This document shows positions 1-35,795 of a stretch of 35,795 nucleotides of DNA, in pieces. The notes under the pieces were generated by a model. It did no database searches, was not told where the DNA came from, and saw nothing but the letters and a program-made list of their open reading frames with translations. The DNA lies in IMG/VR virus record IMGVR_UViG_3300025759_000283, positions 1-35,795 of that record; one strand, given 5' to 3'. Within the stretch, counting starts at the first letter, position 1, and each line of letters opens with the position of its first letter. The DNA comes from a virus. A program made the translations under genes and the position numbers.

Positions 1-186
1 GAAAAAACAATTCAACTGAACCTCACAGAAGAGCAGTTCAATATGATTTGGAATGCTCTGGTATTGAGTGAAGATGAACTGGTAGATGAGGATGATATTA
101 GGGTTAATATTGAAACTCTAAATGAAATGGAGGACATTATGGAAGAACTTGGACTTGAAGTATTTGGAGATGTTGATGATGACTAA
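1..186 (+). CDS. Small acidic protein, 5' end cut by window
   Basis: Frame 1 is open from the first base to a TAA at 184-186, giving the last 61 residues of a protein whose start lies outside the window. It is strongly acidic towards its C-terminus (runs such as EDELVDEDD and GDVDDD) and looks mostly helical. I do not recognise a family. Its stop codon is overlapped by the start of the next gene (ATGACTAA), the same tight coupling seen along the whole small-gene cluster, so it probably belongs to that polycistronic unit. Confidence 0.6.
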   Translation, partial: EKTIQLNLTEEQFNMIWNALVLSEDELVDEDDIRVNIETLNEMEDIMEELGLEVFGDVDDD

Positions 187-361
187 ACGCAATTTTGAAA
201 AAGAACTATGCCATTACATCTACAATGACCCAGAGTATGGTGAAGACATTGAGAACATTGATTATGGTGCTTTGATTGGACTTCTTTCGGAACTCTGTGA
301 TAGAATAGAACAACTTGAAAAAGACAACGAACTTCTGAAATCTTATGCTTGGGAACAATGA
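179..361 (+). CDS. Small hypothetical protein (60 aa)
   Basis: The open frame extends upstream to 122, but the start is placed at ATG 179 because it overlaps the stop of the preceding gene. ATG 176 directly before it is an alternative. The product begins MTKRNFEKELCHYI and ends in a predicted amphipathic helix (DRIEQLEKDNELL) that could form a short coiled coil. No family is recognised. Its own TGA is overlapped by the next start (ATGA), supporting translational coupling in an early-type cluster of small genes. Confidence 0.6.
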   Translation: MTKRNFEKELCHYIYNDPEYGEDIENIDYGALIGLLSELCDRIEQLEKDNELLKSYAWEQ

Positions 362-534
362 CTAACGAAGACATTCAACAACCAAATGGAGATTTCCTAA
401 AGAACTATCCTGATGTCACCCGTGTTGAGGTGATTGGTAAAACCCGAGAATACATTCGTTATGGATGTTCTAATGTCCAAGTAAGTCTTCAAGACGATGG
501 AAGAACTTTGAAGGTATTTGCGAATTATGACTGA
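358..534 (+). CDS. Small hypothetical protein (58 aa)
   Basis: Start ATG 358 overlaps the previous stop (ATGA). An upstream in-frame start at 349 would lie inside the neighbour and is less likely. The sequence alternates beta-like stretches (TRVEVIGKTREYIRYG, NVQVSLQDDGRTLKVF), suggesting a small beta-rich fold. No known domain is recognised. The following gene starts at 527 inside its last codons, continuing the overlapping arrangement. Confidence 0.6.
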   Translation: MTNEDIQQPNGDFLKNYPDVTRVEVIGKTREYIRYGCSNVQVSLQDDGRTLKVFANYD

Positions 535-949
535 AGATATGCCGTGGGTGAATCTCACACAAGAAGAAGTAGAAGAACTCCGCAAACAAAAACATGAACT
601 GACTGAATACGGCAAAGAGAAACTTCGCAAGATGATGAAAGACAATCCTACTATTGATGAAATGATTGATGAGGCAGCACGAAGAGAGAGAAGTAATCGT
701 ATCCTTGAACGATACAATATGTTCTATAATACTGAATGTTCTGGTCTCTCCCATGGAACACCTATCACACCAGAGTTTCAACAGGCAATGACATTAGAGT
801 GTATGCTTGATGCGTTGAGGTATGAGAACCTTAATCACGAGTTTGATGTTGTTTCTACTGCTGACATCAACGCACTGATTGATGGGTTGTATCAGCAAGG
901 AAAAGATTATCTTGAAAAAGTTAGAAAACTCAAAGGTGAAGACAAATGA
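527..949 (+). CDS. Hypothetical helical protein (140 aa)
   Basis: Start ATG 527 is chosen over the TTG at 518 because it overlaps the upstream TGA in the same way as the neighbouring genes. The product is rich in charged helical segments (QEEVEELRKQKHELTEYGKEK; MIDEAARRERSNRI) and has no membrane segment or signal peptide. I do not recognise a family. It sits in a run of translationally coupled small genes, which in T4-like phages are usually early, host-interaction genes, but the sequence itself shows no function. Confidence 0.6.
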   Translation: MTEDMPWVNLTQEEVEELRKQKHELTEYGKEKLRKMMKDNPTIDEMIDEAARRERSNRILERYNMFYNTECSGLSHGTPITPEFQQAMTLECMLDALRYENLNHEFDVVSTADINALIDGLYQQGKDYLEKVRKLKGEDK

Positions 950-1152
950 TTAAAACATATACAAGAGAACAACTCATCCAAAAACTGAATAGTGGTCATA
1001 TTCCAGAAAAGTATATCCTTTTTGCTGGAAAGGGATATGTCCCTAAAAAAGTTCCTTTTACTCTTTACCAAGAATTTGATAATCTAACTGATTTCTTGAA
1101 TATGAGACAAACTCATATTGAAAATGGTCTAAATGTATTATGTTTTGCTTGA
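946..1152 (+). CDS. Small hypothetical protein (68 aa)
   Basis: ATG 946 overlaps the preceding TGA (ATGA). The protein begins MIKTYTREQLIQKLNSGHIP and contains aromatic and lysine-rich stretches (YILFAGKGYVPKK). It has no obvious domain, membrane helix or metal-binding motif. A GAGG just after its stop serves as ribosome-binding site for the next gene at 1159, so the two are probably co-transcribed. Confidence 0.6.
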   Translation: MIKTYTREQLIQKLNSGHIPEKYILFAGKGYVPKKVPFTLYQEFDNLTDFLNMRQTHIENGLNVLCFA

Positions 1153-1158
1153 GGTTTT

Positions 1159-1584
1159 ATGTTTTCAAAACCACTTTTAGGAACTAATATTAAATCACCA
1201 AAGATGTCTTGGTTGAATTATATTTGGAATGGTTGTATTATTCAAGGATGGTATAATTGTTGGTATTCTTTTAAGAATTGGGCTGATTTGATGGGTGAAA
1301 ATTATCAGGAATATGCTCTCCTTATTTCTGATGACCCATTGGAGCAATGTATTATATATTTTTGGGATAGTTTAGAAGACGAAATTTATTCCAAGGATTT
1401 TTTGGATAGTTTACTTCAAATAGTAGATAACATTGAAACTGGGAAAGAAAAACTCATTCCAATGGATGAAGTTCAAATGAATTGTCTTAAGGACTTGACA
1501 GAAGGTGTTGAGTTGGATTATGATGAAGAAGACCTTAAGCAAGATATGAAAACACTTGAGGAATTGATGAAAGACTATGACTGA
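1159..1584 (+). CDS. Hypothetical acidic protein (141 aa)
   Basis: A GAGG lies a few bases before ATG 1159. The N-terminal third is rich in Trp and Tyr (SWLNYIWNGC, GWYNCWYSFKNW), whereas the C-terminal third is acidic and helical (ELDYDEEDLKQDMKTLEELM). Base composition is noticeably more AT-rich than in the flanking genes, which may mean a separate origin. No family is recognised. Its stop overlaps the start of the gene at 1577. Confidence 0.6.
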   Translation: MFSKPLLGTNIKSPKMSWLNYIWNGCIIQGWYNCWYSFKNWADLMGENYQEYALLISDDPLEQCIIYFWDSLEDEIYSKDFLDSLLQIVDNIETGKEKLIPMDEVQMNCLKDLTEGVELDYDEEDLKQDMKTLEELMKDYD

Positions 1585-1792
1585 CCTTGACAAACTGCTT
1601 GAAAAGTTTAACAATCGCCCTCCATCCTTATGGAATGTGGTGAGGCATCAACTTGGTTTCTCTATTGATATGTGTGATGAAATTGTAGATGCTGTTGAGG
1701 AATGGTTGCCGAAAGAACACGATACAAACTCCTACGAATGGAATAAATGTGTTAGAATGATTCGTGAGAAACTTTGGGAGCAATCGGAATGA
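1577..1792 (+). CDS. Small hypothetical protein (71 aa)
   Basis: ATG 1577 overlaps the TGA of the upstream gene. The product contains predicted helices (LDKLLEKFNNRP; MCDEIVDAVEEWLPKEHD) and several Trp residues. No transmembrane segment, signal peptide or known motif is visible. It belongs to the tightly coupled small-gene cluster, and the next start at 1789 overlaps its stop. Confidence 0.6.
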   Translation: MTDLDKLLEKFNNRPPSLWNVVRHQLGFSIDMCDEIVDAVEEWLPKEHDTNSYEWNKCVRMIREKLWEQSE

Positions 1793-2019
1793 CTGAAGAT
1801 GACAAGTATGCTCTCAAAGAGTTTCTTAATGGTGTAGCAGTTACTCTTGGTGTTGTAGGTATTGGTATTCTAATCATTGGAGCACTATCAATGAACACAC
1901 CAGAACTAAAAGCATCATTTGAAGTGGTTGACACCTACGAAGGATGTGATGTGGTAAGATATGCACCACATCAAGTTGCGGAGTATAAGTATTTCCTTCA
2001 TTGTGAGAACAACAAATGA
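1789..2019 (+). CDS. Small single-pass membrane protein (76 aa)
   Basis: Start ATG 1789 overlaps the previous stop. A TTG at 1774 is in frame but less likely. The central part (AVTLGVVGIGILIIGAL, about residues 14-30) is a clear transmembrane helix following a short charged N-terminus, so the protein is probably anchored in the inner membrane with a roughly 45-residue soluble C-terminal tail. The tail has two Cys (EGCDVV, FLHCEN). No family is recognised. Confidence 0.65.
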   Translation: MTEDDKYALKEFLNGVAVTLGVVGIGILIIGALSMNTPELKASFEVVDTYEGCDVVRYAPHQVAEYKYFLHCENNK

Positions 2020-2246
2020 CAATGCCAGACAAAACTTGGAAGGTAATGAACGACCTTGAGGATGCATTTAGTCAAATCACCACATTTAGTTTTCTTCTTG
2101 ATAAACTTCAAGAAGCAGTAGATGCTGGTGATATGCAACGCATTGTTGACACTACTGCTGCTCTCAATGCTTTTTATCCACCATACTGTGATAACTGGGA
2201 TAATAAGTATAAAGTTGCATGGTCTCATGTTGTAAAAGGAGAGTAA
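2016..2246 (+). CDS. Conserved-looking cyanophage hypothetical protein (76 aa)
   Basis: ATG 2016 overlaps the TGA of the preceding gene, and its TAA shares a base with the next ATG (TAATG). The product is an all-helical small protein (WKVMNDLEDAF, FLLDKLQEAVDAGD, IVDTTAALNAF). It resembles small hypothetical proteins I recall from other cyanomyoviruses, but no function is known to me. ATG 2022 is a possible alternative start two codons downstream. Confidence 0.65.
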   Translation: MTMPDKTWKVMNDLEDAFSQITTFSFLLDKLQEAVDAGDMQRIVDTTAALNAFYPPYCDNWDNKYKVAWSHVVKGE

Positions 2247-2722
2247 TGGAAGAACTAATTTCTCCCTATAACTATCAACACACCTCTCAATTTCTAAATG
2301 ATAACCTTCTCAAGGTGTATGTTGATAGTCCAACGAGGTTCACTCGAAACATGATTGCAACCACAGATGAAATGGTATCATTCAACATCAAGGTTTTGAA
2401 GAAACCAAAACATTCTGAAGTTGCATTCTATGAAAGAAAGAGTATGCCAGAACCATATGGACATACTTCTGGTCTGTGTATAGCAACAGAGAAAGGATAT
2501 ACTATTCTAGTTAAGAAATTTGCTGGAGATAAAAAGTGGATATATCTTCATGAGTGGGGTCATGCATTAGGTCTTGAGCATCCTCATGATGACAGAGACG
2601 GTGATGTATGGTATGATACTGACACTAATGATACCGTGATGTCTTACAAATGGATTGCACCAGTGAAAGCATTTCGACCTGCTGATGTTGATACTATTAC
2701 TGGACTATATAAAGCTAACTGA
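2246..2722 (+). CDS. Metzincin-type zinc metalloprotease
   Basis: The 158-residue product contains the full zinc-binding signature HEWGHALGLEH (residues 102-112, HExxHxxGxxH) and, about 20 residues later, a Met-turn-like VMSY (131-134). Together these define metzincin peptidases such as matrixins and serralysins. The three His would bind zinc and E103 would be the catalytic base. No signal peptide or propeptide is visible, so it probably acts inside the infected cell or as a virion-associated enzyme; the substrate is unknown. ATG 2246 is preferred because it overlaps the previous TAA; a longer frame from 2219 would lie within that gene. The protein is short for the family, close to a bare catalytic domain. 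Confidence 0.8.
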   Translation: MEELISPYNYQHTSQFLNDNLLKVYVDSPTRFTRNMIATTDEMVSFNIKVLKKPKHSEVAFYERKSMPEPYGHTSGLCIATEKGYTILVKKFAGDKKWIYLHEWGHALGLEHPHDDRDGDVWYDTDTNDTVMSYKWIAPVKAFRPADVDTITGLYKAN

Positions 2723-2725
2723 TAG

Positions 2726-4396
2726 TTGATTGTGTTAAAAGTTTTATTCTTTGGAAGATCTAAAAAAGAAGAAGTTTGGGAGCACGATTATATCTTAAAT
2801 GATATTTTGGACGGAAGAAAAGTCTCTACTAGTTTCTTATATCTTGATGATATTAGAAACGGTAATTATGATTTTGATGTCTTCATCTATAGCGCAAGAG
2901 ACCCAAATAACTATCCTTGGGGATACATGCCAACCTTTGATGATGTTTTAGAGTGTGTTAAAAAGACTAAACCTAGAATAGTCATCCAGCTCTCTGATGA
3001 GTTTTGGTATGAAGACCTTCAAATTCATAATACTATTGCTGATCATTGTGAGTTATTTTTAAGAAAACAACATCACAAAAACTATCAGTATAGAAGTAAT
3101 ACAGTAAATATTCCTCTTGGATATAGTAGTGGATATTATGTTCCCAAAGTAGTTCCAAAAATTTCTGAAAGGAAATTAAATTGGTCTTATGTTGGTGATA
3201 TGAATAAGTCTGACAGAAAAGAACTCTATAACAATTTTACAAGAATACCAGAATATAAATGTGAGAATGGTATTTCAGCAGAGAGGATGTCTGAAATATA
3301 TTCAGACACAATTTTTGCTCCTTGTGGTAGAGGGAATTCTTCTTTAAATTGTATGAGGTTATATGAGTCTTCTATGGTTGGTGCTATTCCTATTGTAGTT
3401 GGTAGTAAAGAAGAAATAAAAGACACCTTTGTTTTTGAAGAAAATCCACCTTGGTTATTCTTTGATTCCTGGCAAGACGCAGAAAATAAATGCCAAGAAC
3501 TTTTGAATGATAAGATTGAACTTCAGAAAATACAAGACAATGTTTTGTATTGGTGGAATAATAGATTGTCAAGAGTGAAGCAAAAGGTAAATGACTTTTT
3601 TGATTTTTATAAACTTAAAGATTTTCCTTCAGTAAATTGTATAAGCATTACTCAGTCTTTTGATAGGCGGAAGATAATGTATGACAATTTTAAAAAGTAT
3701 GGAATAAAAAAATATACAACTCACATATATGAAAAATATGATGACAGTAAACATACAATTGAACATGAAACTTTAGAACTTAATCCTCCAGGAAGAGGAC
3801 CAGTTACTTCTCACTTAAAGACGATTAAGTCTTGGTATGAAAATACTAAAGAACCTTATACTATTATATTTGAAGATGACATAGATTTTACCACATTAAA
3901 ATATTGGAAATTTACTTGGAATGAATTTTTCCAAAGACTTCCAGATGATTGGAATATTGTTCAGTTATGTATTGTCAGAGATGAGATGTATCATTTTCGT
4001 TTTGATGATACTGTTTTTAAACTTCGAGATAGATGTTTTGATGATTGGTCTGGATGTGCTTATTTGATAAGCAGAGAACACGCAAAGAATCTAGTTGAAA
4101 ATTATATACCCGAAGATATATTTTATTTGGAATATAAGGGGAGGGATAGAATGGCAAGAGCAAATCAAGTTCATGCCTATTCTTGGCTTCTTCCTCAAAT
4201 TGAAAATATAATATATACTAACTTCTTTGGAGGTGTATATTGTTTTCCTTTGTTCTGTGAGAATATAGATTTTGATAGGACCTGGATTTCTGCTCCATCA
4301 TATATTAATATAAAATCTAATATGGAAATAAACCATTGGTGGAGTAGTCAAGGTAGAAAATATGAGATAGATCAATTGTTTCAAAAATCTAAATAG
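2726..4396 (+). CDS. Two-domain glycosyltransferase (exostosin-like + GT25-like)
   Basis: The 556-residue protein appears to be a fusion. Residues about 1-290 resemble exostosin/GT47-like transferases, including a segment with APCGRGNSSLNCMRLYESSM and VGAIPIVVG. Residues about 300-556 resemble the GT25 (LPS glycosyltransferase) family, with a DxD-type acidic motif FEDDIDF at 382-388 that would bind the metal and sugar nucleotide. It likely modifies host LPS, or possibly a virion glycan. The start is uncertain: TTG 2726 and GTG 2732 are in frame with no strong ribosome-binding site and no nearby ATG. The gene is more AT-rich than its neighbours. Confidence 0.75.
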   Translation: MIVLKVLFFGRSKKEEVWEHDYILNDILDGRKVSTSFLYLDDIRNGNYDFDVFIYSARDPNNYPWGYMPTFDDVLECVKKTKPRIVIQLSDEFWYEDLQIHNTIADHCELFLRKQHHKNYQYRSNTVNIPLGYSSGYYVPKVVPKISERKLNWSYVGDMNKSDRKELYNNFTRIPEYKCENGISAERMSEIYSDTIFAPCGRGNSSLNCMRLYESSMVGAIPIVVGSKEEIKDTFVFEENPPWLFFDSWQDAENKCQELLNDKIELQKIQDNVLYWWNNRLSRVKQKVNDFFDFYKLKDFPSVNCISITQSFDRRKIMYDNFKKYGIKKYTTHIYEKYDDSKHTIEHETLELNPPGRGPVTSHLKTIKSWYENTKEPYTIIFEDDIDFTTLKYWKFTWNEFFQRLPDDWNIVQLCIVRDEMYHFRFDDTVFKLRDRCFDDWSGCAYLISREHAKNLVENYIPEDIFYLEYKGRDRMARANQVHAYSWLLPQIENIIYTNFFGGVYCFPLFCENIDFDRTWISAPSYINIKSNMEINHWWSSQGRKYEIDQLFQKSK

Positions 4397-4426
4397 ATTT
4401 AGAAACCGCCGAGTGGAGACACGAAG

Positions 4427-4801
4427 ATGGCAATTAAAGTTAAAAATGTAGAAGTAATTGATGACAGTAATAATCTTTCGAATATTAATTCGTTTGAAAA
4501 TACTGTAAAGTCTACTTATGGTAGATTAAGAATTCCGACTAGTGACATCACCGCTGCAAATAGAGATTATATTATTGCTAGTGCTGGTTGTAATGTTGTC
4601 CAACTTCCAAGCAATCCAAATCCTGGAAACGAAATAGTAATTGGTATTGGAGGATCTACTTCTACTACATCAGTTCCTATTACTGTATCTAGAAACGGCA
4701 AAACTATTATGGGAACACCTGCTGATCTTGTTATTGACATACCAAGTTCTGTAATAACTTTAACATATATTAATGATACTTTGGGTTGGGTCATTAAATA
4801 G
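4427..4801 (+). CDS. Small virion/fibre-tip-like protein, GW-module family
   Basis: The 124-residue beta-rich protein ends in a module (VSRNGKTIM ... TLTYINDTLGWVIK) that recurs in the genes at 32082, 32652 and 33306 within the fibre cluster. By that similarity it is probably a virion surface or tail-fibre-associated protein. A GGAG precedes ATG 4427. The leader at 4387-4400 contains an inverted repeat, CTAAAT-AG-ATTTAG, overlapping the upstream stop; it resembles a degenerate late promoter. The gene is isolated from the main fibre cluster and follows a glycosyltransferase. The exact structural role is inferred. Confidence 0.65.
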   Translation: MAIKVKNVEVIDDSNNLSNINSFENTVKSTYGRLRIPTSDITAANRDYIIASAGCNVVQLPSNPNPGNEIVIGIGGSTSTTSVPITVSRNGKTIMGTPADLVIDIPSSVITLTYINDTLGWVIK

Positions 4802-4834
4802 TTAAAGTCAAGGGCACACATCCCATGGGTTCCA

Positions 4835-5050
4835 ATGTATAAGGAACCACATCTTCAGAAGAAGTCTGATGAGTGTAAGATATTATGGAATATCTGGTAT
4901 GAGATGATGATGAATAAAGATCCATTAGCATCAACAGCAAGAAAAACTTGGATAAAATGTGCAGACGAGTTCTCTGAAATGATTAATCAGGAATGCCTGA
5001 CAAATCCCAAGTATAAGAATATAAAGAGTATAGATAGTGAAGTTACATAA
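4835..5050 (+). CDS. Small hypothetical protein (71 aa)
   Basis: The protein is helical and Lys/Cys-containing (KKSDECKILWNIWYEMMM; CADEFSEMINQECL), with no transmembrane segment. I do not recognise it. It lies between a fibre-like protein and the plastocyanin gene, 6 bases upstream of petE, and may be co-transcribed with it. The start ATG 4835 is the first in frame; no strong ribosome-binding site is seen. Confidence 0.55.
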   Translation: MYKEPHLQKKSDECKILWNIWYEMMMNKDPLASTARKTWIKCADEFSEMINQECLTNPKYKNIKSIDSEVT

Positions 5051-5056
5051 ACTTAT

Positions 5057-5380
5057 ATGAAGTTCTTTTTTGCACTTATCGCAACTCTTTTCTTTGCTCT
5101 CCCTGCTTGGGCAGTTGATGTTCAGATGGGTTATAATGGAGGACTAGTCTTTGAACCCTCAGAAGTTACAATTGCTGCTGGTGATAGCATCCACTTTATC
5201 AATAACGTGCTACCTCCTCACAATGTCATTGTTGATGGTCATCCCGAGCTCAGCCATACAGGTCTGGCATTTTCTCCTGGAGAATCCTTTGACGTTTCCT
5301 TTGATGTTCCTGGTGAGTATACCTTTTGGTGTGATCCTCATAAAGGGGCTGGAATGATTGGACACGTTACCGTAAATTGA
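5057..5380 (+). CDS. petE: Plastocyanin (photosynthetic electron carrier)
   Basis: The 107-residue protein starts with a signal peptide (MKFFFALIATLFFALPAWA, cleavage probably after residue 19) for export to the thylakoid lumen. It then shows the plastocyanin copper site: His55 (PPHN), Cys92, His95 and Met100 in the C-terminal CDPHKGAGM loop. Plastocyanin carries electrons from cytochrome b6f to photosystem I. Phage copies are known auxiliary metabolic genes in T4-like cyanophages and are thought to keep light-driven electron flow running during infection. All four ligands are intact, so the protein should be functional. Confidence 0.95.
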   Translation: MKFFFALIATLFFALPAWAVDVQMGYNGGLVFEPSEVTIAAGDSIHFINNVLPPHNVIVDGHPELSHTGLAFSPGESFDVSFDVPGEYTFWCDPHKGAGMIGHVTVN

Positions 5381-5400
5381 TTTAGATTAAACAAAAACTG

Positions 5401-5535
5401 ATGAATCACACTGACCATTCTACCTACGAACACTTATTCCATATGTTTTTATGTTGCATTGCTGGTCTAGGAATCGGCACCCTCGCTGTTTGGGGATATC
5501 AAAAAATTAAAGGAAATAAAGATCACAATCCATAA
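5401..5535 (+). CDS. Small single-pass membrane protein (44 aa)
   Basis: This short reading frame begins at ATG 5401 and ends at TAA 5533-5535, which overlaps the next ATG (TAATG). The product has a His-rich N-terminus (MNHTDHSTYEHLFH), one transmembrane helix (MFLCCIAGLGIGTLAVWGY, about residues 15-33) and a basic tail (KIKGNKDHNP). The position directly after petE suggests a role at the photosynthetic membrane, but this is inference and no family is recognised. Confidence 0.6.
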   Translation: MNHTDHSTYEHLFHMFLCCIAGLGIGTLAVWGYQKIKGNKDHNP

Positions 5536-5744
5536 TGGAAAACAAACCAGGACAATGTTGGGACTTTGTAATGTCTTCTTTTACTAGAAGTTATGGAGTT
5601 TCTAAAGTCATGGAAAATGAAAAATTTCATGAACTCGCATTGCAGTGGTGCGACGACAATAACTATGAGTGTAAGATTCACTTAGATGATTTGAGAAAAG
5701 TTGACGCATATTTTAGAAACTTGTATGAAAGTGATTACATCTGA
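5535..5744 (+). CDS. Small hypothetical protein (69 aa)
   Basis: ATG 5535 overlaps the stop of the preceding 44-residue membrane protein. The product begins MENKPGQCWDFVMSSFTRSYG and contains a second Cys/Trp segment (LALQWCDDNNYECKIH). The spaced Cys residues (C8, C39 and C46 by count) could bind metal or form a redox site, but the spacing does not match a motif I know. It is probably co-transcribed with petE. A sigma70-type promoter and inverted repeat follow it. Confidence 0.6.
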   Translation: MENKPGQCWDFVMSSFTRSYGVSKVMENEKFHELALQWCDDNNYECKIHLDDLRKVDAYFRNLYESDYI

Positions 5745-5777
5745 AACCTCATATAAAGTCTCAGAAATGCTGAGAGA

Positions 5778-5806
5778 TACCTGGCCTCAACTTTACAGGC
5801 CAGGTA
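5778..5806. repeat. 9-bp perfect inverted repeat over a promoter -35
   Basis: TACCTGGCC (5778-5786) and GGCCAGGTA (5798-5806) are perfect reverse complements around an 11-base centre that contains the -35 hexamer TTTACA (5792-5797) of the promoter just downstream. No T-tract follows, so it does not look like an intrinsic terminator. It may be a protein-binding operator, or a hairpin in transcripts reading through from petE. Confidence 0.6.
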
Positions 5807-5820
5807 AACCATTGTATAAT
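5792..5820 (+). promoter_or_regulatory. Sigma70-type promoter
   Basis: TTTACA (5792-5797) and TATAAT (5815-5820) are separated by exactly 17 bases, close to the bacterial housekeeping consensus. The predicted transcript would start near 5827, about 16 bases before ATG 5843. This suggests host polymerase drives the following genes early in infection. Confidence 0.7.
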
Positions 5821-5842
5821 GAAGAACCACGGAGTGAGACCA

Positions 5843-6118
5843 ATGACGGAGAAAAAGAACACAAGTGCTGATATGCTTGGGCAGTTTTCTATTGCCCTTC
5901 AGCAACTTGGATGGGACCCTGAAGATGAACTGAGGGTTGATATTGGAGGTGTTGCCGCAACGGGAACCGCAACTCATCCAGATGCAAATCCCAAATGGGC
6001 AAAACCTTTTGGAACTATTACTTATCAAAAGGATGCTTTCATTGTAATTAAAAATGTAAGTCGCAATCCTATCATTTCTTCTCAACCAAATCCAGATTTG
6101 AAAGCATATCATGCATGA
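5843..6118 (+). CDS. Small hypothetical protein (91 aa)
   Basis: Start ATG 5843 is preferred to the in-frame ATG 5819 because 5819 lies inside the promoter -10 box, whereas 5843 follows a GGAG (5831-5834) at good spacing. The product begins MTEKKNTSADMLGQFSIALQ. It has a mixed helix-strand pattern with a Pro/His-rich centre (ATGTATHPDANPKWAKPFG) and a beta C-terminus. No family is recognised. It overlaps the next gene by 8 bases. Confidence 0.6.
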   Translation: MTEKKNTSADMLGQFSIALQQLGWDPEDELRVDIGGVAATGTATHPDANPKWAKPFGTITYQKDAFIVIKNVSRNPIISSQPNPDLKAYHA

Positions 6119-6389
6119 AAACTATTCGGTAATTGATTTAAATACTGGAAAAAGAATTGCTGACTGTGCTACTTTGGAAGATGCAAAAATGATGGTTTCT
6201 TTTAGTCCTGCCAATAGAGCATATAGAAAGAATCGATTTATTGTGGATCAAGTTATTGACATAACTTCTACTACAGATAAACAACTTCCAGGACAATTAG
6301 GATTACCTTCTACAAAAGAGAGACTATCAGATTCTGAAGAAATGATTCTTTTACCAGAAGCAGAAGGAATTCCTTTTATCACTAAATAA
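6111..6389 (+). CDS. Small hypothetical protein (92 aa)
   Basis: ATG 6111 lies just inside the previous gene (overlap ATGCATGA). The product has an N-terminal segment (YSVIDLNTGKRIADCATLEDA) of the sort seen in small phage alpha/beta domains, and a disordered C-terminus rich in Pro, Ser and Glu. The function is unknown. It lies upstream of the glutaredoxin gene in the same unit. Confidence 0.6.
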   Translation: MHENYSVIDLNTGKRIADCATLEDAKMMVSFSPANRAYRKNRFIVDQVIDITSTTDKQLPGQLGLPSTKERLSDSEEMILLPEAEGIPFITK

Positions 6390-6409
6390 CTTTCAGTTTC
6401 TTATTTACT

Positions 6410-6646
6410 ATGAACTTTACAATTTATTCTAAGGACGGATGTCCTTATTGCTCAAAAGTTGAAAAGGTTCTTAATCTATCAAATCTTCAATATGAAGTTA
6501 AGAAACTTGATGTTGACTTTAATAGAGAAGATTTTTATGATAAATTTGGAAAAGGATCTACATTCCCTAGAGTTCTTTTGAATGGCAATTTAATTGGTGG
6601 ATGCAATGAAACTGTAATGTACCTTTTGGAAAATAAGATTATTTAA
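6410..6646 (+). CDS. Glutaredoxin (dithiol CPYC)
   Basis: The 78-residue protein has the classical glutaredoxin layout: beta strand FTIYSKDGCPYCSKVEKVL with active-site CPYC at residues 11-14, the cis-proline loop TFPRV, and the GGCNET segment that contacts glutathione. It would reduce disulfides using glutathione, for example in phage or host ribonucleotide reductase during DNA synthesis. The length is typical of short phage glutaredoxins (nrdC-like). TAATG overlap couples it to the gene at 6646. A second, degenerate glutaredoxin-like gene lies at 8975. Confidence 0.9.
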   Translation: MNFTIYSKDGCPYCSKVEKVLNLSNLQYEVKKLDVDFNREDFYDKFGKGSTFPRVLLNGNLIGGCNETVMYLLENKII

Positions 6647-7002
6647 TGGACAATAATTTTCACGAAGTTTATTTTGATGTTGACCAAGCAATCGATTTTG
6701 CTTTTGAAAATAAATTTGTTTTAAAATTTTATGATTATTTAAAATTAAGAAATGTGACGAGGAAGCAAGTTGAAGAGTTTATTTCTAGCGAAACTTCTGT
6801 TGAAATTTCTGATTTGGTAAATGAATTAGAAGAGTACCTTGAGGGTGGTTCTGACAATAATCACAAGATGCTTCGTGAAGCATACGGACATATTCCAAAA
6901 CCACAAGCAAGAAAGATTAAAACTTATTTGTATGGCATCTTAGAAGATGCATGGAAGTACAGTCATGACAAGCGACCAGGCCGACGAAAGAAAACTAAAT
7001 AA
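6646..7002 (+). CDS. Hypothetical helical protein (118 aa)
   Basis: ATG 6646 shares a base with the glutaredoxin stop. The protein is acidic and helical through about residue 75 (DQAIDFAFENKFVLKFYDYL, DLVNELEEYLEGG) and ends in a basic tail (HDKRPGRRKKTK). This suggests a nucleic-acid or protein contact at the C-terminus, but no domain is recognised. The next gene starts at 6965 within its last 40 bases in another frame. Confidence 0.6.
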   Translation: MDNNFHEVYFDVDQAIDFAFENKFVLKFYDYLKLRNVTRKQVEEFISSETSVEISDLVNELEEYLEGGSDNNHKMLREAYGHIPKPQARKIKTYLYGILEDAWKYSHDKRPGRRKKTK

Positions 7003-7168
7003 AACAGAACCCCAAATCAATCGGGGATTTGAGTTAATGTTACGTAATAGGAGGAGTAAACCAGAACCACCAAAAACTTTTCAATTAAAGTTTGGTAAGA
7101 TGGTTTCTCTCTTCCGTAGAGAGATTGTTTTACACCTAAACTTTTACATAGACATTAGGAAAAAATAA
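6965..7168 (+). CDS. Small basic conserved-looking cyanophage protein (67 aa)
   Basis: The product (MTSDQADERKLNKTEPQINR...) is very basic in its middle (MLRNRRSKPEPPKTFQLKFGK) and ends in a beta-like stretch with IDIRKK. I recall similar small proteins in other T4-like cyanophages, of unknown function. The start at 6965 follows GGAAG and includes the RKLNKTEPQINRGFE segment that appears part of the conserved protein. ATG 7037 is an alternative that would remove it. Confidence 0.55.
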   Translation: MTSDQADERKLNKTEPQINRGFELMLRNRRSKPEPPKTFQLKFGKMVSLFRREIVLHLNFYIDIRKK

Positions 7169-7188
7169 ACTCTCTCTGGAGAAGGAAA

Positions 7189-7413
7189 ATGTTAGCAGTA
7201 ACTCTAACGATCAGCACTCTTATTTCAATAATGTTCTTTTTTGTTGGAGGTGTGGTAGGATGGTTGGCCAAAGAACATTTCTACAACACTGTTCCAGCAT
7301 ATACTCACCCAGAGATGTTTGATGAGAATGGTAATCTTTTACCTGATGAAATTTTAGCAGTACGATTTGAAAACAATTATGACGACTACACCGAAGAAGA
7401 CGACGAAGACTAG
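7189..7413 (+). CDS. Small membrane-anchored protein with acidic tail (74 aa)
   Basis: A strong GGAGAAGG ribosome-binding site precedes ATG 7189. Residues about 3-27 form one transmembrane helix (LTISTLISIMFFFVGGVVGW), followed by a soluble segment ending in an acidic tail (YDDYTEEDDED). This is N-anchored with the tail probably cytoplasmic. It is a conserved small membrane protein type in cyanophages. Its C-terminal codons overlap the start of the gene at 7379. Confidence 0.65.
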   Translation: MLAVTLTISTLISIMFFFVGGVVGWLAKEHFYNTVPAYTHPEMFDENGNLLPDEILAVRFENNYDDYTEEDDED

Positions 7414-7975
7414 AACTGTAAGAACTAGAAGTAGTGAACCAAAACCTGAAATTGACCTTCCCGCAAATCCTTTCATGTTTGAGGTTTTTGAACTAGTTTC
7501 AAAGCAAAAAACAAAACAAAAAAAAGTTGAAACGCTTAGAAAATACGATCACCAATCTTTGAGATCTATTTTTATTTGGAACTTTGATGAATCTGTAATT
7601 AGTATGCTTCCTGAAGGTAATGTTCCTTATGCTGATGCAAATGACCAATCTGTATATAGCGGAACTCTTTCTGAAAATATTGATAAAGAAATTAAAGGTG
7701 GAGAATCTGCGATTGGTCAAGATTTAGATTCTAGTGGAAGAACATCTTTGCGCAGAGAATATCAAAATCTTTATCACTATGTCAAATATGGCAATAATAA
7801 ATTGAATAATATTCGTAGAGAAACTATGTTTATTAACCTTCTCCGCAGTTTACATCCACAAGAAGCACAGATTCTAATTCTTACAAAAGATAAAAAACTT
7901 GAAACTAAATATAAAATTACCAAAGATATTGTTTCTGAGGCATATCCAGAAATTCGTTGGGGAGGCCGTTCGTGA
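7379..7975 (+). CDS. Conserved cyanophage protein (DUF6433-like, 198 aa)
   Basis: The start at ATG 7379 is preferred to the TTG at 7367. The first 30 residues are a basic Thr/Lys/Arg-rich tail, followed by a conserved core (FEVFELVSKQKTKQKK, FIWNFDESVISMLPEGNVPY) and a C-terminal helical part (FINLLRSLHPQEAQILI, DIVSEAYPEIRWGG). I recognise this as the widespread cyanophage family I know as DUF6433, with no defined role. The basic tail suggests nucleic-acid association, but that is inference. It overlaps the upstream membrane protein by 35 bases. Confidence 0.65.
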   Translation: MTTTPKKTTKTRTVRTRSSEPKPEIDLPANPFMFEVFELVSKQKTKQKKVETLRKYDHQSLRSIFIWNFDESVISMLPEGNVPYADANDQSVYSGTLSENIDKEIKGGESAIGQDLDSSGRTSLRREYQNLYHYVKYGNNKLNNIRRETMFINLLRSLHPQEAQILILTKDKKLETKYKITKDIVSEAYPEIRWGGRS

Positions 7976-7995
7976 CAATTGTGCAGGAGAAAATT

Positions 7996-8307
7996 ATGGC
8001 AGATCAAAATACTAGAAATTATTTGAGCGTTCTGCCTCATGAATATGGATGCGAAATTCTTCTTGAAAAAACTACCTTAGATAAGGTTAAGGACCCTTCA
8101 TTTCCAAATGATGCATACTGCATCTGGTATAAAGTTGAAGAAGAAACCTTTATGGATTTAACACGATGTAGAAAGAGAGTAGATCTTTTTGATATGTACT
8201 ATGACAAATATGGTCCAGGAGCAGTTCAAAAGATTGACTTTGGATATGGAAGAACTAATCCCAAACTTTGGGGAATTAAACCATCAGAAAAGAAAAAGAA
8301 AAGATGA
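7996..8307 (+). CDS. Conserved cyanophage hypothetical protein (103 aa)
   Basis: ATG 7996 is chosen because GGAG precedes it at good spacing. In-frame TTG 7957 and GTG 7972 (the latter overlapping the upstream TGA) are alternatives. The product contains NYLSVLPHEYGCEILLE, then YCIWYKVEEETFMDLTR and DMYYDKYGPGAVQKIDFG, ending in a basic tail (KPSEKKKKR). I recall related proteins of unknown function in cyanomyoviruses. The ATGA overlap with the gene at 8304 indicates co-translation. Confidence 0.6.
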   Translation: MADQNTRNYLSVLPHEYGCEILLEKTTLDKVKDPSFPNDAYCIWYKVEEETFMDLTRCRKRVDLFDMYYDKYGPGAVQKIDFGYGRTNPKLWGIKPSEKKKKR

Positions 8308-8489
8308 GTGAAGGATTTGATAAAAAAGATTTGGAGGTCTCTAGTTATAATGATGAAGTAAAAAATCTCCTCAAAAAATACAAGAAGATTAAAAAGTATA
8401 TGAAGTCTCCTTTATATGCTATTAAAGAAATTGATGGAACAGAAAATATCGTTAGCAATTTGTTAAAAGAACTAGATACCAATAAATAA
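8304..8489 (+). CDS. Small lysine-rich hypothetical protein (61 aa)
   Basis: ATG 8304 overlaps the TGA of the preceding gene. The protein is basic and helical, dominated by a Lys-rich amphipathic segment (VKNLLKKYKKIKKYMKSP), and ends in another helix. No motif or family is recognised. A late-promoter-like motif overlaps its stop codon. Confidence 0.6.
   Translation: MSEGFDKKDLEVSSYNDEVKNLLKKYKKIKKYMKSPLYAIKEIDGTENIVSNLLKELDTNK
8481..8488 (+). promoter_or_regulatory. Putative T4-type late promoter (AATAAATA)
   Basis: AATAAATA matches the cyanophage/T4 late promoter pattern NATAAATA. It lies 20 bases before ATG 8508 and overlaps the stop of the previous gene. A GAGGG ribosome-binding site follows. 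The motif is short and AT-rich, so chance is possible. Confidence 0.45.
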
Positions 8490-8507
8490 AACTAAACGAG
8501 GGATATA

Positions 8508-8825
8508 ATGCTTTCTTCTCAATATAGACTCCGACTGGAGAGTATTTGTGGTAGAATTGCAAGGCGTGAAGAAGTCCTAATAGAAGATATGATATGGGCT
8601 CAAAAACTTGCAAAGTCAAATGGATCTGCTGAAGCAATGCTTCGTAGAGCAAGACGGGCAGCAAACAATCCAGAGATGCAAGAAGGAAGTCTAGATGACT
8701 TTATGAATGCGATGGATCTTGGAGATCCAGATCCATCAAATCATCGCACAGGATTTACAAGTGCTGATGATATAATCGACTTTTTCTCACAAGATAAACC
8801 AGAAGATTGGAGGCAGAGAGATTGA
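8508..8825 (+). CDS. Conserved cyanophage hypothetical protein (105 aa)
   Basis: ATG 8508 follows a GAGGG ribosome-binding site. The N-terminal half is helical and basic (RLRLESICGRIARREEVLIE, MLRRARRAANN), while the C-terminal half is acidic (LDDFMNAMDLGD) and ends DDIIDFFSQDKPEDWRQRD. The hydrophobic-acidic IIDFF segment superficially resembles sliding-clamp-binding tails of late transcription factors. However, the gp33 candidate in this window lies elsewhere (12442), so I leave this one without a function. Confidence 0.65.
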   Translation: MLSSQYRLRLESICGRIARREEVLIEDMIWAQKLAKSNGSAEAMLRRARRAANNPEMQEGSLDDFMNAMDLGDPDPSNHRTGFTSADDIIDFFSQDKPEDWRQRD

Positions 8826-8978
8826 GTGAAACATTATATTATAGCGATTCAATTTATGGATGATGAAATAAAAACTTATAATATCATTTCCACTGCTTCT
8901 AAATGGTTTGTATTACATTCTACATTAGCACACGTACCAGAGTTTAAAAGTTATCTAATTAAGTCTTATCCACTATGA
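8826..8978 (+). CDS. Small hypothetical protein, GTG start (50 aa)
   Basis: This frame begins with GTG 8826 directly after the previous TGA and ends at a TGA (8976-8978) overlapped by the next ATG at 8975. The product (VKHYIIAIQFMDDEIKTYNI...) fills what would otherwise be a 150-base gap and keeps the overlapping spacing of its neighbours, which supports it being real. It has a beta-strand N-terminus and a helical C-terminus (VPEFKSYLIKSYPL). No family is recognised. Confidence 0.55.
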   Translation: MKHYIIAIQFMDDEIKTYNIISTASKWFVLHSTLAHVPEFKSYLIKSYPL

Positions 8979-9214
8979 ATGAAACGGCAGTAATCTATAG
9001 TAACGGTAGTCAAGAGTGTGAGCGCATTGGTATGCTTCTTAAGAATCTTGGTGGAGAGTTTCATGAATATATTGAGGGTGTTGACTTTAGTGAACGTCAG
9101 TTTGAAATGGAGTTTGGTAAAGAAGCAACATATCCTCAGGTAGCAATTGGTAGTAAACACATTGGGAGTATTAAAGAAACATTACAATATCTTAAGAACG
9201 AAGAACTTATTTAA
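8975..9214 (+). CDS. Glutaredoxin-like protein with degenerate active site
   Basis: This 79-residue protein has the glutaredoxin fold pattern (VIYSNGSQECERIGMLLKNL, cis-Pro loop YPQV, then IGSIKETLQYL). The position of CPYC, however, reads SQEC (residues 12-15): the nucleophilic first Cys is Ser and only the second Cys remains. It is therefore unlikely to be a normal dithiol glutaredoxin and may have a binding or regulatory role, or act with the intact glutaredoxin at 6410. ATG 8975 overlaps the stop of the upstream 50-residue gene. Confidence 0.75.
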   Translation: MNETAVIYSNGSQECERIGMLLKNLGGEFHEYIEGVDFSERQFEMEFGKEATYPQVAIGSKHIGSIKETLQYLKNEELI

Positions 9215-9218
9215 AACT

Positions 9219-9232
9219 GTATCATAAAATAC
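9219..9232 (+). promoter_or_regulatory. NtcA-like binding site (GTA-N8-TAC)
   Basis: GTA (9219-9221), eight bases, TAC (9230-9232); with flanks it reads TGTA-N8-TACA, the consensus palindrome of NtcA, the cyanobacterial nitrogen regulator. It lies 8 bases before the -35 box, centred about 50 bases before the likely start of transcription. That is further than the usual -41.5 for activated promoters. The match is exact, but the motif is short. Confidence 0.5.
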
Positions 9233-9240
9233 AAAAACAG

Positions 9241-9269
9241 TTGACTATATAAGTTAATGGCACTATAAT
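9241..9269 (+). promoter_or_regulatory. Strong sigma70-type promoter for the riboswitch operon
   Basis: TTGACT (9241-9246), a 17-base spacer and TATAAT (9264-9269) give a near-consensus housekeeping promoter. The predicted start of transcription, about 9275-9277, coincides with the 5' edge of the riboswitch-like leader. Confidence 0.8.
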
Positions 9270-9276
9270 GTGCTTA

Positions 9277-9371
9277 CGTTCAACCAGGAAACTGGTCGCA
9301 AGTAGGACGGCGGAACGGATCGTTCATTCGCTATTCGCAAATAGCGAACGCAAACCGCCCGAAGGAACGGG
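9277..9371 (+). promoter_or_regulatory. Glutamine-II (Downstream-peptide) riboswitch-like leader
   Basis: The leader carries the ordered conserved blocks I recall for the cyanobacterial Downstream-peptide/glutamine riboswitch: CGTTCA (9277-9282), a hairpin ACCAG-GAAA-CTGGT (9283-9296), CGCAAGTAGG (9297-9306, family consensus CGGAAGTAGG) and, at the 3' end, CCGAAGGAACG (9359-9369, family-like; first C at 9359). P1 pairs CGTTC 9277-9281 with GAACG 9365-9369. Between them lies a variable arm, GGCGG 9309-9313 with CCGCC 9355-9359, capped by a perfect 9-bp hairpin at 9327-9348. The class is known from marine picocyanobacteria and phage and precedes short peptide genes, as here. The mode of control (probably translation) is inferred. 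Confidence 0.8.
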
Positions 9372-9392
9372 TTTTAATTAACTCATTTCTTT

Positions 9393-9397
9393 GGAGG
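9393..9397 (+). promoter_or_regulatory. Strong ribosome binding site GGAGG
   Basis: GGAGG lies 7 bases before ATG 9405 and just downstream of the riboswitch-like leader. It is one of the best Shine-Dalgarno sequences in the window and is a likely target of riboswitch control. Confidence 0.7.
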
Positions 9398-9404
9398 CAA
9401 TCTC

Positions 9405-9539
9405 ATGGCTAAAGTCGTATATCGTGGTGCCGCTTATGACACCAATGACCGTCTGAATAAGATGGTTTGCACAAAAGAAACCTTTGTAGAAACTTACAGA
9501 GGTGTGAAGCATACCGAAACCAAAGAGGTATGCAAATGA
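9405..9539 (+). CDS. DUF4278/PirA-like microprotein (44 aa)
   Basis: The product has two copies of the YRG motif that marks DUF4278 proteins: VVYRGAAYD near the N-terminus and ETYRGVKHTE near the C-terminus. DUF4278 includes the cyanobacterial PirA, a small protein that binds PII and relieves its activation of NAGK, thereby controlling arginine synthesis. A phage copy behind a glutamine riboswitch-like leader would let the phage alter host nitrogen flow according to glutamine level. The family call rests on the two YRG motifs, the length and the context. There is a strong GGAGG upstream and a 4-base overlap with the next gene. Confidence 0.65.
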   Translation: MAKVVYRGAAYDTNDRLNKMVCTKETFVETYRGVKHTETKEVCK

Positions 9540-9637
9540 AACTGAATGTCCTGCAGCTTGTAAAAGAGCAAAAACAAAAACAGAATAGACTACATAAAGC
9601 ACAAATTGCACAACTTGTTGGAGCAAAGAAATGCTAG
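9536..9637 (+). CDS. Basic Gln/Lys-rich microprotein (33 aa)
   Basis: ATG 9536 overlaps the preceding TGA (ATGA) and follows GAGG at 9525-9528 with a 7-base spacer. The product is one amphipathic helix rich in Gln and Lys (LQLVKEQKQKQNRLHKAQIAQ) and ends AKKC. No family is recognised. Its good ribosome-binding site, overlap on both sides and position between promoter and terminator support expression. Confidence 0.5.
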   Translation: MKLNVLQLVKEQKQKQNRLHKAQIAQLVGAKKC

Positions 9638-9711
9638 CCGTAGTAGAAATAACTTTGGCATCAATGGCATTTATGCTATTGATAGTTGCTGAAGTTCACT
9701 TACTTAAATGA
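9631..9711 (+). CDS. Single transmembrane microprotein (26 aa)
   Basis: ATG 9631 lies inside the preceding gene's last codons (ATGCTAG) and follows GGAG at 9620-9623 with a 7-base spacer. The whole product is essentially one membrane helix (VVEITLASMAFMLLIVAEV). Its size and make-up recall the tiny single-helix subunits of photosynthetic complexes, but no specific family can be assigned. It ends just before the intrinsic terminator at 9714. Confidence 0.5.
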   Translation: MLAVVEITLASMAFMLLIVAEVHLLK

Positions 9712-9713
9712 CT

Positions 9714-9741
9714 AGAGAGGGTTGACACCCTCTCTTTTTTT
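9714..9741 (+). terminator. Intrinsic terminator closing the riboswitch operon
   Basis: AGAGAGGGT (9714-9722) and ACCCTCTCT (9727-9735) form a perfect 9-bp stem with a 4-base loop, followed by six T residues (9736-9741). This is a textbook Rho-independent terminator, 2 bases after the last microprotein gene, and it closes the unit that begins at 9241. Confidence 0.9.
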
Positions 9742-9771
9742 ATGTAAAATAATAAAGGTATAGGATTTCCA

Positions 9772-9930
9772 ATGGACAAAGAGAAACTTAAACTGATTAT
9801 TAGAAATCTAGAATCTCTGGTAGAATGCCTTAAGTCAGAAGTTTATTCTGATGTAGATGCTTATAAGTATGAAGAACTAGGTCCAACAATCACCGACTAT
9901 GATGAAATCTTTTATGAAGATGAAGACTGA
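9772..9930 (+). CDS. Small acidic conserved-looking cyanophage protein (52 aa)
   Basis: The frame runs from ATG 9772 to TGA 9928-9930, which overlaps the next ATG. The product starts with an amphipathic helix (MDKEKLKLIIRNLESLVECL) and ends in an acidic tail (YDEIFYEDED). I recall similar short proteins in other cyanomyoviruses, without known function. It begins a new unit just after the terminator at 9714-9741 and leads into thyX. Confidence 0.6.
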   Translation: MDKEKLKLIIRNLESLVECLKSEVYSDVDAYKYEELGPTITDYDEIFYEDED

Positions 9931-10109
9931 TGTATGAAGATTTAGATTCCTTCGAAAGGGCATTGCAACACTTTGGTACTCGCACCGATGTTATTATTGC
10001 AATGGAAATGGGAGATAAGATTGATGGAGAGACTGCCTATCAACTTATCAAAGCAGAGTTGAAAGAACTCAAAAAGAAACGTAAAAATTATAAGAAAGAA
10101 AATGAGTGA
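9930..10109 (+). CDS. Small helical hypothetical protein (59 aa)
   Basis: ATG 9930 shares a base with the preceding TGA, and its own TGA (10107-10109) overlaps thyX by 8 bases. The product is helical (MYEDLDSFERALQHFG..., YQLIKAELKELKKKRKNYKK) with a very basic C-terminus. No family is recognised. The overlaps on both sides argue that it is real and translated together with thyX. Confidence 0.6.
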   Translation: MYEDLDSFERALQHFGTRTDVIIAMEMGDKIDGETAYQLIKAELKELKKKRKNYKKENE

Positions 10110-10743
10110 GCAAGTAAAACTGATCTCTGTGACCCCTGATGCTGAGAAGGTAATGGGGTACGTAGCGAGGGTCAGCAACCCCTCTAACCAGGAGAACCCG
10201 AACGTTGCGGGTCTTCTTAAGTACTGCGTGAAACACCAGCACTGGAGCGTCTTTGAGCAGGCATTCATGACGCTTGAAATCGAGACCACTAGGGGCATTG
10301 CGGCCCAAATCCTCAGGCACCGTTCATTCACCTATCAAGAGTTCTCACAACGGTATGCTGACAGTTCTCTTCTAGGAGATAGTATTCCTCTCTTTGACTT
10401 GCGTCGTCAGGATACAAAGAATCGTCAAAACTCTATTGATGATATTGATGATTCTGTAAAGCAAGAGTTTGAGAGCAAGATTCGTAAGCACTTTGATGAC
10501 TCGATGGTTCTCTATCAGTCAATGCTTGATATGGGAATTGCAAAAGAGTGTGCTCGTTTTGTATTGCCTCTGGCAACTCCAACAAGAATCTATATGAGTG
10601 GATCGTGCCGTTCTTGGATTCATTATATCTCTCTGCGTTCTGGTCACGGAACTCAGAAGGAGCATATGGATATTGCTGATGCTTGCAAAAAGATCTTTAT
10701 GGAACAGTTTCCAACTGTTTCGGAAGCACTTGAATGGGTCTAA
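10102..10743 (+). CDS. thyX: Flavin-dependent thymidylate synthase ThyX
   Basis: The 213-residue protein matches ThyX, which makes dTMP from dUMP using methylene-tetrahydrofolate, FAD and NADPH. The signature region RHRSFTYQEFSQR occupies residues 72-84. Compared with the usual RHRxxSxNxxSxR, the internal Ser and Asn are replaced by Thr77 and Gln79. The C-terminal part (SCRSWIHYISLRS) carries the substrate-binding Arg residues. thyX is a common gene in T4-like cyanophages and supplies nucleotides for phage DNA. The first third is unusually GC-rich: 10141-10320 has 99 of 180 G/C, against 45 of 120 in 10381-10500. Confidence 0.95.
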   Translation: MSEQVKLISVTPDAEKVMGYVARVSNPSNQENPNVAGLLKYCVKHQHWSVFEQAFMTLEIETTRGIAAQILRHRSFTYQEFSQRYADSSLLGDSIPLFDLRRQDTKNRQNSIDDIDDSVKQEFESKIRKHFDDSMVLYQSMLDMGIAKECARFVLPLATPTRIYMSGSCRSWIHYISLRSGHGTQKEHMDIADACKKIFMEQFPTVSEALEWV

Positions 10744-10767
10744 ATATAATATCTTGAATTTATAACA
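10741..10767 (+). repeat. Leader shared with the gene 26 leader at 18678
   Basis: From the stop codon of thyX, 25 bases match the leader of the gp26 gene (18678-18702) at 22 positions, beginning TAAATATA and ending TGAATTTATAA. Each copy starts at the stop codon of the upstream gene and leads to the next start. Both may be late-type promoter and leader sequences; here the first element reads TCTAAATA instead of GATAAATA. Confidence 0.5.
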
Positions 10768-11016
10768 ATGGCGACATATCCAATAGTTCACAAAGAAACT
10801 GGTGAACAGAACGAAGTTACGATGAGTGTTAATGATTGGGATCAATGGAAAGAAGACAATCCCGATTGGATTCGGGATTGGTCTGATCCATCAACATGCC
10901 CATCTTCTGGTGAGGTGGGAGAATGGAAGGATAAACTAATACAAAAAAATCCTGGTTGGAACGACGTATTAGCAAAAGCATCAAAGGCTCCAAAATCTTC
11001 AGTAAAGACTATCTAA
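10768..11016 (+). CDS. Conserved cyanophage hypothetical protein (82 aa)
   Basis: The product (MATYPIVHKETGEQNEVTM...) has the look of a small FmdB/zinc-ribbon-like N-terminus (strand, turn, strand; TYxxxxxETGE), but the Cys pairs are missing; only one Cys (STCPSSGE) is present. The C-terminus is WNDVLAKASKAPKS. Related proteins in cyanophages, as I recall them, end in a similar FxDVLxxI segment. The role is unknown. It lies between thyX and phoH with no clear ribosome-binding site. Confidence 0.6.
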   Translation: MATYPIVHKETGEQNEVTMSVNDWDQWKEDNPDWIRDWSDPSTCPSSGEVGEWKDKLIQKNPGWNDVLAKASKAPKSSVKTI

Positions 11017-11022
11017 TTCAAT

Positions 11023-11775
11023 ATGTCAAGAAAAAAAAGAGACGATCAACCAATTGGTGTTGGTATGACTGCAAAGCAAATGAAAAGAAAAAAACCAATC
11101 GGCACTGATCTATTGAGGGAAGTTGAACCTCTTACAGAAAATCAAAGTGCATTGTATGATTCATTTTCAAAAGGTAAAAACTTAGTTGCATATGGAGCAG
11201 CAGGAACAGGAAAGACTTTTATAACTCTCTATAATGCTCTTAAAGAAGTTTTGGATTTGAGAACTCCTTATGAAAAAATTTATATTGTAAGGTCTCTCGT
11301 AGCAACAAGAGAGATTGGATTTCTTCCAGGAGATCATGAAGATAAATCTTCTCTTTACCAAATTCCATATAAGAATATGGTAAAGTACATGTTTGAAATG
11401 CCAGATGATGCATCATTTGAGATGCTCTATGGCAATCTTAAAACTCAAGGAACTATTAGTTTCTGGAGTACTTCTTTTATTCGTGGCACTACTTTAGATA
11501 ATTGCATTATTATTGTTGATGAGTTTCAAAATTTAAACTTCCATGAGTTAGATTCCATTATCACTCGCGTTGGTGAAAACTCTAAGATTATGTTTTGTGG
11601 TGATGCAACTCAATCCGATCTTGTTAAGACCAATGAAAAAAATGGCATTAGCGACTTCATGAAAATTTTAAGGAACATGCCATCATGCGATGTAATCGAA
11701 TTTGGTGTTGAAGATATTGTTCGCTCTGGATTGTGTAAAGAATATCTAATTGCAAAAATGGAACTTGGTCTATGA
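11023..11775 (+). CDS. phoH: PhoH-like P-loop ATPase
   Basis: The 250-residue protein has a Walker A motif GAAGTGKT (residues 58-65) and Walker B IIIVDEF (D166, E167), followed by the PhoH-type segment ITRVGENSKIMFCGDATQSD. PhoH proteins are predicted RNA/DNA-associated ATPases of unclear role, very common in marine cyanophages. The N-terminal 50 residues are basic (MSRKKRDDQ, MTAKQMKRKKPIG), possibly for nucleic-acid binding. The stop overlaps the start of the exonuclease gene, so the two are co-translated. Confidence 0.95.
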   Translation: MSRKKRDDQPIGVGMTAKQMKRKKPIGTDLLREVEPLTENQSALYDSFSKGKNLVAYGAAGTGKTFITLYNALKEVLDLRTPYEKIYIVRSLVATREIGFLPGDHEDKSSLYQIPYKNMVKYMFEMPDDASFEMLYGNLKTQGTISFWSTSFIRGTTLDNCIIIVDEFQNLNFHELDSIITRVGENSKIMFCGDATQSDLVKTNEKNGISDFMKILRNMPSCDVIEFGVEDIVRSGLCKEYLIAKMELGL

Positions 11776-12452
11776 CATTTATTCATCATAATTACTTGGG
11801 TGATCTTGAACTAAACAAAAAAGAAACTTCTGGCATCCGTCTCTATAATCTTCCAAATGGAGACTGGGTGCCTTCTATTACTTCTGTAACTAGTTTTTAC
11901 AATAAGCAAGTTTTTGTTGAGTGGAGAAAGAGAGTTGGTGTAGAAGAAGCTGATAGAATCACAAGACAAGCAACAGCAAGAGGAACTGACTTTCACCAAA
12001 TATGTCAGGACTATCTTGAAAATAGAGAACTGAATATGGATGACTATCAGTTACCAACTCAGTTTATGTTTCATCATGCCAAACCATATCTGAATAAGAT
12101 AAATAATATACACGCTATTGAAAGAACTTTATATTCGGAATATCTGGGTCTAGCAGGCCGAGTAGACTGTATTGCAGAATATGAAGGAGAGTTGGCAGTT
12201 ATTGACTTTAAGACATCCACTAAAATTAAACCAGAAAAGTGGATCGAAAACTATTTTGTTCAAGAGATGTTTTATGCATCTGCTTATTACGAATTGACTG
12301 GAATTCCCATCAAAAAACTTATTACTTTGATGGTAACTCCTGGTGGTGAAGTAAAAGTATTTGACAAAAGAAACAAAAACGACTATATTAAATTACTAGT
12401 TCGTTATATTAAAAAATTTGTACATCACAATACTGGGACGCATGGAGAATGA
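11772..12452 (+). CDS. PD-(D/E)XK exonuclease (MGME1/RecB-nuclease-like)
   Basis: The 226-residue protein shows the core of a RecB-type nuclease: ARGTDFHQICQDYL (conserved His), IERTLYS (acidic residue), GRVDCIAEY with D132, and VIDFKTS with D145 and K147, the metal-binding and catalytic residues. A Gln/Tyr segment follows (QEMFYASAYYE). This fits single-strand exonucleases of the MGME1-like group annotated in many cyanophages. It lies between phoH and the gp33-gp59-gp32 block, so a role in DNA recombination or repair is likely. Confidence 0.8.
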   Translation: MTFIHHNYLGDLELNKKETSGIRLYNLPNGDWVPSITSVTSFYNKQVFVEWRKRVGVEEADRITRQATARGTDFHQICQDYLENRELNMDDYQLPTQFMFHHAKPYLNKINNIHAIERTLYSEYLGLAGRVDCIAEYEGELAVIDFKTSTKIKPEKWIENYFVQEMFYASAYYELTGIPIKKLITLMVTPGGEVKVFDKRNKNDYIKLLVRYIKKFVHHNTGTHGE

Positions 12453-12699
12453 ATTAGAAAAGGTACTGGAAAATAAATTCTTTTGTCCTTCTCGTTTCGC
12501 TCAAGAGATAGAATCTGTGGTTCAAAAAAATAAAGAAATGAACTATATTGATGCAATCATATACTTTTGCGAGAAGAACAATATTGAAGTAGAATCTGTA
12601 CCAAAATTAATCTCAAAGCCTCTAAAGGAGAAATTAAAATATGAGGCAATGGAGTTGAACTTCCTAAAGAAAAGTTCTAGAGCAAAACTTCCTTTGTAA
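12442..12699 (+). CDS. gp33: gp33-like late transcription coactivator
   Basis: The 85-residue product resembles the core of T4 gp33: EIESVVQKNKEMNYIDAI, ISKPLKEKLKYEAMELNFL parallels the T4 segments EKMVEEFGMSYLEA and IPSGIIEKIQSEA. gp33 binds RNA polymerase and the sliding clamp to activate late promoters, the NATAAATA sites found here before virion genes. Its position upstream of gp59 and gp32 is the same as in T4. The start at ATG 12442 overlaps the previous stop by 11 bases; an in-frame ATG at 12418 lies within the upstream gene. It is shorter than T4 gp33 (112 residues). Confidence 0.75.
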   Translation: MENELEKVLENKFFCPSRFAQEIESVVQKNKEMNYIDAIIYFCEKNNIEVESVPKLISKPLKEKLKYEAMELNFLKKSSRAKLPL

Positions 12700-12705
12700 T
12701 ATTAA

Positions 12706-13311
12706 ATGAAAGTGACACCAATCGAGGCCTATAAGACTTATATTTCAGTTAAAAATCATTTCACAAAACCAAACTATGACTATATCAAATACAATGGTAA
12801 AGTAAAGGCAGGTGAAAAGAGTTTTTATTCCCGTAAAGATAGGTTTTGGTTTGAAAGATTGTCAAGACAAAAGAAAGATAACGAAATACTAGATTTTTTT
12901 GTTTCTAATTTTGCATCAGCCACTGATCCTCAGACACTTTGGATTGGGGAAATTATTAAAAGTGGAACTGATATTTACGGTGATTGGATGAAAAGAATTC
13001 AATCACTGTCTTATAATTTTAAGCAAGAAGTAGAGTTCTTATTTTCCTCAGAAAAATTTGAAGATATTTTCAAAATCAAAGGGTCTTCACATCCTTTGAT
13101 TTTGAAGTATTATATGAAAGGAAATATTTCATTAGAAACTCTTGTCATATTTGATATGATTTTTTCTTTTAGTAAAAACTTTGACAAGAAATTAAATGAT
13201 CCTGTTTGGGATATTGTAAGTATGAAAATTAAAAAGTACTCTCCATTTATACATATAGATGTATCTCGCTATAAGAGAGTTTTAAAAGAAGTTATTTTGG
13301 AGAATAAATGA
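12706..13311 (+). CDS. gp59: gp59-like helicase loader
   Basis: The 201-residue protein is similar in layout to T4 gp59 (217 residues): N-terminal IEAYKTYISVKNHF and YDYIKYNGKV, then KDRFWFERLSRQ and FFVSNFAS, then a helical C-terminal half ending SRYKRVLKEVILE. gp59 loads the gp41 helicase onto gp32-coated single-stranded DNA at recombination forks. Gene order gp33-gp59-gp32 matches T4 apart from the DUF1825 gene between 59 and 32. The next start at 13308 overlaps its stop (ATGA). Confidence 0.85.
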   Translation: MKVTPIEAYKTYISVKNHFTKPNYDYIKYNGKVKAGEKSFYSRKDRFWFERLSRQKKDNEILDFFVSNFASATDPQTLWIGEIIKSGTDIYGDWMKRIQSLSYNFKQEVEFLFSSEKFEDIFKIKGSSHPLILKYYMKGNISLETLVIFDMIFSFSKNFDKKLNDPVWDIVSMKIKKYSPFIHIDVSRYKRVLKEVILENK

Positions 13312-13652
13312 GTTTTTTTGAATCAGATGTTGTCCGAGCTGAGATGACAGAAATATCTGAATTACAGGAAGAGATTTACAGTAATGTATTTAAATTTCCT
13401 ACCATGAGTAGGGAAGATAAATTGGAACACATTAATATTTTAGAAAGACTTCTTGATAAACAAAAAGTTCTTTATACAAGACTTTCTCTTTCAGATGATC
13501 CAGAAGCAAAAGAGATGAAGAAAAGAATTTCTGAATCTGCAGTTGTCATGGGCCTTCCAGAAAATGTTGACATGAATGTTTTTTTCCGAGACATGAGTGA
13601 GATGGTTAAAAAAATGAAGGAACAGATTGACAAAACTGGGTCAGACCTGTAG
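13308..13652 (+). CDS. DUF1825 family protein
   Basis: The 114-residue helical protein begins MSFFESDVVRAEMTEI and ends DMSEMVKKMKEQIDKTG, which corresponds to the DUF1825 family found in cyanobacteria and T4-like cyanophages (family members typically start with an FFDSE-like segment). The function is unknown. Its presence between gp59 and gp32 is a cyanophage feature absent from T4 and suggests a cyanobacterial origin. ATG 13308 overlaps the gp59 stop. Confidence 0.8.
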   Translation: MSFFESDVVRAEMTEISELQEEIYSNVFKFPTMSREDKLEHINILERLLDKQKVLYTRLSLSDDPEAKEMKKRISESAVVMGLPENVDMNVFFRDMSEMVKKMKEQIDKTGSDL

Positions 13653-13701
13653 AATAGTCAGGTACACAAAAGCCAAATACGTACAAATCCGAGGTAATCT
13701 A

Positions 13702-14637
13702 ATGTCTTTTGCAAATCTTAAAAAGCAATCTTCTCTTGGTTCTTTGACTGCCAAACTGGTCAAAGAAGTTGAGAAAACAACTTCCAGCAGCGGTACTGAT
13801 GAGCGTTTATGGAAACCTGAAATGGACAAGACTGGAAATGGTTTTGCCGTTATTCGTTTCCTTCCTGCACCTGATGGAGAAGATCTTCCTTGGGCAAAGG
13901 TATATTCTCATGCCTTCCAAGGTCCTGGTGGTTGGTATATTGAAAACTCTCTGACTACTCTTGCTCAGAAAGACCCTGTTTCTGAGCATAACCGTGAACT
14001 CTGGAACAGTGGTAATGAAAAAGATAAGGAGACTGTTCGTAAGCAGAAGCGCAAACTGTCTTTCTATTCCAACATTTATGTTGTAAAGGATCCTGCAAAT
14101 CCCCAAAACGAAGGTAAAGTTTTTCTGTTTAAGTATGGTAAGAAGATCTTTGATAAGATCATGGAAGCAATGCAACCTGAGTTTGAAGATGAAACTCCAA
14201 TCAATCCTTTCGACTTCTGGCAAGGTGCTAACTTCAAGATCAAAATCGTCAAGAAGGATGGTTACTGGAACTATGATAAGTCAGAGTTCGACCGAATTGC
14301 ACCACTCCTGGATGATGACGATGCTCTGGAAGCCCTGTGGAAGAAGCAGTATTCTTTGACTGCTGTTACTGCTCCTGACCAGTTCAAGTCTTATGAAGAT
14401 CTTGAGAAGCGTTTGAAGTATGTTCTGGGACAGAAGACTGCTCCCCGTCCACGTCTTGATGAAGAAGTTGATGATGAGGACAACGATCGTGGTTCTTACA
14501 CTCCCAACTTTAATTCGCGTCGTGAGGGGAGTGAACTTCCTGAAACTCTCAGTAAGCAACTGAATAATCTTTCTTCAAGTAATGATGAAGATGAAGATGA
14601 TGCTCTTGCATATTTCCAAAAACTTGTTGATGATTGA
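13702..14637 (+). CDS. gp32: gp32 single-stranded DNA-binding protein
   Basis: The 311-residue protein aligns with T4 gp32: a short basic N-terminus (ANLKKQSS) for cooperative self-binding, an OB-fold core (GNGFAVIRFLPAPDG, GKVFLFKYGKKIFDKI, FDFWQGANFKIKI), and a long acidic C-terminal tail (SSNDEDEDDALAYFQKLVDD) that recruits replication partners. The T4 zinc site (His plus CPVC) is missing: the region reads QKDPVSEHN. ATG 13702 follows GAGG and is preferred to an upstream in-frame start at 13627. It ends directly against the convergent gp53 gene. Confidence 0.95.
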   Translation: MSFANLKKQSSLGSLTAKLVKEVEKTTSSSGTDERLWKPEMDKTGNGFAVIRFLPAPDGEDLPWAKVYSHAFQGPGGWYIENSLTTLAQKDPVSEHNRELWNSGNEKDKETVRKQKRKLSFYSNIYVVKDPANPQNEGKVFLFKYGKKIFDKIMEAMQPEFEDETPINPFDFWQGANFKIKIVKKDGYWNYDKSEFDRIAPLLDDDDALEALWKKQYSLTAVTAPDQFKSYEDLEKRLKYVLGQKTAPRPRLDEEVDDEDNDRGSYTPNFNSRREGSELPETLSKQLNNLSSSNDEDEDDALAYFQKLVDD

Positions 14638-15648
14638 TTACTGATACAATCTAATATTATCACCTTTCTTAAGGGTTCTTGACACATACTGTGAAGAACC
14701 CTTTTTGTATTTCATGATTTCTTCTAAATCATTGAAAACAATATTTAAGTATCTTGGTTTAAGTACAAATATATTTCTTTTATTATTCTCTATGTTAGTT
14801 TCATAATCTAAATTTGTAACAGGAATTAAAAAGTCAACCGAAGAAATTCTTTTTATTGTCCGTAAGTTAGAATCATAGTATTCATAGTATAGTGTATTTT
14901 GATTTCCACTTGCTCTACTTGATATAAATTCAATTTTCTCAGAACCATTAAGTTGTTGGGATATCATGTTTGCATCAGATTCTATTAATGAATTTAAAGT
15001 AACTTCAATTATATTTACACTACCAGTTTCTGATTTAAAAAGATTGTTTATGACATAATTTCCATTTAACAATGAATTATCATATCCAGTAACTTGTATA
15101 GTGTCTCCAATTTTTATATCGCTCGTAATTCCACCACTTGCAATTTGGATTTGAAAAGTATCATCAAAATACATTGACTGCGAAATACTTCTTTTCTCTC
15201 CTGCAATAAACCCATTACCAGATTTTAATGTTGGTTGAACTATAATGTCTTTGGGAAGAACTGTAATATTTAAACTATCTTTTATTTCTATAGTTTTATA
15301 ATACTTGATACTATTCAAATTTTCAATTGAACCATATTTTTCTATTAATAGATCGTCAAAAACTTGTTGGGTCAGAGGCCATTCTGTTTGTATGTTTAAG
15401 ATATTATTAGAAATCAAAACTACCCAATCAAGATTCTCATCACCATAAAACTTGAATGCCACATTATCAGGTCTTTCATCACCAATAATAGAATACTTTG
15501 TGAAGAAAGAAAGGTTACCAAAAATATCTTCTCTCAGTTTTCCTCTACGAAAAAGATTTTTTACTGGAGCATATTCTGATATTTGTCTTTGATCTACATC
15601 TCTACTAACGTATTCAAAGTTTGGTACTTGTCTGAAGTATGATGACAT
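14638..15648 (-). CDS. gp53: gp53-like baseplate wedge protein
   Basis: The N-terminal part (SIIGDERPDNVAFKFYGDENLDW with VVLISNN after it) matches the T4 gp53 segment around GSPRPEELANAIYGN...WVLL, and the C-terminus (NLEEI-like FNDLEEIMKY) matches the family end. gp53 joins wedges into the baseplate. At 336 residues it is much longer than T4 gp53 (about 196), with an inserted beta-rich region in the middle (about residues 130-270). It is the last gene of the minus-strand unit and ends back-to-back with gp32 with no spacer. Confidence 0.85.
   Translation of the reverse strand: MSSYFRQVPNFEYVSRDVDQRQISEYAPVKNLFRRGKLREDIFGNLSFFTKYSIIGDERPDNVAFKFYGDENLDWVVLISNNILNIQTEWPLTQQVFDDLLIEKYGSIENLNSIKYYKTIEIKDSLNITVLPKDIIVQPTLKSGNGFIAGEKRSISQSMYFDDTFQIQIASGGITSDIKIGDTIQVTGYDNSLLNGNYVINNLFKSETGSVNIIEVTLNSLIESDANMISQQLNGSEKIEFISSRASGNQNTLYYEYYDSNLRTIKRISSVDFLIPVTNLDYETNIENNKRNIFVLKPRYLNIVFNDLEEIMKYKKGSSQYVSRTLKKGDNIRLYQ
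14671..14706 (+). terminator. Intrinsic terminator for gp32 inside gp53
   Basis: AAGGGTTCTT (14671-14680) and AAGAACCCTT (14694-14703) form a perfect 10-bp stem with a 13-base loop. The T-run at 14702-14706 closes the stem and continues past it in the plus direction. It would end transcripts of gp32 about 35-70 bases past the stop, yet lies entirely within the 3' coding part of gp53 on the other strand. The minus-strand side lacks a T-tract. Confidence 0.85.
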
Positions 15649-15649
15649 T

Positions 15650-17077
15650 TTAGTAACCTATTCCTGATGTGCTAAAGTTTGTATCATAATCTGCTTGAGT
15701 AACAGGTTCTAACTCTTGGAAAGAGAGTGACATATTATAAGAAACCATAGTGTTAGTCCCATCAGAATATGTTGCATAAGAACCATCAGGAGTATAGTCA
15801 ACACTCATATTTTTTAATGCACAAGTCTTTATTAAATTCAATGAAGGATGTGCAGCATTTCCATTTGAACCTCTTATATATTTAATCTGAAATACTGGTG
15901 GGGCAGTTAAGAATAAGTTACTAACTGCTGTTCCCGGAGAAGAGAATTGTTTAAATGCTCTGATGATTTGCTTTACGGTTGTTGCCTCATCAGCACTTCT
16001 TGGAGAAAGTTTAAAATTAAAATCAAATGGTCTGAGAGTTGGTCCTTGGAATAATAACTCAAGATTTGGATTCAATACTGCACCACCAAATCTTGACAGT
16101 AAACCAGTAGTACTAGTTGCTTTTCCTGCAAGATATAGTTGTAAAGCTTTCTTTGTCCTATCATCGGTAACAGCATTTTGCAGTTTAGTTTTAAATGCGT
16201 CTATGTAGCTTTTAACTTGATTATCTTGAATTGCCACTGATGCCGCAACTCCTTCATACTGTGCAGCATTTAATTCTCCCTGATTCCAATTCACACTGTT
16301 ATTGTCAGTAATTCCAGATTGAATTGGCAAATAAACAGTTCCAAATTCTGCCTTTAGATTTCTAGTTTCAGGATTAAAAAAGGTCGAACTGGTATTAATT
16401 TTTCTTGGTTCAAATCTAATAAATTTAAACTGGATTTTATCTTGCCCTATATCATTCTGACTAGCTTCTGGATACACTAAAATATCTTTACCAAAAACCG
16501 ATTTAAAGGTTGCTTTTTGATCCGATTCAATTGCACCATCACTGATGAGTCCGCTGAGTGTTTGATTAGTTGGTGTATTGGCATTTTGTTGTGCATTATT
16601 TTGTGATGGACCTCCACCGCCACCAGCACCACCAGGAGCAACATTTCCTTGTGAACTATATCCGGGTGTTTGTTTAATTTTATCTAGATTTCTTTGAACT
16701 ACCGGATCGGTTGCATTTAATTCAAGATTTCTTATAAAACCACTTTTTATTGATTTATTTAACGTATTTTGTTGTTGCTGTCCATCTGCACCACCATAAT
16801 ATTGTTCATATAAACTTTTATTTTCTGCATATGGTGTTGACTTACCAGTAGCTGGATTAAAATTATATAAAGGCGTTCTACCTAGACTCACACCAAAAGC
16901 ATTTTTGTTGGTTGTATAAACATCATATGCGCCAGTATCTGGATTAGCTACTACGACTACATCGAGATTAAATGTTGATGTAGTTGGTGCACCAATTCCA
17001 TTTCCTTTCACTTTTTGTGTGAAAGTAGCCTCTAAATTGCCATTATTATCTTTCCATCCAGGAAGTGTTGCTAACAT
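15650..17077 (-). CDS. gp48: gp48-like baseplate tail-tube cap protein
   Basis: The 475-residue protein contains the region LLFQGPTLRPFDFNFKLSPR, typical of the T4 gp48 family that sits on the baseplate hub and starts the tail tube, and a C-terminal SYNMSLSFQELEPVTQADY, typical of tail-tube-like folds. A low-complexity Gly/Asn/Gln linker (about residues 150-170) splits the protein. It is larger than T4 gp48 (364 residues). A CTAAATAA motif on the minus strand (17095-17102) lies just upstream. Confidence 0.85.
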   Translation of the reverse strand: MLATLPGWKDNNGNLEATFTQKVKGNGIGAPTTSTFNLDVVVVANPDTGAYDVYTTNKNAFGVSLGRTPLYNFNPATGKSTPYAENKSLYEQYYGGADGQQQQNTLNKSIKSGFIRNLELNATDPVVQRNLDKIKQTPGYSSQGNVAPGGAGGGGGPSQNNAQQNANTPTNQTLSGLISDGAIESDQKATFKSVFGKDILVYPEASQNDIGQDKIQFKFIRFEPRKINTSSTFFNPETRNLKAEFGTVYLPIQSGITDNNSVNWNQGELNAAQYEGVAASVAIQDNQVKSYIDAFKTKLQNAVTDDRTKKALQLYLAGKATSTTGLLSRFGGAVLNPNLELLFQGPTLRPFDFNFKLSPRSADEATTVKQIIRAFKQFSSPGTAVSNLFLTAPPVFQIKYIRGSNGNAAHPSLNLIKTCALKNMSVDYTPDGSYATYSDGTNTMVSYNMSLSFQELEPVTQADYDTNFSTSGIGY

Positions 17078-17102
17078 TTTATGAGCACTTTTCTTTATTT
17101 AG

Positions 17103-17483
17103 TTACGATTGCAAAAACCTTGCATAATTAACAGAGCGAAGATAATCAATTTCATTATTTTCTATGATATGAAGTTTACCAGATACTTCTTGCCAGGTAT
17201 AACTTCTAGATTCTCCCCAATGAAAATTAATTCCTTTAAAACCCCATCTCTGAACATCGGTACAAGCAATCAAAGGAAATTCGTCAAATCTAATGTCAGG
17301 AGTTTTGGGAAGGTAAATGAAAGTATAATATCTACCAACATCAGGTATGAATTCAGTCTCTCTAAAGACATCCATAATTTCAAGCATAATAGATTCGGAG
17401 TCAGTTAAACCATCAATCTTTCTTTTTAACCGAGATACTCTACTAGAAGTTTTGAGAATATCTTCTCCAAATCCTTTTGCCAT
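17103..17483 (-). CDS. Hypothetical protein between gp4 and gp48 (126 aa)
   Basis: The start codon shares a base with the gp4 stop (TAATG on the minus strand). The product begins MAKGFGEDILKTSSRVSRLKR, basic and helical, followed by a beta-rich Trp/Tyr-containing part (YYTFIYLPKTPDIRFDEFP, INFHWGESRSYTWQEV). I recall a conserved gene of this type at this place in cyanophages, but no function. The context of baseplate and head-completion genes suggests a virion assembly role. Confidence 0.65.
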   Translation of the reverse strand: MAKGFGEDILKTSSRVSRLKRKIDGLTDSESIMLEIMDVFRETEFIPDVGRYYTFIYLPKTPDIRFDEFPLIACTDVQRWGFKGINFHWGESRSYTWQEVSGKLHIIENNEIDYLRSVNYARFLQS

Positions 17484-17926
17484 TACTTGAGTCCGAGTTC
17501 GTTTTCTGTTATGATTTTAAATTCTATAAGTCTATCATCACAGAATTCTTTTGCAGCTTTCCATTTTGCCTGATTGACGGCATATGTCTTCATCTCATAC
17601 AACCAACTTTTTGTTTTTCTTTTTGGTTCTTTTGGTTGTATGGTTTGTTTTTTTGGTTTTACTTCAATCACATAAGTTTTAATTTGACCAGTAGATTCTT
17701 TAACCTTAATGATAAAATCAGGAAAGTATCTGTGAACTCTATTGTCTACTGGAGATTTATATGGAATCCAAAATTCTTCAGAACCCCACTCTAATATATT
17801 TTCATTCAGGTCACACCAATTACAGAATCTTCTTTCCCAGCTACTTCTACAAATAATATTGTTTGGGTCTCCCTTATATTTTTGTGGATATGATGGTTTG
17901 AATCTACTTTTTATACTTTGTGCCAT
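17483..17926 (-). CDS. gp4: gp4-like head completion protein
   Basis: The 147-residue protein is clearly similar to T4 gp4 (also called gp50/65). Shared segments include KYKGDPNNIICRSSWERRFC, CDLNENILEWGSE, IPYKSPVDNRVHRYFPDF and YVIEVKPKKQ. The E...D...ExK pattern (WERRF, YFPDF, IEVKPK) is that of an endonuclease-like fold. gp4 completes DNA-filled heads so that tails can join. A perfect late promoter (TATAAATA, minus strand) lies 31 bases upstream. Confidence 0.95.
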   Translation of the reverse strand: MAQSIKSRFKPSYPQKYKGDPNNIICRSSWERRFCNWCDLNENILEWGSEEFWIPYKSPVDNRVHRYFPDFIIKVKESTGQIKTYVIEVKPKKQTIQPKEPKRKTKSWLYEMKTYAVNQAKWKAAKEFCDDRLIEFKIITENELGLK

Positions 17927-17957
17927 TATCTTTGCTACATAATATATAAGGTAGAAA

Positions 17958-17965
17958 TATTTATA
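17958..17965 (-). promoter_or_regulatory. T4-type late promoter TATAAATA (minus strand)
   Basis: Plus strand TATTTATA is TATAAATA on the minus strand, the exact T4 late consensus. It lies 31 bases upstream of gp4 and immediately before the gp54 start on the other strand, and should drive the gp4-gp48-gp53 unit. Confidence 0.75.
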
Positions 17966-17966
17966 G

Positions 17967-18680
17967 ATGGCAACAACAAACGCAAGACCTTATAGAATGA
18001 GTGATATTAAAAGTAAGTTATTGCAACCAGCACTAACTTCTCATTATGTTTGCCAATTTAATCCACCAAGAAATGACTCATTTAAAAACTTTTTTAATCA
18101 AAGAAAAAGTGCAGGATTTCTTGGTGCTGATTGGAAGTCAAACCAAGACTTGATTGAGTTATCTTGCTGTGTAGCATCATTGCCAGGTTCGAGTTTGGCA
18201 ACAATTGATATTAATGGAGACTATACTGGAGTCTCTGAGAGACACGCATACAGAAGACAATATGATCAGAATGCAGACTTTACTTTTTATGTAGATAAAA
18301 ATCATTATATCATTGATTACTTTGAGAACTGGTTGTCTTTCATTGTTGGCGAAAACAATATAGAAGGCCAAAGATCGGATACTTACAGTTATAGAATAAA
18401 TTTTCCACAGGACTATAAGAGTTCAAATCTTTCAATAACTAAATTTGAAAGAGATTATTCTGGAAGAAATTTGACTTATCAATTTATTAATGCATTTCCA
18501 ATAAGCATTAATTCAATGCCAGTCTCTTATGACTCCTCTCAACTTTTAAAGTGCACCGTATCATTTAATTACAGTCGCTATGTTCTTGATAGAGGTATTA
18601 TTGAAGGAAATTTTGATGTTGATAATGGAAGACTTAATTCTACTGCCCAAAATCTAATCAATAATCCATTTGGAGGATAA
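17967..18680 (+). CDS. gp54: gp54-like baseplate/tail-tube initiator
   Basis: The 237-residue protein has the tail-tube-like fold pattern of T4 gp54/gp19 proteins: SHYVCQFNPPRND, LPGSSLATIDINGDYTGVSE, then DFTFYVDKNHYIIDYFENWL and FPISINSMPVSYDSS. Such proteins bind on top of the gp48 cap and start tube growth. The place next to the gp4-gp48-gp53 unit fits. It is shorter than T4 gp54 (about 320 residues), so a gp19-type tube subunit remains possible. The start codon lies one base after the divergent late promoter. Confidence 0.75.
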   Translation: MATTNARPYRMSDIKSKLLQPALTSHYVCQFNPPRNDSFKNFFNQRKSAGFLGADWKSNQDLIELSCCVASLPGSSLATIDINGDYTGVSERHAYRRQYDQNADFTFYVDKNHYIIDYFENWLSFIVGENNIEGQRSDTYSYRINFPQDYKSSNLSITKFERDYSGRNLTYQFINAFPISINSMPVSYDSSQLLKCTVSFNYSRYVLDRGIIEGNFDVDNGRLNSTAQNLINNPFGG

Positions 18681-18683
18681 ATA
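18676..18683 (+). promoter_or_regulatory. Late promoter GATAAATA before gp26
   Basis: GATAAATA matches the late NATAAATA pattern and overlaps the gp54 stop codon, 29 bases before ATG 18713. The following 20 bases are shared with the leader at 10741. Confidence 0.6.
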
Positions 18684-18712
18684 TAGTAACCTGAATTTAT
18701 AATTCATAAAGT

Positions 18713-19432
18713 ATGCCATTACCAAAGATTTCGACGCCCACTTATTTCTTGACACTACCATCGACAGGGAAAGAAATTAAGTATAGGCCATTTTTAGTTA
18801 GAGAAGAAAAGTTGCTTGTACTTGCACTTGAGAGTGAAGATCCTAAGCAAATTACAGAAGCAATTAAAACAGTCATTAAGAGTTGCATTCAAACAAGAGG
18901 AGTTAAAGTAGAAACTTTACCAACTTTTGATATTGAATATCTGTTTCTCAATATCAGAGGAAAGTCTGTAGGGGAAGAGATTGAAGTTAATATTATTTGT
19001 CCAGATGATGGTCAAACAACAGTACCAGTTAAGATTTTAGTCGATGAGATTGTGGTACAAAAGTATGATGGCCATGATTCAAACATTAAGATTGATGATG
19101 ACATTGTTCTTCAAATGAGATACCCATCACTTGAGCAATTTATTAAGAACAATTTTGATTTGAATGCAACCAATGATATGGACCAGGCATTTGATTTGAT
19201 TGCATCTTGTATTGATAAAATTTGTACAGCAGATGAAGTTTGGTCAACTAGTGATGTAACTAAAAAAGAAGTCAATGAGTTTTTAGATCAAATGAATTCG
19301 TCTCAATTTAAAAAGATTGAGAAGTTTTTTGAGACTATGCCAAAGTTAGCTCATAATATTAAGGTAACCAATCCAAATACCAAAGTTGAAAGTGAAGTTG
19401 TTCTTGAAGGGTTATCATCTTTTTTCGTATAG
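18713..19432 (+). CDS. gp26: gp26-like baseplate hub/tail assembly protein
   Basis: The 239-residue protein matches the T4 gp26 family: LPKISTPTYFLTLPSTGKEI, RPFLVREEKLLVLALESED, and YLFLNIRGKSVGEEIEVN. In T4, gp26 is part of, or helps assemble, the baseplate hub. Here it precedes a gp51-like frame and a tape-measure-like gene, the position occupied by tail-assembly chaperones in other tailed phages. The end carries an in-frame slippery heptamer T TTT TTC (19420-19426), giving a possible 300-residue fusion product by -1 shift. Confidence 0.85.
   Translation: MPLPKISTPTYFLTLPSTGKEIKYRPFLVREEKLLVLALESEDPKQITEAIKTVIKSCIQTRGVKVETLPTFDIEYLFLNIRGKSVGEEIEVNIICPDDGQTTVPVKILVDEIVVQKYDGHDSNIKIDDDIVLQMRYPSLEQFIKNNFDLNATNDMDQAFDLIASCIDKICTADEVWSTSDVTKKEVNEFLDQMNSSQFKKIEKFFETMPKLAHNIKVTNPNTKVESEVVLEGLSSFFV
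19420..19426 (+). promoter_or_regulatory. Candidate -1 ribosomal frameshift site T TTT TTC
   Basis: In the gp26 frame the codons read TCT TTT TTC GTA TAG, so positions 19420-19426 form a canonical X XXY YYZ heptamer. The -1 frame has no stop before the gp51-like reading frame (it reads CGT ATA GCA ATG). A 14-base palindrome at 19437-19450 (GATCC-ATAT-GGATC) follows after 10 bases and could form a weak stimulatory hairpin. Confidence 0.55.
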
Positions 19433-19434
19433 CA

Positions 19435-19614
19435 ATGATCCATATGGATCTTGAAAATTACTATATGTTAAATTTTGCCCTCCTTCAGTACCATAAATAC
19501 TCTTTGACAGAGATTGAAAATTTGATTCCCTGGGAACGGGACATCTATGTTACTTTATTAAAAAATCATCTGGAAGAAGAAAAACAAAAGCAGCAAACCC
19601 AGAATGCCAACTAA
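19435..19614 (+). CDS. gp51: gp51-like baseplate hub assembly protein / chaperone
   Basis: The 59-residue frame from ATG 19435 to TAA 19612-19614 reads MIHMDLENYYMLNFALLQYH..., with KYSLTEIENLIPWERDIYV, the segment I associate with small gp51-type hub assembly proteins (and with the C-terminal part of frameshifted tail chaperones). ATG 19444 is an alternative start. It overlaps the tape-measure-like gene by 11 bases and lies in the -1 frame relative to gp26, so it may be made both alone and as a gp26 fusion. Confidence 0.65.
   Translation: MIHMDLENYYMLNFALLQYHKYSLTEIENLIPWERDIYVTLLKNHLEEEKQKQQTQNAN
19492..19499 (+). promoter_or_regulatory. Possible late promoter CATAAATA
   Basis: CATAAATA matches the late NATAAATA pattern, but it lies inside the gp51-like coding sequence, 104 bases before ATG 19604. 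It may add transcription of the tape-measure-like gene or be a chance match. Confidence 0.3.
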
Positions 19615-22279
19615 AATTGACAGATTAAGGAAAGCATACGAGTTCAAACTTGGTAAAGATCTTGCTGCAAAATTGACAGATGCTCAGATAAAAATATTGT
19701 CTTCATACTATAATAGTATGAGTGAGTCTGAGCAAAATGATGTTGACAATAAAATTGCTATGGGAAAGTCCAATGACCTTCTTGATATGGCACTTTCTAT
19801 GGTGGAAGAGAATGAAAGTGAGCAACAACCAGATAGTAGTCCACCAGAAAATAAAATAAAAACTTTTTCCCCCGACTTAGATGATCTATTAAACAGTATT
19901 CGAGATGAGGGTAAGAGAGAAAGAGCTCTTGCCCTCTATGAAGGAACACGAGAAGATGATTTAGTTGAGGAAGAAATTGATGAAAGGATATTAAGACTTT
20001 TAGGTCTAGAAGATACTTTTGATATTGACTATGATACATATAAGACTCTTTTAAAAGAAGCAAATATAAAGTATAGTGTAATAGGCACAAAGGACATCCC
20101 AACAGATGAGGTGATGTTACTGCAAGAGGAATTAAAAAGAGTAAGAAAAAAGGTTGGTAGATTTAAGTTAAAGAAGAAAAAGATAACTGCTGATGATTTT
20201 GGTTCATCTGATGCGATTACAAAAGAAAAAAAGCAACAATACTATCTCTCTATTATTCCTGAAGCAGAGGTTTCTGGTGAAGAGTCAAAAGAAAAAACTG
20301 ATAGATTATTAGAAAATATTATTACAATTAGAGAAACTGTAGAGAGTATTCTTGATAAATTAAAGGGCCAAGTTAAGTTAGAAAAAGACACTGCAGAACT
20401 TGAGAGAAAAAGAGAGCAGATTGCAAAAAGAAATAGAAGAGAATCTGAATTAGAAAAGAAAAAGCAGAAAAAAGGTGGAGCATTAGGTGCCATTGCAAAA
20501 GTTTTTTCTCCAATACAAGGAGTTTTGAATTCTATATTCAGATTTCTTGCATATAGTATTTTAGGAAGAGCATTCCGTTCATTTATAGATTGGTTCTCTG
20601 ACGAAAAAAATAAAAAGAAAGTAGATACTATTGTAAGATTTTTGAAGGATTGGTGGCCTGCAATTCTGGGAGCACTATTCCTATTCACAAATCCATTTGG
20701 TAGATTTATTAGAGCATTCATTGGAACTGTTTTAAAACTTACTCTTAGACTTACTAAATTTGCTATTCCAAAACTTCTAAGTTTTGCAAAGAAAAATCCT
20801 GCTGTTGCTGCTGCACTTGCTGGAGCAGGATTGTTTGCTGCAGGTGCAGTTGTACCTAAACTATTCCCAGAGACTGTTGATGCAGAAGAAAGAAAAACTG
20901 AAGCAGCTCCTGGTAGTAAAGAAGAAAAGATAGAAGCACTGAAAAAGCAAAAGGAAAATCTAGGTTTCTTGGAAAAACTTCAAGGTGTTGGTTCTGAAAT
21001 TGATGAGCAAATCAATCAACTTGAAACTGGACGGACAAAATCTTATGGATTTAAAGGTGGTGGAGAAGTTTCAGAAAATAAAATATCAGCAAAAGATATT
21101 AGATTTGATGGTGGTGGAGTAATTAATTCTGGTTCGGGATTGAAAATATCTGGTGCTGGTTCTGATACGCAGTTAGTTGCAGCAACTCCAGGAGAAATTG
21201 TAATCTCCAAACGAGCAGTTGATGCCTTTGGTGCAGATACTTTCTTAGGTATGAATGAGATGGGTGGAGGAACTAACAAACCATCTACGATTAATAATAT
21301 ACAATTTGCTGCTGGTGGTGGAATGGTTGGTAAAAAGAAGACTGGTGATATAAAATCTAGTTTTAATTTACCTTCTGACAATTTTCCAAGAAGCAAACGA
21401 CCTTTCAGCGAGACCTCAGAAAAGAAAACTGGTAGTGTAAAATCTGCATTGAATAAAGCTCAAAAATTTTATAATAATATTTCTGTTGGAAATTCCGAAA
21501 ATAATTATTCAAATAAAAGTTCTGAGACAAACTCTAATAACTTTAACAATTCAAGAATGATTTCTCAGAATAATTATTTAAATAAAAGTTTTGAGACAAA
21601 CTCTAATAACTCTAATAATAACTCTAAAATTATTTCTCAAAACTCTGAAAATAATTATTCAAATAAAAGTTCTGAGACAAACTCTAATAACTCTAAGAAT
21701 TCAAGAATGATTTCTCAGAATAATTATTTAAATAAAAGTTTTGAGACAAACTCTAATAACTCTAATAACTCTAAGAATTCAAGAATAATTTCTCAGAGCA
21801 ATTATTTAAATAAAAGTTTTGAGACAAACTCTAATAACTCTAAGAATTCAAGAATAATTTCTCAGAGCAATTATTTAAATAAAAGTTCTGAGACAAACTC
21901 TAATAACTCTAATAATAACTCTAAAATTATTTCTCAAAACTCTGAAAATAATTATTCAAATAAAAGTTTTGAGACAAACTCCAATAATTCAAGAATGATT
22001 TCTCAGAATATTGTGAAATCGAATAGTTATCCAGTAAATTATTATCCAAATGAAAATTACTCTCGATTGCAATTAGCATCTGATTCAAAAATTAATATGA
22101 TGATTCCTGGACCACTTCCCAGTGGTTCCAGTTCTTCATTCATTCCTTTGCCAGATATAGTACAATCATTACCATCCCAACAAATGGGTGTGAATGATGG
22201 AACAAAAATTCCAGAATTTATTGGAAGTCCTTTTAGTGATAAAGCATCTATAAACGCAGGAATATACGGGATAGTATAA
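19604..22279 (+). CDS. Tape-measure-like tail protein with N/S-rich repeat
   Basis: The 891-residue protein has a helical N-terminus (about 1-290), a coiled-coil Lys/Glu-rich region (ELERKREQIAKRNRRESELE), hydrophobic segments (about 345-425, WWPAILGALFLF, VAAALAGAGLFAAGAVV), then the tape-measure-type motif DTQLVAATPGEIVISKRAVD...FLGMN (about 520-555). Residues about 634-802 are a low-complexity Asn/Ser region with seven repeats. Hydrophobic helices and coiled coils fit a protein packed in the tail lumen. It directly follows gp26/gp51 and precedes a second protein with a similar C-terminal motif, so it may be the gp29 analogue. Confidence 0.7.
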   Translation: MPTKIDRLRKAYEFKLGKDLAAKLTDAQIKILSSYYNSMSESEQNDVDNKIAMGKSNDLLDMALSMVEENESEQQPDSSPPENKIKTFSPDLDDLLNSIRDEGKRERALALYEGTREDDLVEEEIDERILRLLGLEDTFDIDYDTYKTLLKEANIKYSVIGTKDIPTDEVMLLQEELKRVRKKVGRFKLKKKKITADDFGSSDAITKEKKQQYYLSIIPEAEVSGEESKEKTDRLLENIITIRETVESILDKLKGQVKLEKDTAELERKREQIAKRNRRESELEKKKQKKGGALGAIAKVFSPIQGVLNSIFRFLAYSILGRAFRSFIDWFSDEKNKKKVDTIVRFLKDWWPAILGALFLFTNPFGRFIRAFIGTVLKLTLRLTKFAIPKLLSFAKKNPAVAAALAGAGLFAAGAVVPKLFPETVDAEERKTEAAPGSKEEKIEALKKQKENLGFLEKLQGVGSEIDEQINQLETGRTKSYGFKGGGEVSENKISAKDIRFDGGGVINSGSGLKISGAGSDTQLVAATPGEIVISKRAVDAFGADTFLGMNEMGGGTNKPSTINNIQFAAGGGMVGKKKTGDIKSSFNLPSDNFPRSKRPFSETSEKKTGSVKSALNKAQKFYNNISVGNSENNYSNKSSETNSNNFNNSRMISQNNYLNKSFETNSNNSNNNSKIISQNSENNYSNKSSETNSNNSKNSRMISQNNYLNKSFETNSNNSNNSKNSRIISQSNYLNKSFETNSNNSKNSRIISQSNYLNKSSETNSNNSNNNSKIISQNSENNYSNKSFETNSNNSRMISQNIVKSNSYPVNYYPNENYSRLQLASDSKINMMIPGPLPSGSSSSFIPLPDIVQSLPSQQMGVNDGTKIPEFIGSPFSDKASINAGIYGIV
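21503..22009 (+). repeat. Seven imperfect tandem repeats, Asn/Ser-rich
   Basis: Seven copies of a unit of about 20-28 residues recur, each with NKSxETNSNN followed by an SRMISQN or SKIISQN ending. Units differ in length by multiples of three or six bases (extra SNN or NN groups) and alternate between two types (NYLNKSFE and NYSNKSSE), indicating expansion by recombination or slippage that kept the frame. Confidence 0.9.
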
Positions 22280-22280
22280 A

Positions 22281-24839
22281 ATGGCAGTAATAGATTCCGA
22301 AAAACTACTACCACCATCAAAGTCCTCAGGAAATTCTTTGGACAACCAAAAATTTCTTGTGCCGATAACAAATTTACAACCAAAATCTTCTGCCATCATA
22401 AAGGCTTCTGATATAAAACCAGGAGAAACTGAAGAACAAGCACCAAGGATTGCAAAGAAATCTATATTATTTGAAGTCATTAAGATTAAAAAGAGTACAA
22501 TTAAGATAGATAAAATTCTTGGTAAGAGAAGTGAATTTGTAAAGAATCAGCAGGAGAGAAAAAGAAAATCCTTAGAGAATGAAAGTAGAGATAAAAAGGA
22601 AAGAGCATTAGAAGGAAAAAAGAAAAAGAAAAAAGAAGGTTCTAAATTTCCATCTTTACCTGAACTTAGTTTCTTAGATAAGATTGGCAATTTTATTTTC
22701 TATAGTCTTCTTGGAAACTTTCTTAATAATTTTGGACAGTATCTTCCTAAACTATTAGAAATTGGAAAGGTTATAGGCCCAGTCTCAAATTTTCTTATCA
22801 GTTTCTCTGGAAAAATTTTAAATGCTACTGTTTCTTTTATTGAACTTGGATATAATGCATATGATAAAGTTAGAGAACTGACAAAGAAAATTGGTGGTGA
22901 GGATGCAGAGAAAAAGTTTGATGAATTCAGCAAGCAATTTAATAGATTTGCAAACATTGCAATCATTGCAGCTATTGCTGCAAGTGGTGGAACTGATTTT
23001 GGTGGCGGTCGTGGAAAGGGGGGAGGAGTTCAAAGAAGAGGATTTGATACTAAAGGGAGAAGAGTAACTAATAGTGCACAGAGAAGATACTTTAAGAAGT
23101 ATGGTAGAGATAAATTCATTGAAAGATTTGGAAAAGAAAATTTAAAAAATCTTCCAAAGTCTGCTCAGAGAAGTGGATTAACAAAAGTTGCTAGAGGTGC
23201 TGTAGCAAAAACATTAGGTAGAAGTGGTTCTAAGCAAGCATTAAAGTTAACCAAAAGGTTTATAACTCCATTTGTAAAAAGAATTCCAGTCATTGGGGGT
23301 TTAATTGATTTTGCATTAAATTATTTTGTCTTTAAGGAACCTCTGGGCAGAGCTGCTTTTGCCGCTATTGGTTCTACTATCGTTGGTGCTCTTGTTGGTG
23401 CTGTCGGGAATGTTTTTGCACCTGTTGTTGGAGGTATTATTGGTGGTGCTCTTGGCGGTCTTGCTGGAGATATGGCAGGAAAGTGGTTATATGATGCATT
23501 CTTTAAGAATAAAAAACCAGTCACTCTAAAAGAAGACAGAACAAAGGACCAAGATAAAATAAAACCCGGAAGAAAACCAGAAACTCCACAATCAAGAAAG
23601 TCTTCCGGAGTAATCACTGGTTCTCAAATAGAAAAGTGGAAAGCATTTTATGCAATGGCAGAAGCAGCAGGTGCAAAGTATCCGCAACTTGTGGCTGCAC
23701 AGTTTGCACTGGAATCTGGTTGGGGTCAAAGTCTTGCTGCAAAAAATAATTTCTTTGGAATTAAGGCAACGTCAAGTGAGGCTGCAACACTCTCATCAAC
23801 TCAAGAAGTTTATGGAGGAAAAACTGTTCAGACTGCAGCAAGATTTAAGAACTTTGATACTCCACAAGATGCAGTCAATCATCTTGTAACTCAATGGTAC
23901 AAAGACTATCGTGGTTATCGTGGAGTTAACAATGCTGGTAGTGCACAAGATGCAGCAGATATGCTTCGTTCTGAAGGATATGCTACTGATCCTGCATACT
24001 CAGCAAAACTAAAAGATTTGATGTCTAGATTTGCTGATGTCACAGGAACAAGAGATGATATTTCTGGAATCTCTTATTCCGAATCTGGTGCTAATGTTAA
24101 CAGTACCAATACTAACAGTCTTGGTGGAACAACTGGAGGAAGTGGTGTACCTCCAAGTGAAGGTAGTAAACTTGCTGGTGAACTTGGAAGATATTTGGAC
24201 AGTAAGGGACTTGGTGGTTTCGGAGATGGTGTATGGCAACATCCAGAGCATCCTGCTTGGAAACCAGAAAGTGGTCATAGAGTAAATTCCTTACACTATC
24301 GTTCTCAAGGTGCAAGGGCAATTGATATTGGTGGATGGGGTCCAAACTATTGGAGAAGTCGAGGATATAGTGGTATTGATGACCAGACAAAAATTATTGC
24401 TGCAATCAATGAATGGGAAAAATCTAAAGGTATTACAAAAAGAGAAGAGTTTGCACATGAAGGAAATGAACCTTCAGCACACTGGAACCATGTTCACGTT
24501 GCATATAAATCTGGAGGATGGGTTAGAGGATTAACAAAGGCAATTCTTGGTGAAAGAGGAAATGAATTTGTATTTGATGCTGATACCACAGATGCACTGG
24601 AAGACAAGTATCCTGGACTGTTAAGTGCTCTTAATAAAGCAAACTATACAGAGTCCCTTTCATTGTTAAAAAATTATACAAGTTATTATAATCCATCTAT
24701 GAGTGGCAATACTATTATGGTGCAGAGAGTAATTGTAGAAAAACCAGTTCCAATGGGTGGAAGAGGAGGTGGTGGATTTGTAGCAGACTCTTCCAGTTCT
24801 AACATAGATAATAATATAGCAGCACTATCTGTAGGATAA
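22281..24839 (+). CDS. Tape-measure-like protein with two peptidoglycan hydrolase domains
   Basis: The 852-residue protein starts basic and helical, with hydrophobic Gly/Ala-rich segments (about 345-395, GAVGNVFAPVVGGIIGGALGG). Residues about 450-585 are a GH73/FlgJ-type glucosaminidase (FALESGWGQS with Glu478, NNFFGIKA). Residues about 630-745 resemble a LAS-type zinc peptidase (LHYRSQGARAIDIGG with His672 and Asp682; HWNHVHV with His737/739). The C-terminus has the tape-measure-like GERGNEFVFDADTTDALE...PGLLSALN. It would locally cut the cell wall during DNA entry. It starts one base after the previous gene. Confidence 0.8.
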   Translation: MAVIDSEKLLPPSKSSGNSLDNQKFLVPITNLQPKSSAIIKASDIKPGETEEQAPRIAKKSILFEVIKIKKSTIKIDKILGKRSEFVKNQQERKRKSLENESRDKKERALEGKKKKKKEGSKFPSLPELSFLDKIGNFIFYSLLGNFLNNFGQYLPKLLEIGKVIGPVSNFLISFSGKILNATVSFIELGYNAYDKVRELTKKIGGEDAEKKFDEFSKQFNRFANIAIIAAIAASGGTDFGGGRGKGGGVQRRGFDTKGRRVTNSAQRRYFKKYGRDKFIERFGKENLKNLPKSAQRSGLTKVARGAVAKTLGRSGSKQALKLTKRFITPFVKRIPVIGGLIDFALNYFVFKEPLGRAAFAAIGSTIVGALVGAVGNVFAPVVGGIIGGALGGLAGDMAGKWLYDAFFKNKKPVTLKEDRTKDQDKIKPGRKPETPQSRKSSGVITGSQIEKWKAFYAMAEAAGAKYPQLVAAQFALESGWGQSLAAKNNFFGIKATSSEAATLSSTQEVYGGKTVQTAARFKNFDTPQDAVNHLVTQWYKDYRGYRGVNNAGSAQDAADMLRSEGYATDPAYSAKLKDLMSRFADVTGTRDDISGISYSESGANVNSTNTNSLGGTTGGSGVPPSEGSKLAGELGRYLDSKGLGGFGDGVWQHPEHPAWKPESGHRVNSLHYRSQGARAIDIGGWGPNYWRSRGYSGIDDQTKIIAAINEWEKSKGITKREEFAHEGNEPSAHWNHVHVAYKSGGWVRGLTKAILGERGNEFVFDADTTDALEDKYPGLLSALNKANYTESLSLLKNYTSYYNPSMSGNTIMVQRVIVEKPVPMGGRGGGGFVADSSSSNIDNNIAALSVG

Positions 24840-26158
24840 TGGGATTAGAGAATCAGGTTGCAAGGCAATATAACATAGGAAAATTTAAAATATATTCCAA
24901 TGATGGAAAGAATTCTGTTGACTTGACAACAGGTGAAGGATATTTTTTGAACCTACAATACAATGAAAGTATATTGGAGAATCAAGTATCTGCTACAGTA
25001 ACAATTGCAGACATTGGATATGCTGTTGGAGATTCGCAGAATCAAAAATATCTTGGCCTGATTGATGGTCTGGATATGTGTGGCGGTGAAAGAGTAGAAC
25101 TTGTAATGGAAGACGGATACAAAAACAAATTGGAATTCATTGATGAGAAGTGTCTTTATGTTGCAAAAATTAGAAACAAACTTGAAGATACTCAGAAGAT
25201 GGTGTTTGTAATTGATTTGGTAACAAAAGAATTTTTTATGAATGAACTTGTGGAAACAAGAGTTGATGGACCTTTCGATGGTAAAATATCAGTCTCAGTA
25301 GAAAATATTCTTAAACAATATCTGAGAACAGAGAAAGATGTTGATATTGAAGAAACAGATAATGTATATTCATTTAATGGCCATGTCGAGAAACCATTCT
25401 ATAAATGTACTTGGTTAGGTAAAAGGTCAGTACCAAAAGATGGGACAAGTAAATCTGCAGGATTTTTCTTTTATGAAAATTATGATGGGTTTAAATTTAA
25501 GTCCATTGAATCATTGTTAGATTCTGAAAGAATGCAATATAAAAAATATGTTTTCACAAACACTACAGAACTTCCAGATGAATATGATGGAAAGATTCTT
25601 GAGTATATGCCCATTATTAATATTGATGTTCAACAAAAAATGAGCATAGGTGCATATGGTTCTCAAGTTAAGACATACAATTTTTATGATAATGAATATA
25701 AAGAAAAGAATATAGGTTCTCAAAAAGAAGGAGAAAAGGGAATTAATCTTGCAGGCAACAACTTACCATGTTTACCTGAAGAAATGTTTGATAAACCAAC
25801 AAGAATTATTGGTAAGATGCAACCAATTGGTGTAAAGCAAAATTTAGATAAAGATAAATCAAAAGAGAAAGACTATAATGTAGATGAGATTGTTGCACAG
25901 GCAGCAAGTCGCTATAATCAATTGTTTACCATTATATTGACTGCAAAAATTGCTGGAGATTTTTCTCATAGAGTTGGTGATATTATATTCTGCGATTTTC
26001 CAGAACAGTCTCCAGGAAAAACTCAAGCAGTGAGTGGTAAAAATAGTGGGATATATATGATAGCCAATTTAGCACAACAAGTTGATGCCAGAGAGGGTTG
26101 TTGGACTCAGTTTACTCTTGTTAGAGATTCTTACGGAAGGAAACCATTTAAAAGATGA
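24839..26158 (+). CDS. Baseplate hub protein (gp27-like)
   Basis: The 439-residue protein has the strand-rich N-terminus of hub proteins (GKFKIYSNDGKNSVDLTTGEGYFLNL, NQVSATVTIADIGYAV) and a late domain (YNQLFTIILTAKIAGDFSHRVGDIIFCDFPEQS) as in gp27/gpD-type hubs. These form the ring that holds the gp5 spike. Length is close to T4 gp27 (391 residues). The position between tape-measure-like genes and the OB-fold protein at 26155 fits. The start shares a base with the preceding stop; its own stop overlaps the next start (ATGA). Confidence 0.7.
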   Translation: MGLENQVARQYNIGKFKIYSNDGKNSVDLTTGEGYFLNLQYNESILENQVSATVTIADIGYAVGDSQNQKYLGLIDGLDMCGGERVELVMEDGYKNKLEFIDEKCLYVAKIRNKLEDTQKMVFVIDLVTKEFFMNELVETRVDGPFDGKISVSVENILKQYLRTEKDVDIEETDNVYSFNGHVEKPFYKCTWLGKRSVPKDGTSKSAGFFFYENYDGFKFKSIESLLDSERMQYKKYVFTNTTELPDEYDGKILEYMPIINIDVQQKMSIGAYGSQVKTYNFYDNEYKEKNIGSQKEGEKGINLAGNNLPCLPEEMFDKPTRIIGKMQPIGVKQNLDKDKSKEKDYNVDEIVAQAASRYNQLFTIILTAKIAGDFSHRVGDIIFCDFPEQSPGKTQAVSGKNSGIYMIANLAQQVDAREGCWTQFTLVRDSYGRKPFKR

Positions 26159-28794
26159 CTCAAGGAAATTTTAACCCGGAACAAATTGGATCAGCAGGAC
26201 TCTATTGGTGGACTGGGATTATTGTATCTGATGAGTCTTGGAAAGACAATGAGATTGCGGAGAAATGGAATACTCTAGATCAACTTCCAGGATGGGGAGC
26301 AAGATATAAAGTTAGAATTGTAGGAAAACATACTGGGGTAAGAGAAAAACTTAGTGATGATAAGTTAGAATTGTGTGAGGTAGTATATCCCGTCACTGGT
26401 GGAACAGGCCATGCAGCAAGTTATCAAACATCAAACCTGAGACAGGGTTCAGTTGTTATTGGTTTTTACAAAGATGGCACTGATGGAAATGAACCTATAA
26501 TTCTTGGTTGTATTGGTAATAATGACCAGACAGTATTAAAAAGAGTACAGCAGAATGGTTTTGATACTCTTTCGGGATATACAAGTAGTACAGGTACAGC
26601 AAGAGTAGCGAAGTATTCTATTCCTCCAGGAGGTTCTCCAAGGTCTAGGCAATATATTGGAGAAGCACTTTCAAATTCTACCGATAAGGCCAACAATGCA
26701 GCAGACCAAAGAGCAGCAGAAGACCAAAGAGCTGCATCTCCTATAGCATCTCCGTATAGTTGTGATTTAATTAATTTTTCAGGAATTCAATTAAAGATAC
26801 AAAATCTTATCCTTGATATTGAGAAAAAGAAGAAAGAAATATATGATTGGAGATACTCAATTACTAATGAAATTATTAGTGAAAACGGTCAAAAATTTGG
26901 AGTAGAAGAATATGTTGCATATAAAGTTGGAAAGGTTGCAGCAGATGTAACTGCAGCAATAAAAAATCTTGTACTTGAAGTACAGAAGAAAGTAAAAGAA
27001 AACGTTGAAAAAGGTGCAAAGAATTTCTATTACCTTCTTTTTCCAAATTCCAGACCTAAGGCAAAGGTTGCAATTGAAACTGCGAATGAGTTAATTACTT
27101 GTCTGTTCAGAAAGATTATTGGTCAATTAATATCAGTAATTACTAAGTTCTTATTGTCTGCAGTTAATAAGTATATTAATGTTCCTCTTTGTGCAGCAGA
27201 GAATATTCTAGGTGGAATCATTGGTAAGTTAAGTGGATTACTTAACTCTGCAATTAAAGCAATTATGGGGCCAGTCAATGCAATTCTTGGTGCAGTTGAT
27301 TTGGTTGGTGATATTTTTGATATCGTTATAGGAATTTTGAGTTTTATTAAATGTGATGACCCTCCAAGTTGTTCAAAAGTTAAGGAGTGGAGTATCTATG
27401 ATGGACCAGGACCAGGATTAAATCTTGACATTGGTGGACTTATAAACAAAGTTAAATCATTTGCGGGAGGAGTTCAACAGTCTGTTGACCCCGATAATTT
27501 TGATTTTGATTTGGATTTTGATGACGTATTTAATAATCCATGTAATATAAACGCAATTCTTTGTGGTCCACCAACAGTAGAATTTTTTGGTGGTGGAGGT
27601 TCAGGAGCATCTGGTAATGCCATTATAAGTGCATCCGGACAAATTTTGGGCGTTGATATTATAAGCACTGGTGGTGGTTATTCAAACCCACCTATTGTCC
27701 GTTTTGTAGATGCCTGCGGTAAAGGAAGCGGTGCATTTGGAAGAGCTGTTATTGGTAGAGTACCTAAGAGCAACAGTGATGGAACTGGAACAGGAACTAC
27801 TGGAACTGGAACAGGAACTACTGGAACTGGAACAGGAACTACTGGAACTGGAACAGGAACTACTGGAACTGGAACAGGAACTACTGGAACTGGAACAGGA
27901 ACTACTGGAACTGGAACAGGAACTACTGGAACTGGAGCAATAGACGGAAATAACAATACAGATATTGGAAACTTAGGAGATAATGAAACAACATTAGGTG
28001 TTATTGCAGTCATAATGGATGAGACTGGAATAGGATATTTACCAACACCAAATGGAGACCAAGGTGGTGGAGGAAGAACATGGGCTGAGGCAGAAGATAC
28101 TACAATTCAAAATTCGAATGGTGATTGGCAAATTCCCATTCCTCCAGGAAATACTGTCCTTGTCAATGCAGGAGATACTGTAACTACTCCGCCAGGAACA
28201 AGTATACCTATAGTTGTAACCATTGGAACAGGAACTACTGGAACAGGAACTACTGGAACTGGAGCAGGAACTACTGGAACTGGAACTGGAACAGGAACTG
28301 CTGAAATCGATGAAGTTATTGTTGGAGGAGTGCCATATATTGTGCAGAATTCTGGTACAATTACCACACCATTCGCACCTGGCGTAAAACCATATGAAGA
28401 CTATCCATCATCTTCTGATGGTTCATATCCAGTTATACTATATCTTGGTGGATTAGAAATATCAGACCCAGGATTTTTATATTCTGAAGGAGATACTGTT
28501 GTGATTGAACCCTCCAATGGTGCCATCGCAGAGATTACTTTGGGTCCATTTGGATTAATTAATGGTGTTAAGGTTACATCTCCGGGAGAAGGATTTACAG
28601 AAGTTCCAGAAATCTTTATTCAAACAGAGACTGGATATAATGCAAGACTTCTTCCAAGATTCTTTATAGATAGAATATCGCAAGATGAACTTAAGGAACC
28701 AACACCAGAAATTCAAGACAAGATTATATCTGTCATTGATTGTGTTGGAAAGATTCCACAAACAAGAAGAGAATTTTTTAGAGTACCTCTATAA
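26155..28794 (+). CDS. gp5-like hub protein with N-terminal OB fold
   Basis: The 879-residue protein begins with a gp5-type OB domain (about 1-125: WWTGIIVSDESW, RYKVRIVGKHTG, GSVVIGFYKDG...PIILGCIGNND). It then has a helical domain with several hydrophobic stretches (about 205-405) and a Gly/Asp-rich part with beta repeats (SGQILGVDIISTGGGYSNPPIVRF; a similar one near residue 800, GLINGVKVTSPGEGFTEVPE). A Gly-Thr repeat tract lies at about 543-594 and a shorter one at 690-715. No lysozyme domain is seen, unlike T4 gp5; that activity may lie in the protein at 22281. Confidence 0.7.
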   Translation: MTQGNFNPEQIGSAGLYWWTGIIVSDESWKDNEIAEKWNTLDQLPGWGARYKVRIVGKHTGVREKLSDDKLELCEVVYPVTGGTGHAASYQTSNLRQGSVVIGFYKDGTDGNEPIILGCIGNNDQTVLKRVQQNGFDTLSGYTSSTGTARVAKYSIPPGGSPRSRQYIGEALSNSTDKANNAADQRAAEDQRAASPIASPYSCDLINFSGIQLKIQNLILDIEKKKKEIYDWRYSITNEIISENGQKFGVEEYVAYKVGKVAADVTAAIKNLVLEVQKKVKENVEKGAKNFYYLLFPNSRPKAKVAIETANELITCLFRKIIGQLISVITKFLLSAVNKYINVPLCAAENILGGIIGKLSGLLNSAIKAIMGPVNAILGAVDLVGDIFDIVIGILSFIKCDDPPSCSKVKEWSIYDGPGPGLNLDIGGLINKVKSFAGGVQQSVDPDNFDFDLDFDDVFNNPCNINAILCGPPTVEFFGGGGSGASGNAIISASGQILGVDIISTGGGYSNPPIVRFVDACGKGSGAFGRAVIGRVPKSNSDGTGTGTTGTGTGTTGTGTGTTGTGTGTTGTGTGTTGTGTGTTGTGTGTTGTGAIDGNNNTDIGNLGDNETTLGVIAVIMDETGIGYLPTPNGDQGGGGRTWAEAEDTTIQNSNGDWQIPIPPGNTVLVNAGDTVTTPPGTSIPIVVTIGTGTTGTGTTGTGAGTTGTGTGTGTAEIDEVIVGGVPYIVQNSGTITTPFAPGVKPYEDYPSSSDGSYPVILYLGGLEISDPGFLYSEGDTVVIEPSNGAIAEITLGPFGLINGVKVTSPGEGFTEVPEIFIQTETGYNARLLPRFFIDRISQDELKEPTPEIQDKIISVIDCVGKIPQTRREFFRVPL
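27781..27936 (+). repeat. 21-base tandem repeat encoding Gly-Thr runs
   Basis: About seven and a half near-perfect copies of a 21-base unit (GGAACAGGAACTACTGGAAC plus T) encode GTGTTGT. A shorter degenerate array encodes similar residues at 28225-28302. The near identity of copies points to recent expansion by slippage; the tract probably forms a flexible linker in the hub protein. Confidence 0.95.
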
Positions 28795-29456
28795 TGACTA
28801 AAGTAAAAAACTATCATACAATAAGATATGGCAATAAAGATGGTGAATTGAAATTTGGCCACATCACACAAAACAATGAAATTGATGCATTTATTGTTAG
28901 AAGTGGCGCAGAGTCAAATCATTACATTGAGATGTCATCTACGGGTAGTGCTAGTCGTAAGCACGGAACAACTTGTAGGTCTACAGGAACATTTCAAGTT
29001 AAAGCAGGAGATTCTGTAAAAGCACCATCAACTACAGATAAAGAAGCAAAAAAAACAAGTGAAAACTATGCTATTGTTTTTGATGCTGTTGATGGAGATA
29101 TTCTTTTGAATGCACCATCAGGAAGAGTTAAAATTTGTGCTCAAAACATTGAGTTAATTGCTGCTGATGGTTCTGGACTAGATAATGGCGTAATTAGTCT
29201 TTCCGCAAATGAAAAAATTATTTTGAATAGTAAGAGTGAAATTGATATTCAAGGTGGCGTAAGTGTTAAGATGGCATCAAACGATACTTTGAATATTATT
29301 GGTAAGTCTATTTTGAATGCTTATGGTGGATTAATTGACTTTGGTGATGGTGCATCGACTGCAATAGCAGCAGGACCAAAAGTTGGTTCTAAACCATGTT
29401 TGGGTAACACATATATAAATGAAGTCAGACAAACACTAGAAAATATATTAGGATAA
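28794..29456 (+). CDS. Beta-helical spike-tip protein
   Basis: The 220-residue protein has short repeated strands typical of triple-stranded beta-helix spikes: GDILLNAPSGRVKICAQNIE, GVISLSANEKIILNSKSEID, GVSVKMASNDTLNIIGKS. Such proteins follow the hub in contractile tails and pierce the outer membrane; in T4 this is the C-terminal part of gp5. Here it appears as a separate gene directly after the gp5-like hub. TAATG overlap couples the two genes. It is not a PAAR protein by visible motif. Confidence 0.7.
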   Translation: MTKVKNYHTIRYGNKDGELKFGHITQNNEIDAFIVRSGAESNHYIEMSSTGSASRKHGTTCRSTGTFQVKAGDSVKAPSTTDKEAKKTSENYAIVFDAVDGDILLNAPSGRVKICAQNIELIAADGSGLDNGVISLSANEKIILNSKSEIDIQGGVSVKMASNDTLNIIGKSILNAYGGLIDFGDGASTAIAAGPKVGSKPCLGNTYINEVRQTLENILG

Positions 29457-29458
29457 AA

Positions 29459-30391
29459 ATGAAAGTACCCGATTTATTTGTGGGGAGAAGGTTATTTGTT
29501 GGATGCGGAGAACCTGTTGGACTTGGTATAGGACCACTGGAAATTAGAGGTTCTGCATATGTTGAGGGTCCAATGATTATTGGAAACCCATTATCATATC
29601 CAGTAGCAGAAGCTAATTTGATGGTTGCAAGATGCGTAAATGTAGAAGCACTTACACCCCCTCCACCATCAATCTTTAAAGTATCATCAAGAACTTTACC
29701 ACCAACTCCATTAGACGTGATGCTTGGTGATCCAACAGGTCAGGTTGGTATTGCTGTTAACTCTACAGTAATCAGTATCTTCAATGCTACAAATGTTTCT
29801 ATAATATCCCCAAATGTCACTGGAGTGGGAGTTTTAAATTGGGTCGGCACAAAAACTTTAACTGGTGCAGAAGCTCTTACCGGAGCAAAGGCACAAGCAG
29901 GAGCTGAAGCAAGATCAGGTGCAAAAGTTATTGATGGTAGCACAGTTATTAATGGAGCACTTGTAGTTAATGGCGCAACACAAATCAATGGATTCTTAAG
30001 TTTTACGGGTTCTATTGTTGGAGTAACAAAGGAATTTGATATTAAACATCCATCAAAGAAAGGTTATAGACTTGCTCATGGTTGTTTGGAAGGCCCAGAA
30101 TTTGGAGTATATTACAGAGGAAAATTAGAAAACTCAAGTACAATCGAACTTCCAGATTACTGGATAAATTTAGTAGATCCAGAATCTATTACAGTAAACT
30201 TAACACCTCACGGACACTATCAAGAATTATTTGTAAAGTCTATTGAATGGGGCCGTAAAGTAATCATTCAAAATAACTCTGCAGGTAAAATACATTGCAG
30301 TTATACGGTGTATGCAAAGAGAATAGATATTCCAGATTTGGAAATTGAATATGTTGGAACAGAACCAAAGCAAAGAAATTTAGGAGAATAA
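29459..30391 (+). CDS. Fibre/spike protein with repeated Gly-Ala region
   Basis: The 310-residue protein has a beta-rich N-terminus (GPLEIRGSAYVEGPMIIGN), a central part with short repeats (LTGAEALTGAKAQAGAEARS, then GSTVINGALVVNGATQINGF) resembling left-handed or triple beta-helix turns, and a C-terminal domain (HGCLEGPEFGVYYRGKLENS, IELPDYWINLVDPESITVNL). The last part is repeated as a free-standing 86-residue protein at 31808. Similar C-terminal modules occur in cyanophage fibres. It is likely a virion surface protein, exact role unknown. Confidence 0.65.
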   Translation: MKVPDLFVGRRLFVGCGEPVGLGIGPLEIRGSAYVEGPMIIGNPLSYPVAEANLMVARCVNVEALTPPPPSIFKVSSRTLPPTPLDVMLGDPTGQVGIAVNSTVISIFNATNVSIISPNVTGVGVLNWVGTKTLTGAEALTGAKAQAGAEARSGAKVIDGSTVINGALVVNGATQINGFLSFTGSIVGVTKEFDIKHPSKKGYRLAHGCLEGPEFGVYYRGKLENSSTIELPDYWINLVDPESITVNLTPHGHYQELFVKSIEWGRKVIIQNNSAGKIHCSYTVYAKRIDIPDLEIEYVGTEPKQRNLGE

Positions 30392-30392
30392 T

Positions 30393-31811
30393 ATGGCACT
30401 GTCTGATGATATTGTAAGGGATATGACCCAAAAATTAGAAACTAAAACTAATAATATTGAGTATTTTGAAAATGAAATTATTGTTATTGATGCACAAAAA
30501 GAACCATATGATAATGCAATAATAGAAATTGACAAAAATATTCTTGCGGATGTTAACAGCATAAATTCCTCAATGCAATCTGTTCAAAGTGCTTATCAGG
30601 CAAGAATAAATTCTGGATGTAAGTCTGATTTATTTTGGAGAATAGAATCTATAGTTGATACTTCCGTTAATCTAGTTGCAGAGGCATTGCCAACTGCAGC
30701 ATATTCTCAAAGTTTCAGTTACATTGATCCCGATACACTTTTAATAACTACAGCAAATGCTGGTGACGCAATTATTGGTAACGGAAATACTTCACAAAAT
30801 TTATATGCAATAAGATATAGGGACCAACCATATGTTAGAAAAGACATTGGAGATACTACTGTAGGAACTTTTATTGGTGTTGTAGGGAGTGGTTCAACAG
30901 AACTTGCAATTGTATCTGCAATATCTGAAGATTTTGTCGCAGATATTAGCGTTGATAATTTAATTATCACTACAAAAGATGGTGTGTTTTCTCCCACAGC
31001 AAACACAATTGTTGGGTTTGGGAGCACAACAATTTTTGCGTCTGAGGAAATATTTAATGAAATTGTAGGTATTGCAACAACATCTCTACAAGTTTCAACT
31101 TTGCTTTTAGAAAATCCGACTATTGGATTTTCAAGTTTACCTGAAAGTGATGGTTCTTATGTATCATATACTGTTGTTAGAGATACTGAAACTTTTGAAG
31201 CATCTAAGGGAAAACGATTCAGATACAGTATACCCCTAGAAAAAAATCCATTCTCAAAAGAAACTGTAGGAGTTATAGATTCCTCCAATGTTGGTATTGG
31301 TGTGGATATAGATGTTGTGAAAAGTGGCAATCCATCAGCAACTCAGGACTGGAAACCAGAGTATGAAGGTACTACTAAGGGTGGAGAAAAGGTAAGATTT
31401 CCAAAAGTCGGTGGAGGAAAAATTTACTATAATATAGGATTTAATGTTCAACCAGTAGACTTTGTTTTCAATCCAGTATCTAGAGGAGATACAAGAATAG
31501 TCTCTACAACAGATTTTAATTTTACTACGGGAATATATGCAGGAATTATACCACTGTATCAACCAGTAAGCGGTGGATCTGGATGTGGATCTGCAGATAA
31601 TGCAATTACTAATGCAGAGAATGCAAGAGATACACTAATTTCTGACACCAAATTTGGATCAAGAGAAGACACCGCAAAAGCACTAAGAACTGAGCGAGCA
31701 GATTATGCAATTAGAATTTGGACATTGAGACAGTCAATTGGAGGTGAAAATGATAAAATAGATGAGTACGGTTCACTAATAGATTTTGTCAATAATCAGG
31801 AGATAATATGA
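30393..31811 (+). CDS. Virion structural protein (472 aa, putative)
   Basis: The N-terminal 90 residues and C-terminal 70 residues are helical (MTQKLETKTNNIEYFENEII, VNSINSSMQSVQSAYQAR; DTAKALRTERADYAIRIW), flanking a long beta-rich, Gly/Ser/Thr-rich middle (TTVGTFIGVVGSGSTELAIV; NTIVGFGSTTIFA). Matching terminal helices around a beta shaft suggest an elongated, perhaps trimeric structural protein. No defined family is recognised; the context lies among spike and fibre genes. Its stop overlaps the start at 31808. Confidence 0.6.
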   Translation: MALSDDIVRDMTQKLETKTNNIEYFENEIIVIDAQKEPYDNAIIEIDKNILADVNSINSSMQSVQSAYQARINSGCKSDLFWRIESIVDTSVNLVAEALPTAAYSQSFSYIDPDTLLITTANAGDAIIGNGNTSQNLYAIRYRDQPYVRKDIGDTTVGTFIGVVGSGSTELAIVSAISEDFVADISVDNLIITTKDGVFSPTANTIVGFGSTTIFASEEIFNEIVGIATTSLQVSTLLLENPTIGFSSLPESDGSYVSYTVVRDTETFEASKGKRFRYSIPLEKNPFSKETVGVIDSSNVGIGVDIDVVKSGNPSATQDWKPEYEGTTKGGEKVRFPKVGGGKIYYNIGFNVQPVDFVFNPVSRGDTRIVSTTDFNFTTGIYAGIIPLYQPVSGGSGCGSADNAITNAENARDTLISDTKFGSREDTAKALRTERADYAIRIWTLRQSIGGENDKIDEYGSLIDFVNNQEII

Positions 31812-32068
31812 AAAACACACTTTATACAGACACTGATAATCTTGTCATTGCAAGAGGAAAAGTTTTTAATAACAATACTATCAAACTTCCCAAGGAATGG
31901 GAGAACACTGTTAATCCAAAAACGATTACAGTATCTCTGACTCCTTGTGGAATGCATCATAGAATCTTTGTCAAAACAGTTGATATTAAAGAAATTAGAT
32001 TAGGTTCTGAAGGAATGCTCCCCATTGAGTGTTACTATCAGGTTACTGCAGAACTAAATAATCAATAA
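31808..32068 (+). CDS. Small free-standing copy of a fibre C-terminal domain
   Basis: The 86-residue product matches the C-terminal domain of the 310-residue fibre protein at 29459: ARGKVFNNNTIKLPKEWENT against YRGKLENSSTIELPDYWINL, then NPKTITVSLTPCGMHHRIFV against DPESITVNLTPHGHYQELFV, then a beta end (CYYQVTAEL against CSYTVYAKR). It therefore is a duplicated, separate module, perhaps an exchangeable cap or assembly chaperone. ATGA overlap with the upstream gene. Confidence 0.75.
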   Translation: MKNTLYTDTDNLVIARGKVFNNNTIKLPKEWENTVNPKTITVSLTPCGMHHRIFVKTVDIKEIRLGSEGMLPIECYYQVTAELNNQ

Positions 32069-32081
32069 AAATCACTGAGAT

Positions 32082-32525
32082 ATGGCATATCAAGGAATTA
32101 GTACTGGAACTGGCATTAATGCCGGAGATGGAGATACTTTGTTTAGTGGTGCTACTAAAATTAATGAAAACTTTCAAGAGATCTATACTTCTTTAGGTGA
32201 CGGAAGTATTATAAATCTCAATCAAAAAGTTGGTTATAATGCGGTAGTTGAGGTGCCTAGTAATGGTTCTGTCAATCCTCTTGTAAGTGAAGCTAATACT
32301 CTTTATATTTTAGAGGGACCCAGTAGTAGAGTAAATTTAAATAATTTATCATCCGCTCCAATTGGAACAAGATTTGGAATTATTAGTAAAGATTCAACCA
32401 ATAGTATTCTTATACCTAGTGTATCCCTAATTCAAGGTTTGAATGAAGATCTGACTTTAGACAAAGACTATATTTCATTTGATCTTGTCTATACCGGATC
32501 AAGTTTTGGTTGGGCAATAAAATAA
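32082..32525 (+). CDS. Small fibre-like virion protein (147 aa)
   Basis: The protein starts MAYQGISTGTG, has the fibre-type segment ATKINENFQEIYTSLGDG (tail fibre proteins often carry KINxNFxEIY), and ends YISFDLVYTGSSFGWAIK, the GW module also in 4427, 32652 and 33306. The start MAYQGI and the INxNFxEIY segment are shared with the protein at 32652, suggesting tandem duplication. It is probably a fibre or accessory virion protein. Confidence 0.7.
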   Translation: MAYQGISTGTGINAGDGDTLFSGATKINENFQEIYTSLGDGSIINLNQKVGYNAVVEVPSNGSVNPLVSEANTLYILEGPSSRVNLNNLSSAPIGTRFGIISKDSTNSILIPSVSLIQGLNEDLTLDKDYISFDLVYTGSSFGWAIK

Positions 32526-32528
32526 ATA
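32521..32528 (+). promoter_or_regulatory. Possible late promoter AATAAATA
   Basis: AATAAATA overlaps the stop codon of the 32082 gene and fits the late NATAAATA pattern. It is 14 bases before the tiny frame at 32535 and about 120 bases before ATG 32652. Confidence 0.4.
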
Positions 32529-32534
32529 CATAAA

Positions 32535-32621
32535 ATGAGATTAGTTAAATCATATATCTCCAACATATCCGATAGTACAAATGGAGCAAGAGGTAAAGTT
32601 AGAGTGTATACTTTTAAGTAA
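32535..32621 (+). CDS. Possible 28-residue basic peptide
   Basis: A short frame (MRLVKSYISNISDSTNGARG...) fills the 126-base gap between two fibre-like genes, ending at TAA 32619-32621. It lacks a clear ribosome-binding site and could be a gene remnant or a chance frame. A late-promoter-like site lies on each side. Confidence 0.25.
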   Translation: MRLVKSYISNISDSTNGARGKVRVYTFK

Positions 32622-32623
32622 TT

Positions 32624-32631
32624 CATAAATA
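32624..32631 (+). promoter_or_regulatory. Late promoter CATAAATA
   Basis: CATAAATA lies 20 bases before ATG 32652, a usual late-promoter distance in this window, in a true intergenic gap. Confidence 0.55.
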
Positions 32632-32651
32632 TTCAATAAAGATTAGATTCG

Positions 32652-33281
32652 ATGGCATATCAAGGTATAACGACAGCACCGATTGAATCAGCTGATAGTT
32701 TACTTCAAGGTGGTGTTAAGATTAATTCAAATTTTACTGAGATTTATGATGGACTTGCAAATGCTTCTGGAGAAATTGCAGAAGAAGTTTCGATTGGTGG
32801 TGCTACACCAATAACTTATACCAAAGTCACTCCAGATGTTAGGTTCTCTCCCAATTCTGAGTATGAAACTTTAAGATATTATGCAGCAAATGCAACTATT
32901 CCAGAACCTATACAACAACTTCAGAACGGAGATTTTTATGTTCAATACACAAATACAAGTGCAGTAACTCCAAATGCTGAGATTACTCTTCGATTACCTC
33001 AAAATCCAGTTTTTGGAAATAAAGTTTCGATTCATAAAGGAACTGCAACACAAAGTATCCGTGTTATTCCAAGTTCACTACCATCAAATAGTCCAGCAAA
33101 TAATATTCTTGGGTTTTCTCCAGGAGATATAGGTACTCCTTCTGGAATTATATTGGATGTTCCAAATACAACATATACTTTTGTTTATGTCGGAAGACCG
33201 TATCAATCCGATTTAAGACGACTTTCCGCTGCAATCGCAGAGAATGTTAGTGAAAATGTGAAAGGATGGGTCTTGGTATAA
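32652..33281 (+). CDS. Fibre-like virion protein (209 aa)
   Basis: Starts MAYQGITTAP and contains GVKINSNFTEIYDGLANA, both shared with the protein at 32082. The middle is beta-rich (NAEITLRLPQNPVFGNKVSI, TQSIRVIPSSLPSN), and the end (YTFVYVGRP ... VKGWVLV) is a longer variant of the GW module. It is likely part of a duplicated fibre family. A late promoter lies 20 bases upstream. Confidence 0.7.
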   Translation: MAYQGITTAPIESADSLLQGGVKINSNFTEIYDGLANASGEIAEEVSIGGATPITYTKVTPDVRFSPNSEYETLRYYAANATIPEPIQQLQNGDFYVQYTNTSAVTPNAEITLRLPQNPVFGNKVSIHKGTATQSIRVIPSSLPSNSPANNILGFSPGDIGTPSGIILDVPNTTYTFVYVGRPYQSDLRRLSAAIAENVSENVKGWVLV

Positions 33282-33284
33282 ATA
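33277..33284 (+). promoter_or_regulatory. Late promoter TATAAATA (consensus)
   Basis: TATAAATA is the exact T4 late consensus. It overlaps the stop of the 32652 gene and lies 21 bases before ATG 33306. A GGAG ribosome-binding site follows. Confidence 0.7.
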
Positions 33285-33305
33285 AAATACAAGGAGAAAT
33301 GAATA

Positions 33306-33614
33306 ATGGCACTTAGAGCTAATCAATTTATAAATGCACCTTATACAATTACAACGACTACAGTAAACAAAACTCTAGATAATTTTGAGTATTGTATTGT
33401 TCCAACATCTGGCGGAACCGGAATTACTTTAACATTACCTAGGGGATTTGTTGGAAATAAAGTCAAAATAAGTGTATTTGACAAAACTAATGTTATTATT
33501 GATAGAAACGGTGAAAAAATTATGAACCTTGATGATAATCTCACAATAAATTTGCAATATGCTACAATAGAATTTGTATACGTAGATAATACTATCGGAT
33601 GGAGGATTAGTTAA
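33306..33614 (+). CDS. Small fibre-tip-like protein, GW-module family (102 aa)
   Basis: The protein is nearly a single beta module: GTGITLTLPRGFVGNKVKIS, IIDRNGEKIM, ATIEFVYVDNTIGWRIS. It matches the whole C-terminal part of the protein at 4427 (SRNGKTIM, ITLTYINDTLGWVIK). It is directly followed, without a gap, by the glycine-rich adhesin gene. This is likely a minor virion or fibre protein. Confidence 0.65.
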   Translation: MALRANQFINAPYTITTTTVNKTLDNFEYCIVPTSGGTGITLTLPRGFVGNKVKISVFDKTNVIIDRNGEKIMNLDDNLTINLQYATIEFVYVDNTIGWRIS

Positions 33615-34532
33615 ATGACAAATTTAAGTCAATTTTTTGGTTCTGGAAATGCTCAACTCCCATTACCTGTTAATCCCGATGCTATACCATTAAAATTGCT
33701 TATTGTTGGTGGCGGTGGTGCTGGTGGCGCAGCTGCCACCGGTGGTGGTGGCGGTGGTGCCGGAAAAGTACTTTATGTGGATAATTTACTGGTAAATAGG
33801 AATATTGCATATCCAATTAGAGTTGGTGGGGGTGGTCGTGGGCAGTTTACTGGAGACCTTAATGGCAAAACTTCTTATTTTTCTAACTTAAAGGCAGAAG
33901 GGGGAGGTGGAGGTGGTTATGGCACATTTACCCCTACTCCTGCAACTACACTTGGCAGTGGTGGTGGGAAATCAGGCTTTGGTAATCGGGGAACAGAGGC
34001 TTCTTTTAATTCATTTAATTCTTATACTTGTATTTCAGCAGAATCTAATATCACTGTTGCTAGTTTTACAAATGGCCAGGGGGGCCCTGTTGGAGCGAGC
34101 TCCTTTGGCGGCGGCGGTGCTGGCAGTGAAGGTTCTTCTTTCAAAGGTGGAGATGGCATTAATATTTCAATATTTTCAGGATTTTTTGGTGGAGGTGGAG
34201 GTGGAGGTCAAGATCCGGGATCTGGATTACCGTCCAGTTTCCCACTGGACCTTGGCGGCAGTGGAATCGGTGGAAATGGGGGCAGTCAATTTGCAGCACC
34301 AACACCAGGAGTAGACGGTACTGGTAGTGGAGGTGGAGGTTCAGTTGGCAATTTCGGTGTCGTGGAAAGCAATGGTGGAAGTGGCGTTGTAATCGTTGCA
34401 TATCCAGATACTTTTCCAGCAGCAACAGCACCTGGTGCAACACAAAGTTTTGAAACTGATACTGATGGTATAAGTTATCGCATTTACACTTTTACTGATA
34501 CTACATCAATTGCATCAATTACATTTAACTAA
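33615..34532 (+). CDS. Glycine-rich fibre/adhesin protein
   Basis: The 305-residue protein starts MTNLSQFFGSGNAQLPLP and then consists largely of glycine-rich stretches (LLIVGGGGAGGAAATGGGGG, GFFGGGGGGGQ, GSGGGGSVGNFG) separated by short hydrophobic segments, ending in a compact non-Gly C-terminus (YRIYTFTDTTSIASITFN). This pattern resembles glycine-rich receptor-binding adhesins that use stacked polyglycine-II helices with variable loops, such as gp38 of T2/S16-like phages. It is probably the host-range determinant at a fibre tip; no sequence identity to gp38 is claimed. Confidence 0.7.
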   Translation: MTNLSQFFGSGNAQLPLPVNPDAIPLKLLIVGGGGAGGAAATGGGGGGAGKVLYVDNLLVNRNIAYPIRVGGGGRGQFTGDLNGKTSYFSNLKAEGGGGGGYGTFTPTPATTLGSGGGKSGFGNRGTEASFNSFNSYTCISAESNITVASFTNGQGGPVGASSFGGGGAGSEGSSFKGGDGINISIFSGFFGGGGGGGQDPGSGLPSSFPLDLGGSGIGGNGGSQFAAPTPGVDGTGSGGGGSVGNFGVVESNGGSGVVIVAYPDTFPAATAPGATQSFETDTDGISYRIYTFTDTTSIASITFN

Positions 34533-34617
34533 TAAAATATAGAATTTTCTATTGAAATTACTTCTTAGTACTTACTATGATAATCAGTTAATTGAGGAAC
34601 AAGGATAGATTACAGAA

Positions 34618-34625
34618 AATAAATA
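34618..34625 (+). promoter_or_regulatory. Late promoter AATAAATA
   Basis: AATAAATA in the 113-base gap after the adhesin gene, 20 bases before ATG 34646, with an AAGGAG ribosome-binding site in between. It probably drives the next fibre-like gene. The rest of the gap shows no gene or clear hairpin. Confidence 0.6.
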
Positions 34626-34645
34626 CACAAAAGGAGATAAGTTAA

Positions 34646-35098
34646 ATGAGCAATTTTAGTCAATTTTTTGGTGGTAGTAGTATTATAAAAAGGAAATTTG
34701 GTCGGTTTGACAATGGACTAATAGAAGTGAGTCAAAGATTACCACTTCCAGATCTTTCTGTTTATCAGTGGGGAGGTGGAAGTAGTGGAAATAATAGGAT
34801 TGAGATTCAACTCTCAGGAAACCTCGCATATGATACCTCAGGTATTACTGGACAATGCGATTTAAAAAAAACTTTTATAAATGTAGTATACCTAATTCCA
34901 CCACAGGTAAGAAGAGTTAATACTCCAATAGGCGGTGGTGCAGAATCTTGGACAGAAACATATTACCCTCAAGTTTTTCTTTCCAATACAATATCCTCAA
35001 CAGAAACTTTCCTTGTGGTTGAAGGTAGACCTGTGCCATCACTTCGCCGAATTGGAGATATTCCTAGAATAGGTATAGAAGTATTCGAGCTCCTTTGA
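34646..35098 (+). CDS. Fibre-associated protein sharing the adhesin N-terminus (150 aa)
   Basis: The N-terminus MSNFSQFFGGSS parallels MTNLSQFFGSGN of the adhesin upstream, suggesting a common attachment peptide. The remainder (RIEIQLSGNLAYDTSGITGQ, FINVVYLIPPQVRRVN, TETYYPQVFLSN) is beta-rich and not glycine-rich. It may be an alternative tip protein. AAGGAG precedes the ATG, and a late promoter lies 20 bases upstream. Confidence 0.65.
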   Translation: MSNFSQFFGGSSIIKRKFGRFDNGLIEVSQRLPLPDLSVYQWGGGSSGNNRIEIQLSGNLAYDTSGITGQCDLKKTFINVVYLIPPQVRRVNTPIGGGAESWTETYYPQVFLSNTISSTETFLVVEGRPVPSLRRIGDIPRIGIEVFELL

Positions 35099-35107
35099 TT
35101 TTTTATG

Positions 35108-35136
35108 TTGACACCCAACACCCATCGTGCTATGAT
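35108..35136 (+). promoter_or_regulatory. Sigma70-type promoter
   Basis: TTGACA (35108-35113), a 17-base spacer and TATGAT (35131-35136). The start of transcription would be near 35143, before ATG 35164. It marks a switch from late virion genes to host-polymerase-driven genes. Confidence 0.8.
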
Positions 35137-35163
35137 AGTCAGGTAATCAACGAACGAGACCAA

Positions 35164-35346
35164 ATGTCTGATGAGTATCTGACTCGATGCGTGGTGGACC
35201 CCATCAAGCGCACTGTGTATATCTATTCCAGTGAGGGGTCAGAAAAGGAAGTGGTCTGTGATACCACCGAAGAGTTTATGAATGTGCTAAAATTTGTTCG
35301 TGCCACACTGGGAGAAGACACTCTTGCTTATGCAAGTCCACTCTGA
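35164..35346 (+). CDS. Small hypothetical protein (60 aa)
   Basis: The frame is open from 35095, but the promoter at 35108-35136 falls inside that extension, so ATG 35164 is the likely start. The product (MSDEYLTRCVVDPIKRTVYI...) is a small alpha/beta protein ending in a helix (TTEEFMNVLKFVRATLG). No family is recognised. It should be expressed early from its own strong promoter. Confidence 0.65.
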   Translation: MSDEYLTRCVVDPIKRTVYIYSSEGSEKEVVCDTTEEFMNVLKFVRATLGEDTLAYASPL

Positions 35347-35418
35347 GGGAAAATCGACTTTTAATTCCATTTTTGGGCGGAAAAAAATCCCGGTAATTTT
35401 TTGGTCTGTAGGGTTTTC

Positions 35419-35628
35419 ATGAATTTAATCAAAATTGACTATCAGTCTCTAATAGAGCGGAGGGTGAAGACAACACCAGAAAATGTCAAAGAAGCAAACG
35501 AGGCACTATTTCGTGCTAAAATGACCGTGCCCGCAGCAGCGAAGCACTGCGGTATGACTCAGAAGGAAATGAAAATGACCTTCCAAGAGTATCTCAAGTA
35601 TCATCCACCAACTTACGAAATGGAATGA
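35419..35628 (+). CDS. Small helix-turn-helix-like protein (69 aa)
   Basis: ATG 35419 is preferred to the TTG at 35401 because of an AGGG upstream. The product is helical: DYQSLIERRVKTTPENVKEA, then a segment MTVPAAAKHCGMTQKEMKMT (about residues 36-55) with the AAxxxGMTxxEM spacing of a helix-turn-helix, and a C-terminal FQEYLKYHPP. I recall similar small conserved cyanophage proteins without known function. DNA binding is inferred from the pattern only. Confidence 0.6.
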   Translation: MNLIKIDYQSLIERRVKTTPENVKEANEALFRAKMTVPAAAKHCGMTQKEMKMTFQEYLKYHPPTYEME

Positions 35629-35637
35629 TACAAGCAC

Positions 35638-35666
35638 TTGACAATCTGAGGTTTATGCCTTATAAT
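35638..35666 (+). promoter_or_regulatory. Consensus sigma70 promoter
   Basis: TTGACA (35638-35643), a 17-base spacer and TATAAT (35661-35666): both boxes perfect. Transcription should start near 35673, so the transcript would contain both arms of the inverted repeat at 35681-35723. Confidence 0.85.
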
Positions 35667-35680
35667 TGTTAAGTGCCTAA

Positions 35681-35723
35681 ATTACTTAGAGCATAAATAA
35701 AAATAAACACTGCTCTAAGTAAT
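35681..35723 (+). promoter_or_regulatory. 13-bp hairpin abutting the next start codon
   Basis: ATTACTTAGAGCA (35681-35693) and TGCTCTAAGTAAT (35711-35723) are perfect reverse complements with a 17-base AT-rich loop. The second arm ends at the base before ATG 35724, so folding would hide the translation start. No T-tract follows, so it is not a normal terminator. Confidence 0.8.
35692..35699 (+). promoter_or_regulatory. Late promoter CATAAATA inside the hairpin loop
   Basis: CATAAATA spans the end of the first arm and the loop. A late transcript would start about 6 bases after it, near 35706, and so would lack the first arm and could not form the hairpin. Confidence 0.55.
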
Positions 35724-35795
35724 ATGATAGGAAGTTGTAAAAATTGTAAAAAGCAATTTAATTATTTCCCATCTCAGGGAAAAGGACTTTATTGT
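35724..35795 (+). CDS. Cys-rich zinc-finger-like protein, 3' end cut (possible homing endonuclease)
   Basis: The frame is open from ATG 35724 to the window end (24 codons). The visible part begins MIGSCKNCKKQFNYFPS and ends GLYC, giving a CxxC pair and a third Cys about 16 residues after the pair. This fits an N-terminal zinc ribbon such as those on phage HNH homing endonucleases. The hairpin plus early and late promoter arrangement upstream is also typical of phage homing endonuclease genes. The catalytic part lies outside the window, so the call is tentative. Confidence 0.5.
   Translation, partial: MIGSCKNCKKQFNYFPSQGKGLYC

Follow-up and report, generated by a model that had tools for sequence, protein, structure and literature searches.

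The stretch of DNA analysed here, referred to below as the window, is a 35,795-nt IMG/VR fragment of a T4-like cyanophage that carries baseplate genes; its source is a marine cyanobacterial virus, and Megablast with the end of the window against named phages gave no match. The features of interest lie on the plus strand at its right-hand end. A gene for a 75-aa conserved cyanophage protein (35401-35628; PHROG 1920, matched in 436 cyanophage records) belongs to a flank that is also common to relatives without the homing endonuclease gene (HEG) discussed below. It is followed by a sigma70-type promoter at 35638-35666, with TTGACA at 35638-35643, a 17-nt spacer and TATAAT at 35661-35666. This is the sole perfect copy of TTGACA-N17-TATAAT in the window, where seven sites with at most one mismatch occur against 0.74 expected from shuffles. 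The initial annotation of this DNA, made from the sequence alone, had taken it for the promoter of an early transcript of the downstream gene. The match itself is perfect, but its ownership has to be corrected: because the same promoter is conserved in relatives that have no HNH gene (L003, L008, and L011), where it stands directly before tRNA-Ile and tRNA-Leu, it is the promoter of the tRNA cluster.

Between this promoter and the next start codon lies an inverted repeat whose 5' arm, ATTACTTAGAGCA (35681-35693), and 3' arm, TGCTCTAAGTAAT (35711-35723), are 100% complementary over 13 bp and separated by a 17-nt loop. The 3' arm terminates at the base before ATG 35724, so that the predicted 13-bp hairpin ending immediately before the start codon is confirmed to the base. 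The last 5.8 kb of the window contain no other inverted repeat that reaches 11 bp within 60 nt. Perfect 13-bp repeats with a loop of at most 40 nt number two in the whole window, and 10 Markov-1 resamplings gave none; the other perfect repeat of at least 13 bp (loop of 10-12 nt) lies at 13069-13106. A T4-type late promoter, CATAAATA (35692-35699), sits between the arms; the late motif published for cyanomyoviruses is NATAAATA (PMC2984593). The motif had been described as lying in the hairpin loop, which is right as to its placement between the arms but not as to its lying wholly in the loop, since its first two bases are shared with the 5' arm and it occupies the junction of arm and loop. Across the window ATAAATA is not enriched (10 copies against 15.5 expected); however, six of the nine other copies are located 19-31 nt 5' of the start of an ORF of at least 100 aa, which makes it probable that this genome employs ATAAATA as a late promoter.

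Only the first 24 codons of the gene that begins at ATG 35724 are visible in the window (35724-35795), including a CxxC...C pattern. By itself this 24-aa fragment finds only weak matches, several of them to HNH proteins, and no match in a PHROG search. The remainder of the gene is supplied by an IMG/VR contig (L002) that is 100% identical across the last 495 nt of the window, and the gene is also complete in a second contig, L082. In L002 (4324-4740) it encodes a 138-aa protein that opens with a zinc-binding CxxC and has its HNH domain at the C terminus, scoring 23.9 bits against Pfam HNH PF01844 (cut-off 21.4) and matching the HNH endonucleases of PHROG 1271 at 2.9e-20, so the suspected HNH-type endonuclease is indeed present beyond the window edge. 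On its 3' side L002 carries a further promoter, TTGACT-N17-TATAAT, and then tRNA-Ile, tRNA-Leu, and tRNA-Thr; in other cyanophages, homologues of the gene lie between tRNA-Ile and tRNA-Met. An intron-encoded endonuclease, as I-TevI itself is, was rejected, given that Rfam finds tRNAs and no group I intron around the gene. The gene is free-standing and most likely encodes a homing endonuclease. The same contig carries another, distinct HNH gene at 5900-6325; it has a TTGACA-N17-TATAAT promoter to itself, and its 10-bp hairpin, with CTAAATA as the loop, is followed by a T-run.

Close relatives reveal how mobile this block is. L003 matches the window at 96.6% identity as far as position 35678, where the similarity ends. 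In L005 and L006 a different tRNA-Ile is present, an unrelated HNH gene with a different hairpin lies at the same locus, between tRNA-Ile and tRNA-Leu, and identity resumes at tRNA-Leu at 99.5%. For the stretch from the promoter to tRNA-Leu (35679 onward), close relatives thus fall into three allele states, which differ in their tRNA-Ile genes and have flanks that are 96-99% identical; this is the presence/absence polymorphism at a conserved site by which free-standing HEGs are recognised. Because homology stops at 35678, the hairpin, the late promoter, the HNH gene, the second promoter, and tRNA-Ile fall inside the variable block and the first sigma70 promoter falls outside it. By this comparison, the hairpin and late promoter appear to have come with the HNH block.

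The two promoters would yield transcripts that differ in whether the hairpin can form. The predicted early leader (35673-35723, with its +1 placed by inference) includes both arms, and the early transcript from 35673 to 35784 is predicted to fold at -28.8 kcal/mol. In the late transcript, whose +1 is expected near 35705 from T4 late promoter geometry (leader 35705-35723), the 5' arm, which ends at 35693, is missing by placement. The bases at -13 to -1 before the AUG are predicted to be 3% unpaired in the early transcript versus 63% in the late one, and opening the start is predicted to cost 13.1 kcal/mol in the former (17.5 with more upstream sequence) versus 3.2 kcal/mol in the latter. In silico, the stem is thus predicted to sequester the translation start on long transcripts. 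No clear Shine-Dalgarno sequence is found in the stem, the best match to AAGGAGGT being 3 nt, and the hairpin would therefore hide the bases just before the AUG.

Several known systems offer precedents for such control. The early and middle RNAs of I-TevI, I-TevII, and I-TevIII carry an inhibitory stem, and a late or middle promoter near the ORF gives RNA without its 5' arm (PMC2988022). These endonucleases are intron-encoded with a sequestered Shine-Dalgarno, whereas the window gene has neither an intron that could be found nor a clear Shine-Dalgarno. The I-TevI-like two-promoter logic proposed initially thus holds for the layout of hairpin and late promoter but not for the intron setting, and among T4 genes the free-standing segB is the nearest counterpart (PMC2988022). 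Like the window gene, segB is free-standing and lies in a tRNA cluster (between tRNA-Ile and tRNA-Arg), with CATAAATA upstream and a stem by which the start is masked in long transcripts, and control by RNA structure has been implicated (PMC3014915); unlike the window gene, which is HNH and from a cyanophage, it is GIY-YIG and from a coliphage, with an AGGAG ribosome-binding site in its stem. The mobE gene of Aeh1 shares the combination of a free-standing HNH endonuclease and a hairpin, there shown experimentally to block translation (PMC3014915, PMC2988022), although it lies in a ribonucleotide reductase region in another phage group. T4 gene e (lysozyme) and soc likewise have an inhibitory stem at the translation start, and late promoters of gene e give transcripts without the 5' strand (PMC3014915), but in contrast to the window gene these are not mobile endonucleases. 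Among cyanophages, RNA-level regulation has been proposed for the free-standing homing endonuclease F-CphI of S-PM2 through an antisense RNA, CfrI (PMC2984593), with no hairpin switch described of the kind present in the window. In the open-access literature we found no description of hairpin and late-promoter control of cyanophage endonucleases. By analogy, the window feature would be a cyanophage HNH counterpart of the I-TevI/segB arrangement, in the sense of working like that control without matching all its details.

The reading we favour, with a probability of nearly 0.8, is that the HNH gene arrived in the tRNA cluster accompanied by a control element of its own, whose hairpin blocks early translation and whose late promoter frees the start. 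On this account, a free-standing HNH gene and its element would have entered the tRNA cluster of a T4-like cyanophage, presumably by homing. Early in infection the host-type RNA polymerase would transcribe from 35638-35666 through the HNH gene, and the RNA would fold into the 13-bp hairpin, placing the start codon out of the ribosome's reach and allowing tRNAs to be produced with little endonuclease. Late in infection, a gp55-type polymerase would start from CATAAATA within the hairpin, close to 35705, giving an RNA that lacks the 5' arm, cannot form the hairpin, and would be translated. Two start sites, translational repression, its timing, and homing are what we infer for this locus; in its essentials the initial interpretation is supported.

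Evidence beyond the locus comes from independent instances and from a survey of the layout across cyanophage genes. The instances include the unrelated HNH gene of L005 and L006, L126 and L127, whose hairpins differ in sequence, the isolates DSL-LC03 and RN05-S, and the L081-type HNH genes, the best-sampled family; across 18 distinct sequences of this family 97.2% of stem cells are paired, whereas slid versions reach 55% at most, although covariation is not above shuffles (80/500). In a scan of 1.39 Mb of cyanophage DNA, picked only by neighbouring phage genes and not by endonucleases, a TAAATA inside a stem scoring at least 22 and no more than 12 nt ahead of a start codon was found at six distinct genes, all six of homing-endonuclease type. 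Most HNH and NUMOD3 genes selected by Pfam on 44 contigs have a late motif within about 40 nt of the start, and in about half of them it lies inside a strong stem. From DNA partly chosen for endonucleases, 123 late-motif genes were drawn as representatives of clusters at 50% identity, and in 23 of them the inverted repeat around the late motif beats all 200 dinucleotide shuffles. Every one of these 23 is nuclease-type by Pfam, PHROG, or close homology (HNH, GIY-YIG, NUMOD3, and endonuclease VII families) and none is structural (Fisher P = 2e-10 assuming 54 nuclease genes among the 123, which by our own arithmetic would weaken to about 1e-7 if more nuclease genes are present among the rest). 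The difference between early and late opening cost has a median of 8.1 kcal/mol in the 23 versus 2.5 in the other late-motif genes (P = 9e-8). Against the favoured reading, many endonuclease genes with a late promoter, a sizeable share of them, have no significant stem. That hairpin and late motif might be general to cyanophage late genes was rejected, non-nuclease late genes having no such stems, and the suggested link between this kind of control and homing endonucleases is thereby upheld: the layout recurs before many unrelated cyanophage genes of that type and not before other late genes.

The palindrome might instead act as DNA, as an operator for the endonuclease or another protein on the late promoter, with autorepression like that of I-TevI and the RNA hairpin incidental. 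The repeat straddles the late promoter, a perfect repeat is symmetric as DNA, and I-TevI and, putatively, I-TevII and I-TevIII bind operators that overlap their own promoters (PMC2988022). An operator, however, would have no need of a 3' arm that regularly stops only a few bases, or fewer, from the start codon. Further, hairpin sequences differ between related genes while their position is kept. G-U pairs outnumber A-C mispairs in the stems by 20 to 7, and while chance stems already give 70 versus 55, the comparison leans to RNA. We thus regard an operator as unlikely, if the most credible of the competing explanations.

Were the hairpin a 3'-end or processing element of the upstream RNA, either a terminator or an RNase target, the gene would merely be late. 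Terminator-like stems do occur just before the late promoter in extended layouts such as those of L273 and L283, and a stem with a T-run precedes the second HNH gene of L002. At the window locus, by contrast, no T-run follows the stem, no terminator-like site was found in L002 4100-5100, and the intrinsic-terminator reading of this hairpin was rejected on both counts; the 3' arm abuts the ATG, and the restriction of such stems to nuclease genes likewise weighs against this explanation, which we consider improbable. Chance, in the form of an AT-rich inverted repeat beside an AT-rich promoter motif with no regulatory role here, draws on the chance frequency of the motif alone and on the closest homologues, which lack an occluding stem. 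Against it stand the absence of perfect 13-bp repeats from the resampled windows and the exclusively nuclease-type genes that beat their shuffles, and we give it scarcely any credence.

Under the favoured reading, homing endonucleases of the abundant marine cyanophages would, as in T4, be translated only late, with no clear Shine-Dalgarno in the stem, suggesting that delayed nuclease production is a strong and general constraint. Judged from sequence, the layout is apparently widespread in cyanophages. Somewhat better than even, in our estimation, are the odds that a late promoter between the arms of a repeat that reaches the start codon, in a compact form like that of the window and in an extended one, constitutes a general, repeatedly acquired module of mobile nuclease genes in T4-like cyanophages, across the HNH, GIY-YIG, NUMOD3, and endonuclease VII-type families. 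If it does, endonucleases could ride early tRNA and other operons without being produced early. More practically, the layout provides a signature by which likely homing endonucleases can be picked out from cyanophage genes that lack an annotation.

The form that the layout takes varies. The nearest homologues of the window gene (L084-L095, 81-87% identical) retain a late motif and inverted repeats, but the repeats are arranged differently and end 9-14 nt before the ATG, with weak predicted occlusion (early-late differences of -0.6 to 2.1 kcal/mol), which weighs against the favoured reading. In the 60 nt 5' of their HNH start, mutually exclusive stems surround TATAAATA, ACTCTAA/TTAGAGT versus CTACACTT/AAGTGTAG, possibly a different mode of gating. 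An extended form is found in 10 of the 23 genes, and in most of these the late motif is preceded by a nested terminator-like stem. Upstream of endonuclease starts in L273, L283, L284, L288, L298, L113:1620, L153, L066, and L266, a long inverted repeat encloses a terminator-like stem and TATAAATA, and the 3' arm of this repeat lies 6-10 nt ahead of the start. The compact form is found in the isolates DSL-LC03 and RN05-S, before HNH genes in tRNA clusters. In DSL-LC03 (L310 2426-2465) an apparent tRNA 5' half, for which ARAGORN makes no call, directly precedes the HNH gene, which looks as if inserted into a tRNA gene. In RN05-S (L311, about 2493-2840) an HNH gene that is unannotated in GenBank lies, with its hairpin and late motif, between tRNA-Asn and tRNA-Val.
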